Position numbers and translations under genes: made by a program. The notes below the pieces were generated by a model. That model made no database searches. It was given only the letters and a program-made list of their open reading frames with translations, and was not told the origin of the DNA. A stretch of DNA of 59,464 bases. Origin: Thermotoga sp. Its GTDB lineage: Bacteria > Thermotogota > Thermotogae > Mesoaciditogales > Mesoaciditogaceae. The first letter of the stretch is position 1, and every line of letters starts with the position of its first letter. Shown piece by piece: positions 1 to 59,464 of this stretch. Location of the stretch: NCBI GenBank assembly GCA_020722015.1, contig DYLQ01000009.1, positions 1-59,464 on the forward strand, written 5' to 3'.

Positions 1-1015
1 AAAATTCAACTTTTCTTTTGTTGTCGTATATCTTGTAGTTTACTCTGTAAAGATCCGGTGTGAAGTTAACCATTATGACGTTGCAGCCCACTTCAAAACC
101 TTTATACTGCAAACTTTTATCAATGGTACCAAGCGCCGTTGTTGTTGGTAATTGCACAAGAGGTATACTTATGCGTGTACATGCGTAAGCGTTCAAAGTT
201 ATATCTGCACTTCCCATCGGATAATTTTCAAGGGGCGTGCCTTTTGTTGGTATAAACGGTCCGATACCGACCATTTTGACGCCTATTTTTCTCATAAAGA
301 GAATATCGTCTGCGATATCCGATAATGTCTGTCCTGGTAAGCCTATTATGTCGCCGCCACCTGCTATGTATTTTAAAGCAACGAGATCCCTCAAAAGTGA
401 CATTCGTGTATCGTAATCAAAACCATGGACCTTTTCGAAAATTTCTCTGTTAACGGTTTCTTGTTTGAGAAGGTATTTCGAGGCTCCGGCTTCTTTAAAA
501 ATTCTCAATTCTTCGGCTGTTCGTTCGCCTATTGATAAAGAAACAGGCCTTTTTGTGGCTTTTCTTATGCTTTTTATTATATCTACTATCATATCGGTTG
601 TGTAAAAAGGATCTTCGCCTGATTGCAAGATCACCGTGTCAACGCCACAATTTGACATTTCTATGGCGACCTTCAATATCTCATCTTTCGTCATCCTGTA
701 CCTTTTTATATTGGATGAAGCTCTTATACCACAATAGAGGCAATCACGTTTGCAGTGATTTGAAAATTCTATTATACCCTTTACAAATATCGTGTCTCCG
801 ACGTTGTCATGCCTAACGCAGGATGCAAGATCGAAAAGAGTTTGTCTCTCTTGAGAATCTTTTAAACCAAGTAAATAGACAAGTTCTGCTTTTGAAGGAG
901 GCTTATCTTCAAGCACTTTCAACGCGACAGATTTTACATGATCTGAAAGATCAGATCTCTTTATTTCCTCAACCTTTTTGAACGTCAGTGAATTTTGAGA
1001 GTATCTTTCCAACAT
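1..1015 (-). CDS. hydE: [FeFe]-hydrogenase maturase HydE (radical SAM), 3' end outside window
   Basis: HydE is a radical SAM enzyme needed to build the H-cluster of [FeFe]-hydrogenase. The first 338 codons are visible; the C-terminus lies beyond the left edge. Translation shows the radical SAM cysteine motif CKRDCLYC followed by GIRASSNIKRYRM, and VILQSGEDP, both characteristic of HydE. The ATG at 1015 has a well placed AGAGGAGA ribosome site, so it is preferred although it overlaps the upstream 85-aa gene by 47 nt. It is the last visible gene of the hydA-hydG-hydE locus. HydF is not in the window. Family assignment is firm; the exact C-terminus is unknown. Confidence 0.93.
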   Translation of the reverse strand, partial: MLERYSQNSLTFKKVEEIKRSDLSDHVKSVALKVLEDKPPSKAELVYLLGLKDSQERQTLFDLASCVRHDNVGDTIFVKGIIEFSNHCKRDCLYCGIRASSNIKRYRMTKDEILKVAIEMSNCGVDTVILQSGEDPFYTTDMIVDIIKSIRKATKRPVSLSIGERTAEELRIFKEAGASKYLLKQETVNREIFEKVHGFDYDTRMSLLRDLVALKYIAGGGDIIGLPGQTLSDIADDILFMRKIGVKMVGIGPFIPTKGTPLENYPMGSADITLNAYACTRISIPLVQLPTTTALGTIDKSLQYKGFEVGCNVIMVNFTPDLYRVNYKIYDNKRKVEF

Positions 1016-1226
1016 TTTTCAAAATCTCCTCTACATCGTAGCTCTCTCCTTCTACGAAGACACCGTAATTTCCAATCTCACCAACCAAACGGGCAGGGAG
1101 AAACTTCTCGCTTCCCCCGCCTATCACATACGACCACCTTCTTCCAAGTTTTTCGGCTATCCATAATTTCACATCGTAAGTATTTGCCATTTTCTCAAAC
1201 TCAGAAGTAAAGATCTCTTTCTCCAT
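969..1226 (-). CDS. small protein of unknown function between hydG and hydE
   Basis: An 85-residue acidic soluble protein with no signal peptide or membrane segment. It overlaps the 3' end of hydG by 26 nt and the start of hydE by 47 nt, so it is translationally embedded in the maturase operon. GAAAGGAT precedes its ATG. It carries the short motifs KLGRRWSYVIGGG and ARLVGEIGNYGVFVEG and no cysteines, so it is unlikely to hold a cluster itself. From memory, Thermotoga also has a short ORF between its HydG and HydE genes; homology is not established here. A role in hydrogenase maturation is inferred from position only. Confidence 0.75.
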   Translation of the reverse strand: MEKEIFTSEFEKMANTYDVKLWIAEKLGRRWSYVIGGGSEKFLPARLVGEIGNYGVFVEGESYDVEEILKNVGKILSKFTDVQKG

Positions 1227-2724
1227 TTTTTATCCTTTCATGATAGTTCTCGAGCGTTTTGACGGTTTTCTCAGAATAGATTTTGGGCATTTTCGCCTTC
1301 ACTTCGCTCATTTCCCTTTTTATCAGTTCTTCACCTATCTTTTTCGTTTCATCTGACGCAAAATCATCCAACCATTCTCTGAATGTCAAAATTGCGTTGA
1401 GCTTACAGAATTGCCCCTCCTTTTCGCTTTTCAAGAGTGTCATTATATTCGTACCAGTTCTCCCACATCTGTAACCGGCCGTGCAGAAAGAGGTTATGTA
1501 TCCCATCTGTGCGAGTTCTCTTACGACGTCATCGAGATCTCTTGGGTCTCCTATCATAAACTGTTGTTTGCCGAGATCTTGAGCATTCTCTTTTTCACTC
1601 ATTTTCTCAGCACCGTATATCTCCGAATATGCGCCTATCCCTATCTTTGTCGATGCATCCGTTTGGGTTATGCCTATCGGTAAAACCTCCCGCCTTACCT
1701 GTGCAGGTTCACGTGCTGTCAGTATCATGCCCGTGTACGGAATCGAAAGTCTTAAAACGGCAATCAATTTTTTGAAATCTTCATCTGAAACTTTGTATTT
1801 GAGAGTATCAAACGCAACATTTTGAGCTTCTTCAAGTCGCGGGAAGGAAACCGTGTGAGGACCTATGCCAAAACGTTTTTCAAGTTCTATAGCATGATAA
1901 AGTAATCCCATAACCTCAAAGCGCCAATCGTAAAGGCCAAAAAGAGCTCCTATTGCCACATCATCTATGCCAGCCTCAAGCGCTCTGTGCATTGAATACA
2001 ATCTCCACTGGTAATTTGCCTTTAGAGTACCTTTCGGATGTACTTCCGAATAGGTTTTATGATGATACGTTTCTTGAAAAACCTGATAAGTTCCAACGCC
2101 GACATCTTTCAAAATTTTTAAGTCTTCAACTGACATCGGAGCAGCGTTAACGTTAACACGCCTTATCTCACCGATTCCTTTTCTTGTTTTTACCTTGACA
2201 TCGTATATCGTTCTTATCGTATCGGCCATATAATTGACGTCAGAGACCGGATGCTCTCCATAAACAACTACAAGTCGCTTGTGCCCTATCTTGCCGGCAA
2301 GTACTTCGATTTCATGCCTTACGTCATCAAGGGTAAGTTTAAGCCTCTTCTCATCTTTGTTATCACTTCTGAAACCGCAGTAAAGACAGTTGTTCACACA
2401 GAAATTGCTGCAGTAAAGTGGGGCAAATGTCACTATTCTGTTGTCGTAAACTTTTCTTTTTATCTTTCCGGCGGCATCAAAAATTTCATCCCACAATTGT
2501 GGATCTTTTACATTTAAAAGAGCTGCCGTATCGTCTGGAGAAAGCAAATCAAGGTTAAATGACTTTTGTATTATAGATCTTATTCTGCCAGTTTCAGGAG
2601 ATTTGTGCTTTTCGATCTTTTCCCATATTTCATCGTCATCTATGAAGTCTTTTCCACCGTCCATGTAATGCTCGTATTCTTCCTCTTTTACAACGTTTTG
2701 AACCCAATTTGTTTCTGCTTTCAT
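1201..2724 (-). CDS. hydG: [FeFe]-hydrogenase maturase HydG (tyrosine lyase, radical SAM)
   Basis: HydG cleaves tyrosine to make CO and cyanide on an iron-cysteine synthon for the H-cluster. The 507-residue length is close to the family norm. The radical SAM motif CVNNCLYC lies at residues 109-116, with a barrel typical of the ThiH/HydG family. The C-terminal auxiliary-cluster region reads CTAGYRCGRTG (414-424) with a further Cys at 440. The family motif is CX2CX22C, so position 417, normally Cys, is Gly here and a Cys sits at 420 instead (see findings). Start ATG follows AGAGGTGAT. It lies downstream of hydA and of the hairpin at 2763-2798 on the minus strand. Confidence 0.95.
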   Translation of the reverse strand: MKAETNWVQNVVKEEEYEHYMDGGKDFIDDDEIWEKIEKHKSPETGRIRSIIQKSFNLDLLSPDDTAALLNVKDPQLWDEIFDAAGKIKRKVYDNRIVTFAPLYCSNFCVNNCLYCGFRSDNKDEKRLKLTLDDVRHEIEVLAGKIGHKRLVVVYGEHPVSDVNYMADTIRTIYDVKVKTRKGIGEIRRVNVNAAPMSVEDLKILKDVGVGTYQVFQETYHHKTYSEVHPKGTLKANYQWRLYSMHRALEAGIDDVAIGALFGLYDWRFEVMGLLYHAIELEKRFGIGPHTVSFPRLEEAQNVAFDTLKYKVSDEDFKKLIAVLRLSIPYTGMILTAREPAQVRREVLPIGITQTDASTKIGIGAYSEIYGAEKMSEKENAQDLGKQQFMIGDPRDLDDVVRELAQMGYITSFCTAGYRCGRTGTNIMTLLKSEKEGQFCKLNAILTFREWLDDFASDETKKIGEELIKREMSEVKAKMPKIYSEKTVKTLENYHERIKNGERDLYF

Positions 2725-2762
2725 TTCTTATCACCTCTTGTTATAATTTTCACTAATAAAGC

Positions 2763-2798
2763 AAAAAATCAGACGATCCCCTTACAGAGATCATCTGA
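2763..2798 (-). terminator. rho-independent terminator or attenuator between hydA and hydG
   Basis: On the minus strand a 10-bp stem (TCAGATGATC with GATCGTCTGA, one G-U pair, 10-nt loop) is followed directly by six T. The stop codon of the 21-codon ORF lies in its first arm. It would end or reduce transcription from hydA before hydG, giving more hydrogenase than maturase; this effect is inferred. Confidence 0.8.
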
Positions 2799-2856
2799 AT
2801 TTACACGCCTTTGCTATTTTGAAAACCACAAATTTCTGACTTTTTGTTTTCCACAT
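2791..2856 (-). CDS. possible 21-aa peptide ORF downstream of hydA, overlapping a terminator
   Basis: An ATG with a strong AAGGAGG ribosome site (spacer 4 nt, tight) opens 21 codons reading MWKTKSQKFVVFKIAKACKF plus Arg, then TGA. The peptide is basic and partly hydrophobic with one Cys. Its stop codon falls in the first arm of the terminator hairpin, so ribosomes reaching the end could interfere with hairpin formation and couple translation to read-through into hydG. It may be a leader-type regulatory peptide or simply a relic of a longer gene. No homologue is recognised. Confidence 0.45.
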   Translation of the reverse strand: MWKTKSQKFVVFKIAKACKFR

Positions 2857-2915
2857 TTAACCTCCTTGATGTCAGAAAAACCTCCATCTCAGAAAAAAGT
2901 TTTTATGCCTGCTTC

Positions 2916-4682
2916 TTAACGATTACTTGTCACCGCTTCTTTGGCCCTTTCAAGTACGGATTTCTTTCTATTTGTGTAATGAGTATGAAGTAATCGCTTG
3001 GAAAGATCGCTTAATGGCTTACCGTAAAATTCGGCGTAGAGTTGTTTTATAGCCGGGTTTTCATGAGACTTTCTCAAAGTACTCGCTTCGTCTATGGAAT
3101 AAATTGCAGATGAGCGTTTTTTGAGTATATCAGGATCCGTTGATTTGGGTTGACCTCCACCACCAATACATCCACCGTAGCATGCCATTATTTCAACAAA
3201 ATCGTATTTAACCTCTTTATTTTTTATTCTGTTGAGCAAATTTATGACGTTCGCGGTTCCGTGAGCAACGGCTATCTTTACCTTTTTACCGTCAAGATCT
3301 ACCTCGGCATCTTTTACTCCCGTCAAACCTCTTACTTCTTTAAAGTCAACTTTGGGAAGATTTTTACCGGTTGCAAGTTCATAGCCGGTTCTTAGAGCTG
3401 CCTCCATGACTCCTCCAGTTACACCGAATATGGCAGCGGCTCCCGTTGAAAGTCCAAGCGGAGCATCGTAATCTTCATCCGGCAGATCAAGGAAATTTAT
3501 TCTGTGGTTTCTTATCATTCTTCCGAGTTCTCTTGTCGTTATGACCGCATCGATCAGCTGAATTTCATCGTAAGTGTGTTGTGGCCTGGCGATTTCATCT
3601 TTTTTCGCAGTACATGGCATGACGGAAACAACGTATATATCTTTGGGATCGGTGTTTATTTTCTTTGCAAAATAAGTTTTTATCGTTGCCGCAAGCATTT
3701 CCTGAGGAGATTTTGCGGTTGAAACATTTGGAATGAACTCCGGAAAATGTTTTTCAAGTAAGTTTATCCATCCGGGGCAACATGATGTGAACATCGGTGC
3801 CGGATGTTCTCCGTGACCCATTAACTGTTCTATGAGTTCATTTCCTTCTTCCATTATGGTAAGGTCAGCGCCGAAGTTGGTATCAAAAATGTAGTCAAAT
3901 CCGAGTCTTCTCAAAGCAGCTACCATCTTACCCGTTGACACGTGGCCCGGCTCCATTCCGAATTCTTCTCCTATCGCAACTCTTGTGGCCGGCGCTGTTT
4001 GAACGATCAAAACCTTGTCGTGTTTTCTCAATTGGACATCAACTTTTTTGTAATCAGGTTCTTCGGTTATAGCCCCAACCGGACATACGGAACTGCATTG
4101 ACCGCACCCTATGCAGTCGGTGTATTTCATCTCAAGTTCGAAGGCAGGCACTGGTAAGGATTCGGCTCCACGATTTGAAAGTGTGTATATGCTTAATCCT
4201 TGAACATCTTGGCAAACTCTTACGCATCTGCCGCAATTTATACATTTATTCAAGTCTCTGAATATGGCATTTGAAGTGTCATCGAATTCGACATTTCTAA
4301 GTTCTTTCGGATAAAGATCGTGGATATCGTAAAGATTTATGAGATTTTGAAATTCACATCTTCCGTTTACATCGCAAGTCATGCAATCATTTGGATGTCT
4401 CGAAAGCAAAAGAGAAAGATTGTCTTTAAGTGCATTTTCGACTCTGTTTGTGGATGTTTTGATCTTCATACCATCTGAAACCTTTGTGGTACATGCTGTC
4501 ATAAGGGTTCTTGACCCTTCTATTTCAACCGCACAGACTCTGCATGCACCGACATCTTCCAAAAGCGGATGATGACACAACGTTGGAATGTAAATGTCAG
4601 CCTTTTCGCATGCCTGTAAAACGGTCATATTGGAATCAACACCGTAAGATTTACCGTTTATCGTAACGGAAACTTCGCTCAA
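2916..4682 (-). CDS. hydA: [FeFe]-hydrogenase catalytic subunit (M3-type, CpI-like)
   Basis: Catalyses reversible proton reduction to H2, probably with ferredoxin. The layout matches clostridial CpI: an N-terminal [2Fe-2S] domain (Cys near 36, 47, 50, 64), the His-ligated [4Fe-4S] motif HPNDCMTC with a later Cys, two ferredoxin-type [4Fe-4S] sites (CINCGRCVRVC and CIGCGQCSSVC), then the H-cluster loops TSCCPGW (about 300), MPCTAKKDE and MACYGGCIGGGGQP. The C-terminal small-subunit-like domain is present. No NADH-binding partner genes are adjacent, so a monomeric or separately encoded partner arrangement is likely. A GTG lies inside GGAGGTG at 4691; the TTG at 4682, 8 nt after GGAGG, is the better start. 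Confidence 0.95.
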   Translation of the reverse strand: MSEVSVTINGKSYGVDSNMTVLQACEKADIYIPTLCHHPLLEDVGACRVCAVEIEGSRTLMTACTTKVSDGMKIKTSTNRVENALKDNLSLLLSRHPNDCMTCDVNGRCEFQNLINLYDIHDLYPKELRNVEFDDTSNAIFRDLNKCINCGRCVRVCQDVQGLSIYTLSNRGAESLPVPAFELEMKYTDCIGCGQCSSVCPVGAITEEPDYKKVDVQLRKHDKVLIVQTAPATRVAIGEEFGMEPGHVSTGKMVAALRRLGFDYIFDTNFGADLTIMEEGNELIEQLMGHGEHPAPMFTSCCPGWINLLEKHFPEFIPNVSTAKSPQEMLAATIKTYFAKKINTDPKDIYVVSVMPCTAKKDEIARPQHTYDEIQLIDAVITTRELGRMIRNHRINFLDLPDEDYDAPLGLSTGAAAIFGVTGGVMEAALRTGYELATGKNLPKVDFKEVRGLTGVKDAEVDLDGKKVKIAVAHGTANVINLLNRIKNKEVKYDFVEIMACYGGCIGGGGQPKSTDPDILKKRSSAIYSIDEASTLRKSHENPAIKQLYAEFYGKPLSDLSKRLLHTHYTNRKKSVLERAKEAVTSNR

Positions 4683-4720
4683 TTTGTTCACCTCCGAGAA
4701 AGGGTTTAATCATCATGTGA

Positions 4721-4729
4721 ATTATAGCA
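4721..4729 (-). promoter_or_regulatory. extended -10 promoter of hydA
   Basis: The minus strand reads TGCTATAAT, a perfect -10 hexamer with the TGN extension, about 39 nt upstream of the hydA start. No good -35 is seen, as expected for an extended -10 promoter. Confidence 0.65.
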
Positions 4730-4768
4730 CATATTTTTAAAAAAGCAAATGGCAAAAACGGCAAAGTG

Positions 4769-4800
4769 AAAAAAACAAATCTCCGACTTAAGGAGATTTG
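4769..4800 (-). terminator. rho-independent terminator of tRNA-Glu
   Basis: A perfect 9-bp stem (CAAATCTCC with GGAGATTTG, 7-nt loop) followed on the minus strand by seven T. It begins 13 nt after the tRNA 3' end and closes the single-gene transcript before the hydA promoter. Confidence 0.85.
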
Positions 4801-4812
4801 TGTTCTAACCAT

Positions 4813-4887
4813 TGGCAGCCCCACGGGGAATCGAACCCCGGTCTTCTGGCTGAGAACCAGACGGACTAGCCACTATCCGATGGGGCC
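4813..4887 (-). tRNA. tRNA-Glu (anticodon CUC), CCA encoded
   Basis: A full cloverleaf can be drawn: acceptor GGCCCCA pairs with TGGGGCT (first pair G-U), anticodon stem CTGG/CCAG with loop TTCTCAG giving anticodon CTC, T-arm GGGGTTCGATTCCCC, and an encoded CCA end. It has its own promoter and terminator. Confidence 0.93.
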
Positions 4888-4893
4888 AAAAAT

Positions 4894-4922
4894 ATGATAT
4901 CATAATTGTGTGTTTCTTTCAA
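4894..4922 (-). promoter_or_regulatory. promoter of tRNA-Glu
   Basis: On the minus strand TTGAAA, a 17-nt spacer and TATCAT with a TGA extension stand 6 nt before the mature tRNA 5' end. Spacing and sequence fit a sigma-70 class promoter. Confidence 0.75.
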
Positions 4923-4973
4923 AGTAAAAGGTTCTTAAGAGAAGGTTAAAATCAAACTTGAGGAGGGAGTTTT

Positions 4974-5954
4974 GTGAAAAGAACAGTTTTGGTTTTTACT
5001 TTTCTGATCGTGGTTGGTATCATGATCTTTGCCAATGCATCAGTTCAGGATATCATAATAACTCCTACCCAGCCTTCGACTTTTACGATAAAAGTCTGGA
5101 CAGGCAGAGCAGCGGGGGCAACTTATTATCCAGGTGACAGTATAAACGTGTACTTCAGAACCTCACATGATGCGTACGTTACGATTTACGATTACACAAC
5201 ATCTGGTCAAATCAGAGTTATTTTCCCAAATTTCTTCCAGCATGACAATTTTGTCAGAGGTAACGTTACTTACGTTATACCAAATCCCAACTACAATTAC
5301 AATTTCACAGTTACAGGCCCTAACGGTAGAGAGGTGATAGAAGCTATTGCCTCGACAAATCGTAATGTTTTATCACAACCGCAACTTGGCAACGGTAATC
5401 AACTGTTTCAGGAAATACCAGATGGACTTGGCTATCTTCAGAAATTAAAATTGGCCATAGTCGGGAAACCCATAGCAGTCGATACGACGTACTTTTACGT
5501 TGGATACGTGCCAACCGTCGGTACTGTGTATTTTGATTCACAACCAAAGGGAGCCCAGCTTTACGTTGATGGCGTGTATGAAGGAATCACTCCTTTAAAT
5601 CTTCAACTTGCCGAAGGGGAGCATTTAGCCGTATTTTGGTACGGATCGATGAATGTTTCTAAAAGTTTTAACGTTGCTGCAAATACCTATCAAACTGTCT
5701 CGGCAATGATCACTCAACCTCAGCAGCCTTATCCCCAAAATCAAACCTTCGCGATCAATTTCAACACATCACCGTCCGGTGCGATGATCTTCGTGAATGG
5801 GCAAATGCTTGGGATTTCTTCATGTCTTATCGATCTGGATTATGGCATTTACCAGATCACCATAGTCAAGCCAGGTTACTCAACAATAGTTACAGAAATA
5901 ACCATTAACTATGCGCAGACATTCAATTTTTCACTTAAAAGTTTGAATTTTTAA
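4974..5954 (+). CDS. secreted DUF4384-like and PEGA-domain protein
   Basis: A 326-residue exported protein. An N-terminal signal peptide (MKRT, hydrophobic core, ending near ANAS) is followed by a DUF4384-like domain (about 30-150; motif YYPGDSINVYFRTSHDAYV) and two PEGA repeats (about 183-240 and 260-325, with DSQPKGAQLYVDG and NTSPSGAMIFVNG). PEGA modules occur in extracytoplasmic surface proteins and are thought to bind envelope components or partners. The start is GTG after a strong AGGAGGG site. It precedes kamA by 36 nt and may be co-transcribed. No enzyme motif is visible; a structural or adhesive envelope role is inferred. Confidence 0.85.
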   Translation: MKRTVLVFTFLIVVGIMIFANASVQDIIITPTQPSTFTIKVWTGRAAGATYYPGDSINVYFRTSHDAYVTIYDYTTSGQIRVIFPNFFQHDNFVRGNVTYVIPNPNYNYNFTVTGPNGREVIEAIASTNRNVLSQPQLGNGNQLFQEIPDGLGYLQKLKLAIVGKPIAVDTTYFYVGYVPTVGTVYFDSQPKGAQLYVDGVYEGITPLNLQLAEGEHLAVFWYGSMNVSKSFNVAANTYQTVSAMITQPQQPYPQNQTFAINFNTSPSGAMIFVNGQMLGISSCLIDLDYGIYQITIVKPGYSTIVTEITINYAQTFNFSLKSLNF

Positions 5955-5990
5955 ATTGGTTTAAAAATAAGAAACAAGAGGAGGAGCGCA

Positions 5991-7268
5991 ATGAGAAATT
6001 ACAAAGAGATATCTATATGGAAAGATGTTACACAAGATCAATGGAATGACTGGCATTGGCAACTTGCAAACCGAATCATGGATGCCGAAAAGTTAGCAAT
6101 GGTCATTCCTCTTGACGATGACGAAAAAAGGGCCATAACGACGAGTTTGAAACATTTGAGAATGGCCATAACTCCGTATTACGTATCTTTGATCAACGTA
6201 GATGATCCAAAAGATCCAATAAGAAAACAAGCTGTTCCCACGATGAATGAACTTTACAAAGCTCCAAATGAAAGCAGAGATCCGCTTTTTGAAGATGTCG
6301 ATTCTCCTGTTTATGGCCTTACGCACAGGTATCCAGATCGTGTGCTTGCGCTTGTCACGGATCAATGTTCGATGTATTGCAGACATTGTACGAGAAGAAG
6401 AAAGGCCGGCGATACAGACATGCCAATGCCTCTTGACAAGATCGAAAAGATGGTTGAATACGTTTCAGATCATCCAGAAATAAGAGATGTACTGTTGTCC
6501 GGTGGCGATCCGTTCACGCTCTCGGATGAAAGATTGGAACTCATAATAAAAAAGTTTAAAGCCATTCCACATGTTGAAATCATAAGAATAGGAACGAGAA
6601 CTCCTGTTGTCATGCCACAAAGGATCACGGACGAACTCGTCAGCATGCTTAGAAAATACCATCCTATCTGGATTAACGTACATTTCAATCATCCTAACGA
6701 GATAACACCGGATTCGGAGCGCGCGCTTGCAAAACTTGCGGATGGCGGAATTCCTCTTGGAAATCAATCCGTTTTGCTCCGTGGCGTTAATGATTGCCCT
6801 CAGATTATGAAGAAACTCGTCCATTTACTTGTTAAAAACAGGGTAAGGCCTTATTACATCTACCAATGCGATCTTTCAGAGGGGCTTTCTCATTTTAGAA
6901 CTACCGTTGCACGTGGCATAGAAATAATAGAATATCTCAGAGGGCACACCTCCGGGTTTGCTGTTCCCACCTACGTTATAGATGCACCTGGCGGTGGCGG
7001 TAAAATTCCAATTGAGCCTCAGTACCTCATATCTATGGGAGCAGGAAAGGTGGTGCTGAGAAATTATGAAGGCGGTATTTTTGTTTACGAAGAACCTGAC
7101 GATTACAAACCGTCGTGCAATGAAAATTACATAGGCAAAAACGAACAAAGTACTGTCGGAGTTTCTGGTTTACTTGAAGAAAAACACAAGTTTTTAATAC
7201 CGTACGGAAACGAAAGGAGAAAGCGTATCAACTATTGGAAAAAATCAAAGACAGAGAAAAAATCCTAA
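5991..7268 (+). CDS. kamA: L-lysine 2,3-aminomutase (radical SAM, PLP)
   Basis: Converts L-lysine to L-beta-lysine, either the first step of lysine fermentation or a source of beta-lysine osmolytes. The 425-residue protein has the radical SAM motif CSMYCRHC (126-133) and the PLP-lysine loop DAPGGGGK (K338). The two aspartates known to bind the substrate epsilon-amino group in the clostridial enzyme (Asp293, Asp330) are present as D294 in YQCDLS and D331 in VIDAP, one residue shifted. The glutamate 2,3-aminomutase has Lys and Asn there, so lysine specificity is favoured. Start ATG follows GAGGAGG. Its 3' end overlaps the KamB-like gene by 34 nt. KamD/KamE are not in the window. Confidence 0.92.
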   Translation: MRNYKEISIWKDVTQDQWNDWHWQLANRIMDAEKLAMVIPLDDDEKRAITTSLKHLRMAITPYYVSLINVDDPKDPIRKQAVPTMNELYKAPNESRDPLFEDVDSPVYGLTHRYPDRVLALVTDQCSMYCRHCTRRRKAGDTDMPMPLDKIEKMVEYVSDHPEIRDVLLSGGDPFTLSDERLELIIKKFKAIPHVEIIRIGTRTPVVMPQRITDELVSMLRKYHPIWINVHFNHPNEITPDSERALAKLADGGIPLGNQSVLLRGVNDCPQIMKKLVHLLVKNRVRPYYIYQCDLSEGLSHFRTTVARGIEIIEYLRGHTSGFAVPTYVIDAPGGGGKIPIEPQYLISMGAGKVVLRNYEGGIFVYEEPDDYKPSCNENYIGKNEQSTVGVSGLLEEKHKFLIPYGNERRKRINYWKKSKTEKKS

Positions 7269-8149
7269 CAGAAGTTGCAAAATACAAAAAAATATCTGTT
7301 GTTGGACTTGCCAAGAATATCGGTAAGACGACTGTGGTTAATTATTTGATTCAAAATTTCTCAAACTCATGTGTCATGACCATAGGCAGAGACGGCGAAG
7401 AAAGAGATGTACTTGATGGTGCTGCAAAACCCCATGTACGTATCAAAAACGGTGATTTTGCCATCATTTCGTCAAAATACATTCCACATGGCGTTGAGAT
7501 AATTGAAACTTTTGATGCACCATCCGGAAAGGTTGCTTTTGTCAAAGCGAAAATCGATTCTGAAGTTCAAACTATCAGAGTAGGTGGGTTTGAGCTTACC
7601 GATATTTTGTCAAACTATGTTCTTGAATTCTGCGATAGAATAATAATAGATGGAGCATTTGCAAGAACCGGAATGGCTTCTTACGCCGATGCAGTTATCG
7701 TTGTTACGGGAGTTACCGGTGATCTTTCAGAAAACGTTACCAAAATAAAGAAACTTTTGGCACCAAGGGTAGATAATGATATCCATGAGAAGATATCCAA
7801 AAATGAAAATTTCATTGTGCTCTCAATGGGCGATGAAGTTTTTGTTTTTGATCCTGACAGAGAAATTGAAAAAGCTTTGGAAATGTCTGAAAATGCCGAT
7901 TTCATCTATATTCCAAGGGTAATTGGTGAGTCTGTTCTGTCGCGCGTTAAGTGCAAACTTGTTGTACCATCGACTGATTTTATACTCGCAGATAGAGGAA
8001 ATTTTGAAATTTTAAAAAAAATCAACGTCATAGGTATAGGTGTTAACTCGTCGTCAAAGAAGAAAGATGCAAATCCAAGAATCTTGATGAATGAACTAAA
8101 AAACATTTTCAATGATATAATTGTTTTTGATGTGTTATACGATCCATAA
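7235..8149 (+). CDS. P-loop NTPase resembling aminomutase reactivase subunit KamB
   Basis: A 304-residue cytoplasmic protein with an N-terminal Walker A GLAKNIGKTT, then DGEERDVLDGAAKP and IIIDGAFARTG, a pattern recalled from KamB, a reactivase subunit associated with B12-dependent lysine 5,6-aminomutase. The overlap with kamA suggests translational coupling. The proposed start is TTG, 15 nt after GGAG, a rather long spacer. KamC (MutS-like partner) is not in the window, and the only B12 aminomutase here is oraSE, 45 kb away. It may serve that enzyme or an unseen kamDE. The NTPase fold is clear; the KamB name is moderate. Confidence 0.6.
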   Translation: MEKIKDREKILTEVAKYKKISVVGLAKNIGKTTVVNYLIQNFSNSCVMTIGRDGEERDVLDGAAKPHVRIKNGDFAIISSKYIPHGVEIIETFDAPSGKVAFVKAKIDSEVQTIRVGGFELTDILSNYVLEFCDRIIIDGAFARTGMASYADAVIVVTGVTGDLSENVTKIKKLLAPRVDNDIHEKISKNENFIVLSMGDEVFVFDPDREIEKALEMSENADFIYIPRVIGESVLSRVKCKLVVPSTDFILADRGNFEILKKINVIGIGVNSSSKKKDANPRILMNELKNIFNDIIVFDVLYDP

Positions 8150-8165
8150 TTAGGGAGGTTTCGAA

Positions 8166-9254
8166 ATGGAATTCATACTTAACAGAGAACTTCTTTCATC
8201 CCATCTTGATTCGCTATCAAGGGCAGTAGCTTCAAGGCCTATAAGGCCTATACTCAATGGAATACATTTTGATTTTAAAAACGGATTAACGATGACGGCA
8301 ACCGACATGGAATTCACGGTAAGATCGAAGATACCAGATGTTTCTGGTGAAAAATCCTTCGTCGTTGATGCCAAGACCATAACAGAAATAGTTAAAAGTC
8401 TTCCGGATCACGAGGTTAAATTTTCAATTGACGGCCAAAAATTGGATATTCTTTCCGGAAAAAGCAAATTTCAAATTTTCATCCAGGACAGTTCTGAATT
8501 TCCAGAGGTAAGAATGCCCACAGACGGAATACAGTTTGATATGAAAAGAACGCAACTTTATTCGATGTTGGAAAAGGTCTCATTCAGTGCTGCCAACGAT
8601 GAAAACATGAAAAATCTTAACGGCGTTTACGTTGAAGTGGAAAATGGAATGGCAAGATCTGTGGCCGTTGACGGTTTTCGAATGGCGCTTTCGGAAGAAA
8701 AGATTGACGGAACGTTCAACATCAACTTTTTACTTTCTCTAAAAGCTGTAAAAGAATTGTTGAGGGCACTTTCATCGACGGATATTGAAAAGGTTAATCT
8801 TAAGTTTGAAAATAAACAAATTGCTTTTGATTTTGGTAACACGATCTTTGTTTGTAAGATAGTCGATGCCGAATTCCCAAATTACAAAAGAGTCATTCCG
8901 GAAGAATTTAAAACGAGAGTTGTTGTGGATAGAAACATGCTCAGAGCAGCTGTAAGACGCGTGAGTATTTTAACGAGGGCTGGATCTGAAACTATAAAGA
9001 TAAGTCTGGATGGAGAAAAGATGAAGATATCGTCCAGAAGTGCCGATCTTGGAGAAGCCGAAGAAACGATAGACGTTCAGGCGGAAGGAGACCCTCTCAT
9101 CATAGCCTTCAATCCTAATTTCATACTTGATGCTGTAAATCACACGGAAGAGGAAAAAATACAATTAAGTTTTGTTGACTCAAATAAGCCACTCATGATC
9201 GATACGATAGATCTAAAAGGTTATTTTTTCATAATAATGCCGGTGAGATTGTAA
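8166..9254 (+). CDS. dnaN: DNA polymerase III beta sliding clamp
   Basis: The ring-shaped processivity clamp that tethers replicative polymerase to DNA. Its 362 residues fit the three-domain family length (about 366). The N-terminal LSRAVASRPIRPILNG and the C-terminal YFFIIMPVRL are family hallmarks, the latter lining the partner-binding pocket. Start ATG follows GGGAGG. It sits between the KamB-like gene and ispF, overlapping ispF by one base (TAATG), not beside dnaA. This is therefore not the common dnaA-dnaN origin arrangement, and no cluster of DnaA boxes was noticed. Confidence 0.97.
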   Translation: MEFILNRELLSSHLDSLSRAVASRPIRPILNGIHFDFKNGLTMTATDMEFTVRSKIPDVSGEKSFVVDAKTITEIVKSLPDHEVKFSIDGQKLDILSGKSKFQIFIQDSSEFPEVRMPTDGIQFDMKRTQLYSMLEKVSFSAANDENMKNLNGVYVEVENGMARSVAVDGFRMALSEEKIDGTFNINFLLSLKAVKELLRALSSTDIEKVNLKFENKQIAFDFGNTIFVCKIVDAEFPNYKRVIPEEFKTRVVVDRNMLRAAVRRVSILTRAGSETIKISLDGEKMKISSRSADLGEAEETIDVQAEGDPLIIAFNPNFILDAVNHTEEEKIQLSFVDSNKPLMIDTIDLKGYFFIIMPVRL

Positions 9255-9745
9255 TGAGGGCTGGGATAGGATACGATACCCATAGATTTGTTGAAGGTAA
9301 TAAGTTGATCTTAGGCGGTGTTGAAATTCCTTACAATAGAATGCTTGAAGGGCACAGCGATGCGGATGTCATATCTCATGCAATAGCAGATGCACTTCTT
9401 GGTGCAGGCGGACTCGGAGATATAGGGATTCATTTTCCACCATCAGATCCAAGATACAAAGGGATATCATCTTTGATAATACTTGAAAAAGTTAGGTCAA
9501 TGTTGTCCAAAGAAAGTCTTTCCATAGAATACATAGATGTCATGGTTATGTTGGAAGAGCCCAAAATATCCCCTTACGTCGATCAGATGCAAAGGAAGCT
9601 ATCTGAAGTTCTAAATCTAAATTCATCGCGGATAAGCATTAAAGCCACGACAAACGAAGGAATGGGCTTTATAGGAAGAAAAGAAGGCGCTTCTGCTATG
9701 GCCATTTGTTTGTTGAAAGAGGTACCGTCAACTACCCTCGACTAA
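9254..9745 (+). CDS. ispF: 2-C-methyl-D-erythritol 2,4-cyclodiphosphate synthase
   Basis: Makes the cyclic diphosphate intermediate of the MEP isoprenoid pathway. Metal ligands are visible in GYDTH (D8, H10) and EGHSDAD, and the family motifs GGLGDIGIHFP and KATTNEGMGFIG are intact. The ATG overlaps the dnaN stop. The reading frame runs about five codons past the normal end: the last residues (S-T-T-L-D and the stop) come from the transposon right end beginning near 9727. The core enzyme ends at about residue 158 and should be functional. Confidence 0.95.
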   Translation: MRAGIGYDTHRFVEGNKLILGGVEIPYNRMLEGHSDADVISHAIADALLGAGGLGDIGIHFPPSDPRYKGISSLIILEKVRSMLSKESLSIEYIDVMVMLEEPKISPYVDQMQRKLSEVLNLNSSRISIKATTNEGMGFIGRKEGASAMAICLLKEVPSTTLD

Positions 9746-9960
9746 AGTCGAAGACATTAAGCCTGGTTGATTAGCCTAAGTCTCAGACTACGTTATTTGT
9801 GTCATGACACTTATTGATTTGCGTCTGTTAGATGGCACGGAAGTGCATGCTTCAGCAGATGTCAAGAAACTACGGTTGTTAGAAAGGGCAAAGAGTTTGT
9901 TAGTTGAAGGGAGGAAAGGCGATCCATCCCCTTTTTGAAAAGTGGAGTACTATCGCCTAA
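9727..9960 (-). mobile_element. decayed IS200/IS605-like right end with degenerate reRNA-like region
   Basis: Read on the minus strand, the segment ends in a small hairpin (TCGACT/AGTCGA) followed by GGGTAGTTGAC, resembling the hairpin-plus-TAGTTCAC right ends of IS200/IS605 (tnpB) elements. Internal short palindromes include GTGTCATGACAC and GCAC-TTCC-GTGC. A hairpin at 9929-9946 is followed by GATG and GCC, roughly like the 58.4 kb copy. No transposase or TnpB catalytic sequence is found. It fills the gap between ispF and ecfT, supplies the ispF stop codon, and leaves ecfT without a close Shine-Dalgarno. The left boundary is uncertain. Confidence 0.5.
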
Positions 9961-9966
9961 CATTTC

Positions 9967-10773
9967 ATGAATTTCATAGGTAATATAACAATCGGTCAAT
10001 TTATTCCCAAACCATCATTCCTTCACAAGATAGATCCGAGAACCAAAATAATTTTTACTTTATTTTTCATCATTGCCATCTTTTTGTCTGTCAATTTTTA
10101 CCAATACGCTTTCCTAAGTCTTTCGCTATTTTTTTTAATACTTTTAAGTAAGATATCTCCGCTTTACTACCTAAAAGGAGTTAAATCCTTATGGATATTG
10201 ATTGCTTTAACAGCCTTGTTCCAAATTTTCTCAGGATCTGGTAAGGTTATAGCTGAATTAGGCCCTCTCAAAATCACCGATCTGGCGATTTCAAACACGA
10301 TTTTCATAGTTTTAAGGCTCATTTTGATAATAATAGCGGCATCTTTGTTAACACTCACCACATCTCCGATACAGATAGCCGATGGACTTGAAGGACTTAT
10401 GACTTTTTTTAGGTTCCCAAGAGAATGGTCTCATGATTTTTCTATGATGATGAGTATTGCCTTCAGATTCATTCCCGTGCTCTCGATGGAAGCAGATCAC
10501 ATAATAAGGGCACAACTTTCGCGTGGGGCAAAATTTGATAGAGGCGGATTGATTCAGCGTGCAAAGGGAATGATACCTCTCATCGTACCTTTGTTTGTCG
10601 GTTCGATGAAAATCGCTGACGATCTTGCCATTGCCATGGAAGCAAGATGTTACAGAGGATTTGTTGGCAGAACGAAGTTCAGAGAGATGAAATTTAGACT
10701 TTCAGATTACATGATCATCGCTTTCGGAATTTTCTTGGTATTTTTAATTTTCATCGTAAGGATGTGGATTTAA
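9967..10773 (+). CDS. ecfT: ECF transporter transmembrane component EcfT
   Basis: The energy-coupling scaffold of vitamin/metal ECF-type ABC importers; it links ATPases to a substrate-binding S component. The 268-residue protein has about 6-8 hydrophobic helices and the two cytoplasmic coupling motifs, here LSRGAKF (about 180) and EARCYRG (about 222). No ATPase (EcfA) or S-component gene is adjacent, so it is probably a shared module. The start has no close Shine-Dalgarno; the nearest GGAG lies about 19 nt upstream, next to the transposon remnant. The stop overlaps the comB start (TAATG). Confidence 0.9.
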   Translation: MNFIGNITIGQFIPKPSFLHKIDPRTKIIFTLFFIIAIFLSVNFYQYAFLSLSLFFLILLSKISPLYYLKGVKSLWILIALTALFQIFSGSGKVIAELGPLKITDLAISNTIFIVLRLILIIIAASLLTLTTSPIQIADGLEGLMTFFRFPREWSHDFSMMMSIAFRFIPVLSMEADHIIRAQLSRGAKFDRGGLIQRAKGMIPLIVPLFVGSMKIADDLAIAMEARCYRGFVGRTKFREMKFRLSDYMIIAFGIFLVFLIFIVRMWI

Positions 10774-11471
10774 TGAAGATTGAAGTCCTGCTTTTACCAT
10801 CGCAAAGACCCAGGTTGGATTCCTACGATCTTGTTGCAGTCATAGATTCTTTAAGAGCCACAACGGTCATTGTTAAAGCCATTGAATCGGGGGCAATGGG
10901 AATTTATCCGGTAAAATCAGTCGCTCAAGCCAAGCGTTTTAAAGGAATCGTTCCGAATGCTTTACTCGCGGGAGAGAGAAGGGCCTTTAAAATAAAAGGA
11001 TTTGATCTTGGAAATTCTCCACTCGAGTTCACGAGGGAAAATGTTTCTGGGAAAAATGTTATACTTACCACAACGAATGGAACAAAAGCAGCAAATATTT
11101 ACCAGAATTACGGAAAGGTTGTTGCCATGGCTCTTTCTAACGTTAAGGTTATCGCAGATTACTCTAAAAATTTTCAAAATTTGCTTTTGGTATGCGCCGG
11201 AAGTCATGGAGAGATATCTTTGGAAGACTCCTACACAGCGGGGAAATTCATATCATACTTTGATATGGTATCCCTTAACGATGGCGCTATGCTTGCACGT
11301 GAAATTTCGGGATCGGATCCCATGAAGATACTTAAAACTTCACATCACGGCAGATATCTTTCTTCCATTGGAATGGGAGAAGATCTTGAAGAATCTCTTG
11401 TTGAAAGAAACATAATTCCCATCTTGAAAGTTGATATGTTCAATTTAAAATTTTTTGGAGGTGAAAGATGA
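10773..11471 (+). CDS. comB: ComB family 2-phosphosulfolactate phosphatase
   Basis: A ComB-type phosphatase; in methanogens it acts in coenzyme M synthesis, but in bacteria of this kind the substrate is not known. Family motifs include VIDSLRATTVIVKA, AGERRAFKIKGFDLGNSP and TTTNGTKA. The ATG at 10773, overlapping the ecfT stop with AAGGAT 8 nt upstream, is preferred to the in-frame GTG at 10764. The protein is 232 residues. Genes for other coenzyme M steps are not in the window, so the physiological reaction is open. Confidence 0.85.
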   Translation: MKIEVLLLPSQRPRLDSYDLVAVIDSLRATTVIVKAIESGAMGIYPVKSVAQAKRFKGIVPNALLAGERRAFKIKGFDLGNSPLEFTRENVSGKNVILTTTNGTKAANIYQNYGKVVAMALSNVKVIADYSKNFQNLLLVCAGSHGEISLEDSYTAGKFISYFDMVSLNDGAMLAREISGSDPMKILKTSHHGRYLSSIGMGEDLEESLVERNIIPILKVDMFNLKFFGGER

Positions 11472-12568
11472 AAAAGCGTTTATCTATCGTCTTTGCTGTC
11501 GCAATTGTAGGTGCTTTTGCCTTTGGATCACCTATAATAGGCGGTTTTTCGATCGATACGCCGTTTTTGCCCGTTTCTGTACAGCCGTATTCTCTTTATT
11601 ATTATCCTGGGATAAGATATGATGTAGGTTACGGTCTGAATGGAAATATTGATTTGGGATTTGGATTTACGTTAAGCATTCCATGGATGAATTTTTCCCA
11701 GCTTCCAATTTCAAACAACGATCTACCCATTGCCCTTGGAATAGCGAAAGCTGAAAGTGCATTTCAGAATTATTCTCTGTCTTCTGCCGGAGCTCAGGGT
11801 TTAATGCAGTTTATGCCAACAACGGCCCCTTCATTTGGTGTTCAAAATCCGTATGATCCGTTTCAAAGTGTTACAGGCGCCCTAAATTACATAAAAATGT
11901 ATCAAAAGCAATTTAACTCTCTTCAACTGGCAATCGCCGCTTACAATGCAGGACCAGGTGCCGTTGTGCAATACGGTGGCGTCCCTCCATATCCGGTAAC
12001 TCAAGCGTACGTGTCAAATGTGATGAACTACATATCACAATATACCTCTCAGCTTGTCTATCCAAATATAAATGCAAGACTTGGCATATTTGGACAGTAC
12101 GATCGCACGTCATCAGGTGGCTTAGGTAATTTAACTTTGGGTCTCGCTTATCCGCTTCCGCCCGGTCAGATGGATATATGTCCTGAGATGAGTGTGAATT
12201 CAACTTCTGTGGGTATTTCATGGATATGGAGAACCAATCTCATGAGCAACGTTTACCTTGCTCTCGATCATTCCCAAACTATTTTTACCTTCAATTCAAC
12301 TCAGACATCCATGCCGATAACCGATGAAATAGAAATTTCAGGTGTTTTCGGGCCCATAACGGCTATCCTTGGTTATTACTCTAACGGTGTGGCAGCTTCT
12401 GGTATCTTGAATCTGTGGAATCAAAGAGTTTTTGGATCCATTTCTCAATCCGGACAGGTGAATTACGGAATCTCTCTGCATTTTTACAAAATTTATCTGA
12501 ACGTATGGGGAGAAAATCTTCCTTCATCATCTCCCTCTTACAACCTTTCATTAACCGGAAGATGGTAA
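11468..12568 (+). CDS. exported lytic transglycosylase domain set between beta-barrel-like strands
   Basis: A 366-residue exported protein. After a signal peptide (residues 1-20) come two amphipathic strands (about 49-72), then an SLT lytic transglycosylase domain (about 85-195) with catalytic Glu96 in AKAESAF and motifs GLMQFMPTTAPSFG and IAAYNAGPGAV. Roughly eleven alternating amphipathic strands follow, and the chain ends in Gly-Arg-Trp. Ending on an aromatic residue, with strands on both sides of the enzyme domain, suggests an outer-membrane barrel with the transglycosylase in a periplasmic loop; that is inference. It overlaps comB (ATGA) and follows GGAGGTG. It probably trims peptidoglycan. 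Confidence 0.85.
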   Translation: MKKRLSIVFAVAIVGAFAFGSPIIGGFSIDTPFLPVSVQPYSLYYYPGIRYDVGYGLNGNIDLGFGFTLSIPWMNFSQLPISNNDLPIALGIAKAESAFQNYSLSSAGAQGLMQFMPTTAPSFGVQNPYDPFQSVTGALNYIKMYQKQFNSLQLAIAAYNAGPGAVVQYGGVPPYPVTQAYVSNVMNYISQYTSQLVYPNINARLGIFGQYDRTSSGGLGNLTLGLAYPLPPGQMDICPEMSVNSTSVGISWIWRTNLMSNVYLALDHSQTIFTFNSTQTSMPITDEIEISGVFGPITAILGYYSNGVAASGILNLWNQRVFGSISQSGQVNYGISLHFYKIYLNVWGENLPSSSPSYNLSLTGRW

Positions 12569-12571
12569 CGT

Positions 12572-14017
12572 ATGTACCACAAAGTTTCGAGAGATCCGCT
12601 TTATTCTGAAATATTAATGTATCCTTTGGAAATTTTGGCCACAGATACCGCTGTCGTACAAAGATTGCGGTATCTTTCTCAACTTGTCGGATCTCAGATG
12701 AGCTATCCCTCTGCCACTCACACAAGATTTTCCCATTCTTTGGGTGTCATGCATGTTGCCGGTCTTTATTCTTCTCATCTGTTTGGATCTGAAAGTCCGG
12801 AATTCAGATTAACAAGACTTGCCGGATTGCTCCACGATATAGGCCATGGACCATTCAGTCACCAATTCGATGATGTCGTCTATTCGCATTTTGGATACGA
12901 AGAAGGTCATGATCAATTCAGGAAAAAATTACTTGTTGAAAAACTTTCGCAGCTGATGAAAGAAAAGTTTGATAATTCGGAAGAATCGTTCAAAAAGAGT
13001 GTTTTAGAAGACGTTGAAAAAACACTGGGAAAGGTGCCGGAAAATTTTTGTTTGCAGATCATGGAAGCAGTTAACGAGATATTCGAAGGTGAAAAGAAGG
13101 GGAATCCTCTCTTTAACATAATTCAAGGTCCTCTTGGAGCCGACAGAATGGATTTCGTGTTGAGAGATTCTTATTTCAGTGGGGTTAGATACTATGGAAC
13201 AGTCCCAATGGACAGGATAATAAGAAATTCAGCCATATTGAAAAGTAATGGCAACGAGGTACTATCTTACAACATAAAAACCGTCGATGACATGTACACG
13301 GTGCTTTTCGGAAGATTCATGATGTACAAAAATGTCTATTTTCATAAAACTTCAAGGGCTGCGGATATGATGGTCCAAGATTTTCTTGGCCATTCGATAG
13401 CTCCTTTAAAACTTGGGCATTACCTCGAAAATCTCGATGATTTTTTGAAATTAACGGATGATTTTATCATTCAAAGCATTGAATTCATGCATGATTTCAA
13501 ACTTTACGATGATGATATGCTTGAAGATGTTGAGAAGGCTTACGCTACAATTCAAAGACTTAAAATCAGGGATCTCTGGAAGTTAATCGTTGAGATACCA
13601 TACACAACTACGGGTATAGATCCGGGAACTGTTTCGAGGTCTCTCGGTGACGATATAGTCAAAAAAATGAAGAAAAACTTGGAAATTGCCATGGAAAGTT
13701 CACGGATAGATCCTGAGGATTTGGATGTTGCCAAAAAATTGATCGACAATTTTGATGATACTTTTGTCATCGACACTCCATACAAACTCACGTTATTTTA
13801 CCCGGATGAATTTCTTTCAACAAAAGTTTACATTCACAACGATGCCAATGATTTGATGACCTTTGATGAATTTGAAAAAAAGTACCCAACTTACAAACTC
13901 ATGTTCGGAAACATGCTACAACTTGTTAGAGTATACTCTAAAAAGGATGTAAGATCCTTCTTAAACAAATACAACCTCATCCCCAATGATGTGCTTGAAG
14001 TAACGACAAGATGGTGA
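12572..14017 (+). CDS. HD-domain phosphohydrolase, SAMHD1/dGTPase-like
   Basis: A 481-residue cytoplasmic metal-dependent phosphohydrolase. The N-terminal HD domain has HTRFSHSLGVMH, the metal-binding LLHDIGHGPFSH, and a later Asp in GPLGADRMDF. This order matches SAMHD1-type deoxynucleoside triphosphate triphosphohydrolases and their YdhJ-like relatives. The substrate cannot be read from sequence; a dNTP is the best guess. Position after dnaN/ispF/SLT is not informative. The stop lies only 2 nt from the converging tonB-like stop at 14020, so the two transcripts must overlap or end inside each other. Confidence 0.88.
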   Translation: MYHKVSRDPLYSEILMYPLEILATDTAVVQRLRYLSQLVGSQMSYPSATHTRFSHSLGVMHVAGLYSSHLFGSESPEFRLTRLAGLLHDIGHGPFSHQFDDVVYSHFGYEEGHDQFRKKLLVEKLSQLMKEKFDNSEESFKKSVLEDVEKTLGKVPENFCLQIMEAVNEIFEGEKKGNPLFNIIQGPLGADRMDFVLRDSYFSGVRYYGTVPMDRIIRNSAILKSNGNEVLSYNIKTVDDMYTVLFGRFMMYKNVYFHKTSRAADMMVQDFLGHSIAPLKLGHYLENLDDFLKLTDDFIIQSIEFMHDFKLYDDDMLEDVEKAYATIQRLKIRDLWKLIVEIPYTTTGIDPGTVSRSLGDDIVKKMKKNLEIAMESSRIDPEDLDVAKKLIDNFDDTFVIDTPYKLTLFYPDEFLSTKVYIHNDANDLMTFDEFEKKYPTYKLMFGNMLQLVRVYSKKDVRSFLNKYNLIPNDVLEVTTRW

Positions 14018-14019
14018 TA

Positions 14020-14715
14020 TCACTTAACAATTGCTGAAGTGCCTGAAGGCGTGAATGACGCATCTATTTCTATGCCTTTGAGGGCAAGACTTCTTGGGAA
14101 GGTGACGAATTTTTCTATGTTTCTGACGTATATATCCGTTAGAACCACGCTTGGGGAACTTAATATTTTCAACACCTTAACATTCCCATCAGTTTGAACT
14201 TCAACGATACCTTTAACGGTCCCTGCAAGGGTATATGCTATTTCAGTTGGTAGCTTTTGCAATACCGCTATGTAATTCTTTCTCATTTGCTCGACAAGCG
14301 ATTGAAAATTCGGTATATTTTTAAGGTTGACTAAATTATAATTCACAACCGTTGAAGGTAACGTGATGGTTTTTGGAATTTGTGGTGCGACGACTGGTGG
14401 CACGTAAGTTTGAGTTGGAGAAGGTTTAGGTGTCGTTGTTTGTGGAATGACGGGTTGTGGCTTGGTAGGTTGTTGCGGTTGAATTTGATTGATGGCCGCA
14501 ATCATAGTAGAAGGTGGTGTCGGCACGATTTTAACTGCGTAAGGCATAAGGGTTGGTGTTTGCTTGGCAAGCACAGAAAATTGGACGGTTGTTCTTTGCG
14601 GAAAGTAAGAAATTTGTCCTGTTTTGGAAATGGGCGGCAAAACAAAAGATATGGCTATCAATATAATTAATACAGATACCACTGCTAAAATGGCCGCTAC
14701 TGTTGTGTATTTCAC
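14020..14715 (-). CDS. TonB-like energy-transducing protein
   Basis: Links inner-membrane proton flow (through ExbB/ExbD) to outer-envelope proteins. The 231-residue protein has a short N-terminus, one membrane helix (about 7-28), a Pro/Thr/Gln-rich stretch (about 70-110) able to cross the periplasm, and a C-terminal domain (about 145-231) with TVKGIVEVQTDGNVKVLKIL, the pattern of the TonB C-terminal fold. Start is GTG after AAGGGTGA. It is the last gene of the exbB-exbD-tonB set. No TonB-dependent receptor is recognised in the window. Confidence 0.8.
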   Translation of the reverse strand: MKYTTVAAILAVVSVLIILIAISFVLPPISKTGQISYFPQRTTVQFSVLAKQTPTLMPYAVKIVPTPPSTMIAAINQIQPQQPTKPQPVIPQTTTPKPSPTQTYVPPVVAPQIPKTITLPSTVVNYNLVNLKNIPNFQSLVEQMRKNYIAVLQKLPTEIAYTLAGTVKGIVEVQTDGNVKVLKILSSPSVVLTDIYVRNIEKFVTFPRSLALKGIEIDASFTPSGTSAIVK

Positions 14716-14728
14716 AAAATCACCCTTT

Positions 14729-15160
14729 TCACCGTTCCTGACCTACGATGAGATCTACAGTACCTATTCCACTTTGTCTTATTAGATCCATTAACTGAAC
14801 TATTGTGCCATAAGGAATGGATTTATCTGCGGCGATTTTAACGGAAGTTGGTGTACCATACTGACTTATGTAAGAAGCAAGCAATGATGGAATATCCGCA
14901 ACTTTAACCTGAGTTGTACCAACGTAAATTTCATCTGATGAATTTATGGTAATCAGAAGTCCTTTAGTCTCCGCAGTCGCCGGAATAGTGGTTATGGCTC
15001 TTGGCAAGCTTATGCCTATCTGACCAAGAGAAGAGGTTGGAACGACAGAAACAGTTGCATTTGCAAGTGTCAAAAACATTATGAGTATGAAAGTTATACT
15101 CAAAAGAGATACGAGTTCAATTCCAATCCAAAAAAACAGATCCGTATCTCCTTTTTTCAT
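14729..15160 (-). CDS. exbD: ExbD/TolR family proton-channel protein
   Basis: Partner of ExbB in the proton-driven motor for TonB or Tol. The 143-residue protein has the typical short cytoplasmic N-terminus with Asp (KKGDTDLFF), one membrane helix (about 9-32) and a periplasmic domain with SLPRAITT, INSSDEIYVG and VKIAADKSIPYGTIVQLMD, all ExbD-like. The usual helix Asp is less obvious: the helix reads WIGIELVSLLSITFILIMF, with a Glu rather than an Asp at its N-terminal part. It starts 1 nt after the exbB stop with a GGAGG site inside exbB. Confidence 0.88.
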   Translation of the reverse strand: MKKGDTDLFFWIGIELVSLLSITFILIMFLTLANATVSVVPTSSLGQIGISLPRAITTIPATAETKGLLITINSSDEIYVGTTQVKVADIPSLLASYISQYGTPTSVKIAADKSIPYGTIVQLMDLIRQSGIGTVDLIVGQER

Positions 15161-15805
15161 TTATTGAACCTCCTCAAGGGGCAAAGATTTTAGTTTTAAG
15201 ACGGTTGAACGGACTTCTTCAGTCGTCGATTCAATAATTCTATCTTCTAATTCTCTCAAAACTGCCATGAGTATAAGCAAAGGTATGGCAACCGCGAGAC
15301 CACCCACAGTGGTGTAGAGTGCGAGAGAAATTCCACTTGAAAAGGTAGAAGCGTACGATTGAAGATTTTGAGCATTTACGTTAACCCCTATTTTTCCGAA
15401 GATCTGCATCATGCCTATCACAGTCCCGAGAAAACCAAGTAAAGGTGCTAAAGCCGCTATGATGTTTATGTATCTGTAGTTCCTTTCAAGCCTTAAAGAT
15501 TCTTCCTCGACGACATCTTTTATACCGTTGTCAAAGAGATCGATTTTTTGCTGGTCATAATACTCAAATGCTCTTAGCATGACTGAAGAAAAAAGAGTTG
15601 AAGACGATCTGCAATGCTGTTTTGCAGCAGTGATGTTCTTCTGAGCTATGGAATTTCTCACCTTTATAACTGTGGCCATCATTTCATTTCTTTCTCTCAA
15701 AAGGACAAAAAGTCTTTCGAAGAAAAAGAAAAGACCTACTAAACCTAAAATAATTATTATTACAAGGATAGGACCTCCACCATGAACAAAGTCTCCCAAT
15801 GTCAT
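15161..15805 (-). CDS. exbB: MotA/TolQ/ExbB family proton-channel protein
   Basis: The polytopic partner of ExbD; three membrane helices (about 15-35, 108-135, 150-180) and the family signature LLGFLGTVIGMM and SSGISLALYTTVGGLAVAIP are present. The length of 214 residues is standard. It follows nagA by 5 nt with an AGGAGG site, placing the motor at the 3' end of the V-ATPase/nagA operon. Whether the set works as Tol-Pal or TonB cannot be told; no Pal or TolB is seen. Confidence 0.93.
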   Translation of the reverse strand: MTLGDFVHGGGPILVIIIILGLVGLFFFFERLFVLLRERNEMMATVIKVRNSIAQKNITAAKQHCRSSSTLFSSVMLRAFEYYDQQKIDLFDNGIKDVVEEESLRLERNYRYINIIAALAPLLGFLGTVIGMMQIFGKIGVNVNAQNLQSYASTFSSGISLALYTTVGGLAVAIPLLILMAVLRELEDRIIESTTEEVRSTVLKLKSLPLEEVQ

Positions 15806-15810
15806 CCTTC

Positions 15811-16932
15811 TTATCCTCCTTCTCGTGAAAAAACGATTTTTCCCTTCTTAAAAACTTTCAAAACGGAAAAATTATCATCCATGATAACAAAATCGGCATC
15901 ATATCCAGGCATTATCCTACCGATAGGACTTTCAGACTTAAGTATGGCCGATGGTCCAAAAGACGAAACGGTGGCTACTTCATTTAAATTCAGACCAAGA
16001 TCATGAAGCCTTCTGAGACCTTCATTGTATTTTAACACACTACCGGCTAAACTTCCATCTTTAAGTCTTGCCGAGTTGTCTTTGACCTTGACCTTTAGAC
16101 CTCCAAGATCGTATTCCCCATCTTTTAATCCGGCGGCTCTCATGGCATCTGTTATGGCTATTATACGATCATGAGGATGAAACTTCAAAATCAAAGAGAT
16201 CATCTCTTCATCAAGATGTATTCCGTCTGATATCAATTCAAGATCCACATCGTCAAATTTCAAACCTGCCCCAACAAGACCGATCTCTCTGTGATGAAGA
16301 GGAGTCATGGCGTTGCAGAAATGGGTCATATGTTTAACGCCCGCTTTGTAAAAACGAATGAACTGTTCGAAGGTCGCATCGGAATGACCTATTGAAATTG
16401 TCATGCCTTTAGATTGAATGTAGTCTATCACTTCATCATCGGATTCTTCTAAAGCGATGGTGATAATTTTGACGATATCTTCATTACCGTCTACAATTTT
16501 TTTTAAATTCAAAATATTACCCTTTAAAATGAAGTCTGGGTTTTGTGCACCGACATGCTTTTTGGATATAAAAGGTCCTTCCAGATGAACACCTTTTAGA
16601 GGGGTCAATGGATTTTCTTTCATCCTTTTCCTAACGTTATCGATCGCGTTGTTGATCCTTTCAACTGGTGCTGTGAGCGTTGTCGCAAGTACGGAGGTAA
16701 CACCTGTGGAAAAAAAATGCTTTTCAAGTTCACGGAAATCTATCTTTTCATCCATAAAATCATACCCTGCACCGCCATGCACATGGGTATCGACAAAGCC
16801 GGGCATCAATATAAACGAAGAATTAGATGCTTTGGTACTTTTTCCGTAAGATGTTATGCTTTCTCCAAACTCAATCCAACCGTTTTCTATTGAAAAAAAT
16901 GGATCGACGATTTTTACGTCATCTATTCTCAA
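15811..16932 (-). CDS. nagA: N-acetylglucosamine-6-phosphate deacetylase
   Basis: Removes acetate from GlcNAc-6-P in amino-sugar or cell-wall recycling. The 373-residue amidohydrolase shows DTHVHGG, the metal-binding Glu in HLEGPFISKKHVGA, GHSDA, MTHFCNAM and the catalytic Asp in ITDAMRAAG. Its TTG start overlaps the V-ATPase D stop (TTGA), 4 nt after GGAGAGA, so it is translationally coupled to the ATPase operon. NagB and a GlcNAc transporter are not in the window. A link to peptidoglycan recycling is plausible but only inferred. Confidence 0.95.
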   Translation of the reverse strand: MRIDDVKIVDPFFSIENGWIEFGESITSYGKSTKASNSSFILMPGFVDTHVHGGAGYDFMDEKIDFRELEKHFFSTGVTSVLATTLTAPVERINNAIDNVRKRMKENPLTPLKGVHLEGPFISKKHVGAQNPDFILKGNILNLKKIVDGNEDIVKIITIALEESDDEVIDYIQSKGMTISIGHSDATFEQFIRFYKAGVKHMTHFCNAMTPLHHREIGLVGAGLKFDDVDLELISDGIHLDEEMISLILKFHPHDRIIAITDAMRAAGLKDGEYDLGGLKVKVKDNSARLKDGSLAGSVLKYNEGLRRLHDLGLNLNEVATVSSFGPSAILKSESPIGRIMPGYDADFVIMDDNFSVLKVFKKGKIVFSREGG

Positions 16933-17543
16933 GATTCTCTCCTGCTTTTGAGCCTTTTCATTCTAAAAAAGTCATCTCTTTCCGTTTCCTCAAGGTAAGA
17001 TTCTATGAATTTAACGATCTCTTCGTACTGAGGTATTAAAACATACTCAAGTGCGTTAACTCTGCGCTGTGTCCTCTTTATCTCCGTTGCAAGTCTGTAA
17101 ACGCCAGTTTCAACTTCTGCAAGTTTCGCAGTTAAAATAAGAACTTCACTGAATTTCCTTCTGGCCGTGTCAACTTTTGAATTCGTTCTGACGAAACCAT
17201 AAGAAAGAGCGGGTTTAAATTCCAAATTGCCAATTTCTGGCACTTCTACTCCCATAACACTCCTAAGGCGAATCTCAAGAGATTCAAACTCATCTACTCC
17301 CAAACCTACTTCTTCAACGTTTTCTATCCCGAAATACAGATTTGCCTCTATGAGCGCTTTATAAGCCTCGGCAAAAAGAGTTTCGACTTTGGTTTGAACT
17401 TCTTTTGCTTCATCGATGAGTTTCATGAGTTCTCGAATGAGAACATTTCTTTTCTTATCAAGCAGAGTATGTCCTTCCTTGGCCAATTGTAAAGATCTTT
17501 TCGTCTCTATGAGTTTACTTTTTGTAGGAGAAATCTGGGCCAT
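16929..17543 (-). CDS. atpD: V-type ATPase subunit D (central stalk)
   Basis: The rotor shaft of the V1 sector. The 204-residue sequence is a long helical hairpin: N-terminal PTKSKLIETKRSLQLAKEGH and C-terminal RRVNALEYVLIPQYEEIVKF, both hallmarks of the D subunit. It follows subunit B by 1 nt with AGGAGA in front of the ATG and overlaps nagA. It belongs to the F-E-A-B-D order seen here. Confidence 0.96.
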   Translation of the reverse strand: MAQISPTKSKLIETKRSLQLAKEGHTLLDKKRNVLIRELMKLIDEAKEVQTKVETLFAEAYKALIEANLYFGIENVEEVGLGVDEFESLEIRLRSVMGVEVPEIGNLEFKPALSYGFVRTNSKVDTARRKFSEVLILTAKLAEVETGVYRLATEIKRTQRRVNALEYVLIPQYEEIVKFIESYLEETERDDFFRMKRLKSRRES

Positions 17544-17544
17544 C

Positions 17545-18930
17545 TTATGTCTCCTTTATTTCTTTGTAATGATCGTTTATTTCCTTCTCACTCACACGCG
17601 TTAATTCGATCTTCGGAAGATATCCGAGTAATTTCCATCCGAGATCGAGTGTCTCTTCAATAGAGCGATCTTCATCCTCATCTTGTTTTAAAAATTCATT
17701 CTCGAAGGCCTGTCCGAATCTCAAATAGCTCTTATCTGAATCCGTAAGTTCTTCTTCTCCTATTATGGAAGCCAGCGCCTTGACTTCTTGGACTCTGCTG
17801 TAAGACGCAAAAAGTTGACTTGAAATGTGAGGATGATCATCACGAGTATATCCTTTACCTATGCCATCCTTCATCAATCTCGAAAGAGACTGAAGGACAC
17901 CTATTGGGGGATATATTCCCCTTCTGTTAAGATCTCTATTCAAGACTATCTGACCTTCCGTTATGTATCCCGTTAAATCCGGAATAGGATGCGTTATATC
18001 GTCATTTGGCATTGAAAGTATTGGAATTTGCGTTATTGAGCCAACTCTTTCTTTTATCATACCGGCTCTTTCGTATATGCTTGCCAGATCACTGTAAAGA
18101 TAGCCTGGATACCCCTTTCTGGACGGTACCTCTCCACGGGCACTTGCAAGTTCTCTCAAAGCTTCACAATAGTTTGTCATATCCGTTAAAAGTACAAGAA
18201 CATGAAGATTTTTATCGAAAGCAAGATATTCGGCAGCTGTGAGTGCAACGCGTGGAGTTGCAATTCTTTCGATGGCGGGATCATCTGCGAGATTCAAAAA
18301 CATTATCGTATTCTTTATAGCCCCGGATTGTTCGAGACTTTCCCTTACAAAATTGGCCTCGTCGTGTTTTATACCCATTGCGGCAAAAACTATTGCAAAA
18401 TTTCCGGCTTCTTCACCTTTAAGTTTTGCTTGTTTAGTTATTTGAACGGCTATTCTGTTGTGTGGAAGGCCATTTCCTGAAAAAATAGGAAGTTTCTGCC
18501 CCCTTATAAGCGTCATAAGGGCATCTATCGCCGATATACCCGTCTGAATGAAATTCCTTGGATACATTCTCGAAACGGGATTTATAGGAGAACCGTTGAT
18601 ATCACGACTATCTCCCATCAAAATTTCCGGTCCGTTATCTATAGGTTGACCTATACCGTTGAAAACTCTTCCCAACATTTCATCCGAAACTTTTATCATC
18701 AAAGGTTTCCCGAGAAATTTCACCCTTGTGTTATCTATCGTTAAGCCGTTTGTCCCTTCAAAAACCTGTATCATCGCCATTTGATCGCTTATCTGAACAA
18801 CCTGTCCGAGCCTTTTTTGATCTCCGATCGTTATTTCGACAACTTCGTTATAACCCACATCACTTGGTTTTTCAACGAAGATAAGAGGACCATTTATTTG
18901 CGACAAACCGACGTATTCTTTTGCTGGCAT
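17545..18930 (-). CDS. atpB: V-type ATPase subunit B (regulatory, non-catalytic)
   Basis: The non-catalytic nucleotide-binding subunit of the V1 hexamer. Signature stretches include [32 protein letters not shown] and [11 protein letters not shown], where a true P-loop is absent as expected. The ATG at 18930, 7 nt after GGAGG, is preferred to the in-frame TTG at 18936 that overlaps the subunit A stop. The protein is 461 residues, the normal length. Confidence 0.97.
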
Positions 18931-18932
18931 TT

Positions 18933-20720
18933 TCAAGCCTCCACAGTTACCTGATATTTTTTGTCAAGTTGATCGAAAAATGCATCTATCTTTTCATTAA
19001 GCTCTTTGAATGATTCAATCTTGTCATTTGGTATATTTTCCTTCATCCTCATAATGGCATTCACTATGTCATTATCAAGAACTTCAGAAATAGCAACACC
19101 TTTAGAAACAAGTTTATCGGCACGATCGTAATAATTGAGTATTATCTTAAGCATCTCATCTTGCTTGTTAAATGGGCAATTGCTGTCTACGTCGCTAAAA
19201 GCATCCTGTTGAAGATACCCTACTTTTATTATGTTTGCAATTCTGACTATGAGTTTCTGGTTATCGGGAAGCACATCTTCACCGACGAGCTTTATTATCT
19301 GCTGAAGATTATCGTCCTCTGTCAGAATCTGCATGAATCTATCCCTCATCTTGTAAAAATTTTCATCGACATTTTTTGATATCCATTCTTTAAGTTCTAC
19401 TGTGTATTCACTGTAACTGTCAAGCCAATTTATCGATGGATAGTGTCTTGCATTGGCGAGTTGCCTATCAAGTTCCCAAAAGCATCTTATAAATCTCTTT
19501 GTTCCAGTTGTAACCGGTTCTGAAAAATCTCCGCCGGGAGGTGAAACAGCTCCTATGACTGAAACGGATCCTATTCTCTGATCATCACCCATGACTTTTG
19601 CTCTTCCAGCTCTTTCATAAAAATCGCCTATTCTGGAAGCCAAATAAGGAGGGAAACCTTCTTCTGCCGGCATTTCTTCGAGCCTACCCGATATCTCTCT
19701 CAAAGCCTCAGCCCATCTTGAAGTCGAATCTGCCATAAGTGCAACGTTGTATCCCATATCTCTGAAATATTCTGCCATGGTTATCCCCGTGTAAATCGAA
19801 GCTTCTCTGGCAGAAACGGGCATGTTTGAAGTGTTGGCTATGAGGATAGTCCTTTCCATCAAAGGTTTACCGTTTCTTGGATCTATCAACTGTGGAAATT
19901 CTTCAAGCACTTCCGTCATTTCATTTCCGCGCTCTCCGCAACCTATGTAAATTATCACATCTGCATCAGCCCATTTTGCAAGTTGATGTTGGACAACGGT
20001 TTTTCCAGTTCCGAATCCTCCTGGAATTGCGGCTGTTCCGCCTTTGCTTATTGGAAATAAAGTATCTATTACCCTTACACCTGTGACAAGCGGTTCTTTC
20101 GGAGCAAGTCTTTCCATATAAGGCCTTGGAATTCTCACTGGCCATCTTTGATAAAGTTTTATATCATGATCGCCATCGCCGCTTTTTACGGTCATCAAAG
20201 TTGTATCTATCGTGTATTTTCCAGAACTTTTAACGTTTCGGGCAATTCCTGAAATGTTTGGCGGAATCATTATCTTGTGAATAACTGAGGATGTTTCTTT
20301 GACAGTTGCAATGATCTGTCCACCGACGACCTGATCTCCATCTTTGATCTTTGACATCTGGACATCCCATGATTTTTTCATGTCAAGTGCATCGGCTATT
20401 ACTCCTCTTTCAAGAAAATCACCGGATTGTGCCTTCAAAACATTGAGAGGTCTTTGAATACCGTCAAAAGTAGAACCGATAAGGCCTGGTCCTAAGGTTA
20501 CAGACAGCAAATTCCCTGTACCTGCAACAGGTTCTCCGGGTTTCAAACCTGTTGTTTCCTCATAAACCTGAATTGTAGCGTCGTCTCCTTCAAGGCTTAT
20601 TATTTCTCCCGTCAATTTGACGTTTCCGACAAGCACCATCTCGTGCATCATGAAACCTGTCATTTTTTTGGCTTTTACGACAGGTCCGTTTATGGAATAC
20701 AAATCTCCGGTTTTGTTCAT
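18933..20720 (-). CDS. atpA: V-type ATPase subunit A (catalytic)
   Basis: The catalytic subunit of the V1/A1 ATPase. Walker A reads GGFGTGKT, followed by [11 protein letters not shown] and the [11 protein letters not shown]-like stretch (here [11 protein letters not shown]); the large N-terminal insert typical of A subunits is present. The ATG at 20720 follows TAGGTGA and stands 5 nt after the subunit E stop; the in-frame GTG at 20729 overlaps that stop and is less likely. At 595 residues it has normal length. Whether the enzyme pumps ions or makes ATP, and which ion it moves, cannot be told because membrane subunits are absent. Confidence 0.97.
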
Positions 20721-20725
20721 TGAAA

Positions 20726-21334
20726 TCACCTAACCTTCAACTTAAAAAATAACTCTTTCAGATATGCTTCTTTGATTTCTTCAAGTTTACTTTCCAAAGT
20801 ATTTTCTACGATCTCTTTGCCGTCTTCCGATACAACTATAACTCCGCCGGCAATTCGAATCTCTTCATTGGACATGGAAATACCCTTTTTTCCGTCCGAA
20901 ATCTGAGAGATAATCTTAGAGATCATCTGTTTGTCTTCTTTTCTGCTTTTAACCGTCACTTTTTTGGCGTCGATTGTATTTAAAGCCTCAACAAGTAGGT
21001 AACGAAGAAGATCCGGATAAGATTCTTTTTGAGGAATTTCAAATAATTTTTCTTTCAGAATTGTCATCGAATCATCTATTATATCTTTTTGACCTTCTAT
21101 GCTTATTCTCATTGCTTTTGAAATAGCCTGGGCTTTTTCAACACGACTTAAATCATCAATTTGCTTTTTGGCATCTTCGATGATTTTTGAGTATGCCTCT
21201 TCTGCCTGTTTTTCGTAGTTTTGCTTTATCTCTTTTGCTTTTTTGCCGGCATCTTCTATCAAAGATTGAACATCTTCATTCGCTTTGTCACTGACGTATG
21301 TTTTCAAAGCATCAAGTTTTTTTTCAACGTTCAT
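20726..21334 (-). CDS. atpE: V-type ATPase subunit E (peripheral stalk)
   Basis: The 202-residue subunit has a long charged N-terminal coiled coil (about 1-90, rich in Lys/Glu/Ala) and a C-terminal globular part with IRIAGGVIVVSEDGKEIVENT, the E-subunit signature. It overlaps subunit F (ATGA). It would form the outer stalk with a G/H subunit, which is not found here. Confidence 0.93.
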   Translation of the reverse strand: MNVEKKLDALKTYVSDKANEDVQSLIEDAGKKAKEIKQNYEKQAEEAYSKIIEDAKKQIDDLSRVEKAQAISKAMRISIEGQKDIIDDSMTILKEKLFEIPQKESYPDLLRYLLVEALNTIDAKKVTVKSRKEDKQMISKIISQISDGKKGISMSNEEIRIAGGVIVVSEDGKEIVENTLESKLEEIKEAYLKELFFKLKVR

Positions 21335-21642
21335 TTTAAATTCACCCCAATCGCTTCTTGAACGTAACGCGTTATGAAATCTTTAGATCTCGTGCTTCCG
21401 TGCCTATCAGGAATAATCGTCACTATTGGGAGTTTTCTCGATCTTCTTATGCTATCCAATTCTTCTGGAATTATTTCCGATATCTTTTGTGTAACAAGCA
21501 ATATACCGATATCTTTTTTCTTTCTGATTTCTTCCATTACAGGCAATACTTCTTCTCTTGTGTGCAAAACAACGCCATCTATTCCAGCCAATCTCATGCC
21601 TATTTGGGTATCTATGTTATCACTTATGAGGAAAAATTTCAT
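21331..21642 (-). CDS. atpF: V-type ATPase subunit F
   Basis: A 103-residue rotor-associated subunit with the expected Rossmann-like start FLISDNIDTQIGMRLAGIDG and ILLVTQKISEIIPEEL. It is the first ATPase gene, starting 19 nt after the tRNA-Thr 3' end with AGAGGTGA upstream, and there is no terminator between them. Usually I, K, E and C precede F; these are not here. Confidence 0.93.
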   Translation of the reverse strand: MKFFLISDNIDTQIGMRLAGIDGVVLHTREEVLPVMEEIRKKKDIGILLVTQKISEIIPEELDSIRRSRKLPIVTIIPDRHGSTRSKDFITRYVQEAIGVNLK

Positions 21643-21661
21643 CTTATCACCTCTTAAAGAT

Positions 21662-21737
21662 TGGAGCCAGCGTAGGGACTCGAACCCTAAACCTACTCAT
21701 TACGAATGAGTTGCTCTACCGATTGAGCTACGCTGGC
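21662..21737 (-). tRNA. tRNA-Thr (anticodon CGU), CCA encoded
   Basis: Acceptor GCCAGCG pairs with CGCTGGC, anticodon stem ACTCA/TGAGT with loop TTCGTAA gives CGT, T-arm AGGGTTCGAGTCCCT, and CCA is encoded. It lies between a transposon remnant and the V-ATPase genes. A likely extended -10 (TGACATAAT) stands at about 21747-21755, overlapping the transposon right end by two bases. Confidence 0.94.
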
Positions 21738-21753
21738 CAAACACAAAAATTAT

Positions 21754-21977
21754 GTCACATCCAACCCTCTTCAGCTTTTGCTGTGGGTTTCCTGCTTCGC
21801 AGATCGCAGCCTTTTTGTTGGCAGACCTTACAAGATCACCACAGGCTTGACTGGCAGTCCCTGTCGTACTGATTAATATTATACCACCGATCAGTCTAAA
21901 TACAAATCGCTGTGCGTTTATACGCACGTTTCTCTCCATTGAAATGGAAGGCATTCCCGTTCCTTACCATAAAAAAC
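21754..21977 (-). mobile_element. decayed IS200/IS605-type element: tnpB C-terminal relic with omegaRNA/reRNA-like fold
   Basis: Minus-strand translation of about 21795-21954 gives MERNVRINAQRF and GTASQACGDLVRS, then CEAGNPQ, resembling the C-terminal end of IS1341-type TnpB proteins where coding sequence and guide RNA overlap. The nucleotide sequence holds several helices: GTGCGT/ACGCAC, ACTGAT/ATCAGT around a TGGTATAAT extended -10, ACAGG/CCTGT enclosing GACT/AGTC, CTGC/GCAG, and a right-end stem AACCC/GGGTT with inner AGC/GCT, followed by GGATGTGAC. The RuvC and zinc-finger parts of TnpB are gone. The element sits directly between glgC and tRNA-Thr. Confidence 0.65.
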
Positions 21978-23249
21978 TTAGATAAGCCCACCGATTCTGA
22001 GGTTTTTCCCGCTTGGCACTTCTTTTATTTCCATTTCTTTCGTATTCAAAAAATTTCCAATCGAAGAATTTTTCCCTACGATGGAACCTTCATCTACAAT
22101 AACGCCTTCACCTACGACGCTTATTCCATTACTGTATATATTTGGATATTTCTCATTTTTAACCTTATCACCAAATCCAATCTTACAGTTATCGCCGATG
22201 ATTGAATTTTCACCTATTATCGAATTTTCTATGATGCAATTCTTGCCTATCAAAACATTTGTCATTATGACTGAATTCTTTACAATCGTTCCCTTTTTAA
22301 CAGTTACACCCTGAAAAAGTACAGTATTTTCAACTTTTCCATGAATGATACAGCCTTCACTTGTAAGTGAATTGACAACTTCGGCTTCTTTTCCGAAAAA
22401 TGCCGGGGGCATCTCTGCACTGTGAGTGTAAAATCTCCAGCTTGGATCGTAAAGGTTTAGTGCCGGCATGGATCTCGTCAAATCGATATTTGCTTCCCAG
22501 AATGATTCTATCGTTCCAACGTCTCTCCAGTATCCTTCGAATTCGTACGCGTAGAATTTGATGTCGTCCGTTACAAGTTTGGGCATTATATCTTTACCGA
22601 AATCATGGGTGGAATTTTCATTTTGAGAATCTTCTATCAACAATGGTTTTAAAAATTTCCAGTTGAATATGTAAATTCCCATCGATGCAAGTTGAGATCT
22701 CGGATTCTTTGGCTTCTCTTCAAATTCTTTGACTTTAGATGTGTTGTCCGTTATCACAGTTCCGAATCTGTATGCTTCCGATATGGGAACTCGAATGCAC
22801 GATATCGTGGCATCGGCGCCTTTTGAAATATGGAAATCAAGCATTTCATTGTAATCCATAGAGTAAACATGATCACCGGAGAGTACCAAAACGTACTTTG
22901 GAGAAAATTGATCTATGAAATCTATGTTTTGCGCTATTGCATGTGCCGTGCCCTTATACCATTCACCTTCCGCCGCAGCTGCATAAGGAGAAAGCACGAA
23001 AAGGCCTCCACTTTTTCTGTCCATATCCCAATCTCTTCCGACTCCAAGATGGGTGCTTAATACCCTTGGCCTGTACTGTGTTAAAACACCGACGGTGTAT
23101 ATCGAAGAATTGATGCAATTTGAAAGGGTAAAGTCTATGATTCTGTATTTTCCGCCAAAAGGGACTGCCGGTTTAACAACATTTTCTGTCAACTCGCCAA
23201 GTCTTGTTCCTTGGCCTCCTGCAAGTATCATTGCTATGATCTCAGTCAT
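21978..23249 (-). CDS. glgC: glucose-1-phosphate adenylyltransferase, catalytic subunit
   Basis: Makes ADP-glucose for glycogen. The N-terminal catalytic loop [13 protein letters not shown] and [11 protein letters not shown], then GTAHAIAQN and [10 protein letters not shown], match active GlgC; the C-terminus is a left-handed beta-helix of hexapeptide repeats (about 300-400). The ATG at 23249, after AAAGGGGATG, is preferred to the longer ORF start at 23279, which would overlap glgD. The protein is 423 residues. It is paired with glgD, 14 nt upstream, and ends an eight-gene minus-strand chain. Confidence 0.95.
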
Positions 23250-23263
23250 ACTTTCATCCCCTT

Positions 23264-24373
23264 TCAGACGACCTGCCATTTCTCGAAAAAAAGCGGCTCT
23301 TCGTAACCTATGTAAGCACGTTCTGTCCTTATGGTCACATCTTTATCCAATATGCAATTGACGATCTTTGCCCCTTCTTCAATCGTTGAACCTTCCATAA
23401 CGACAGAATCGTCAACTATTGCCCCTGCCTTGACGTTGACATTTCTGAAAATAACGCTGTTGAAAATTTTCCCCGATACTATACATCCATCCGCAACTAT
23501 CGAATTCACGACCGAACCCGTAGAAGTTATTTTTGGAGGTGCAAGGTCCTTTAATTTTGTGTATATTTTTCTTTGAGGCGGGAAAAGTTCGTTAAGCACC
23601 TCTGGATTAAGCATATCCATGTTTGTCCTTTTATATTCGCTCAAAGACTTCTTTATATTCCGCCAGTAACCCGAAAATTTGTAAGACATCACTCTCAGAT
23701 TTCCAATGTTCGGTATTATAATATCTCTGACGAGATCGTACTTGCCATTCGGAACGGTCGAATATAAAAGATCCATCATCAATTTTTTATTCATGAAGTA
23801 TACGCCGAGATTTATCTTATCTCCGGGATCTTCTTTTTCTTTTTCCTTGAAATCGATTATCCTTTCATTTTGATCGGTTTTGACACTTCCATAAAAAGCA
23901 GGATCATACCCTTGACAGGATTTGGTAAGAATGGTTATATCTGCCGATGTTGAAAGATGGTATTTGAATACAGGCGCGAAATCTATGTTGTAAATATGAT
24001 CTCCGGATCCTATCAAAACGTAGTCTTCATCCCCTCTTCTAAGAACCGTTATATTTTGATGAATGGCATCGGCGGTGCCCCTGTACCAAAGTTGACTTGT
24101 CTCGCTAACGTAAGGCTGAAGAATGTAAAGGCCGCCATTTTTCCTGTCAAGATCCCATTCTCTTCCGGAACCAAGGTGATCCATAAGACTTCTGGGATTG
24201 TACTGGGTCAATACACCAACTTTTTTTATGCCGGCTCTTACCATGTTTGAAAGGGTAAAGTCAATGGCTCTGTATTTACCAGCAACCGGAACGGCAGCCG
24301 AGGCCCTTCTGTTTGTCAGTTTACCCAGATTTTGCCCCTTTTCACCGGCAAGGATCAATCCAAGTACTTTCAA
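23264..24373 (-). CDS. glgD: GlgD, regulatory paralogue of glucose-1-phosphate adenylyltransferase
   Basis: Same fold as GlgC (369 residues) but the catalytic loop is changed to [13 protein letters not shown]: the Arg of GGxGTRL is missing. This is the state of Firmicute GlgD, which forms a hetero-oligomer with GlgC and tunes it. [38 protein letters not shown] and the C-terminal hexapeptide helix are intact. It starts 12 nt after glyA. Lack of catalytic activity is inferred from the loop. Confidence 0.92.
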
Positions 24374-24385
24374 AATACCACCCCC

Positions 24386-25639
24386 TTACAGGATATCCGG
24401 ATACAGCGGAAACCTTTTACAAATTTTTTCAACACGCTCTCTTGAAATACGTTTTGTTTGATCGTCCGGGTTGTGAATCAAAGAAGCTATTATATCCGCA
24501 ATTTCTTCCATTTCTGCCTCCTTCATGCCACGAGTTGTAACGGCTGGTGTACCTATCCTTATACCACTCGTTACGGTCGGAGATCTTTGCTCTCTTGGTA
24601 TCGTGTTTTTGTTTACGGTTATACCAACTTCACCAAGCAAATTTTCAACTTCTTTACCTGTCAGCCCCGTATCAACAAGATCTACAAGCATCAAATGGGT
24701 ATCCGTTCCTCCGGATACGATTCTTATTTTCCTATCGGAAAGAGAGCTGGCAAGTTTAGCGGCATTTTTAACTATCTGGCTTTGGTAATTTTTAAATTCA
24801 GGCATCATAGCTTCTTTAAAGCATACGGCCTTTGCGGCTATTACATGCATAAGAGGTCCTCCCTGTATCCCGGGAAAGATGGTTTTATCTATTTGTTTCG
24901 CAAATTCCTCTTTAGAAAGAATGAGACCGCCTCTTGGCCCTCTAAGTGTTTTGTGTGTTGTTGAGGTGACTATGTGAGCATATTCGACAGGATTTGGATG
25001 AATCTTCGCGGCGACAAGACCGGCAAAATGTGCCATATCAACCACAAGATAGGCACCGACTTCGTCTGCAATTTCTCTGAATTTTTTGAAGTCGATCGTT
25101 CTCGGATACGCACTTCCTCCTGTTATTATAACTTTGGGTTTGTTCTCTATTGCGAGTTTTTTGACCTGATCGTAATCTATCGTTTCAGTGTCAGGATTAA
25201 GACCGTAAGAAATTACTTTGTAGAGTTTGCCAGAAAAATTTACCGGTGATCCGTGTGTAAGATGTCCTCCCTGCGTTAAAGAAAGTCCCATCATGACGCT
25301 ACCAGGTTCTGCAATCGACATGTAAGCGGCCATATTCGCCTGAGATCCGGAGTGAGGTTGAACATTTGCGTGATCCGCTCCAAAAAGCTGGCACGCCCTG
25401 TCTCTTGCCAGATTTTCCGCTATATCAACTATTTCGCAACCACCGTAATAACGCTTTGCCGGGTATCCTTCAGCATATTTGTTAGTCAAAACACTCCCCA
25501 TCGCTTGTAAAACAGCCTTTGAAACGAAATTTTCAGAGGCTATAAGTTCGAGACCATTTCTTTGCCTTTCAAGTTCTTTGTGAAGTACTTCGTAAATTTC
25601 TGGATCAACGCTTTTAACTTCTTCCCATAGATCTTTCAT
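24386..25639 (-). CDS. glyA: serine hydroxymethyltransferase
   Basis: Interconverts serine and glycine with tetrahydrofolate, the main one-carbon source. The PLP lysine is in [34 protein letters not shown] and [15 protein letters not shown] are diagnostic. Length 417 is normal. It has a strong GAGGAGG site and follows the sigma-54 activator by 12 nt. No glycine or other riboswitch fits in the space upstream. Confidence 0.97.
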
Positions 25640-25651
25640 TTTGTTTCCTCC

Positions 25652-27367
25652 TCACTTTATTCTATAATTTCTCATCTTATAGAAAAGTGTCCTTAAACTT
25701 ATTCCAAGAGATTGTGCCGTTTTTTTCCTGTTCTCATCATTTGCCTTTAACGCCTCTTCTATCAACTCTTTTTCGTAGTCGGCAAGAGATTTTTTTAGAT
25801 CGTGTTTTATTCCGTTGGTATTTTTTTTGTGTAACTGCACGTAATAAGGCAGAGAAGAAACGGTTATCTCTTTTTCACTTATATTCATGTTTATCATAGC
25901 TCTGGCTATGAAATTTTCAAGTTCTCTTACATTTCCGGGCCAAGAAATTTTTTCTATCAAATTCAAAGCATCTTTTGAAATTCTTTCGACCGATCTGCCA
26001 TATTCTTGATTCAATTTTCTTATTATGTATTTCACCAGAGGTTCAATATCTTCTATTCTCTCTCTGAGAGGTGGGATGTAAATGGGAACTACGTTGAGCC
26101 TGTAATAAAGATCGGGTATGAAAGTTTCGTTTTTGACCATATCTTCAAGATTTATATTCGTAGCAGCTATTACCCTGACATCAAGATGCTTTAATTTCGT
26201 ACTTCCTAATTTCGTTATTTCCATTTCCTGAATGAATCTCAAAAATCTCGATTGAACTTTCAATTCCATCTTCCCAATTTCATCAAGAAAGAGTGTCCCT
26301 CCGTCAGATGCTTCAAGTAGCCCAGTTTTGCCTCCTTTGCGTGCACCGGTAAAAGCCCCTTCTTCGTATCCAAAAAGTTCTGATTCAAGGATTCCCTCCG
26401 GTAAGGCTGCACAATTCACACTTACAAAAGCAGAATTCTTTCTATCGCTTGCGTTGTGTATGGCATGTGCGAAAAGCTCTTTCCCTGTTCCAGACTCTCC
26501 TCTCAAAAGCACAGTTGCCCTCGTTGGCGCAACCTTCTTGGCTTGCATTATGGCAATTTGCATTGCTTTTCCATTTCCTATGATATCATCGAATGTATAG
26601 CGAGCGCTAAGATGCCTTATCACCATGTTTGCCTCTTCAAGTTCGCGACTTAAAGAAATTATCTTTGATACATCGTGAATTACACCGACGCTCCCAACAA
26701 ATTTATCATCCATGAAAAGGGGTGTAACGTCAACTATGACATCTTTTTTCATAGGTCCTACTTTAAGCCTGTGACCAAATATCGGTTTTCTTTCTTTTGC
26801 CACCATGATATGGACGCTTTCTCCTTCGGCTATGTCTATGGTTGCAGGTTTTCCTATGACATCCTCTTTGTTAAATCCAGTTAATTTGGTGTATTCTTTA
26901 TTTACCATTACCAAGTTCCCTTGTGAATCTGCTACGCTTATGGCATCGTCCGTCGATTCTATGATCTTTTCCAGCATCAATCTAACACGTTTTAGATCTG
27001 TAACTTCTTCAGCCATCCCTTGAATTTCCGTTATGTCTCTGAAAACTGCAAATGCTCCCTTTACACCATTTTCATCTATAAGCGGAACACGAGATGTCAT
27101 GATCTTCACGTTTCCGACATTTTGAATTTTATCTATTTCTGCCTTTTTATTTTCCACGACTTTGTGAAGTCTTGTATTCGGGATGACGTCGAAAACCTTT
27201 TTGCCGTTGTAACATTTATCTTTAAGATTTAATATCTGACGCGCAGCTTTGTTTATGAAGATCACTTCTGACTGAGCGTCGACTATTATGACACCTTCGA
27301 TCATAGAATCAAGGACTTGTTCGTAATATTCATATTTTGAATCAATCATAGCGTTTTTCAGATCCAT
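25652..27367 (-). CDS. PAS-PAS sigma-54-dependent transcriptional activator
   Basis: A 571-residue enhancer-binding protein: two PAS sensor domains (about 15-120 and 130-245), an AAA+ domain (about 265-495) with Walker A GESGTGKE and the sigma-54-contacting loop GAFTGA, and a Fis-type helix-turn-helix at the C-terminus (KKTAQSLGISLRTLFYKM). The ATG at 27367, after GGGGAG, is preferred to the in-frame ATG at 27394, further into nadK. It has no receiver domain, so the PAS domains are the likely signal input; the ligand is unknown. It requires RpoN, which is not in the window. No clear -24/-12 promoter was found nearby. Confidence 0.92.
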   Translation of the reverse strand: MDLKNAMIDSKYEYYEQVLDSMIEGVIIVDAQSEVIFINKAARQILNLKDKCYNGKKVFDVIPNTRLHKVVENKKAEIDKIQNVGNVKIMTSRVPLIDENGVKGAFAVFRDITEIQGMAEEVTDLKRVRLMLEKIIESTDDAISVADSQGNLVMVNKEYTKLTGFNKEDVIGKPATIDIAEGESVHIMVAKERKPIFGHRLKVGPMKKDVIVDVTPLFMDDKFVGSVGVIHDVSKIISLSRELEEANMVIRHLSARYTFDDIIGNGKAMQIAIMQAKKVAPTRATVLLRGESGTGKELFAHAIHNASDRKNSAFVSVNCAALPEGILESELFGYEEGAFTGARKGGKTGLLEASDGGTLFLDEIGKMELKVQSRFLRFIQEMEITKLGSTKLKHLDVRVIAATNINLEDMVKNETFIPDLYYRLNVVPIYIPPLRERIEDIEPLVKYIIRKLNQEYGRSVERISKDALNLIEKISWPGNVRELENFIARAMINMNISEKEITVSSLPYYVQLHKKNTNGIKHDLKKSLADYEKELIEEALKANDENRKKTAQSLGISLRTLFYKMRNYRIK

Positions 27368-28169
27368 TTCTAACTCCCCAACCCAACTTTTCATTCACAA
27401 TTTTGAAAAAATTTCTTTTTTCTGTGCAAAGGAAATTCACACTCTTTTCGGAATCTTCGATTTCAAAAGATTCTGGGGTATTTTGATCGCTAAGCACATC
27501 ACCGTCAGAAATGGCAAAATATTTTTCACCGTCCTGAGGATTTACCTCCACTTTTATTTTTCTTTTTGAAGAAACAACAACAGGTGTTTTTAGAAGCGAA
27601 TGAGCCATCATTGGAACTATTGAGAGTACATTCGCTTCTGGATCAACCACTGGCCCGCCTGCGGAAAGACTATAAGCGGTAGAACCTGTAGGAGTTGAAA
27701 TTAGAATACCATCGCAAAGCAAAGACCCAATCTCTGAATTGTCGATTTTTATTTTAACATCGATCATGTGAGAAAAGATATCCCTTTGAACGATGAATTC
27801 ATTCAAAAATTTGACTTCTCCGAATTTGCCTCTGACTTTGGAAAAATTCCTTTTAACGATTGTGAACTTTCCATCTACCAAAATATCTTTGATGATTTGA
27901 TCTATCTCACTAAACTCGTAAGGGCTTAAAAAGCCAAGATGCCCAAAATTTATTCCCGCAATGAAAGGCGTTTTTTGGTGAATTTTTCTTGCATATCTTA
28001 AAACAGTTCCATCTCCCCCAAGAATAAAGAAAACAGAATTGTCAGGGGCGCTTTCAATATCGAAGATCGAAATTTTCTTTTCGATCTTTTGCCTTAAAAC
28101 CTCGGATGCCCTTATCGCATCGCTATTTCTCTCGTTTTTTAGGATAACAGCGCCATCAAATTTTCTCAT
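27342..28169 (-). CDS. nadK: NAD kinase
   Basis: Phosphorylates NAD to NADP. Family motifs are ILGGDGTVLRYAR, INFGHLGFLS, FLNEFIVQR and TPTGSTAYSLSAGGP. The 275 residues match bacterial NadK. It overlaps yggT upstream (ATGA) and the sigma-54 activator downstream. Confidence 0.96.
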   Translation of the reverse strand: MRKFDGAVILKNERNSDAIRASEVLRQKIEKKISIFDIESAPDNSVFFILGGDGTVLRYARKIHQKTPFIAGINFGHLGFLSPYEFSEIDQIIKDILVDGKFTIVKRNFSKVRGKFGEVKFLNEFIVQRDIFSHMIDVKIKIDNSEIGSLLCDGILISTPTGSTAYSLSAGGPVVDPEANVLSIVPMMAHSLLKTPVVVSSKRKIKVEVNPQDGEKYFAISDGDVLSDQNTPESFEIEDSEKSVNFLCTEKRNFFKIVNEKLGWGVRNGSEKRYD

Positions 28170-28462
28170 CTTCTCAACACCACACTGAGATCGAAGAATG
28201 ATTCAACGACGAAAATTTGTATGAAGAGCAATATAAGGAAAACGACAAACGGAGTGAAATCAAGATAACCAAAAGGGTGTATGAATTTTCTAAATGGCCT
28301 GAGAACAGGTTCTGCAATTTCATCAAAAATTCTTCTTATTGGAAAACCATAGGGAAAGATAAAACTCAGTATCCCATCTATGATAAGCACTATCATGAAA
28401 AAGACTACCACTATGTTCAAAATAATGGCAATTGCATAGACAAGATTTGCAACGGCGAACAT
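28166..28462 (-). CDS. YggT family membrane protein
   Basis: A 98-residue protein with two hydrophobic helices (about 8-35 and 68-92) and the YggT motif IAEPVLRPFRKFIHPFG between them. YggT proteins are linked to osmotic tolerance and envelope or division functions in other bacteria; the precise activity is not known. It starts after AAGGATG and overlaps nadK by 4 nt. Confidence 0.88.
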   Translation of the reverse strand: MFAVANLVYAIAIILNIVVVFFMIVLIIDGILSFIFPYGFPIRRIFDEIAEPVLRPFRKFIHPFGYLDFTPFVVFLILLFIQIFVVESFFDLSVVLRR

Positions 28463-28475
28463 AACTCACATCCTT

Positions 28476-29465
28476 TCAAATCAAAGACTCTCCTATCACA
28501 GAATATCCTTTTTGTGTCAAAATCCTACCCCTTGCTGTTCGAGCAATGAAACCTCCTTGAAGCAAAAATGGTTCATAAACCTCGCTTATGGTCTCCTCCT
28601 CTATTCCAACGCTTGCTGCCAAAGCGTTTAGTCCTACGGGTCCTCCTTTGTAATCCCTTGCTATCTTTGAAAGTATCTTTATATCCATGTCATCGAGACC
28701 ATTTTTGTCGACCTGCATAGATTCAAAGGCCTCTTCTATTATCTCCATATCAAGGTTCTTTTTTGCCTTTACAGTTGCAAAATCTCTTATTCTTTTTACA
28801 AATCTGTTAACCACTCTCGGTGTTCCTCTTGATCTGCTGGCTATTTCCATGGCACTTTGATCGTCAATTTCAACTCTAAGCAAAGATGCCGTTCTTTTGG
28901 CTATCAAGGCAAGATCATTTATTGTGTAGAAATCCATTTCAAAGATCATTCCAAATCTGTTTCTCAAAGGGGCCGTTAATAAACCACTTCTCGTCGTTGC
29001 ACCGACAAGGGTGAAAGGATTTATGGAAAGTCTGACACTTCTTGCTCCAGGTCCTTTGCCTATCATGACATCGATCTGAAAATCTTCCATGGCAGAATAA
29101 AGTACTTCTTCAACTGGATGTGGCAACCTGTGAATTTCGTCTATGAAAAGCACATCTCCTGCGGATAAAGATGTCAAAATGGCCGCAAGATCTCCTTGCC
29201 TTTCAACGACCGGTCCGCTTGTTGCTCTCAATTTCCCTCCTATTTCATTCGCTATTATCATGGCAAGGCTCGTTTTTCCAAGGCCGGCAGGACCTGCAAG
29301 TAAGATATGATCAAGCACATCATTTCTCATAGTTGCTGCCTTTATGGCCACATTAAGCCTTGATTTTATTTTTTCTTGACCGATATAATCACTCAAATTT
29401 GAAGGTCTCAAAGAGACAAGCGCTTCATCTTCTTTTTGTGGTTCAGAAGAAAGTAATCTCGCCAT
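28476..29465 (-). CDS. ruvB: Holliday junction branch migration helicase RuvB
   Basis: The AAA+ motor that drives branch migration with RuvA. Walker A AGPAGLGKTS, Walker B LFIDEIHRL, sensor GATTRSGLL and the C-terminal winged helix with RIAR-like RTARGRIL are present. Length 329 is typical. ruvA and ruvC are not adjacent. It starts 8 nt after asnS. Confidence 0.97.
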   Translation of the reverse strand: MARLLSSEPQKEDEALVSLRPSNLSDYIGQEKIKSRLNVAIKAATMRNDVLDHILLAGPAGLGKTSLAMIIANEIGGKLRATSGPVVERQGDLAAILTSLSAGDVLFIDEIHRLPHPVEEVLYSAMEDFQIDVMIGKGPGARSVRLSINPFTLVGATTRSGLLTAPLRNRFGMIFEMDFYTINDLALIAKRTASLLRVEIDDQSAMEIASRSRGTPRVVNRFVKRIRDFATVKAKKNLDMEIIEEAFESMQVDKNGLDDMDIKILSKIARDYKGGPVGLNALAASVGIEEETISEVYEPFLLQGGFIARTARGRILTQKGYSVIGESLI

Positions 29466-29473
29466 TTTAACCT

Positions 29474-30775
29474 CTATGGATGTATTCTGTATATCGTGCG
29501 GGCGAAAGGTATCGCCTCTCTTATGTGTTCAAGCTTGCATATCCATGAAACAAGTCTTTCTATTCCCATACCAAAACCGCTGTGCGGCACCGAACCATAT
29601 TTTCTGAGATCTATGTACCAATCGTAGGAATCAATCGGAAGATTGCATTCTTTTATTCTCTCTATGAGTAAATCTAGGTCGTTTATACGTTCCGATGCAC
29701 CTATTATCTCTCCATATCCCTCCGGCGCAAGCATGTCATCACAAAGTACAACCTCGGATCTTTTCGGATCCGGCTGCATGTAAAAAGCTTTTATCTTTCT
29801 TGGATAATTGTAAACCATCACAGGTCTGTCAAATTCCTCACTTATGGCAGTTTCTTCATCTCCACCTATATCATCGCCCCACTTTATATCAAATCCCTTT
29901 TTTTGAAGTAATTTAATGCCTTCATCGTAAGATATTCTTGGAAAAGGCATTTGAACTCTTTCAAGCGGCTTCGTATCTCTTTCCAAGGCTTTGAGGTGAT
30001 CTCCGGCCCTTTCAAGTACACGGTTGACGACGTAAGACACGAGTTCTTCTTGAAGATGCATGTTGTCGTCCGAATTGTAATAAGCAACTTCTGCTTCATT
30101 CATCCAGAATTCCGTGAGATGTCTCCTTGTCTTTGACTTTTCCGCTCTGAATGTAGGCCCAAGATTGTAAACCTTTCCAAGTGCCATGATTGCCGCTTCA
30201 AGGTAAAGTTGGCCCGTTTGTGTTAAGTACGCTTTTCCAAGATCAAAATACTCAACGCTGAAAAGCTCGCCGGCAGATTCTCCTATGGCCCCGGTAAGAA
30301 TAGGGGTATCAACAAGAATAAACCCATTATTCCTGTAAAACTCTCTAACTGCCCATATAATTTCATTTCTGACATGCAAAATATGAAATTGTCTCTGAGA
30401 TCTAAGCCAAAGATGACGATTATTCATTAAAAAATCAATTCCATGTTCTTTCTTGGAAATTGGATATTCCTCAAGTGGCATTTGAACGATTTTGATGTCA
30501 TCGATCTCTAATTCGTAACCGTACGGTGATCTTTTATCTTCTCTGACCTTACCCTCGATTATGACACTCGATTCTAATTTGATCTTATCGGCATTTGAAA
30601 AAACTTCTTCGGAAGATGTTTTTTCAATGATTCCTTGTACAAAACCAGTTCCATCTCTTATTTGCAGGAAATTGATTTTACCACTTGATCTTTTGTTAAA
30701 AACCCATCCCTTTATAATTACGATTTCTCCGACATGATCTTTCAAATCCTTTATGTACGTCCAATGCGCAGACAA
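29474..30775 (-). CDS. asnS: asparaginyl-tRNA synthetase
   Basis: Class II synthetase charging tRNA-Asn. The N-terminal OB-fold anticodon-binding domain (about 10-105) precedes the catalytic core: TPILTGAIGESAGELF, TFRAEKSKTRRHLTEFWM and GFGMGIERLVSWI. The pattern favours AsnRS over AspRS. Upstream reads AAAGGAGAGGTGATAATCTTG: the GTG at 30784 is within the ribosome-site region, so the TTG at 30775 is the better start (433 residues). It heads the chain asnS-ruvB-yggT-nadK-activator-glyA-glgD-glgC. No T-box leader is seen. Confidence 0.93.
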   Translation of the reverse strand: MSAHWTYIKDLKDHVGEIVIIKGWVFNKRSSGKINFLQIRDGTGFVQGIIEKTSSEEVFSNADKIKLESSVIIEGKVREDKRSPYGYELEIDDIKIVQMPLEEYPISKKEHGIDFLMNNRHLWLRSQRQFHILHVRNEIIWAVREFYRNNGFILVDTPILTGAIGESAGELFSVEYFDLGKAYLTQTGQLYLEAAIMALGKVYNLGPTFRAEKSKTRRHLTEFWMNEAEVAYYNSDDNMHLQEELVSYVVNRVLERAGDHLKALERDTKPLERVQMPFPRISYDEGIKLLQKKGFDIKWGDDIGGDEETAISEEFDRPVMVYNYPRKIKAFYMQPDPKRSEVVLCDDMLAPEGYGEIIGASERINDLDLLIERIKECNLPIDSYDWYIDLRKYGSVPHSGFGMGIERLVSWICKLEHIREAIPFARTIYRIHP

Positions 30776-30862
30776 GATTATCACCTCTCCTTTATATTAT
30801 TTTAGCATATGTAAGGTATAGATCGTTAATGAACGAATTGAATCAAAATATATTAAGTGTGG

Positions 30863-30933
30863 CAGATACCCGACTGTTATCCCCGACCTGATCGGGAACC
30901 TTATCTGATAAAGTCAAATGACTTCGTTTTTTT
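30863..30933 (+). other. possible small structured RNA or terminator on the plus strand between asnS and acyltransferase
   Basis: CAGATA/TATCTG encloses a CCCGA/TCGGG hairpin, and next comes AAGTC-AAAT-GACTT with seven T after CG, like a weak intrinsic terminator. The orientation is plus, although both neighbouring genes are on the minus strand. A weak TATATT lies just upstream at 30847-30852. No family is recognised. Confidence 0.25.
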
Positions 30934-30951
30934 AAGTTGGTTTAGTATATA

Positions 30952-32025
30952 TCAGAAGACGATATTGTAAACCCGCTTTGAAGTGAACTGTACCGTCATT
31001 CCAACAACGACGGCGATCAAACATGTGGCAATCCCAACGATAAATTGAATGTAAAGGTTGGATTGTGATGTTACGTTTGGTATAAATGGGACAAAAACGG
31101 CAAGTACTGACCCTATGATAAGCACGTGATCTATGTATATGTCAAGAGAATGTTTTCCAAAGATAGAAAGTACTTTTGCATACGTTTGGTTTTTCACAAA
31201 ATAAGATATCCATAAAAACACCGGCATCGAAAAAAAATAAACCAAATATTCGAAAGGACTTAGAGCAATGTATGCTTCGTAATCAAGGCTCAGCTTCGGA
31301 ACTGTAAAAATCATCGCCATAGCGCCGACATACGAAATAAAAAAACCTAACCATATCAAACACGAAGGTCTTTTGGTCCAGAAAAATTTTCCGCTTTTTG
31401 AAGCGTGCATTCCCCAAAAATAAAAGAAAGCCCACAAAAGTGGGTTCCTGTAAGTTATTGTGGAATCCACGATCATGTATCCATAATATTGAGGCACGTA
31501 ATAAAGCGACGTGAAAATCATTCCGAATGCGAATAAAACGATCATCAACGGTATTAAATTTGTGATATTGAAAAAAAATGGTGTTAAGACGTACAGAATT
31601 AAAAGCACAAAGAGAAAGTAAAATGGAAGATATGCCGTGGCAAAGGCATATTTAGATATGATATTCCAAAAATTCAGGTTGTAAGACATGCCAGCGTAAT
31701 GTCCAAACGCAATTCCAAGCATAATGTAGATTGTCGACCACAAAAAATAAGACGGAAGAAAAATTTTCAACTTCTTCGAAATGAAATTCCATGGATTTTT
31801 GCTTTTTTCATAGCTTCTGTAACCGAGAAAGCCTGAAACAAAAAAGAAAATAACCACGACAGGCGTGCCGAACGGTCCAAATAAATAAAGAATATGTTTT
31901 GTGGTTGGACTGTAAGTTGAAAAATTGTAAAAAACAGAATGAAACAAAACAACGGTTAATATTCCAAACCCTTTAAGAATGTCGAACTCTTCTATTCTGT
32001 TTGATGTATTTGATCCTGTTGCCAT
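30952..32025 (-). CDS. acyltransferase family 3 membrane protein
   Basis: A 357-residue integral membrane protein with about ten helices. The start RIEEFDILKGFGILTVVLFH, with the conserved His of this family, and FFFVSGFLGYRSYEK identify an acyltransferase-3 fold, which O-acylates surface polysaccharides or glycans. The acceptor is unknown. No glycosyltransferase or polysaccharide genes are adjacent. Start ATG follows GGGAGG. Confidence 0.88.
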   Translation of the reverse strand: MATGSNTSNRIEEFDILKGFGILTVVLFHSVFYNFSTYSPTTKHILYLFGPFGTPVVVIFFFVSGFLGYRSYEKSKNPWNFISKKLKIFLPSYFLWSTIYIMLGIAFGHYAGMSYNLNFWNIISKYAFATAYLPFYFLFVLLILYVLTPFFFNITNLIPLMIVLFAFGMIFTSLYYVPQYYGYMIVDSTITYRNPLLWAFFYFWGMHASKSGKFFWTKRPSCLIWLGFFISYVGAMAMIFTVPKLSLDYEAYIALSPFEYLVYFFSMPVFLWISYFVKNQTYAKVLSIFGKHSLDIYIDHVLIIGSVLAVFVPFIPNVTSQSNLYIQFIVGIATCLIAVVVGMTVQFTSKRVYNIVF

Positions 32026-32071
32026 TTATTTCCTCCCGTGAAATGGACATTTTTTACGTTCCTGATCACAA

Positions 32072-32102
32072 AATTCTGACCTTCTTTAAGAAGGTCAGAA
32101 TT
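32072..32102 (-). terminator. terminator downstream of amt
   Basis: A perfect 31-nt palindrome (arms AATTCTGACCTTCTT, single-base loop on paper) starts 5 nt after the amt stop; the minus strand continues TTTG, so the T-run is weak. Confidence 0.7.
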
Positions 32103-32106
32103 ATCT

Positions 32107-33312
32107 TTACAGTCTATAAGCTTCTTCTCCAAGTTCCACGTCCAAACCCTGTTTTTCCTCATTTTCAGGAACTCTAACAGGTGTAAAGAAATTCACCAAT
32201 TTCAACAGTAAATAGCTTAAAAAGAAACTGTAGGCCCCTACTATTGCGACTCCAAGAATTTCTATCAAAAACTGATGGACATTTCCCTGAATTAAACCAG
32301 ATACATGATTAACTGCGCTTTCCGCGAAAACACCGGTTAATATCACACCGAGTATCCCTCCGACGCCGTGAACTCCCCATACATCAAGGGCATCGTCCCA
32401 TTTGACTTTCTTTCTAAATTCAATGGCCGCGTAGCACGCCAATGAGGCTCCTACTCCTATGACAGCGGCAGCCCACGGATGAACATAACCTGCAGCGGGC
32501 GTCACGGCCGCAAGGCCAGCGACGGATCCGGTTAGAGCACCCATTATGGAAGGCTGTTTTCTTATAGACCACGAGAAAAGAAGCCATGTTACAAGTGCAA
32601 CCGATGCGGCTATGTCCGTGTTGATAAACGCATTCGCGGCAAGCGAACCTGCTGCAAGAGCGCTTCCTGCGTTAAATCCAAACCATCCAAACCATAATAA
32701 TCCGGTGCCAAGGGCAACATATGTTATGTTGTGAGGTTCGCTCGATTTGAATTTTCTGCTGCCGACGACGAGTATTGAAGCCAAAGCCGCCATTCCTGCT
32801 GTTGTATGAACTACTGCCCCTCCCGCAAAATCAACAAAGCCGATCTGCTGTAAAAATCCCCCTCCCCATACCCAATGAGTTACAGGAATGTACACGAGGA
32901 CGCTCCACAAAATAAGAAAGAACATGTAGCTTTTGAATTTCACCCTATCGGCGAAAGCTCCCGTTATAAGTGCCGGAGTTATAACCGCGAACATTTCCTG
33001 GAATGCAAAATAGGCATAAAGAGGAATCGTTCCCCCGTAATGAGGGTTGGGTCCTGCCATGAAAACATTTTGCAAAAATACGTAATTAAAACCACCTATA
33101 ATGCCATGAAAGTCCGTGCCGAATGCAAGGCTGAATCCGAAAAGAAACCACAAAGTCGTAACGATACCCATAGAAGCAAAACTCTGGAGAATGATGGTAA
33201 GCACACTTGTACGCCTGACCATTCCACCGTAAAAGAACGCAAGACCAGGCGTCATTATGAATACCAACGCTGCACTGATTAAAACAAATGCCGTATTACC
33301 GCTGTTGATCAT
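32107..33312 (-). CDS. amt: ammonium transporter
   Basis: An Amt/Mep/Rh channel, 401 residues with eleven expected helices. Signature DFAGGAVVHTTAGMAALAS and a second pore region VWGVHGVGGILGV, including the His pair of the pore, are present, as is PGLAFFYGGMV. The usual PII (glnB/glnK) partner is not adjacent. Ribosome site GGAGGAAG is 7-9 nt upstream. It likely takes up ammonium under nitrogen limitation; regulation is not visible, and no sigma-54 site was found in the short upstream region. Confidence 0.96.
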   Translation of the reverse strand: MINSGNTAFVLISAALVFIMTPGLAFFYGGMVRRTSVLTIILQSFASMGIVTTLWFLFGFSLAFGTDFHGIIGGFNYVFLQNVFMAGPNPHYGGTIPLYAYFAFQEMFAVITPALITGAFADRVKFKSYMFFLILWSVLVYIPVTHWVWGGGFLQQIGFVDFAGGAVVHTTAGMAALASILVVGSRKFKSSEPHNITYVALGTGLLWFGWFGFNAGSALAAGSLAANAFINTDIAASVALVTWLLFSWSIRKQPSIMGALTGSVAGLAAVTPAAGYVHPWAAAVIGVGASLACYAAIEFRKKVKWDDALDVWGVHGVGGILGVILTGVFAESAVNHVSGLIQGNVHQFLIEILGVAIVGAYSFFLSYLLLKLVNFFTPVRVPENEEKQGLDVELGEEAYRL

Positions 33313-33352
33313 GATACGCTTCCTCCTTGTTTAAGATGAAAAAAATCAATGA

Positions 33353-34519
33353 TTACAAATCTGAGAGTTTTTCTTTCAAAATTTTTAACGCCACACAATC
33401 ATCTTCGTTATATTCCAAAATTTCTTTCATTATCGACTGATCTTTTGTTTTTTTCCATTCTCCGAGTGCTATCATGGCATCGTAACCTTTGAAATTTGGA
33501 TTTTTCCACTTAAATCCCAAAATGCCGGCCACATCTTTAAGCGAATAAAATCTTACGGGCATAGCCAAAGATCGCCTAACAACCGCATAAAGATCAACAA
33601 ACCTTTTCACCAATTCTTTACTTTCCATATCAGAAAGATCCGCAAATTTTTGAATCACATCCCTGTCAAAACGATCGTAATGGTAGATTGGTGCATGCGG
33701 GTATTTTGATATGAATTCAAGAAATGCTTTCCATTGATCCTCCCAATCGTCTATGTCAAGAATGAAACTGTGATATATCCCTTCATGAAAGATGCCAAAA
33801 AGATAAAGTTCTTCATCGCTTTTTTCAACGTCAAAAAAATATTCGTGATCTGACTTTGGTAAATTAGGCTTCTCGATTGGGATCAATTGAAATTTAGAAA
33901 TGGCAGTTGCCTGTTTGACAATGGTTTTTGCCTCTTTAAATTCGATTCCGGTGTAAGAAGCTATAATTGCCGGATCGGCATTGGAAATCGACTTAAGATC
34001 CGTAAAGCCCGCTTTCAAAAGCGTTTTTTTTCTTTTTTCTCCTATGCCGTTTATCAACGATAAATCTTGCGATTTTGAACTTATCTCTATGCAATCGGTA
34101 TAGAATGGACAGCCTTTGCATGCATAAGAGAAAGATGGAGCCGGAGGAGACGGTTCTTCGAAACTCTCTTTTATGGAATTTATCATCATCGATATGAGTT
34201 CATCTCGTGGTTCTATGCTTTTCTGACCATTCAAAAAATTCACAACTATCTTTGACCTTTCACCTCTGAGATTCATCACAAATGATAAGAATGCGGCTTC
34301 AATTATGTGTCTTTCTCTTACACTTTTTGATCTCCTGTTCAAAATCAAGGCTTTGTTTTTTTCATCATCGATCATTTCATCGGCAAAAGCTACAAGATGA
34401 ATCTGATTATAATCGGCTTCAAAATTAAAATTACCAGTCTGATGAATTTCATCTTTCGAAAAGTAGGCTTTTCTATGGCAGAGGTAAAATGTCGTTAAAA
34501 GCGCTTGATCGATGATCAT
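33353..34519 (-). CDS. TM0106-family RecB/Cas4-like and RNase H-like protein
   Basis: Three parts can be seen in 388 residues: an N-terminal Cas4/RecB-like region with four cysteines (FYLCHRKAYF near 14, and ACKGCPFYTDC near 135-146) able to hold an Fe-S cluster, a helix-hairpin-helix (GIGEKRKKTLLKAGF, about 160), and a C-terminal RNase H-like DEDDy exonuclease domain (FFDVEKS, YHYDRFDRDVI, YNEDDCVAL). The N-terminal part lacks a clear E-x-K nuclease motif; the equivalent strand reads LILNRRSKS. The C-terminal domain is therefore the likely active nuclease. No CRISPR array or cas gene is nearby. It starts 1 nt after the transporter gene stop. Confidence 0.82.
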   Translation of the reverse strand: MIIDQALLTTFYLCHRKAYFSKDEIHQTGNFNFEADYNQIHLVAFADEMIDDEKNKALILNRRSKSVRERHIIEAAFLSFVMNLRGERSKIVVNFLNGQKSIEPRDELISMMINSIKESFEEPSPPAPSFSYACKGCPFYTDCIEISSKSQDLSLINGIGEKRKKTLLKAGFTDLKSISNADPAIIASYTGIEFKEAKTIVKQATAISKFQLIPIEKPNLPKSDHEYFFDVEKSDEELYLFGIFHEGIYHSFILDIDDWEDQWKAFLEFISKYPHAPIYHYDRFDRDVIQKFADLSDMESKELVKRFVDLYAVVRRSLAMPVRFYSLKDVAGILGFKWKNPNFKGYDAMIALGEWKKTKDQSIMKEILEYNEDDCVALKILKEKLSDL

Positions 34520-34520
34520 T

Positions 34521-35210
34521 TTAAAGGTCTTCTCTCGATATCATGGGATTATATCTTTCATCATAATCGTAAACGTCCGTTTTCTCGATTTTCTTTATTT
34601 TCAGGACTATTAAATAGGTAAGAGGAGTTGCGACAACCTCGTAAATGACTTTAAAAAGATACTGGGCGACGATCAAGAAGATCAGATCTTTCAAATTCAT
34701 AAGACCTGCGAAGGTACCCGTTATGAATATCAAGGTATCGGCACCTTCTCCGACAACGGTTGATCCTATCGTTCTTGTCCACAAAAATTTCCCCTTTGTC
34801 ATAACCTTCATCCTGCTCATCACAACGGAATTCAAATATTCTCCGACAAAATAAGCTATAATGGAGGCCAAAACGGCTCTTGGCGCAAGGCCGAGTACGA
34901 GGCTGTAAGATTTTGCCTCATTTTGCCACCAAATAGGAGCCGGAAGTGCATTTACAAGCAAAAAGAAAAGTGCCATGAAGAGGTTTGCCCCCAAACCTAA
35001 CCATATAACAAGTCTTGATTTCCTAAAGCCGTAAACTTCGGTAAGCACATCTCCGAATATGTAAGATATCGGGAAGATCAAAACGGCTCCCGGAAGCACA
35101 ACGCCCCAGAAATTAACGAGTCGGCCTGCGGTAACATTTGCAACTATAAGGCATGTGACAAAAGCAGCCGTCAGAAAAACATAAAGTGGCGTTATACTCT
35201 TACTTTCCAA
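34521..35210 (-). CDS. queuosine precursor transporter, YhhQ/VUT family
   Basis: A 229-residue membrane protein with about six helices. Family features include NVTAGRLVNFWG, FPISYIFGDVLTEVYGF and TIGSTVVGEGADTLIF. YhhQ-family proteins import preQ0/preQ1 or queuine for tRNA modification, consistent with its place 2 nt after queF. The TTG start follows AAAAGGAG. Confidence 0.9.
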   Translation of the reverse strand: MESKSITPLYVFLTAAFVTCLIVANVTAGRLVNFWGVVLPGAVLIFPISYIFGDVLTEVYGFRKSRLVIWLGLGANLFMALFFLLVNALPAPIWWQNEAKSYSLVLGLAPRAVLASIIAYFVGEYLNSVVMSRMKVMTKGKFLWTRTIGSTVVGEGADTLIFITGTFAGLMNLKDLIFLIVAQYLFKVIYEVVATPLTYLIVLKIKKIEKTDVYDYDERYNPMISREDL

Positions 35211-35212
35211 AT

Positions 35213-35605
35213 TTATCTTTCTCCTTTTTCAATCGAAGTTATGGTATCTATACCTCCACGCGTTTTGTAAGTTAACGTTATTTTCATCCACAAAGGTTCT
35301 AAAAGTGCAAAAAGATCATCGAAGATCCTCTGTGTCGCTTTTTCTTGATAGATCCCAACGTCTCTGAAAGAGACAAAATAATATTTCAACGACTTAAGTT
35401 CCACTATCTTTTTGTCTGGAATGTATTCGATTAAGACCTTTCCGATGTCAGGAAGTCCAGAAAAAGGGCAAACAGCGGAAAATTCATCTGTTTCGTATTT
35501 AACAAACTCTTTGTCTTTGTTTTCGAAGTAGATCGTTTCCAACAGAGAAGTGTCTATTGCGTCTTCGCTTAAAAATGAAAATGTCTTTCCTTCTGCTTTT
35601 GGCAT
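35213..35605 (-). CDS. queF: preQ0 reductase QueF (NADPH-dependent 7-cyano-7-deazaguanine reductase)
   Basis: Reduces preQ0 to preQ1 in queuosine synthesis. The short type I form (130 residues) carries the catalytic Cys and Asp in CPFSGLPD and the substrate-binding [14 protein letters not shown]. Pairing with the YhhQ-type transporter supports salvage of preQ0. No queC/D/E genes are seen. Start ATG follows AGAGGTGATGAG. The promoter lies about 10-20 nt ahead, leaving no room for a preQ1 riboswitch. Confidence 0.94.
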
Positions 35606-35623
35606 CTCATCACCTCTGAGGGG

Positions 35624-35632
35624 ATTATATCA
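35624..35632 (-). promoter_or_regulatory. extended -10 promoter of queF
   Basis: The minus strand reads TGATATAAT about 19 nt before the queF ATG. The 5' leader would be very short. Confidence 0.6.
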
Positions 35633-35738
35633 TAAGAAAATTCAAAAGTTTTTAATGATCGGAAGCGAGAATTCTCCATTTCAACGGCAAAATGAGAACG
35701 ACATGCGTGCAAACGGAAATTACATAACGGGATAAAGA

Positions 35739-36548
35739 TTAGCTTAAAAGTTCCATTTCATCGTCTGTCAATTCTATATCTCCTGCTTTCGCGTTTTCTA
35801 AAAGATGTTTTTCTTTTATGGCTTTCGGTATGGTGAACGCACCTTTTTTGATGAGCCATGCAAGTGCAATTTGAGCAGAAGTTGCATTTCTGTTTTTTGC
35901 GACTTCTTCAAGTTTTAATGCTGTTGCACTCATTCCCATTCTGTTAAGCGGACTGTATGCCACAACGCTTATTCCTTTGGAATTACAAAAATCAAGCAGT
36001 CCTGATCTTTCTATCTCACGATCTTCGATGTTGTATCTGACCTGATTGCATACTATCGGAGCTTTCGAAGCCGAGACAGCTTCCTTTAACTGAGAAATCG
36101 AAAAATTACTCACTCCTATGTATCTCGTATATCCTCGATCGAGGACAATGTTGATGTTTTGAATGGCTTCTTTTATGGAAATATCTTCCGGAGGCCAATG
36201 GACAAGGTAAAGATCCAAGCGATCTGTACCGAGTCTTTCAAGCGTATTTTCGATCGAGTTAAGCATGTCTTTGATTTTAAGATGGTTTGGCCAAACTTTT
36301 GATGTTAGGAAAACCTTTTCGCGCCCTATTTCCTTTAATGCCTTCCCTACAAGCTCTTCGGTATGGCCGGCCCCGTAATATTCGGCGGTATCGATATGCG
36401 TCATTCCGAATTCAACAGCTTTAATTATGGATTTAATCGATTCTTTGTCGGTAGATGGATCCGGTGAAATTCCTCCGCCCATTTCCCAAGTACCTAAGCC
36501 TATGGCTGGGAGCAGTTGACTTGTCTTTCCAAGTGTCATTTTTTTCAT
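35739..36548 (-). CDS. aldo/keto reductase
   Basis: NAD(P)H-dependent reductase of 269 residues. The catalytic tetrad residues lie in HIDTAEYYG (Asp, Tyr), TSKVW (Lys) and LVHWP (His); the C-terminal IPKAIKEKHLLEN is the cofactor-binding stretch. The substrate is unknown, probably an aldehyde or ketone. It overlaps the small membrane protein upstream (ATGA) and ends the VOC-SPW-AKR transcript. Confidence 0.93.
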   Translation of the reverse strand: MKKMTLGKTSQLLPAIGLGTWEMGGGISPDPSTDKESIKSIIKAVEFGMTHIDTAEYYGAGHTEELVGKALKEIGREKVFLTSKVWPNHLKIKDMLNSIENTLERLGTDRLDLYLVHWPPEDISIKEAIQNINIVLDRGYTRYIGVSNFSISQLKEAVSASKAPIVCNQVRYNIEDREIERSGLLDFCNSKGISVVAYSPLNRMGMSATALKLEEVAKNRNATSAQIALAWLIKKGAFTIPKAIKEKHLLENAKAGDIELTDDEMELLS

Positions 36549-36862
36549 AATTTTACCTTCTTTCTTTGAACGATGGACATGATCACAACCGTGATCCCGA
36601 TCACAAGGCTGTTGACAAGATTAACTTCTTTCGTTAAAAAGAAGGGCACAAAAGATATCAACGATATCCACAGACCTGCGATGGAAATCGTAAGAGTGGC
36701 AAAGTTCAAAGGACTGATCATCAGCAATCCCATCATAAAAATCAACAATCCCATTATTACATTATTCCACATGTCAACTTTCATGTTAAGCGCATACGGT
36801 AAAAGCGCAGATATCACAAACCAAATTCCAAGTACGAACGTAATCCATCTTTTCCAGTTCAT
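36545..36862 (-). CDS. small four-helix membrane protein, SPW-repeat-like
   Basis: A 105-residue hydrophobic protein with four predicted helices arranged as two similar halves (W-N-V-I-M-G-L and V-N-S-L-V-I-G-I stretches). This resembles the SPW repeat family, whose function is unknown. It lies between a glyoxalase-type gene (4 nt) and the aldo/keto reductase (overlap), suggesting a shared transcript. Confidence 0.65.
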   Translation of the reverse strand: MNWKRWITFVLGIWFVISALLPYALNMKVDMWNNVIMGLLIFMMGLLMISPLNFATLTISIAGLWISLISFVPFFLTKEVNLVNSLVIGITVVIMSIVQRKKVKL

Positions 36863-36866
36863 ATAA

Positions 36867-37280
36867 TCACTTCGAAGCTTTAAATTGCGGTGATTGCGGA
36901 GATATCTGCATCAATTCTATTCTGTTGCCATCGGGGTCTTTTATCCAACATTGCCAATTGAAATCCTTTCCCTGCTTTGGCTTTACGTCTAAAGTAAGCC
37001 CTTTCTTTTCGAGAGTTTCCGCAACTTTGCGAATGTCGTCTACTTCAAGGCAAAGATGAGAAAAGCCGGCTTCGTTCTGCTCCGATGAAGTTCTTATTTT
37101 ACCTCCGTAAAAGAGTTCTATAAACTGGCCATTACCGATCTTGATGTAATTTATCCATGGATTGCCGTTATCGTCTTTGATCTCGAATGCCTTTTCAAAT
37201 CCGAGTTGATCGCAATAAAAATGAAGTGCTTTTTCCATATTACTTACTGTGTACGCAACATGTGCTATACCTTTTATCAT
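36867..37280 (-). CDS. VOC/glyoxalase family protein
   Basis: A 137-residue two-module vicinal-oxygen-chelate protein: IKGIAHVAYTVSN and FYCDQLGF in the first half, FSHLCLEVDDI and DPDGNRIELMQ in the second. Putative metal ligands are His near the start, Glu in FIELFYGG, His in FSHLC and Glu in IELMQ. A glyoxalase I or isomerase role is possible. The second ATG (37280), 8 nt after AAGGAG, is preferred to the ATG touching the ribosome site at 37289. An aldehyde-detoxifying pair with the aldo/keto reductase is a reasonable inference. Confidence 0.85.
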   Translation of the reverse strand: MIKGIAHVAYTVSNMEKALHFYCDQLGFEKAFEIKDDNGNPWINYIKIGNGQFIELFYGGKIRTSSEQNEAGFSHLCLEVDDIRKVAETLEKKGLTLDVKPKQGKDFNWQCWIKDPDGNRIELMQISPQSPQFKASK

Positions 37281-37337
37281 GAAGATCATCTCCTTAATTC
37301 GATATGCGATTCGAAATGGATCATTTAATCTATACCA

Positions 37338-37346
37338 ATTATACCA
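37338..37346 (-). promoter_or_regulatory. extended -10 promoter of the VOC-SPW-AKR operon
   Basis: The minus strand reads TGGTATAAT about 58 nt ahead of the VOC start, immediately after the pilT stop at 37359. Confidence 0.6.
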
Positions 37347-37358
37347 AAGTTTTACCTT

Positions 37359-38402
37359 TCACAGATTCGTTGGCTCTTTTGCGTATAGCAAAGCATCGCT
37401 TCGCTTTATCTTGTTTAAAGATATGGCACGTTTTAGAGCCTCATCAAAGGTTATCATTCCAAATTTTCCTCCTGTTTCTATCATTGAATCAATCTGATGC
37501 AATTTGTTTTCACGTATTAAATTCCTTACAGCCACGGTACCGATAAGAATCTCTACTATTGGTACGTAGCCTTTTCCATTCGCAGACGGCAGGAGTCTTT
37601 GATATGCCACTCCTACTAACGTGTTTGAAAGTTGAATGGCTACCTGCTTTTGTTGATGCTCAGGAAAAACATCTATTATTCTTTCCGGAGCAGATCCAGC
37701 CGAATTTGTATGTATGGTTGAAAATACAAGGTGACCAGTCTCGGCAGCCGTAAGCGCGAGTTTCATCGTGTCTATATCCCTCATTTCTCCTACGAGTATG
37801 ACATCCGGATCTTGCCTCAGTGCGTATTTCAAACCATCCGCAAATGAATCGGTGTCATTCCCAAGTTGCCTTTGATGCATTAAAGCCTGTTTGCTTTGAA
37901 AAACGTATTCAATAGGATCTTCTATTGTTATTATATGAACGGGTCTTTCTTTATTTATTTTATCGATCATAGCGGCAAGTGTGGTAGATTTTCCGCTTCC
38001 GGTAGGACCTGCTATCAAAACTATGCCACTTACATGATTGGCGAAATCGGCAAGAACCTGCGGTAGTCCTAACTCTGAGAAATTTCTTATTTTGTAGGTT
38101 ATTATCCTGAAAGCACCTGCCCAATTTCCCCTTTCAAGGAAAACATTTGCCCTTACTCTGGCTACATCTTTGAGGCTGAATGAGAAATCGATCTCTTTTT
38201 TGTTTAAAGGCATATTCAAAGATTTGAGCAGATCGATCAAAAGTTTTGAGAGTTCTTCGCTTGCGTAAGGTTCATATTTTACTTGGGGAACAAGATCACC
38301 GTATATCCTAAAAATAGGCGACGTATCCGCACTTAAATGAACATCGGATGCGTTCATGTTGTAACCTTCTAACAGTAATTCCATTATATCCAATGCTTTC
38401 AT
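37359..38402 (-). CDS. pilT: twitching motility ATPase PilT
   Basis: Hexameric retraction ATPase for type IV pili. N-terminal NASDVHLSAD, Walker A GPTGSGKST, Asp box ITIEDPIEYVF, Walker B VILVGEMRD, and the His box STIHTNSA are present. The PilT-type C-terminal AIRNLIRENK equivalent reads AVRNLIRENK. The ATG at 38402 after GGAGG gives 347 residues; the longer ORF from 38429 lacks a good site. pilB is 8 kb away on the other strand. Confidence 0.95.
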   Translation of the reverse strand: MKALDIMELLLEGYNMNASDVHLSADTSPIFRIYGDLVPQVKYEPYASEELSKLLIDLLKSLNMPLNKKEIDFSFSLKDVARVRANVFLERGNWAGAFRIITYKIRNFSELGLPQVLADFANHVSGIVLIAGPTGSGKSTTLAAMIDKINKERPVHIITIEDPIEYVFQSKQALMHQRQLGNDTDSFADGLKYALRQDPDVILVGEMRDIDTMKLALTAAETGHLVFSTIHTNSAGSAPERIIDVFPEHQQKQVAIQLSNTLVGVAYQRLLPSANGKGYVPIVEILIGTVAVRNLIRENKLHQIDSMIETGGKFGMITFDEALKRAISLNKIKRSDALLYAKEPTNL

Positions 38403-38430
38403 GTTGACCTCCATAAAAATATTCTTCAAA

Positions 38431-38439
38431 TGATATAAT
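38431..38439 (+). promoter_or_regulatory. extended -10 promoter for the phoU-like/lptF-lptD/dnaB transcript
   Basis: TGATATAAT stands 17 nt before the GTG start of the PhoU-like gene, implying a leader of about ten bases. It lies in the short divergent space to pilT. Confidence 0.55.
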
Positions 38440-38455
38440 ACACCCGGGTGATGAT

Positions 38456-39085
38456 GTGATACCAGTGTCGGTAGTAGAAAGTTACAAAGAATCTCTCATG
38501 AAAATGGGAATTCTCGTCGTAGACTTGTTTGATAAGTCTATATATGCGCTTATCAACAGAGATTCCGATATGGCAAAAAAAGTCATATCAGATGATAAAT
38601 TAGCAGATGAAATGAGAAACAAGATCGTCGAAGATGGAACTTTGATCATAGGGGAGTATGCTCCGATAGGAAGATCTCTCGTTCAAATAACAAATGGAAT
38701 GTGGATTGCAAATGTGCTTGAAATGATAGGAGATAGCTCCAAAAAAATTTCTTATCATACGATAGAATTGGCAAAAGAACCCATACTTAAACCGCTTGTG
38801 GATCTTCCCAAGATGGCATCCGTAGCGGAAGGAATGTTAAGGAAAAGTATGACTTTCTATACCTCAAGTGTCAATGAAGGGATCATCGATGAGTTGATGG
38901 AAAACGAAGTTGAAGTTGACGATCTTTCAGAGAGAATTGAAGATGAACTTAAACTTTACATGATGGAATCACCCAAAAATGTGTCAAGGGCTTTAAGGCT
39001 TATCATGATTTCCAAATCCATAGAAGAGGTTACCGATTTTTGTCTTAAGATAGCTTCCCTTCAATTAAATGGAGGTGTTGTTTGA
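38456..39085 (+). CDS. PhoU-like helical protein
   Basis: A 209-residue all-helical cytoplasmic protein resembling PhoU: paired three-helix bundles with acidic patches such as EVEVDDLSERIEDELKLYMM and EMIGDSSKKISY. Classical PhoU controls phosphate uptake with PstB and PhoR, but no phosphate transport genes are here. Start is GTG shortly after GGGTG. Its stop overlaps the next TTG start, coupling it to the LptF-LptD fusion. A regulatory role for that transport system is possible but unproven. Confidence 0.8.
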   Translation: MIPVSVVESYKESLMKMGILVVDLFDKSIYALINRDSDMAKKVISDDKLADEMRNKIVEDGTLIIGEYAPIGRSLVQITNGMWIANVLEMIGDSSKKISYHTIELAKEPILKPLVDLPKMASVAEGMLRKSMTFYTSSVNEGIIDELMENEVEVDDLSERIEDELKLYMMESPKNVSRALRLIMISKSIEEVTDFCLKIASLQLNGGVV

Positions 39086-42000
39086 AAACACTTTACAAAT
39101 ATGTCGCTAAAGAATTTATTTTTCCTTTTTTTGCAGGACTTGTAGTTTTCATAATTTTTGTCAGCATAGAAGTTTTGTATCAACTTTCCGATATCATCGT
39201 GCAAAATCATGTGGGTATATTGAATCTTTTCGTATTGCTTTATTATTACATACCACAGTTCATAGGTATGGGTGTACCTGTCGGTGTTTTGCTTGCGATC
39301 TTCTGGGTGCTCTCAAATTTCTCAACAAGAAGAGAAATGATGGCGTTTCAAGTGCATGGTATAAATTTAAAGCGCATCGTCATTCCCTTTTTGATCATAG
39401 CGGTTGTGTTAAGCGGATTAACCTATCTTATTACCAATTACGTGGTTCCGTCTTTTACGGAACAAGCCTCAAATTATCTTCAAAAATCCGTTTATCGTTC
39501 AAACTTTCCCAACATACAGACTAATACTTTTTTTAGAGCAGGAAATGATTACTTTTATGTAAGCAGTTTTGATCCCAAGACTGAACAATTCGGATCGGTT
39601 ATGATAACCAATCTGTCAGGAAATGAATTAACCGTAACCTATGCCCAGAGTGCTTATTTCAAAGATGGAAAATGGTACCTGCAAAATGGCAGAATTTACA
39701 CGCTCAAAAATGACGTTCTAACTTTTGATATGTCTTTTAACACCATGAAATTGAATATAAATGAAGATATAGTTCAATTTTTGAGATCTCAAAAAAGCGC
39801 CCAGGAAATGAGCTCGTCAGAATTGATGCAAAGGATAAAACTGTTTCAAAGGCTTGGTCTTGATGCTAAATCTTTCATCGTTGAACTTTATTCAAGGTAT
39901 GCCAACTCCCTTGGTGCTCTTATAATAGCCTTTTTTGGAGTCCCATTTTCTTTGTTTTTCGGGATAAAAAGCAAAGCCTGGAGTGCTATAATAACTTTTG
40001 TCCTTGTCGTGCTTTATCAGGGATCCGGGGCATGGTTGAGCGCCATGGGAAAGAGCGGCATGATAGAACCGGTACTTTCTGCCTGGCTGCCAGATATAAT
40101 TTTTGCGATTGTAGGACTTATCTTTTTCTTATTACTTGACAGCAAGATAATCTTCAAACTTAAGGAATTTCTCGTTAGAATTTTACCCTTTGCCATAATC
40201 ATACTTGCTTTTGGTATTTTTTCAGGCCATGCATTTGGCGCCGAACCGCTCAAGGTAAGTGCAGGGGAGCTGCGGATAATTTCTGCAACAGAAGTTGAGT
40301 ATACAGGAGGAGTCCAATTAAGTTCATCTCAATATACGATTTCTGCGTCGAGTGTGAACATCTTTTTCAACGATCAAAGGTATGCCATTAAGGCCGTTTT
40401 TTTTGGCAATGTCGTTTATATCCAAGGTAAAAACACGATATATGCTTCAGAAATGACGGTGTTTCTCAACGAACATACGTCGTTACTTACGAATTTAAGA
40501 GGCAGCGTGAGTATAAAAAATTCACAGGGGACTCCGCAAAATGTTTATTTTTTTGGAGCAAATTCCATTTATGATACTCAAAGTGGAACCACAACAATGT
40601 ATAACGGTTACATAACAACCTGTACGGCAAGTCCTCCGCATTACGAACTTGCAGCCTCGAAGATATACCTCGTACCAAATGATCATCTGATAGCATACAA
40701 CATAGTCATGTACATTCTGGGAATTCCCGTTTTTTATTTTCCACAGTATTATTATTCTTTAGCAGGTGGAAAGCAACCAATGCAATTTTCGATAAACTAT
40801 GCGGGATCTCAAGGTTGGTATACAGCTGCCCAATTCAATTTTCAACCTTCTCAAAATTTCGGCGGAGACGTTTACGCTAACAATTATACCAATGGCCCTT
40901 CAACGTACGGCATCGATCTTGCCGGAACTGCTCTTAACGTTCCTTACACTTTTTCTTATTCAAATTCTCAGACTGCCGGCCTCATAACATCTCAACTCGT
41001 TCAATTCGGAGTTTCTGGAACACTTTTTAACCTTTACAACGCGGCCTTCGGCTATCAAGATCAAATAACGGGAAATTCATCAAGTCAAAATTCAAATCTT
41101 TCCATCTCTGGAAATGTGCTCGGGGGAAGCATGAGTGCAAAATTGACTCAAACTGTTTCTGGTACGAATCAAAGTTATACGCTGCCATATCAGATTCAAA
41201 ATCTTAACACCAAAATAGGTCCGATTAGCTTTACAGGTAATCTCAATGGCAACAGTAGTTTTTCAATTCCGGGAAATGCTTTTTCAACGTCCAATTCATT
41301 ATCAGGTAATTTTTCATGGCCCCTTAAATTTTTGACTTTGAATTCGATAACCGGATCTTATTCGGATTCTTTTGGAGCCGGAACAGGACAGCCTATTTCT
41401 TATTCGACCTTTATAGACGCAACTTACGCTTTTAATGCTCTTAATTATGATTTTTATGGACTTGGCCTCAACTTTTCATATGGAACTATGACTGGATTCG
41501 CACTTTCAAGTTCTAATGCCCAGCCTGCTGACAGAATAGCATTGCTTACAAATACGAAATTATCTTACAATCTTTTTGGATTGGGTTTATCGGCACTTTA
41601 CAATTACACGGAAGTCATAGGGCAAAACCTTTCCACCTTCAGTAACAACAGCTTTCAAAACACGCTTGGATTAACAGCGAACTATACTTTCCCCTTAATT
41701 CCTTTAAGTGCACAGGGACAGGTAACTTATGACTTTAACAATCCAACTTCTCCGCTGTCAAATATAACGCTTACAACTGCATCGAACTTCAATCTTCTTG
41801 GTGTGAAAAACGTCTTGAACACAAGTTCGATAATATCGCCTGCTTTGAAACCCATTAATACGCAAGTAACCTTGAATTCCCAATATGGAGGTCTTTCTTA
41901 CCAAGGTCAAACGCTTTACACATACGGTACCAATTACACATCGAATTCACCTTTAACTTTGGCAAATCAGATTACGGCAAATGTTGGAAATTTGGGTTTC

Positions 42001-42336
42001 ATAACGAATCTTAATCTTTCTTCACAGTTTTCAATGAACATTTTTCCAAATCCATCTTTTGTATGGCCAGTGCCAATAACCCTCTCGGCAAACGTTCCCG
42101 CTTTGAATCTTGGGATATCGGCTCAGGGAAATATATCAAATTGGCAAGTTCAATCAATGACCTTGAATTTCACGACAGGATCTCAATGTCTTGGCCTTAA
42201 AGGTACGATTGCTTTTAACACCCAAAACGGTTTTAATTTTTCTCAATTCACTTTGACTGTGTTCATAGTTCAATTCCCTGAAAAGTCAATCTCTTACGAT
42301 CCGGTAACGGGCAATTTCAACTTTTCTATCTTTTAA
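39082..42336 (+). CDS. LptF/LptG permease fused to OstA/LptD-like outer-membrane barrel
   Basis: A single 1084-residue frame. Residues 1-365 are a YjgP/YjgQ (LptF/G) permease: helices near 15-35, 55-78, 98-122, three more at about 275-360, and a periplasmic beta domain between. Residues about 366-387 form a basic-hydrophobic segment ending AFGA-EP that looks like a signal peptide. An OstA jelly-roll follows (388-510), then LptD-like TTCTASPPHYELAASKI and GIPVFYFPQYY (547-557), then about 520 residues rich in alternating aromatic/polar strands typical of a barrel. Start is TTG after GGAGG, overlapping the PhoU-like stop. No internal ribosome site with a start codon precedes the second part. 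It should export a lipid or glycolipid to the outer envelope; the cargo is unknown. Confidence 0.85.
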   Translation: MKTLYKYVAKEFIFPFFAGLVVFIIFVSIEVLYQLSDIIVQNHVGILNLFVLLYYYIPQFIGMGVPVGVLLAIFWVLSNFSTRREMMAFQVHGINLKRIVIPFLIIAVVLSGLTYLITNYVVPSFTEQASNYLQKSVYRSNFPNIQTNTFFRAGNDYFYVSSFDPKTEQFGSVMITNLSGNELTVTYAQSAYFKDGKWYLQNGRIYTLKNDVLTFDMSFNTMKLNINEDIVQFLRSQKSAQEMSSSELMQRIKLFQRLGLDAKSFIVELYSRYANSLGALIIAFFGVPFSLFFGIKSKAWSAIITFVLVVLYQGSGAWLSAMGKSGMIEPVLSAWLPDIIFAIVGLIFFLLLDSKIIFKLKEFLVRILPFAIIILAFGIFSGHAFGAEPLKVSAGELRIISATEVEYTGGVQLSSSQYTISASSVNIFFNDQRYAIKAVFFGNVVYIQGKNTIYASEMTVFLNEHTSLLTNLRGSVSIKNSQGTPQNVYFFGANSIYDTQSGTTTMYNGYITTCTASPPHYELAASKIYLVPNDHLIAYNIVMYILGIPVFYFPQYYYSLAGGKQPMQFSINYAGSQGWYTAAQFNFQPSQNFGGDVYANNYTNGPSTYGIDLAGTALNVPYTFSYSNSQTAGLITSQLVQFGVSGTLFNLYNAAFGYQDQITGNSSSQNSNLSISGNVLGGSMSAKLTQTVSGTNQSYTLPYQIQNLNTKIGPISFTGNLNGNSSFSIPGNAFSTSNSLSGNFSWPLKFLTLNSITGSYSDSFGAGTGQPISYSTFIDATYAFNALNYDFYGLGLNFSYGTMTGFALSSSNAQPADRIALLTNTKLSYNLFGLGLSALYNYTEVIGQNLSTFSNNSFQNTLGLTANYTFPLIPLSAQGQVTYDFNNPTSPLSNITLTTASNFNLLGVKNVLNTSSIISPALKPINTQVTLNSQYGGLSYQGQTLYTYGTNYTSNSPLTLANQITANVGNLGFITNLNLSSQFSMNIFPNPSFVWPVPITLSANVPALNLGISAQGNISNWQVQSMTLNFTTGSQCLGLKGTIAFNTQNGFNFSQFTLTVFIVQFPEKSISYDPVTGNFNFSIF

Positions 42337-42348
42337 AGAGGTGATAAA

Positions 42349-43719
42349 ATGGAAAGTTTAAAATTGATCCCGCAAAGTAAAGAAGCAGAAGAAGCCGTGA
42401 TAGGAGCGATTTTAATAAATCCGGAATCTGCTGATATCGTTTTGGAAATGCTTAAGCATGATGATTTTTATTTCACACCTACAAAATTGATATTTCAAGC
42501 CATTGAAACTCTTTTTCAGAGCAATAAACCAATAGATGTACTTTCTGTAACAGACGTTCTAAGTTCTAAAAAACAACTCGATCTCGTTGGTGGTGAGATA
42601 AGTATCGTTCATTTTGCCGATTCAGTTCCTGTACTTGGAAATGTGGAATATTATTCGAGAATAGTCAAAGAAAAATCTTTACTCAGACAACTTATAGCAC
42701 TTTCTGGAAAAATAATAAATGCTTCTTACGAACAGAAAGATCCGCAAGATATACTCAATGAAGCAGAAAATACGATATTCAAAATAGCAGAAGAAGAAAG
42801 TTCAAAAACCTATATTTCACTGAAAGAGGTCATAGATGCAACATTTGAAAGGATAGAAAAACTCAAAATTAACAAAGAATCTCCCGAAAGTGGTTTACTT
42901 GTCTCAGGTCTTCCAACGGGATTAAGATCTTTAGATGCTCTAACTTCTGGATTTCATAAATCAGATCTTGTTATAATAGCCGCAAGACCCTCTCTCGGTA
43001 AAACGGCACTTGCTTTGACAATGGCCAAAGCCATGGCTTTTGAGTACAAAGAAAAGGTTGCCATATTTAGCCTTGAAATGAGCGCAGATCAACTTGCGCA
43101 AAGGATGCTATGTGCAGATGGCTTTGTTAATCTTCAAAGTTTAAGGGCTGGATATATTTCTGCAGAAGAATGGTGGAGATTGACTAATTCTGCGAGCAGA
43201 TTAAAAAATCTTTCGATAGTTATAGACGATGATCCGCTTGTGGATGTTATGAAAATAAGAACAAAAGCAAGAAAGATAAAAAAAGAATATGGTCTTGATG
43301 TACTTTTTGTTGATTATCTTCAATTGATGCATTCAAGAGACAAAAGAGACAACAGACAACAGGAAATTTCAGATATATCTCGTGCTCTTAAGCTGCTTGC
43401 AAGAGAACTTGATATTTGTGTTGTTGCTCTTTCGCAACTTTCGAGGGCCATTGAACAAAGACCGACGGGTGAAAAGCGACCAAGGTTAAGTGATCTTAGA
43501 GAATCTGGAGCTATAGAACAGGATGCTGATATAGTGCTTTTCATACACAGAGAAGATTATTACAAATCTAAAAAAGAAGAGGAAGAAAAGGAAAATCCGG
43601 ATGCACCCTTAGAAGCGGAAATAATAATAGGAAAACAAAGAAATGGGCCTATCGGTAGCGTTAAGATAGGGTTTTTACCAAAGTATGCCTTGTTCAGCGA
43701 AAAAGATATCAGTCATTAA
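42349..43719 (+). CDS. dnaB: replicative DNA helicase DnaB
   Basis: The hexameric fork helicase. N-terminal primase-interacting domain (about 5-110; SKEAEEAVIGAILINPE) and C-terminal RecA-like motor with Walker A RPSLGKTALAL, Walker B VLFVDYLQLM and DLRESGAIEQDADIV. No intein interrupts it. Length 456 is standard. Start ATG follows AGAGGTGA. Confidence 0.97.
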   Translation: MESLKLIPQSKEAEEAVIGAILINPESADIVLEMLKHDDFYFTPTKLIFQAIETLFQSNKPIDVLSVTDVLSSKKQLDLVGGEISIVHFADSVPVLGNVEYYSRIVKEKSLLRQLIALSGKIINASYEQKDPQDILNEAENTIFKIAEEESSKTYISLKEVIDATFERIEKLKINKESPESGLLVSGLPTGLRSLDALTSGFHKSDLVIIAARPSLGKTALALTMAKAMAFEYKEKVAIFSLEMSADQLAQRMLCADGFVNLQSLRAGYISAEEWWRLTNSASRLKNLSIVIDDDPLVDVMKIRTKARKIKKEYGLDVLFVDYLQLMHSRDKRDNRQQEISDISRALKLLARELDICVVALSQLSRAIEQRPTGEKRPRLSDLRESGAIEQDADIVLFIHREDYYKSKKEEEEKENPDAPLEAEIIIGKQRNGPIGSVKIGFLPKYALFSEKDISH

Positions 43720-43732
43720 CGGGAGGTGTCAT

Positions 43733-44338
43733 GTGCCGCTCATAACTTTTGAAGGAATAGATGGATGTGGGAAATCAACTCAGATTTTAATGCTTAAAGA
43801 TTATTTTGAAAAAAGAAAATTGAAATGTTCTGTTTTTAGAGAACCAGGCGGCACTGTAATTGGAGAAAAGATAAGGGATATATTGCTTGATAATCAAAAC
43901 TCCATAATGGATCCAAAAGCTGAGTTTTTACTTCTTGTTGCGTCACGTGCCCAACTCGTTCACGAACATATAAAGCCAAGACTTGAATTGGGGGAATTTG
44001 TCATTGTTGACAGATACATAGATTCATCCGTTGCGTATCAGGGTTTCGGAAGGGGACTTGGAAAGAAAATAGTGACTTTCATAAATGAATTTGCAACTGA
44101 ACTTGTTTATCCGGATCTGACTTTCTATCTCGAAATCGACGAGAAAACCTTTGAAATGAGAAGAAAAGAAAAAAGAGATCGGATAGAATCGGAGGGAATT
44201 GAGTTTATACGGAAAGTTATGGAGGGATATTCCGAAATATCGAGTTCGAAAAGGTTTGTCAAGATAGATGCAAGGGTAGATCAAAATCAAATTTTTGTTG
44301 CTATAATTAAAGAAATAGAAAGGCGTTTTAACCTATAA
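43733..44338 (+). CDS. tmk: thymidylate kinase
   Basis: Phosphorylates dTMP to dTDP. The P-loop EGIDGCGKST, the DR motif VDRYIDSSVAYQG and FREPGGT are diagnostic. The GTG at 43733, 7 nt after GGGAGG, is the best start and removes an overlap with dnaB; it gives 202 residues, the usual length. Confidence 0.95.
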   Translation: MPLITFEGIDGCGKSTQILMLKDYFEKRKLKCSVFREPGGTVIGEKIRDILLDNQNSIMDPKAEFLLLVASRAQLVHEHIKPRLELGEFVIVDRYIDSSVAYQGFGRGLGKKIVTFINEFATELVYPDLTFYLEIDEKTFEMRRKEKRDRIESEGIEFIRKVMEGYSEISSSKRFVKIDARVDQNQIFVAIIKEIERRFNL

Positions 44339-44359
44339 TGGTAATTTGTTTAACTAAAG

Positions 44360-44368
44360 TGTTATAAT
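44360..44368 (+). promoter_or_regulatory. extended -10 promoter of ftsA-ftsZ
   Basis: TGTTATAAT lies 35 nt upstream of the ftsA ATG, in the only sizeable gap between tmk and ftsA. Confidence 0.65.
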
Positions 44369-44403
44369 CTGTAAAACTCCACAAAAGGGAGGTGCCCTAT
44401 TTT

Positions 44404-45699
44404 ATGGTTAAAGTAGGGGGATTTACGGTAGTTGATATAGGTTCCTATAACATAAAAGCGGCATTTGGTGAAAAAACAGCGGATGGATTCAAAATCCTTA
44501 GTTATTCCACTGTTAAATCGAATGGCTTTTATGGAGGTCAGATAATAGACGCAGTTGGCCTTAGAGCGAGCGTAGGTGAAGCACTTGGAGAACTTCAAAC
44601 TCAGTTGATGAAGAAGTCCTTAAGTGGCCATCTTGCCGTTACCGCTTCTGAAAATCTTTTTTCTCTTGAATTATCCAAAGTGATCAAAGATTTAGGAAGG
44701 CCTGAAGTTATATCAAATGCCCGAATTCAAGAAATAAGAAATGAAGCCGTAAAAAGTCAAGATATCGTTGATGTGATACCTGTAAGATATACCCTTGATG
44801 GAGAGAGGAAGGTTATAAATCCTATTTCCATGACCACGTCAAAGATATCGGCAGATGTTGTAAAGGTTAAAATGGATCGATTTCCCCAAAATGAGTTGAT
44901 GAATCTTTTCCAAGGTTACCCTTTTGATTTGATTAACATCATGCATCCAGGATTGATCGCATCTGAAGGTGTGCTGACTGAAAACGAAAAAAACAGAGGG
45001 ATAATCTGCCTTGATTTCGGATATTCCACCTTTAAGCTGACGGCTTACATGGATGGAATGCCAATAGGATATAAGTTTATTCCGCTTGGAGTAGAAAAGA
45101 TCATCAAAGACATAGCGACTATTTTCAAAGTTTCATATCCCGAAGCAGAAAGACTGCTCTTTTACCATTCAAATCTTGATTATGAAAAGTTAAACGAAAA
45201 TGAAATGGTGGAAATAGTTGATTTCAGCAAGGCCAAGAAAAATGTCAAAAAAAGATCCATATCAATGGCTGCATATGCAAGAGCTAAAGAAATGTTGAGC
45301 CTTTCAAGACGGAGTTTTAACGAAATAATGAATGCAAATCCATCTTTTAATCCCATTGGTATCGTCATAACAGGTGGAGGTGCTTCAATACCAGGCATAT
45401 CAACAGTCGCAGGGACAATTTTCAACATGGTTTCGAGGAATGGAACTTACATTTCTTCAAATAACGTTATAGTCACAGGTGCTGAAGATATAATGGGAGT
45501 CTCTGTTTATGGTCCATTATTTGGCGCCTACATTTACACTTACAAGTATGGAAAATTGGAGACTGCCAAATCGGGTGCTTTTACGACTCCGTCGCCAACA
45601 ACGCAACAACCTGTAACCGTTGAAAAGGCAATTGGTGAGAAAGTGCAGTCTGACAGTTCGTTGAAAAAATTATGGGATTTTCTCAAGAAATTGGTATGA
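44404..45699 (+). CDS. ftsA: cell division protein FtsA
   Basis: Actin-like membrane anchor for FtsZ. Phosphate motifs VVDIGSYNIKAA and ICLDFGYSTFKLT, the adenosine motif IVITGGGASIPG, and an inserted 1C-type subdomain (about 85-165) are seen. The C-terminus is an amphipathic helix (SLKKLWDFLKKLV) that binds membrane, joined by a Thr/Pro-rich linker. The ATG at 44404 is chosen; the GTG at 44392 lies in the ribosome site GGGAGGTG. It has 431 residues and is followed by ftsZ. Confidence 0.92.
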   Translation: MVKVGGFTVVDIGSYNIKAAFGEKTADGFKILSYSTVKSNGFYGGQIIDAVGLRASVGEALGELQTQLMKKSLSGHLAVTASENLFSLELSKVIKDLGRPEVISNARIQEIRNEAVKSQDIVDVIPVRYTLDGERKVINPISMTTSKISADVVKVKMDRFPQNELMNLFQGYPFDLINIMHPGLIASEGVLTENEKNRGIICLDFGYSTFKLTAYMDGMPIGYKFIPLGVEKIIKDIATIFKVSYPEAERLLFYHSNLDYEKLNENEMVEIVDFSKAKKNVKKRSISMAAYARAKEMLSLSRRSFNEIMNANPSFNPIGIVITGGGASIPGISTVAGTIFNMVSRNGTYISSNNVIVTGAEDIMGVSVYGPLFGAYIYTYKYGKLETAKSGAFTTPSPTTQQPVTVEKAIGEKVQSDSSLKKLWDFLKKLV

Positions 45700-45722
45700 T
45701 CTCTTCTGAAGGAGGTATATAG

Positions 45723-46772
45723 ATGCCTTTTGAGATCACTGAAGATACAAATAAACAAAGAAAGATAAAAAGGGTACCTGTAATAAAGGTTATAGGAATC
45801 GGAGGGGCAGGAAATAACGCTATAACACGGATGATAGAATCCGGAATAAAGGACGTTACCTTTGTTGCCGCCAACACAGATCTTCAAGTACTCGAGGCAA
45901 GTCAAGCTGATATAACCATTCAACTTGGTGCTGAAACAACGAGAGGACTTGGAGCCGGAGGATATCCTGAGATAGGTGAAAGGGCCGCCGAAGAAAGCAC
46001 ACCAGAAATCCAGGAGATATTAGATGGAACGGATCTTTTGTTTCTGACGAGCGGAATGGGAGGTGGTACCGGTACAGGAGCGACACCTGTTATAGCAAAA
46101 ATAGCCAAAGAAATGCAAATTCTAACTGTTTCAATAGTCACGACCCCATTTTATTTTGAGGGAAATAACAGATGGAGAATAGCAACAGAGGGCCTAAAAA
46201 AACTCCACTCGAATGTTGATACTCTTATAAGGATATCAAACAACAAGTTGCTTGAAGAACTTCCGCCGGACACAACTATAACTGATGCTTTCTTGAAAGC
46301 AGATGAAACACTTCATCAGGGTGTAAAAGGAATAGCCGAACTCATAACAAAAAGAGGATATATAAACCTTGATTTTGCAGATGTTGAAGCGGTTATGAGA
46401 GATGCTGGTCCTGCTATGCTTGGTATAGGCATAGGCAAAGGAGAGAACAGAGCCGAAGATGCTGCAAGGATGGCAATGGATTCTAAATTACTTGAACAAC
46501 CTGTTAAGAACGCTTCTTCAATAATTTTAAATGTTGCCGCTCCCAAAAATGTCACGATGAAGGAAATGCATGCAGCTGCTTCTGTTATAAGGCAAGGATG
46601 TAGCGAAGAAGCAGATGTGAAATTTGGTTTGATAATCGACGAAGATGTTCCAGAAGATGAAATGCGCGTTACTTTGATAGCAACAGGCTTCGAAGAAGCA
46701 GACAAGTTGCTTTTTTCAGACAGCGATATTCCTGCCATATACAGATCCGGTCTTGATGAGTTTTTAAGATAA
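45723..46772 (+). CDS. ftsZ: cell division GTPase FtsZ
   Basis: Tubulin-like ring protein. GTP-binding [10 protein letters not shown], the signature [10 protein letters not shown] and T7 loop [11 protein letters not shown] are present. At 349 residues it has almost no linker: the core ends near IATGFEE and the tail [11 protein letters not shown] follows within about ten residues. Such a short tail is recalled for Thermotoga FtsZ and supports the taxonomic inference. Ribosome site GAAGGAGG. Confidence 0.97.
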
Positions 46773-46781
46773 AGAGAGTGG

Positions 46782-48461
46782 ATGATTATTTTGGTAACGC
46801 CTTACAAAAAATTAGGCGAGATACTTGTTTCTATGGGTTATATAACTCAGCAAAGCTTAGATAAGATTCTTGAAATATCCAAGCAAAAAGGTAAGTTACT
46901 GGGAGAGGTTTTGGTTGAAGAGCATTTAGTTACATGGAGCGATATAGCAGATGCACTTGCATCTCAATATAATCTGCCAAGAATTCAAGATTTGCCTTCA
47001 AACATACCGTTGGAAGTTGTAAATATGGTACCGAAAAATCTTATCGATTCTTACAGAGTAATTCCTTATAAAAAAGAAGGCAATAATCTTTGGATCGCCA
47101 CCGACAGCGTGAATAATTACATGCAAGTGGTCAGGGAAATAAGATTTTTGACCGGTTTAAACCTTAAAATTGGAGTGATATCGAAAGAAGTTTACGAAAC
47201 TGTTTATCAGTACATCTTCGGTTCACAGATCGATACATCTGAGATAGTACCTATTGTGGAAATTTCGAAAGAAGAACTAGAAGAAGAGGTCGTTGAATCT
47301 GAAGATGCCCCAGCGGTAAAGCTCGTTAAAACTCTCATTGAAAATGGAATTATTCAGAATTCAAGTGATATACACATAGAGCCGTCCCAGCGAAGTGTCA
47401 CCGTGAGATACAGGGTGGACGGCGTTTTGAGGAAAGTCACGACCTTCCCCAAGAGTATGAATCCGTCCGTTGTTTCGAGAATAAAGATCATGTCTGGTCT
47501 TGATATTTCCGAAAAACGTGTGCCGCAAGATGGTAAATTTTTCATAAAATATGAAAATGAGCAGTACGACTTTCGCGTTTCTACCATGCCTACCATCTAC
47601 GGCGAAAAAGTGGTTTTGAGAATACTTAAGGTTTCGTCGTCTGAGCAAAAGATATCAAGTCTTGGATTTAGCGAATATAATCTTAAAAGATTTGAAGAAC
47701 TTATAAATTACCCTTACGGGATAATTTTGCTTACAGGACCTACTGGAAGTGGAAAATCCACCACGCTTGTTGCCGCTATAAATGAAATAAAAGATGTGAC
47801 AAAAAACATCGTTACCATAGAAGATCCGGTTGAATACAACATAGAAGGCGTTAACCAATGTCAGGTTAACGTAGAAGCCGGATTGACCTACGCGAGATTT
47901 TTAAGAGCTGTGCTTCGACAGGATCCAGATATAATAATGATAGGAGAAATTCGAGATAAAGAAACGGCTCAACTTGCCGTAGAAGCGTCGATGACAGGCC
48001 ATCTTGTTTTTAGCACCCTGCATACAAATGATGCCCCATCTGCCATTTCGAGGCTTTTAAATCTTGGAATAGATCCACACATGCTTGGAGTCGCTTTGAT
48101 AGGCGTTGTAGGCCAGAGATTGGTCAGAAAACTTTGTAACGATTGCAAAAAAGAGATTAAGATAAATGAAGAAGTTTCTAAGATTGCCTCTACTTTTTAC
48201 CCTCACATGGATCCGATTATGTATGAAGGTGTCGGATGCAGGAATTGCAATGAAGGGTATAAAGGCAGAACTGCGATAAACGAGGTTATGATAATAAACT
48301 CTAAAATCAGGGAAGCCATCTACGCCAGCTCATCTGATCTTGAATTGCGCGAGCTTGCAAAGCTTGAAGGTATGAGAACGATGTTTGAAGATGGCGTTGA
48401 AAAAATACTCAAAGGCATAACTTCTTATGAAGAAGTAAGCCGTGTGGTGAGGAGTGCATGA
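46782..48461 (+). CDS. pilB: type IV pilus/type II secretion assembly ATPase (PilB/GspE)
   Basis: Extension ATPase of 559 residues. The N-terminal MshEN-type domain (about 1-145, GEILVSMGYITQQSLD and LGEVLVEEHLVTW) precedes the motor with Walker A GPTGSGKST, Asp box VTIEDPVEYNI, Walker B IIMIGEIRD and His box STLHTNDAPS. The tetracysteine zinc site is CNDCKKE and CRNCNEGYKGR. It follows ftsZ by 9 nt and overlaps the next gene (ATGA). PilT, the opposing motor, lies at 37-38 kb; pilin and PilC genes are not in the window. Confidence 0.94.
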   Translation: MIILVTPYKKLGEILVSMGYITQQSLDKILEISKQKGKLLGEVLVEEHLVTWSDIADALASQYNLPRIQDLPSNIPLEVVNMVPKNLIDSYRVIPYKKEGNNLWIATDSVNNYMQVVREIRFLTGLNLKIGVISKEVYETVYQYIFGSQIDTSEIVPIVEISKEELEEEVVESEDAPAVKLVKTLIENGIIQNSSDIHIEPSQRSVTVRYRVDGVLRKVTTFPKSMNPSVVSRIKIMSGLDISEKRVPQDGKFFIKYENEQYDFRVSTMPTIYGEKVVLRILKVSSSEQKISSLGFSEYNLKRFEELINYPYGIILLTGPTGSGKSTTLVAAINEIKDVTKNIVTIEDPVEYNIEGVNQCQVNVEAGLTYARFLRAVLRQDPDIIMIGEIRDKETAQLAVEASMTGHLVFSTLHTNDAPSAISRLLNLGIDPHMLGVALIGVVGQRLVRKLCNDCKKEIKINEEVSKIASTFYPHMDPIMYEGVGCRNCNEGYKGRTAINEVMIINSKIREAIYASSSDLELRELAKLEGMRTMFEDGVEKILKGITSYEEVSRVVRSA

Positions 48462-49624
48462 ATGAAGAAACAGAAAGGGAGAAAAAGACAAAAAAGCCTT
48501 TAGGCAAAGTGAGTTTTATCCTTGGCATAAATTTTGTAGCACTTCTGGCAATATTGTTATTTTACATTCAGTTCAACGAAAAAACAGCCATAACACATCA
48601 TGTTGAAACGATTGGGGATTTTCAAATTTACATTTCATCTTCAAAAAGCGTCTATCTTACCAGTGAGCCTTTTGATTTGAAAGTATACCTTACGAATTTG
48701 TCTTCCAATTACAAAGATTTCGAAATTTACACTTTTAATTTAAAAATAACGGATAATTCGACTTCAGTTTATTTTTTTAACGCTTCTAAGGTTATAAGAT
48801 CACAGATAAGTCCAAAAAGCACGGTCTTGATCTACGAGGCAAATGGCGGGAATGATTTCTCGGCAGGGAACTACGTTGCAAAGGCATTGATAAACTTGGG
48901 TGGAAGAATCGTATCCCTCGAAAAAAGTTTCAAGTACATCTCAGATGTTTCACCAATTCTAGTTTGTTCGAATGATTTCGTCGTAGATGGACAAAGAGCA
49001 AATGCATCACTTTACATTAGAAATAACACCTCAGACACGCCGACTTTGAACGTTCAAAAGATGATTTTTTCCCTTTTAAACGAAAAAAATCAAGTTTTAA
49101 GCACAAATACCGTTACACTTAATTCAACCTTGACCATACCACCTTACCAACAATTTCTTACGTACGATTACCAAACAAATCCAATTCAAAATCCCGGAGA
49201 TTATAAGCTTGTGGCAAAAATCATGGGAACACAAGATATGGCAGCCACCACAGTGATTTCCGTTATCAACAAAGATGGTATAAGTGACACTTCCGGAATA
49301 AAAATTGCCTCTAACATGCCATCGCATGTTAAATCGAAAATGCCCGTTTCCTTTTCGGTCTTTCTCATCAACGATACTTTACAGAAAAAATATGTCGTAC
49401 TTAGCGCTTTAACTGTTATAATAAAAAAAGGGGATGTTGAACTTTACAGATTTTCCGATTCTGCCCATCGTAACATTAAAATAAGTGATGAAAGTACAAG
49501 TGTTATTTTTGATTCAAGACGGAAGACGTTGACTTTTCCTGAAAAGGGTACTTACGATTTTGAAGTGACGGCAAAGATAGGGAATAATTCCATAAGTTAC
49601 AATAAAAAAATTCAATCTTCGTGA
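48458..49624 (+). CDS. membrane-anchored extracytoplasmic protein of unknown function
   Basis: Not recognised with confidence. A charged N-terminus (1-18) and one membrane helix (about 19-43) are followed by some 345 residues of beta-rich sequence in three Ig-like modules. The first (about 60-155; EPFDLKVYLTNLSSNYKDFEI) recalls BsuPI-type or Ig-like domains. No catalytic motif is visible. Its start overlaps pilB by 4 nt, so co-expression is certain if pilB is expressed. A periplasmic partner of the pilus or division apparatus is possible. Confidence 0.75.
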   Translation: MNEETEREKKTKKPLGKVSFILGINFVALLAILLFYIQFNEKTAITHHVETIGDFQIYISSSKSVYLTSEPFDLKVYLTNLSSNYKDFEIYTFNLKITDNSTSVYFFNASKVIRSQISPKSTVLIYEANGGNDFSAGNYVAKALINLGGRIVSLEKSFKYISDVSPILVCSNDFVVDGQRANASLYIRNNTSDTPTLNVQKMIFSLLNEKNQVLSTNTVTLNSTLTIPPYQQFLTYDYQTNPIQNPGDYKLVAKIMGTQDMAATTVISVINKDGISDTSGIKIASNMPSHVKSKMPVSFSVFLINDTLQKKYVVLSALTVIIKKGDVELYRFSDSAHRNIKISDESTSVIFDSRRKTLTFPEKGTYDFEVTAKIGNNSISYNKKIQSS

Positions 49625-49636
49625 GGAGGAATCAAA

Positions 49637-50650
49637 ATGTACAGAGTGCTGATATGGGGAATCGGTGCCATGGGAAGCGGCATCGCAAAAGATATTCTCC
49701 AAAAAAAAGAATTTGAACTTGTAGGTGTTATCGAAACGGCCAGAGAAGAGCTTGACGGTAAGAATTTGGGAGATTACCTCGGGATCAAAAGCGATATAAA
49801 AATATCTTCGAAAGCGGATAAAACCATATCAGCTCTCGATCCGGATCTTGTGGTCATAGCCACGACGTCTTTCGTCCCTATGGTCTTTCCGATGATAAAG
49901 TCAGCCGTTGAAAATCACGCAAATGTCATAACTTTAGCCGAAGAAATGGCATATCCGTGGGTCGATTATCCGGAATTTTCGAACAGGATGGATTCAATGG
50001 CTAAAAAACACAACGTATCCATTCTCGGAACGGGAATAAATCCGGGATTTGTGCTTGACACGTTGATACTCTCTTTGACAGGCACTTGTCTTGACGTAAA
50101 AAAAATAAAGGCTCAACGCGTAAACGATCTCTCTCCGTTCGGAGCGGAAGTTATGAGAACTCAAGGAGTCGGAACATCTGTTAAAGAATTTGAAGAGGGT
50201 CTGAAATCAGGTAAAATAGTCGGTCACGTCGGATTCAGACAATCGATAGCCATGATATCAGATGCGTTGGGATGGAAACTTGACAGGATAGAAGAAGAAA
50301 AAGAGCCCATCATTTCAAAAACATACAGAGAAACACCTTATGCCAAAGTTGAACCCGGTCATGTTGCGGGATGCAAGCACATAGGACGGGGAATTGTCAA
50401 CGGAGAGGTAAAGATAGAACTCATCCATCCTCAACAAATCCATCCTGAAGCCGAAAGCGTTAAAACCGGCGATTTCATTCAAATAGAAGGAGAGCCGAAT
50501 ATCTCTCTCGAGATAAAACCGGAGATTCCAGGCGGCAAAGGCACGATGGCGATGGCCGTTAACATGATTCCAAAAGTTATAGAGGCAAAACCCGGACTGT
50601 TAACGATGAAAGACATGCCAATACCGTATGGAATTGTGAATGGAAGATGA
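49637..50650 (+). CDS. ord: 2,4-diaminopentanoate dehydrogenase
   Basis: Third step of the oxidative ornithine pathway: oxidatively deaminates 2,4-diaminopentanoate to 2-amino-4-oxopentanoate with NAD(P). The 337-residue protein has an N-terminal Rossmann GIGAMGSGIA and the middle GTGINPGFVLDTL stretch typical of this dehydrogenase family. Identification is supported by the following ortA-ortB-oraS-oraE. GAGGAGG ribosome site. It overlaps the ortA ORF region (ATGA). Confidence 0.92.
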   Translation: MYRVLIWGIGAMGSGIAKDILQKKEFELVGVIETAREELDGKNLGDYLGIKSDIKISSKADKTISALDPDLVVIATTSFVPMVFPMIKSAVENHANVITLAEEMAYPWVDYPEFSNRMDSMAKKHNVSILGTGINPGFVLDTLILSLTGTCLDVKKIKAQRVNDLSPFGAEVMRTQGVGTSVKEFEEGLKSGKIVGHVGFRQSIAMISDALGWKLDRIEEEKEPIISKTYRETPYAKVEPGHVAGCKHIGRGIVNGEVKIELIHPQQIHPEAESVKTGDFIQIEGEPNISLEIKPEIPGGKGTMAMAVNMIPKVIEAKPGLLTMKDMPIPYGIVNGR

Positions 50651-50655
50651 TAACC

Positions 50656-50955
50656 ATGGCAAAACAAGGCGATTGGGTAAAAATTCACAGCGTTGTGTTA
50701 GAACCATTCGAAAGGGCTAAAAATCTCCCGGAAGATACGAAAAAGGTTCCTCTTGAAATGTGGATAAACGGCTTTTTGAAGAAAAACGGAGAAATAAACG
50801 ATATCGTTGAAATAACCACGTTAAGCGGGAGAACAGTTTCCGGAAAACTTGTCGAGATTAATCCAAGGTACACGCATGATTTCGGAGACCCTGTTCCGGA
50901 ACTTTTAAAAATAGGACCTATTCTCAAAAAACAACTTGAGAAAGGAAGCGCTTGA
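50656..50955 (+). CDS. ortA: 2-amino-4-oxopentanoate thiolase subunit OrtA
   Basis: Small subunit of the thiolase that splits 2-amino-4-oxopentanoate with CoA into acetyl-CoA and D-alanine. The 99-residue chain has GDWVKIHSVVLEP, KKVPLEMWINGF and DPVPELLKIGP, typical of OrtA. The ATG at 50656 leaves a proper spacer from GGAAG; the ATG at 50647 overlapping the ord stop remains possible. Confidence 0.92.
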   Translation: MAKQGDWVKIHSVVLEPFERAKNLPEDTKKVPLEMWINGFLKKNGEINDIVEITTLSGRTVSGKLVEINPRYTHDFGDPVPELLKIGPILKKQLEKGSA

Positions 50956-50956
50956 C

Positions 50957-52369
50957 ATGTACGAAGATGTCATAAAGAGAAAAAACGAAATAATCCAAAA
51001 GGCCGTCGGAATAGATTATTCGAAATTTGAAATTGAAGGCATAGCTTTCGATTACGATCGTATGATGAAAGAAGTGTCTTACACCATAGAAGAAATCAGA
51101 AAGATCCAATCTGAAACTCAGGTTGGCAACACGCCGCTTGTTGAGCTCAAAAATCTCACAAAACTCGTCAGAAAAGTTTCAAAACCCGGAAAGGGTGCAA
51201 GGATATTTTTAAAAGATGAAGCTGCAAATCCTTCAGGTAGTTTTAAAGACAGAAGGGCATCGGTTTCCGTTTACCATGCAAAAAATCACGGCTACAAAGG
51301 GGTAATAGCTGCGACTTCCGGAAATTACGGTGCCGCTGTGGCCTCTCAAGCCGCGAAGTACGGTTTGCGTTCTATAATCGTACAGGAAACTTTTGACAGC
51401 AATCATGTCGGGCAACCCGAAATACTCGAGAAAGGGCGTGCATGCGAAGCGTATGGAGCTGAAGTCGTCCAATTAACCGTCGGGCCGGAATTGTTCTACT
51501 ACACGCTTAAGCTTCTCGATGAGACAGGTTATTTCAACGCATCGCTTTACACCCCGTTTGGGATTGCCGGAATAGAAACCCTCGGATACGAAATAGCCAA
51601 TCAAGTCAAATCAAGGTATGGAAAGTTTCCGGATGTTGTGCTTGTAACACACGCCGGTGGTGGAAATGTCACAGGCACGGCAAGAGGATTGAAAAAGGCT
51701 GGTGCCGTTGATACGAAAGTCGTAGGGGTAAGCGTGGATTTAAGAGGGCTTCATATGGCAAGCGATCACGATTTCAACAGAAAGTCATTCACGACAGGAC
51801 ATACGGGTTTTGGAATACCATTTTCAGCTTATCCTGACAGAGTTGACGTTCCGAGAAATGCCGCGCGATCTTTGAGATACCTGGATAGATACGTACTTGT
51901 AACTCAAGGAGAGGTGTTCTTCACAACAGAAGCACTTGCACAAATTGAAGGCATGATGAGAGGACCGGCAGGCAACACATCTTTGACGGCTGCCTTGAGC
52001 ATCGCAAGAGAAATGGACGAGGATCAGATGATCGTCGTTCAGGAAACAGAATATACCGGAGCCGGGAAAATACCGAGCGCTCAACTTACATTTGCAAAAA
52101 AAATGGGAATAACGGTTAAAAACGGCGATTCGATAAAAGAAGATGTACCCGGTAAAGTGATAGCGATACCCGAGAACGTTGAGCAAATAGGAATTATAGA
52201 GTACTCTCTTGAAAATCTTAAAAAATCTTACGTAAAAGAAGCGATGAAAGCATACGGAAAACAAAAATTCTCAGCTGCAGAGATGAAATTCATGGCTGAG
52301 GATACGAATTCAAATCTCGAACAAATAGAGAAAAACATAGAAGAGGTGTCAAAAGATGGCAAGGCCTGA
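50957..52369 (+). CDS. ortB: 2-amino-4-oxopentanoate thiolase subunit OrtB (PLP)
   Basis: Large PLP subunit of the thiolase, in the threonine-synthase-like fold. The PLP lysine lies in NPSGSFKDRRAS and the phosphate-binding glycines in THAGGGNVTG. The ATG at 50957, 1 nt after the ortA stop and 9 nt after AAAGGAAG, gives 470 residues; the ORF start at 50936 overlaps ortA. Needs OrtA for activity. Confidence 0.93.
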   Translation: MYEDVIKRKNEIIQKAVGIDYSKFEIEGIAFDYDRMMKEVSYTIEEIRKIQSETQVGNTPLVELKNLTKLVRKVSKPGKGARIFLKDEAANPSGSFKDRRASVSVYHAKNHGYKGVIAATSGNYGAAVASQAAKYGLRSIIVQETFDSNHVGQPEILEKGRACEAYGAEVVQLTVGPELFYYTLKLLDETGYFNASLYTPFGIAGIETLGYEIANQVKSRYGKFPDVVLVTHAGGGNVTGTARGLKKAGAVDTKVVGVSVDLRGLHMASDHDFNRKSFTTGHTGFGIPFSAYPDRVDVPRNAARSLRYLDRYVLVTQGEVFFTTEALAQIEGMMRGPAGNTSLTAALSIAREMDEDQMIVVQETEYTGAGKIPSAQLTFAKKMGITVKNGDSIKEDVPGKVIAIPENVEQIGIIEYSLENLKKSYVKEAMKAYGKQKFSAAEMKFMAEDTNSNLEQIEKNIEEVSKDGKA

Positions 52370-52724
52370 TGATTTTGAGGAGAGAAGCGCACATCTTAAG
52401 AATTTAACAGATGAAGAGTTGGATAAAAGATTCTGGGAACTCGTTGAAAAAGTTGTCGATCCACTTATTGATCTTGCCAAGACCCACACATCTCCGTCGA
52501 TAGAAAGATCCGTGCTTTTGAGAATGGGATTTGACAGTATAACCGCAAAGAACATAGTCGACAAGATCTTCGAGCAAAAACTTCTCGGCAAAGGTGCGGG
52601 AAACATCGTTTACAGATTCGCAAAAAGTAAAAAAATTGATTATTTGATGGCCGGCGAGATGCTTGTCAAAGAAGATCATTGGGATGAAGTAAGGGAAATG
52701 TTCGGAGATGATAAAAATGCTTAA
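52356..52724 (+). CDS. oraS: D-ornithine 4,5-aminomutase S subunit
   Basis: Small subunit of the B12/PLP enzyme that turns D-ornithine into 2,4-diaminopentanoate. The 122 residues contain RPDDFEERSAHLKNL, PSIERSVLLRMGF and GKGAGNIVYRFAK, very close to the clostridial OraS. It overlaps ortB by 14 nt and oraE by 8 nt. Confidence 0.94.
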   Translation: MARPDDFEERSAHLKNLTDEELDKRFWELVEKVVDPLIDLAKTHTSPSIERSVLLRMGFDSITAKNIVDKIFEQKLLGKGAGNIVYRFAKSKKIDYLMAGEMLVKEDHWDEVREMFGDDKNA

Positions 52725-54906
52725 TCCGGATAAAAAGATGGACATCGAAGAAATTCTGAAAGACCTCAAAAGTTACAGACCGCGCAGACATGGATGGACA
52801 TGGAGAAAACCGTGGAACGGTAAGATGGATGGCTATGAGTACATGCAAGCGGGTGAACCTTTAAAAAATTCGATCCCTTTGCCGGCAGCACATTATTTCG
52901 ATAACATAGATCCTCAACCCGATCTCGTTATAACAAGCGAAATAGCGTCCGGAAGATTTGAAGATGACATAAGAAGAATGAGAATGGCAGCATGGCATGG
53001 GGCAGATCATATAATGGTCATAAGGACATTGGGTCAATCACACATAGACGGGCTTATGGAAGGTACTCCGGAGGGAATCGGAGGTATACCGATAACAAGA
53101 AAGCAATTGAGGGCAACGAGAAAAGCGCTTGACATGATAGAAGACGAAGTCGGAAGGCCCATAAATTTCCATTCGTACGTGAGTGGTGTTGCCGGACCTG
53201 AAATAGCGGTTCTCTTTGCGGAAGAAGGCGTAAACGGAGCACATCAGGATCCGCAATACAACGTTTTGTACAGAGGAATAAATCCCGTCAGATCGTTTGT
53301 TGACGCGGCCGTTGCAAAAAAGATAATGGCATGGGCCGATATGCTTCAAATCGACGGTGCCCACAACGCAAATGCTTCGGCAAGAGTTTCATGGAAGATC
53401 ATGCCTGAACTGCTTGTTCAGCACGGCATAAATTGTCTTTACTCCGTGAAAGCAGGCATGAAAAAGGAGAACATATCCCTCTCGACAGTTCCGCCGACTG
53501 CCGCTCCGACACCTGCCATGCGCATAAACTTACCTTACGCCGTTGCCGTGAGAGAACTTTTCAAAGGTTACAAGTTCCGTGCTCAGATGAACACGAAATA
53601 CATAGAATCGGATCTTTTCGACGCGACGCGCATGCACATGATAGACACATTTGTTACAAGGCTCACAGGCGCACATCTTCAATCCACGATAACCCCGGAT
53701 GAAGGCAGAAATGTACCTTGGCACATCAACTCAATTCGCGGCATCGAAACCGCAAAACACGCGCTTGTGGCTTTAGACGGTCTTACGGAATATGTCAAAA
53801 TAGACAAAAAAAAGATAAACGAGAATGTAAGAGAGCTAAAAATGCGCGCAATTCTCATGCTTGAAGAGATAATAGAAGTCGGTGGATATTTTGAAGCTGT
53901 CGAACAAGGCTTTTTCGTGGATAACGGTTATTATCCCGAAAGAATGGAAGACGGCATAAAAAGAAAAAAAGACGGAGAGATAGCCGCAGGTACGGTAGTG
54001 CCGAGAGATAAAGATTACATGGCACCTGTGTGTGAGCATTTCGGTTACAACCATCTTCCCGATGGGATAAAAAAGCCGTGCGATTTAATAGGAGGTTGCA
54101 CACTTTGTAAGCCGGAAAAGATAAAATACATAGATGAACTTGATGAAACGGACAACGTCTCTTTAAGACTCAAAGAAAAGGCGGAATTCGACAGTAAAGG
54201 TTTTATAAAACCCGAAGTAGAATGGTCAAACGATGGGACAGTACAATTAGACATGACCTTTGCCACAAATGGCGATATCGCTGAGGCAGCTGCCATAGAG
54301 ACCGCAAAACGTTTGGGTTTGACGGATATAAACATCATTCACAAAACAGTTTTACATCCATCTGAAGGTACATACGTCGAAATAAAGGGCAAAATTCCAT
54401 TTGCAATAGATATAAAAAATCTTAAGTTGCCGGAAAAAATAGGAGTGCTTCCGGACGATGAGATAACCAAATTTTTCAAAGAAAACAAAATAAGCGTTGT
54501 GGCCGGAACGGTCGGGAACGATGAACATTCTGTGGGAATGAGAGAGATATTGGACATAAAGCATGGAGGTATAGAAAAATACGGGATAAAATACATTTAT
54601 CTCGGTACAAGTGTACCTGTGGAAAAATTACTTGATGCCGCAATAGAGACAAATTCCGTGGCAGTCCTTGCATCCATGATAATAACTCACAACGATGTTC
54701 ATATTCATAACATGCGTAAATTAAACGATCTTGCGATAGAAAAGGGCGTGAGGGACAAACTCATACTCATAGCCGGAGGTACTCAAATCACAAATGATCT
54801 TGCAAAATCCGCCGGAATGGATGCGGGCTTCGGAAGAGGCACGCACGGCGCAGATGTTGCGACTTTTCTTGTAAAGGAACTCAGAAAGAGAGGATATGCT
54901 GGGTAA
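52717..54906 (+). CDS. oraE: D-ornithine 4,5-aminomutase E subunit (adenosylcobalamin, PLP)
   Basis: Catalytic subunit of D-ornithine aminomutase. The cobalamin motif is NDEHSVG (D-x-H-x-x-G); eleven residues after its His lies the Lys in DIKHGG, matching the His618/Lys629 spacing known in the clostridial enzyme, where that Lys binds PLP. The N-terminal PLP-binding barrel holds RRHGWTWRKPWNG and HSYVSGVAGPE. The second ATG (52717), 9 nt after GGAG, is chosen; it gives 729 residues. Ornithine racemase and the MutS-like protein usually next to oraE are absent. Confidence 0.95.
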   Translation: MLNPDKKMDIEEILKDLKSYRPRRHGWTWRKPWNGKMDGYEYMQAGEPLKNSIPLPAAHYFDNIDPQPDLVITSEIASGRFEDDIRRMRMAAWHGADHIMVIRTLGQSHIDGLMEGTPEGIGGIPITRKQLRATRKALDMIEDEVGRPINFHSYVSGVAGPEIAVLFAEEGVNGAHQDPQYNVLYRGINPVRSFVDAAVAKKIMAWADMLQIDGAHNANASARVSWKIMPELLVQHGINCLYSVKAGMKKENISLSTVPPTAAPTPAMRINLPYAVAVRELFKGYKFRAQMNTKYIESDLFDATRMHMIDTFVTRLTGAHLQSTITPDEGRNVPWHINSIRGIETAKHALVALDGLTEYVKIDKKKINENVRELKMRAILMLEEIIEVGGYFEAVEQGFFVDNGYYPERMEDGIKRKKDGEIAAGTVVPRDKDYMAPVCEHFGYNHLPDGIKKPCDLIGGCTLCKPEKIKYIDELDETDNVSLRLKEKAEFDSKGFIKPEVEWSNDGTVQLDMTFATNGDIAEAAAIETAKRLGLTDINIIHKTVLHPSEGTYVEIKGKIPFAIDIKNLKLPEKIGVLPDDEITKFFKENKISVVAGTVGNDEHSVGMREILDIKHGGIEKYGIKYIYLGTSVPVEKLLDAAIETNSVAVLASMIITHNDVHIHNMRKLNDLAIEKGVRDKLILIAGGTQITNDLAKSAGMDAGFGRGTHGADVATFLVKELRKRGYAG

Positions 54907-54964
54907 AATAATATGGATGATATATCATATTCGAAAATGAATGGCCAAATGGAGGTGTGTTAAA

Positions 54965-55435
54965 GTGTTAAAAGTTGGAGATAAGGCTCCTGATTTTGAG
55001 CTTTACGATGTGGATCTCAAATTGAGAAGTTTAAAAGAATTCAACGGTAAAAACGTCATTTTGGCTTTTTATCCGGGTGCATTCACAAGTGTCTGTCAGA
55101 AGGAAATGTGCACACTCAGAGACAGCCTTTCTAAGTTCAACAAATTCAACGCTCAGGTTGTTGGAATAAGCGTTGACGGGCCCTTCGCAAACAAAGCTTT
55201 TGCCCAACAAAATATGATTACCTTTCCCGTACTGTGCGATTTTGAAAGAAAAGTTTCTAAGATGTACGGAGGACTTCATGAAGACTTTGTTGGAATAAAA
55301 GGCTATTCCGTTGCGAAAAGATCTGTTTTTGTCGTAAATAAAGAGGGTAAAATCGCTTATCTATGGGTTTCCGAGGATCCTGGAAAGGAACCTGATTATT
55401 CAGAAATAGAAAAAGTTATCTCAACTTTGAAATGA
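54965..55435 (+). CDS. peroxiredoxin (AhpC/PrxQ-like)
   Basis: Thiol peroxidase of about 156 residues. The peroxidatic Cys is in AFTSVCQKEMC, with a second Cys five residues later that could resolve it as in PrxQ/BCP. GDKAPDFEL at the N-terminus is typical. The GTG at 54965, 8 nt after GGAGG, is preferred to the ATG at 54941. It follows the oxygen-sensitive aminomutase genes and may protect them; this is inference. Confidence 0.93.
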   Translation: MLKVGDKAPDFELYDVDLKLRSLKEFNGKNVILAFYPGAFTSVCQKEMCTLRDSLSKFNKFNAQVVGISVDGPFANKAFAQQNMITFPVLCDFERKVSKMYGGLHEDFVGIKGYSVAKRSVFVVNKEGKIAYLWVSEDPGKEPDYSEIEKVISTLK

Positions 55436-55444
55436 GGTGTTGAT

Positions 55445-56602
55445 ATGAAAATACTTTTCAAAAATGCGAATGTTTTCCCCATAACATCGAAACCTTTTAT
55501 CGGAGACGTGCTTATCGAAAATGGCAAGATAAAATCTTACGGTAAAAGTCCAAAAATAGGCAGCGATGTCGAGATCGTGGATTTATCCGGTAAATATTTA
55601 TTCCCTGGCTTTATCGATGCACATTCTCATATAGGGCTTTGGGAAGAAGGCGTCAACGAGCCTGTTTCTTCAGATGGAAATGAATGGACCGATCCAATAA
55701 CGGCAGATGTTAAGGCCATCGATGGATTTAATCCGGAAGATGCCGCAATAGACAGGGCTCTTACCGGAGGAATAACAACTGTCATGATAGTCCCGGGAAG
55801 TGCAAATCCAGTAGGAGGTCAGGGAGCGATAATCAAATTCAAATCAAAAATTGTTGATGAGATGATCGTCAAAGAGCCTGCGGGATTAAAAATGGCTTTT
55901 GGAGAAAATCCCAAAAGGGTCTACGGTTTACAAAAGAAAACACCTTCGACGCGCCTTGGCGTGGCATCGGTCATAAGGGCTTACTTCACAAAGGTCCAAG
56001 ATTACACCAAAAAGAAAGAAAATGCGCAAAAAGAAGGAAAAGAGTTCACCGAAAGAGATCTTAAACTCGAAATCGGAGAATTGGTTTTGAAAAGAGAAAT
56101 TCCCGCCCGTATACACGCTCATCGTTACGATGACATACTTACGGCCTCACGAATAGCAGAAGAATTTGGATTTAAATTCGTCATAGAGCACGGAACGGAA
56201 GGATACAAAATCGTAGATACACTTAAGGCAAAAAAAATACCCGTTGTAGTTGGACCGCTTTTGACCTTCAGGACAAAAAGAGAGTTGAAAGACATGACAA
56301 TGGAATCCATAAAGATATTGAATTCAAACGGTATATTGGCTGCATTGATGTGCGACCATCCCGTAGTGCCGCTTGAATATGCTTCAGTTCAAGCTGCTTC
56401 CGCGATGAGATACGGCGCCAAAGAAGAAGATCTTTTGAAAATGCTTACCATAAATCCTGCGACGATCCTCGGTATCGATAACAAGATAGGTTCTATAGAA
56501 AAAGGAAAAGATGCCGATGTAGTCGTATGGAGCGGGCATCCTTTTGACATGAAATCAAAAGTTGAGATGGTGTACATAGAAGGGAAAAAGATCCTTGGGT
56601 GA
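55445..56602 (+). CDS. metal-dependent amidohydrolase (imidazolonepropionase-like)
   Basis: Amidohydrolase-superfamily enzyme of 385 residues. Ligands of the binuclear metal site are HSH in DAHSHIG, His in ARIHAHRYDD, His in FVIEHGTE and Asp in MCDHPVVP. An insert of basic helices (about 180-215, KKKENAQKEGKEF) is present. The substrate is unknown; place after the ornithine cluster could suggest an amino-acid-derived amide or cyclic compound. It starts 9 nt after the peroxiredoxin with GAGGTG. Confidence 0.88.
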   Translation: MKILFKNANVFPITSKPFIGDVLIENGKIKSYGKSPKIGSDVEIVDLSGKYLFPGFIDAHSHIGLWEEGVNEPVSSDGNEWTDPITADVKAIDGFNPEDAAIDRALTGGITTVMIVPGSANPVGGQGAIIKFKSKIVDEMIVKEPAGLKMAFGENPKRVYGLQKKTPSTRLGVASVIRAYFTKVQDYTKKKENAQKEGKEFTERDLKLEIGELVLKREIPARIHAHRYDDILTASRIAEEFGFKFVIEHGTEGYKIVDTLKAKKIPVVVGPLLTFRTKRELKDMTMESIKILNSNGILAALMCDHPVVPLEYASVQAASAMRYGAKEEDLLKMLTINPATILGIDNKIGSIEKGKDADVVVWSGHPFDMKSKVEMVYIEGKKILG

Positions 56603-56614
56603 AAAGAGATTTAA

Positions 56615-58153
56615 ATGATACTCGAATTGCACGCTAAAAATTTCGCCCTTTTTGATGACATAGATATAGAATTTTCCGATAAAATGAACGTCATTACAGG
56701 AGAAAGCGGTTCCGGCAAATCTCTTTTTCTTTCCGTTTTAAAGTCCCTTCTCGGAGAGAAGAATGAATTTTTGACGGAAAAAAGCGAAATAGAATCACGC
56801 TTTTTGATAGATGATGATGAATTTGTGGTAAATCTCAAGATAAGTCCGTCAAGAATGAATGCAAGGTTAAATGGTGAAATGATAACACTTGCAGAATTGA
56901 AAAAATATGTCGGCAATTGGATGGATATACATAATCAAGGCATCTCCCAAATTCTAAAAGATCCCAAGAATCACACAAAATTTGTGGACATCTTTTCATC
57001 TACGGTACCAGATCGAATCAAAAAATACAGGATATTTTACGATAAATACGTGGAAATTTTGAAGTTCATAAATACTGACGAATCTGCCAATTTGGAAGTG
57101 GAGATAGAAAATATCTCGCAAGAAATTGAAAACATAGAAAAATTTTTGATTTCTGATGACGAATACAACGCCATCAAAGATGAGTACAAAAAACAATCCG
57201 GAATTGCCGATATTCTTAGAACTATAAAAGAAATTGAATATATGATTTCGGGAGAAAACGGAATCGAATTCATCATGGGATTAGTTTTAAAGGATGTAAG
57301 AGAAATAGAAAAAATAGACGGGCATCTGCCTTTCTCGCAAGAATCTCAAGGAATTGAAGAATCTTTGGCTGAACTCAAAAAGCACATCGCAGACTACGCA
57401 AATTCTCTTGAGTTCGATCAGGAAAAGCTTTACGAGTTAGAAGAAAAGATCTCCCAAGTAGAAAAATTGAGGAGAAGATATGGGTCAAAGTTATCAGATG
57501 TAAATGATAAGTTAAATGAGTTAAAAAGCCGGTACGAAAAGCTTAACGAAATGAATGTCAAATTGAAAAAGGCCCGCGAAGAATTCGATACCTTAGCGGA
57601 AGAAATGAAAGAATTAGCATTTGAAATAAAAGAAATGCGCAAAAGTGCTGCAGATGAACTTGTAAAACGCATAAATGAAAATCTTCAAGATCTTCTGATG
57701 AAAAATGCTCACATCTCTTTTATTCAAAAAGATACCGATTTTACACAAGACGGAAAAGATCAAATTGAATTTACAGGATCCATGAATCCCGGTATGCCGG
57801 AGATTTCCATTTCAAAGATAGCTTCCGGCGGAGAAATCTCCAGGCTTTACCTTGCAATAGAATCATCGTTAAGCTCGAAACTACCAATTCCGACTCTTGT
57901 TTTTGACGAAATAGAGACGGGAATTGGACCAAGAACTTCGGATGTCGTTGCGATGAAAATGAAAGAGATATCGAAACACACACAAATCATAGTCATAACG
58001 CATATGCCGCAGATAGCAGCCGCAGCGGACAAGCATTTTAAAGTCCAAAAATATCAATCCAACGAAAACACTTACTCTACCATCGACGAAATAGATGGAA
58101 AAGAAAGACAAGCGGAGATAAAAGAGATGTTCGGTAAAATACCCAGCAAGTAA
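56615..58153 (+). CDS. recN: DNA repair protein RecN
   Basis: SMC-like ATPase of double-strand-break repair. Walker A GESGSGKS (about 30), long coiled coils (about 150-360), the ABC signature KIASGGEISRL and Walker B PTLVFDEIETGI, then VITHMPQIAAAAD. At 512 residues it is somewhat shorter than usual (about 550), the loss being in the coiled coil. The ribosome site is weak (AAAAGAGA). It ends just before the transposon-derived region. Confidence 0.95.
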   Translation: MILELHAKNFALFDDIDIEFSDKMNVITGESGSGKSLFLSVLKSLLGEKNEFLTEKSEIESRFLIDDDEFVVNLKISPSRMNARLNGEMITLAELKKYVGNWMDIHNQGISQILKDPKNHTKFVDIFSSTVPDRIKKYRIFYDKYVEILKFINTDESANLEVEIENISQEIENIEKFLISDDEYNAIKDEYKKQSGIADILRTIKEIEYMISGENGIEFIMGLVLKDVREIEKIDGHLPFSQESQGIEESLAELKKHIADYANSLEFDQEKLYELEEKISQVEKLRRRYGSKLSDVNDKLNELKSRYEKLNEMNVKLKKAREEFDTLAEEMKELAFEIKEMRKSAADELVKRINENLQDLLMKNAHISFIQKDTDFTQDGKDQIEFTGSMNPGMPEISISKIASGGEISRLYLAIESSLSSKLPIPTLVFDEIETGIGPRTSDVVAMKMKEISKHTQIIVITHMPQIAAAADKHFKVQKYQSNENTYSTIDEIDGKERQAEIKEMFGKIPSK

Positions 58154-58425
58154 CCCGTATATTTTCTAAGAGCTTATCCTTAAATAATTATGGATGCACA
58201 GAAATGACCTTCCTTCAAACTATGATCGCACACGCAAAATACAATTTTCATTCTCGATCTTGATCGGGAATTCAGTGCTTCGCTGCGCAGATTAGCTACA
58301 AGATAATTTGCTCTCCGTCAAATTTAAATTTATGCTTTGGTTTTGAAAAATGTTTAGGACAAAAGGCGGGAATCCTCTCCAATTTATTGGAGAGATGAAA
58401 GCCGTTTTTGATGAGTATTAACTGT

Positions 58426-58455
58426 TTAACGATAAAAAGCATGTTATGGTACAAT
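58426..58455 (+). promoter_or_regulatory. promoter inside the element, upstream of the structured RNA
   Basis: TTAACG, an 18-nt spacer and TACAAT with a TGG extension. The expected start, about 58461, coincides with the first base-paired nucleotides of the structured region. The 21.9 kb copy has TGGTATAAT in the same relative place. Confidence 0.5.
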
Positions 58456-58459
58456 AAAG

Positions 58460-58690
58460 ATGTAACCCTTGCAGCCTGTACACAGGTGCATGCCATGTGG
58501 AATGGTGTACCATATATCCACATGTTGCGCAAAATAGCAAGGCAGTTACATTAAAGTATCTGTGTAGAGTTAGGTATTGTACCTACCCAGCAGTAGTGGT
58601 GTTGGGCACGCCGAAGATGTACAGGTTTGACGGATCTTCATTCGTCGCCTAGAATCTTGAAGCTCTCCATTTCAATGGAGAGTAGTTCAC
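58460..58690 (+). ncRNA. omegaRNA/reRNA-like structured RNA without TnpB
   Basis: At least six helices can be drawn: a closing stem ATGTAACCCTTGC (58460-58472) with GCAAGG-GTTACAT (58537-58551) holding CCTG/CAGG and an 8-bp CATGTGGA/TCCACATG hairpin; then TAGGTA/TACCTA, CCCAGCA/TGTTGGG, GAAGAT/ATCTTC; and the 9-bp right-end hairpin. TnpB-associated RNAs have such a 3' end, their guide being the sequence next to the element. The RNA identity is inferred from position and fold; expression is unknown. Confidence 0.5.
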
Positions 58691-59288
58691 AACTACTCAT
58701 ATACATACCGAGAGCATTCTTTTCTTTGAATTTTATTTGATGCTCTTACTTGAAACACTTGTTATCTCTTCCGGCAATTTCGGGCTTTACTTTTTTCCGA
58801 TTCTCATGAAATCGAGGAATGAGCCTGTTTCTTACGCCGGAATCGCGATAGCGGTTCACGCTCTGTCTGAAGTTCCGTTTTTGTTTTTCGCCGATCGCAT
58901 TCTCAAAAGCATCGGGATCAAAAAAATACTCGTCATAGCATCGCTTGCATATGGATTACGTTGGATCCTGACGTGGTATGTCATAAATCCCACACTTGTC
59001 ATAGCATTTCAATCATTCGAATTTTTTAACTTCATCACCATATATTACGCAATATGGCATTATGTAAGTTTAAAGATAGAACCGGCCCACAGATCTGACG
59101 CTCAAGCTGTGTTTTGGGTTGTGACCATAGGTATTTCGGCCATTTTCGGTTACATAGCGGGCGGATGGGTTTCAAATTTATTTGGTGTGGCAAATGGATA
59201 TCTTTTTTTCGGGATACTTTCGATTCTCACCGGCGTTACGTACGGGATATACGAATATTTGAGAAGTGAAAATAAAGTGTATCATTGA
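58691..59288 (+). pseudogene. 5'-truncated MFS transporter
   Basis: About 199 codons encode the second half of a major facilitator transporter (LacY/MFS_1-like) with five or six helices: ISSGNFGLYFFPILM, EVPFLFFADRILK, AIWHYVSLKIEP and SAIFGYIAGGWVSNLFG. The frame is open from 58686, right at the transposon end, and reads into the MFS sequence without a break, so the gene was cut at the element. The N-terminal half is absent from the 537 bases between recN and this point. Initiation at TTG/ATG near 58737-58740 could give a 183-residue half-protein, probably non-functional. Confidence 0.75.
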
Positions 59289-59358
59289 AGTACGTCCGAA
59301 TATTTTAAAAGGTAAGATGATGGTAATTCGATCTTAATTATTTAAATGAGGTGTAAAT

Positions 59359-59464
59359 ATGGTGGATATAAGTATAGAAGATGGGAACCTGGTCATCGAG
59401 GTCGAAGGTATTGACAAGGTTTTTTCGTTGAAAAGCAAGATGGCGATTCCACTCAAACATGTAT
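59359..59464 (+). CDS. start of a protein of unknown function (runs off right edge)
   Basis: An ATG eight bases after GAGGTG opens a frame to the window end: MVDISIEDGNLVIEVEG, then DKVFSLKSKMAIPLKHV. The strand-like pattern and phrase SLKSKMAIPL resemble small PH-like hypothetical proteins seen from memory; no function can be given from 35 residues. Confidence 0.6.
   Translation, partial: MVDISIEDGNLVIEVEGIDKVFSLKSKMAIPLKHV

Follow-up and report, generated by a model that had tools for sequence, protein, structure and literature searches.

A gene joining an LptF/LptG permease, an internal signal-peptide-like segment and an LptD-like protein in Thermotogota: a probable phylum-wide Lpt polyprotein

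The window, the whole 59,464-nucleotide stretch of DNA analysed here, contains a single frame of 1084 codons with no internal stop, which encodes an LptF/LptG permease followed by an OstA/LptD-like protein (Table 1). The first-pass annotation had read this continuous frame and both of its assignments from the letters, and HMM searches of the two halves agreed, placing Pfam LptF_LptG in the first and LptD_N/OstA in the second. The permease match is nearly complete, spanning positions 1–351 of the 353 in the Pfam profile, and the permease also matches the solved chains of LptG (E 2.1e-10) and LptF. A PhoU-like ORF lies directly upstream here and in at least 43 of the 61 loci with enough upstream sequence. 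The overlap of this ORF with the fusion gene was confirmed in the window, and it is from the overlap that we infer the translational coupling proposed earlier for the two genes.

Table 1. Coordinates of the fusion gene, its predicted parts and its neighbors in the window.
Feature	Coordinates	Strand	Residues and remarks
PilT-like ATPase gene and PilM/FtsA-like gene (presumed)	37359-38429 and 44392-45699		flanking region; translations read by eye
PhoU-like gene	38456..39085	+	PF01895 E 1.3e-27; 4-nt overlap with start of fusion gene
LptF/G - signal peptide - LptD gene, complete	39082..42336	+	TTG start, 1084 aa
LptF/LptG permease domain	39097..40128	+	residues 6-349; PF03739 E 1.6e-78
Basic cytoplasmic tail, KIIFKLKEFLVR region	40138..40179	+	residues 353-366; permease end and predicted signal-peptide n-region
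Hydrophobic core	40180..40221	+	residues 367-380
c-region SGHAFG	40222..40239	+	residues 381-386; G386 directly precedes the predicted signal peptidase I cut
Mature LptD half, predicted	40240..42333	+	698 aa; similar to solved LptD in a profile built from 32 relatives
OstA / LptD_N domain	40390..40602	+	residues 437-507; PF03968 E 3.8e-6, above curated cut-off
C514 (mature C128), TTC motif	40621..40623	+	aligns with E. coli LptD C173
FYFPQYYYSL motif	40732..40761	+	counterpart of LptD FYSPYLQL
Presumed LptD-type beta-barrel	40795..42333	+	residues 572-1084, last residue Phe; beta-strand periodicity
C1036 (mature C650)	42187..42189	+	candidate disulfide partner of C514

Similarity of the C-terminal half to LptD extends beyond the OstA domain. 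A profile built from 32 diverse mature halves hits the solved LptD structures 8h1r (E 8.3e-9) and 7omm (E 6.9e-7); both matches take in the TTC and FYxP motifs, and that to 8h1r covers profile positions 4–299, reaching into the start of the barrel. Alignment to E. coli LptD with hhalign (E 4.7e-7) set mature C128 on C173, and the NCBIfam LptD model matches residues 388–554 with an E value of 4e-8, although this match falls short of that model's whole-protein cut-off. C128 and C650, the sole cysteines of the mature half in the window, are conserved in 32/32 and 28/32 relatives, respectively, and this conservation across most of the phylum suggests a structural disulfide. E. coli LptD forms non-consecutive cysteine pairs (C31, C173, C724, C725), and a comparable bond between C514 and C1036, the second cysteine having been matched by eye, is plausible. 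In one family (f6, e.g., loci L078, L079, and L085) the LptD half is about 1040–1080 residues long, roughly 350 more than that of the window, and carries an additional segment immediately before the second cysteine.

Past mature residue 185, the window's protein shows a two-residue beta-periodicity with a z score of 5.8 relative to shuffled sequences (median 4.3 for the 32 sequences), compared with 3.0 for the barrel of E. coli LptD and −0.5 for the permease, and the last residue across relatives is mostly Phe or Met. Given the LptD homology near the barrel start, the conserved cysteine pair and the beta-periodicity, the C-terminal half likely forms an LptD-type barrel, as the first-pass annotation had proposed. 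The Pfam model of the 26-strand LptD barrel (PF04453) tells against that proposal, having matched nothing in any of the 103 Thermotogota genomes searched. This negative result would fit a different protein, a periplasmic, beta-rich OstA protein that is not an LptD pore, as would the lack of any hhalign alignment between the C-terminal block and E. coli LptD and the mean pLDDT of 30.7 in an AF2 model of the LptD half computed from only 4 closely similar sequences. Such a protein would not be expected to match solved LptD past the OstA domain, to carry LptD-like TTC and FYxP motifs with a conserved distant cysteine, to equal or exceed the beta-periodicity of the E. coli barrel or to end mostly in Phe or Met, and we consider this reading distinctly unlikely.

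The fusion is the prevailing form in the phylum. LptF/G was present in 100 of the 103 Thermotogota genomes searched, and in 87 of these 100, tallied by hand from the search table, it is held in a single frame of at least 1000 aa, the longest being about 1490 aa. The fused copy is normally the sole LptF/G of its genome, as it is in the window's genome, and only one of the 100 (G005) has two intact copies. Among the 13 genomes without a frame of this length, several are interrupted by contig ends, and two, G053 and G005, encode genuinely split LptF/G and LptD, so that the survey of fused and split forms suggested by the first-pass annotation finds both. Frames are broken in G040 (L051) and G093, and the LptD half of G043 (L052) contains an in-frame stop; these interruptions may be real or due to errors in the sequence. 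That annotation had also raised a sequencing error as a possible source of the fusion. A sequencing or assembly artefact was ruled out by the occurrence of the fusion in 87 genomes, including single-contig assemblies and the complete chromosome of Athalassotoga saccharophila, and we give it next to no weight. A tree of the permease follows the families and nests the split form of G053 among fused forms, from which it appears that the fusion is probably ancestral to Thermotogota and the splits derived; the pair from G005 sits on long branches, and its placement in this tree is unsure.

The split genomes help to place the joint between the two proteins. In LptF/G proteins the sixth helix is followed by a cytoplasmic C-terminus, so a hydrophobic segment beyond it must take the chain outwards. 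The stand-alone permeases of G053 and G005, like E. coli LptF, terminate at the basic tail, ahead of the hydrophobic segment, which indicates that this segment belongs to LptD. In G053, the permease ends at a TGA within GGATGATACCATG, and the separate LptD starts a few nucleotides on, at an ATG there, with its own signal peptide, MHLRYKSFSPVLFIISLFFIILSGTKVFSA, which includes an extra basic n-region absent from the fused relatives. A start codon of its own and this additional n-region speak against a simple frameshift. In G005 (L044, L106, L129), the permeases form a tandem LptF/LptG pair, and an LptD with its own signal peptide lies on another contig, preceded by a terminator-like hairpin that was seen by eye. 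The same genome also contains a 621-aa ORF that begins like a signal peptide and has repeated OstA domains; it could be an LptA bridge of unusual length.

In the window, the junction reads KIIFKLKEFLVR-ILPFAIIILAFGIF-SGHAFG/AEPLK, with the slash at the predicted cut. The signal-peptide-like character noted for this segment in the first-pass annotation proved to be conserved in an alignment of 57 fused proteins, the columns of which we number by window residues. Across these proteins, the basic tail is followed by a hydrophobic core of about 10–15 residues, a c-region rich in S, T, P, and G, and then the first beta strand. Column 366 is K or R in 96% and column 359 in 93% of the proteins, while column 386, corresponding to G386, is A, G, S, T, or C in 98% (S in 22, G in 18, and A in 14). 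The −3/−1 rule of signal peptidase sites is satisfied by 52 of the 57 proteins and not by the other 5; as a control, conserved small residues within the permease helices also satisfy it, which means that the rule lacks specificity when used on its own. Column 386 is instead marked out by conservation of residue class without identity, being one of only two columns, with 107, at which A, G, and S each make up about a quarter or more while the A/G/S class reaches at least 95%. The hydrophobic segment is at least as long as the transmembrane segments of the permease itself, and its length therefore cannot tell a signal peptide from a transmembrane helix.

Two separate products could also arise if the second half were translated from an internal start or released by a protease other than signal peptidase. 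Some ATG, GTG, or TTG codon does fall within the aligned region in 50 of the 57 fused genes, but these codons do not fall in a conserved column (at most 16/57 genes share one), and the c-region typical of a signal peptide is conserved. In the window itself, the last in-frame candidate is at residue 327 and none occurs from 328 to 400, in keeping with the earlier remark that no start codon with a ribosome site precedes the second part. Internal initiation was rejected on these grounds, and taken together with cleavage by another protease it seems to us highly improbable.

The interchangeable A, G, and S at the −1 position within a signal-peptide pattern, the position of the joint at the end of the permease and the existence of split forms all favor a polyprotein. 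We consider it probable, with good confidence for a proposal drawn from sequence comparison, that Thermotogota possess a phylum-wide Lpt polyprotein composed of a single LptF/G permease, an internal signal peptide and an LptD released by signal peptidase I, and that in nearly all members the permease and the pore are made together and then separated. In this scheme, the N-terminal half would insert in the inner membrane as a single LptF/G permease, presumably acting as a homodimer with LptB, and the basic tail of the permease would double as the n-region of the LptD signal peptide. Export of the C-terminal half would be initiated by the internal signal peptide, with signal peptidase I cutting after about residue 386, near AFG/AEPLK. 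BAM would then place the freed LptD in the outer membrane, to receive lipid brought by a separate LptA-like bridge. Because one reading frame encodes both halves, permease and pore would be produced 1:1 from one reading. More speculatively, the hydrophobic segment remaining after the cut may be kept by the permease, giving it a seventh helix that perhaps takes the place of the LptC anchor.

The first-pass annotation had offered, besides a polyprotein cut by signal peptidase, a chain that physically bridges the two membranes; the comparative evidence speaks for the former, and the latter found little support. If the chain were left uncut, the hydrophobic segment would take the role of LptC as a transmembrane helix, the seventh in the chain, and a single polypeptide would run from the inner membrane across the periplasm to the outer membrane. 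Several observations are consistent with such an arrangement: in hydrophobicity the segment equals the helices of the permease itself, only 19 of the 103 genomes contain a recognisable LptC (for the most part within short OstA ORFs), and a transenvelope MlaD of Veillonella parvula has been proposed to bridge the envelope as one chain ending in an outer-membrane barrel (PMC10665443). In two genomes (G006 and G007; loci L045 and L046), moreover, a Pro/Thr-rich insert of about 45 residues, absent elsewhere, lies right after the predicted cut site and could serve as a linker. An uncut chain, however, would not need the conserved signal-peptidase pattern, and with just a few residues between the segment and the OstA domain in most members, it would have a single short beta domain with which to span the periplasm. 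Since, in addition, a separate LptA-like protein is kept and the split genomes encode a free LptD, we regard an uncut chain as unlikely, and we would be slow to credit its use as a one-polypeptide lipid conduit in which the seventh helix and the first beta domain replace LptC.

Several genes with which a cleaved polyprotein would cooperate are present. The window's genome encodes one LptB (284.7 bits against an equivalog cut-off of 240), an LptA-like OstA ORF of 216 aa with a signal peptide, and signal peptidase I, and no second LptD was found in it. Omp85 of the BamA type was detected in 88 of the 103 Thermotogota genomes; the search gave no match in the window's own genome, though close relatives do match. 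LpxC was found in 0 of the 103 genomes and LpxB never reached its cut-off in any of them, which upholds the earlier statement that Thermotogota are generally thought to lack classical LPS. The phylum-wide absence of both enzymes indicates that the cargo is not ordinary lipid A, and classical lipid A is very unlikely as the substrate; in place of classical LPS, the system would carry another lipid of the outer membrane, most probably a glycolipid. Thermotogota are described in the literature as incapable of LPS synthesis (PMC5007114), and a glycolipid cargo has been proposed for diderms that lack LPS, T. maritima being among those named (PMC10353723). The latter article cites Putker 2015 as the source for T. 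maritima Lpt orthologues. One survey describes Thermotogae as lacking nearly all outer-membrane genes except bamA, and nearly all Lpt genes (PMC8871954).

Compared with known systems, the fusion gene is a form of the Lpt system and not a separate type of system. It shares with the proteobacterial machinery (LptB2FG-C-A-DE) the LptF/G permease, the LptB ATPase, the LptA/OstA bridge and an LptD with OstA domain and FYxP and Cys motifs. It differs in that proteobacterial LptF and LptG are two proteins and LptD is separate, whereas Thermotogota have one permease fused to LptD, no recognised LptC in most genomes and no lipid A genes. The LptF-LptG heterodimer of two paralogues has no counterpart in the window's genome, where the permease is single-copy. 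The cytochrome b-c1 polyprotein encoded by Bradyrhizobium fbcH likewise joins a polytopic membrane protein to an exported protein via an internal signal peptide; other proteins and another pathway are involved there, and the Thermotogota fusion is conserved across a phylum. Single LptF/G copies have been reported in diderm Firmicutes (PMC5007114), so a single copy is compatible with the wider LptF/LptG family. The LPS-lacking diderms Borrelia, Treponema, and Thermus similarly have Lpt parts without LPS, with glycolipid cargo proposed (PMC10353723), but LptF, LptG, and LptD of Borrelia are separate genes, unlike the Thermotogota fusion. The Veillonella MlaD resembles the fusion in placing an inner-membrane transporter and an outer-membrane barrel in one coding frame; its helical span of about 150 residues belongs to a proposed single chain (PMC10665443), whereas no long span is present in the Thermotogota protein, which has a signal-peptide-like cut site instead. 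No description of the fusion was found in the literature searched.

Thermotogota thus retain a set of permease, pore, bridge and ATPase in which permease and pore are locked in one gene. With this set found in a phylum without LPS, the cargo of an LPS-free outer membrane becomes a direct experimental question. If the proposed cleavage is true, the gene would represent a rare phylum-wide bacterial polyprotein split by signal peptidase, one that would enforce equal synthesis of an inner-membrane component and its outer-membrane partner.
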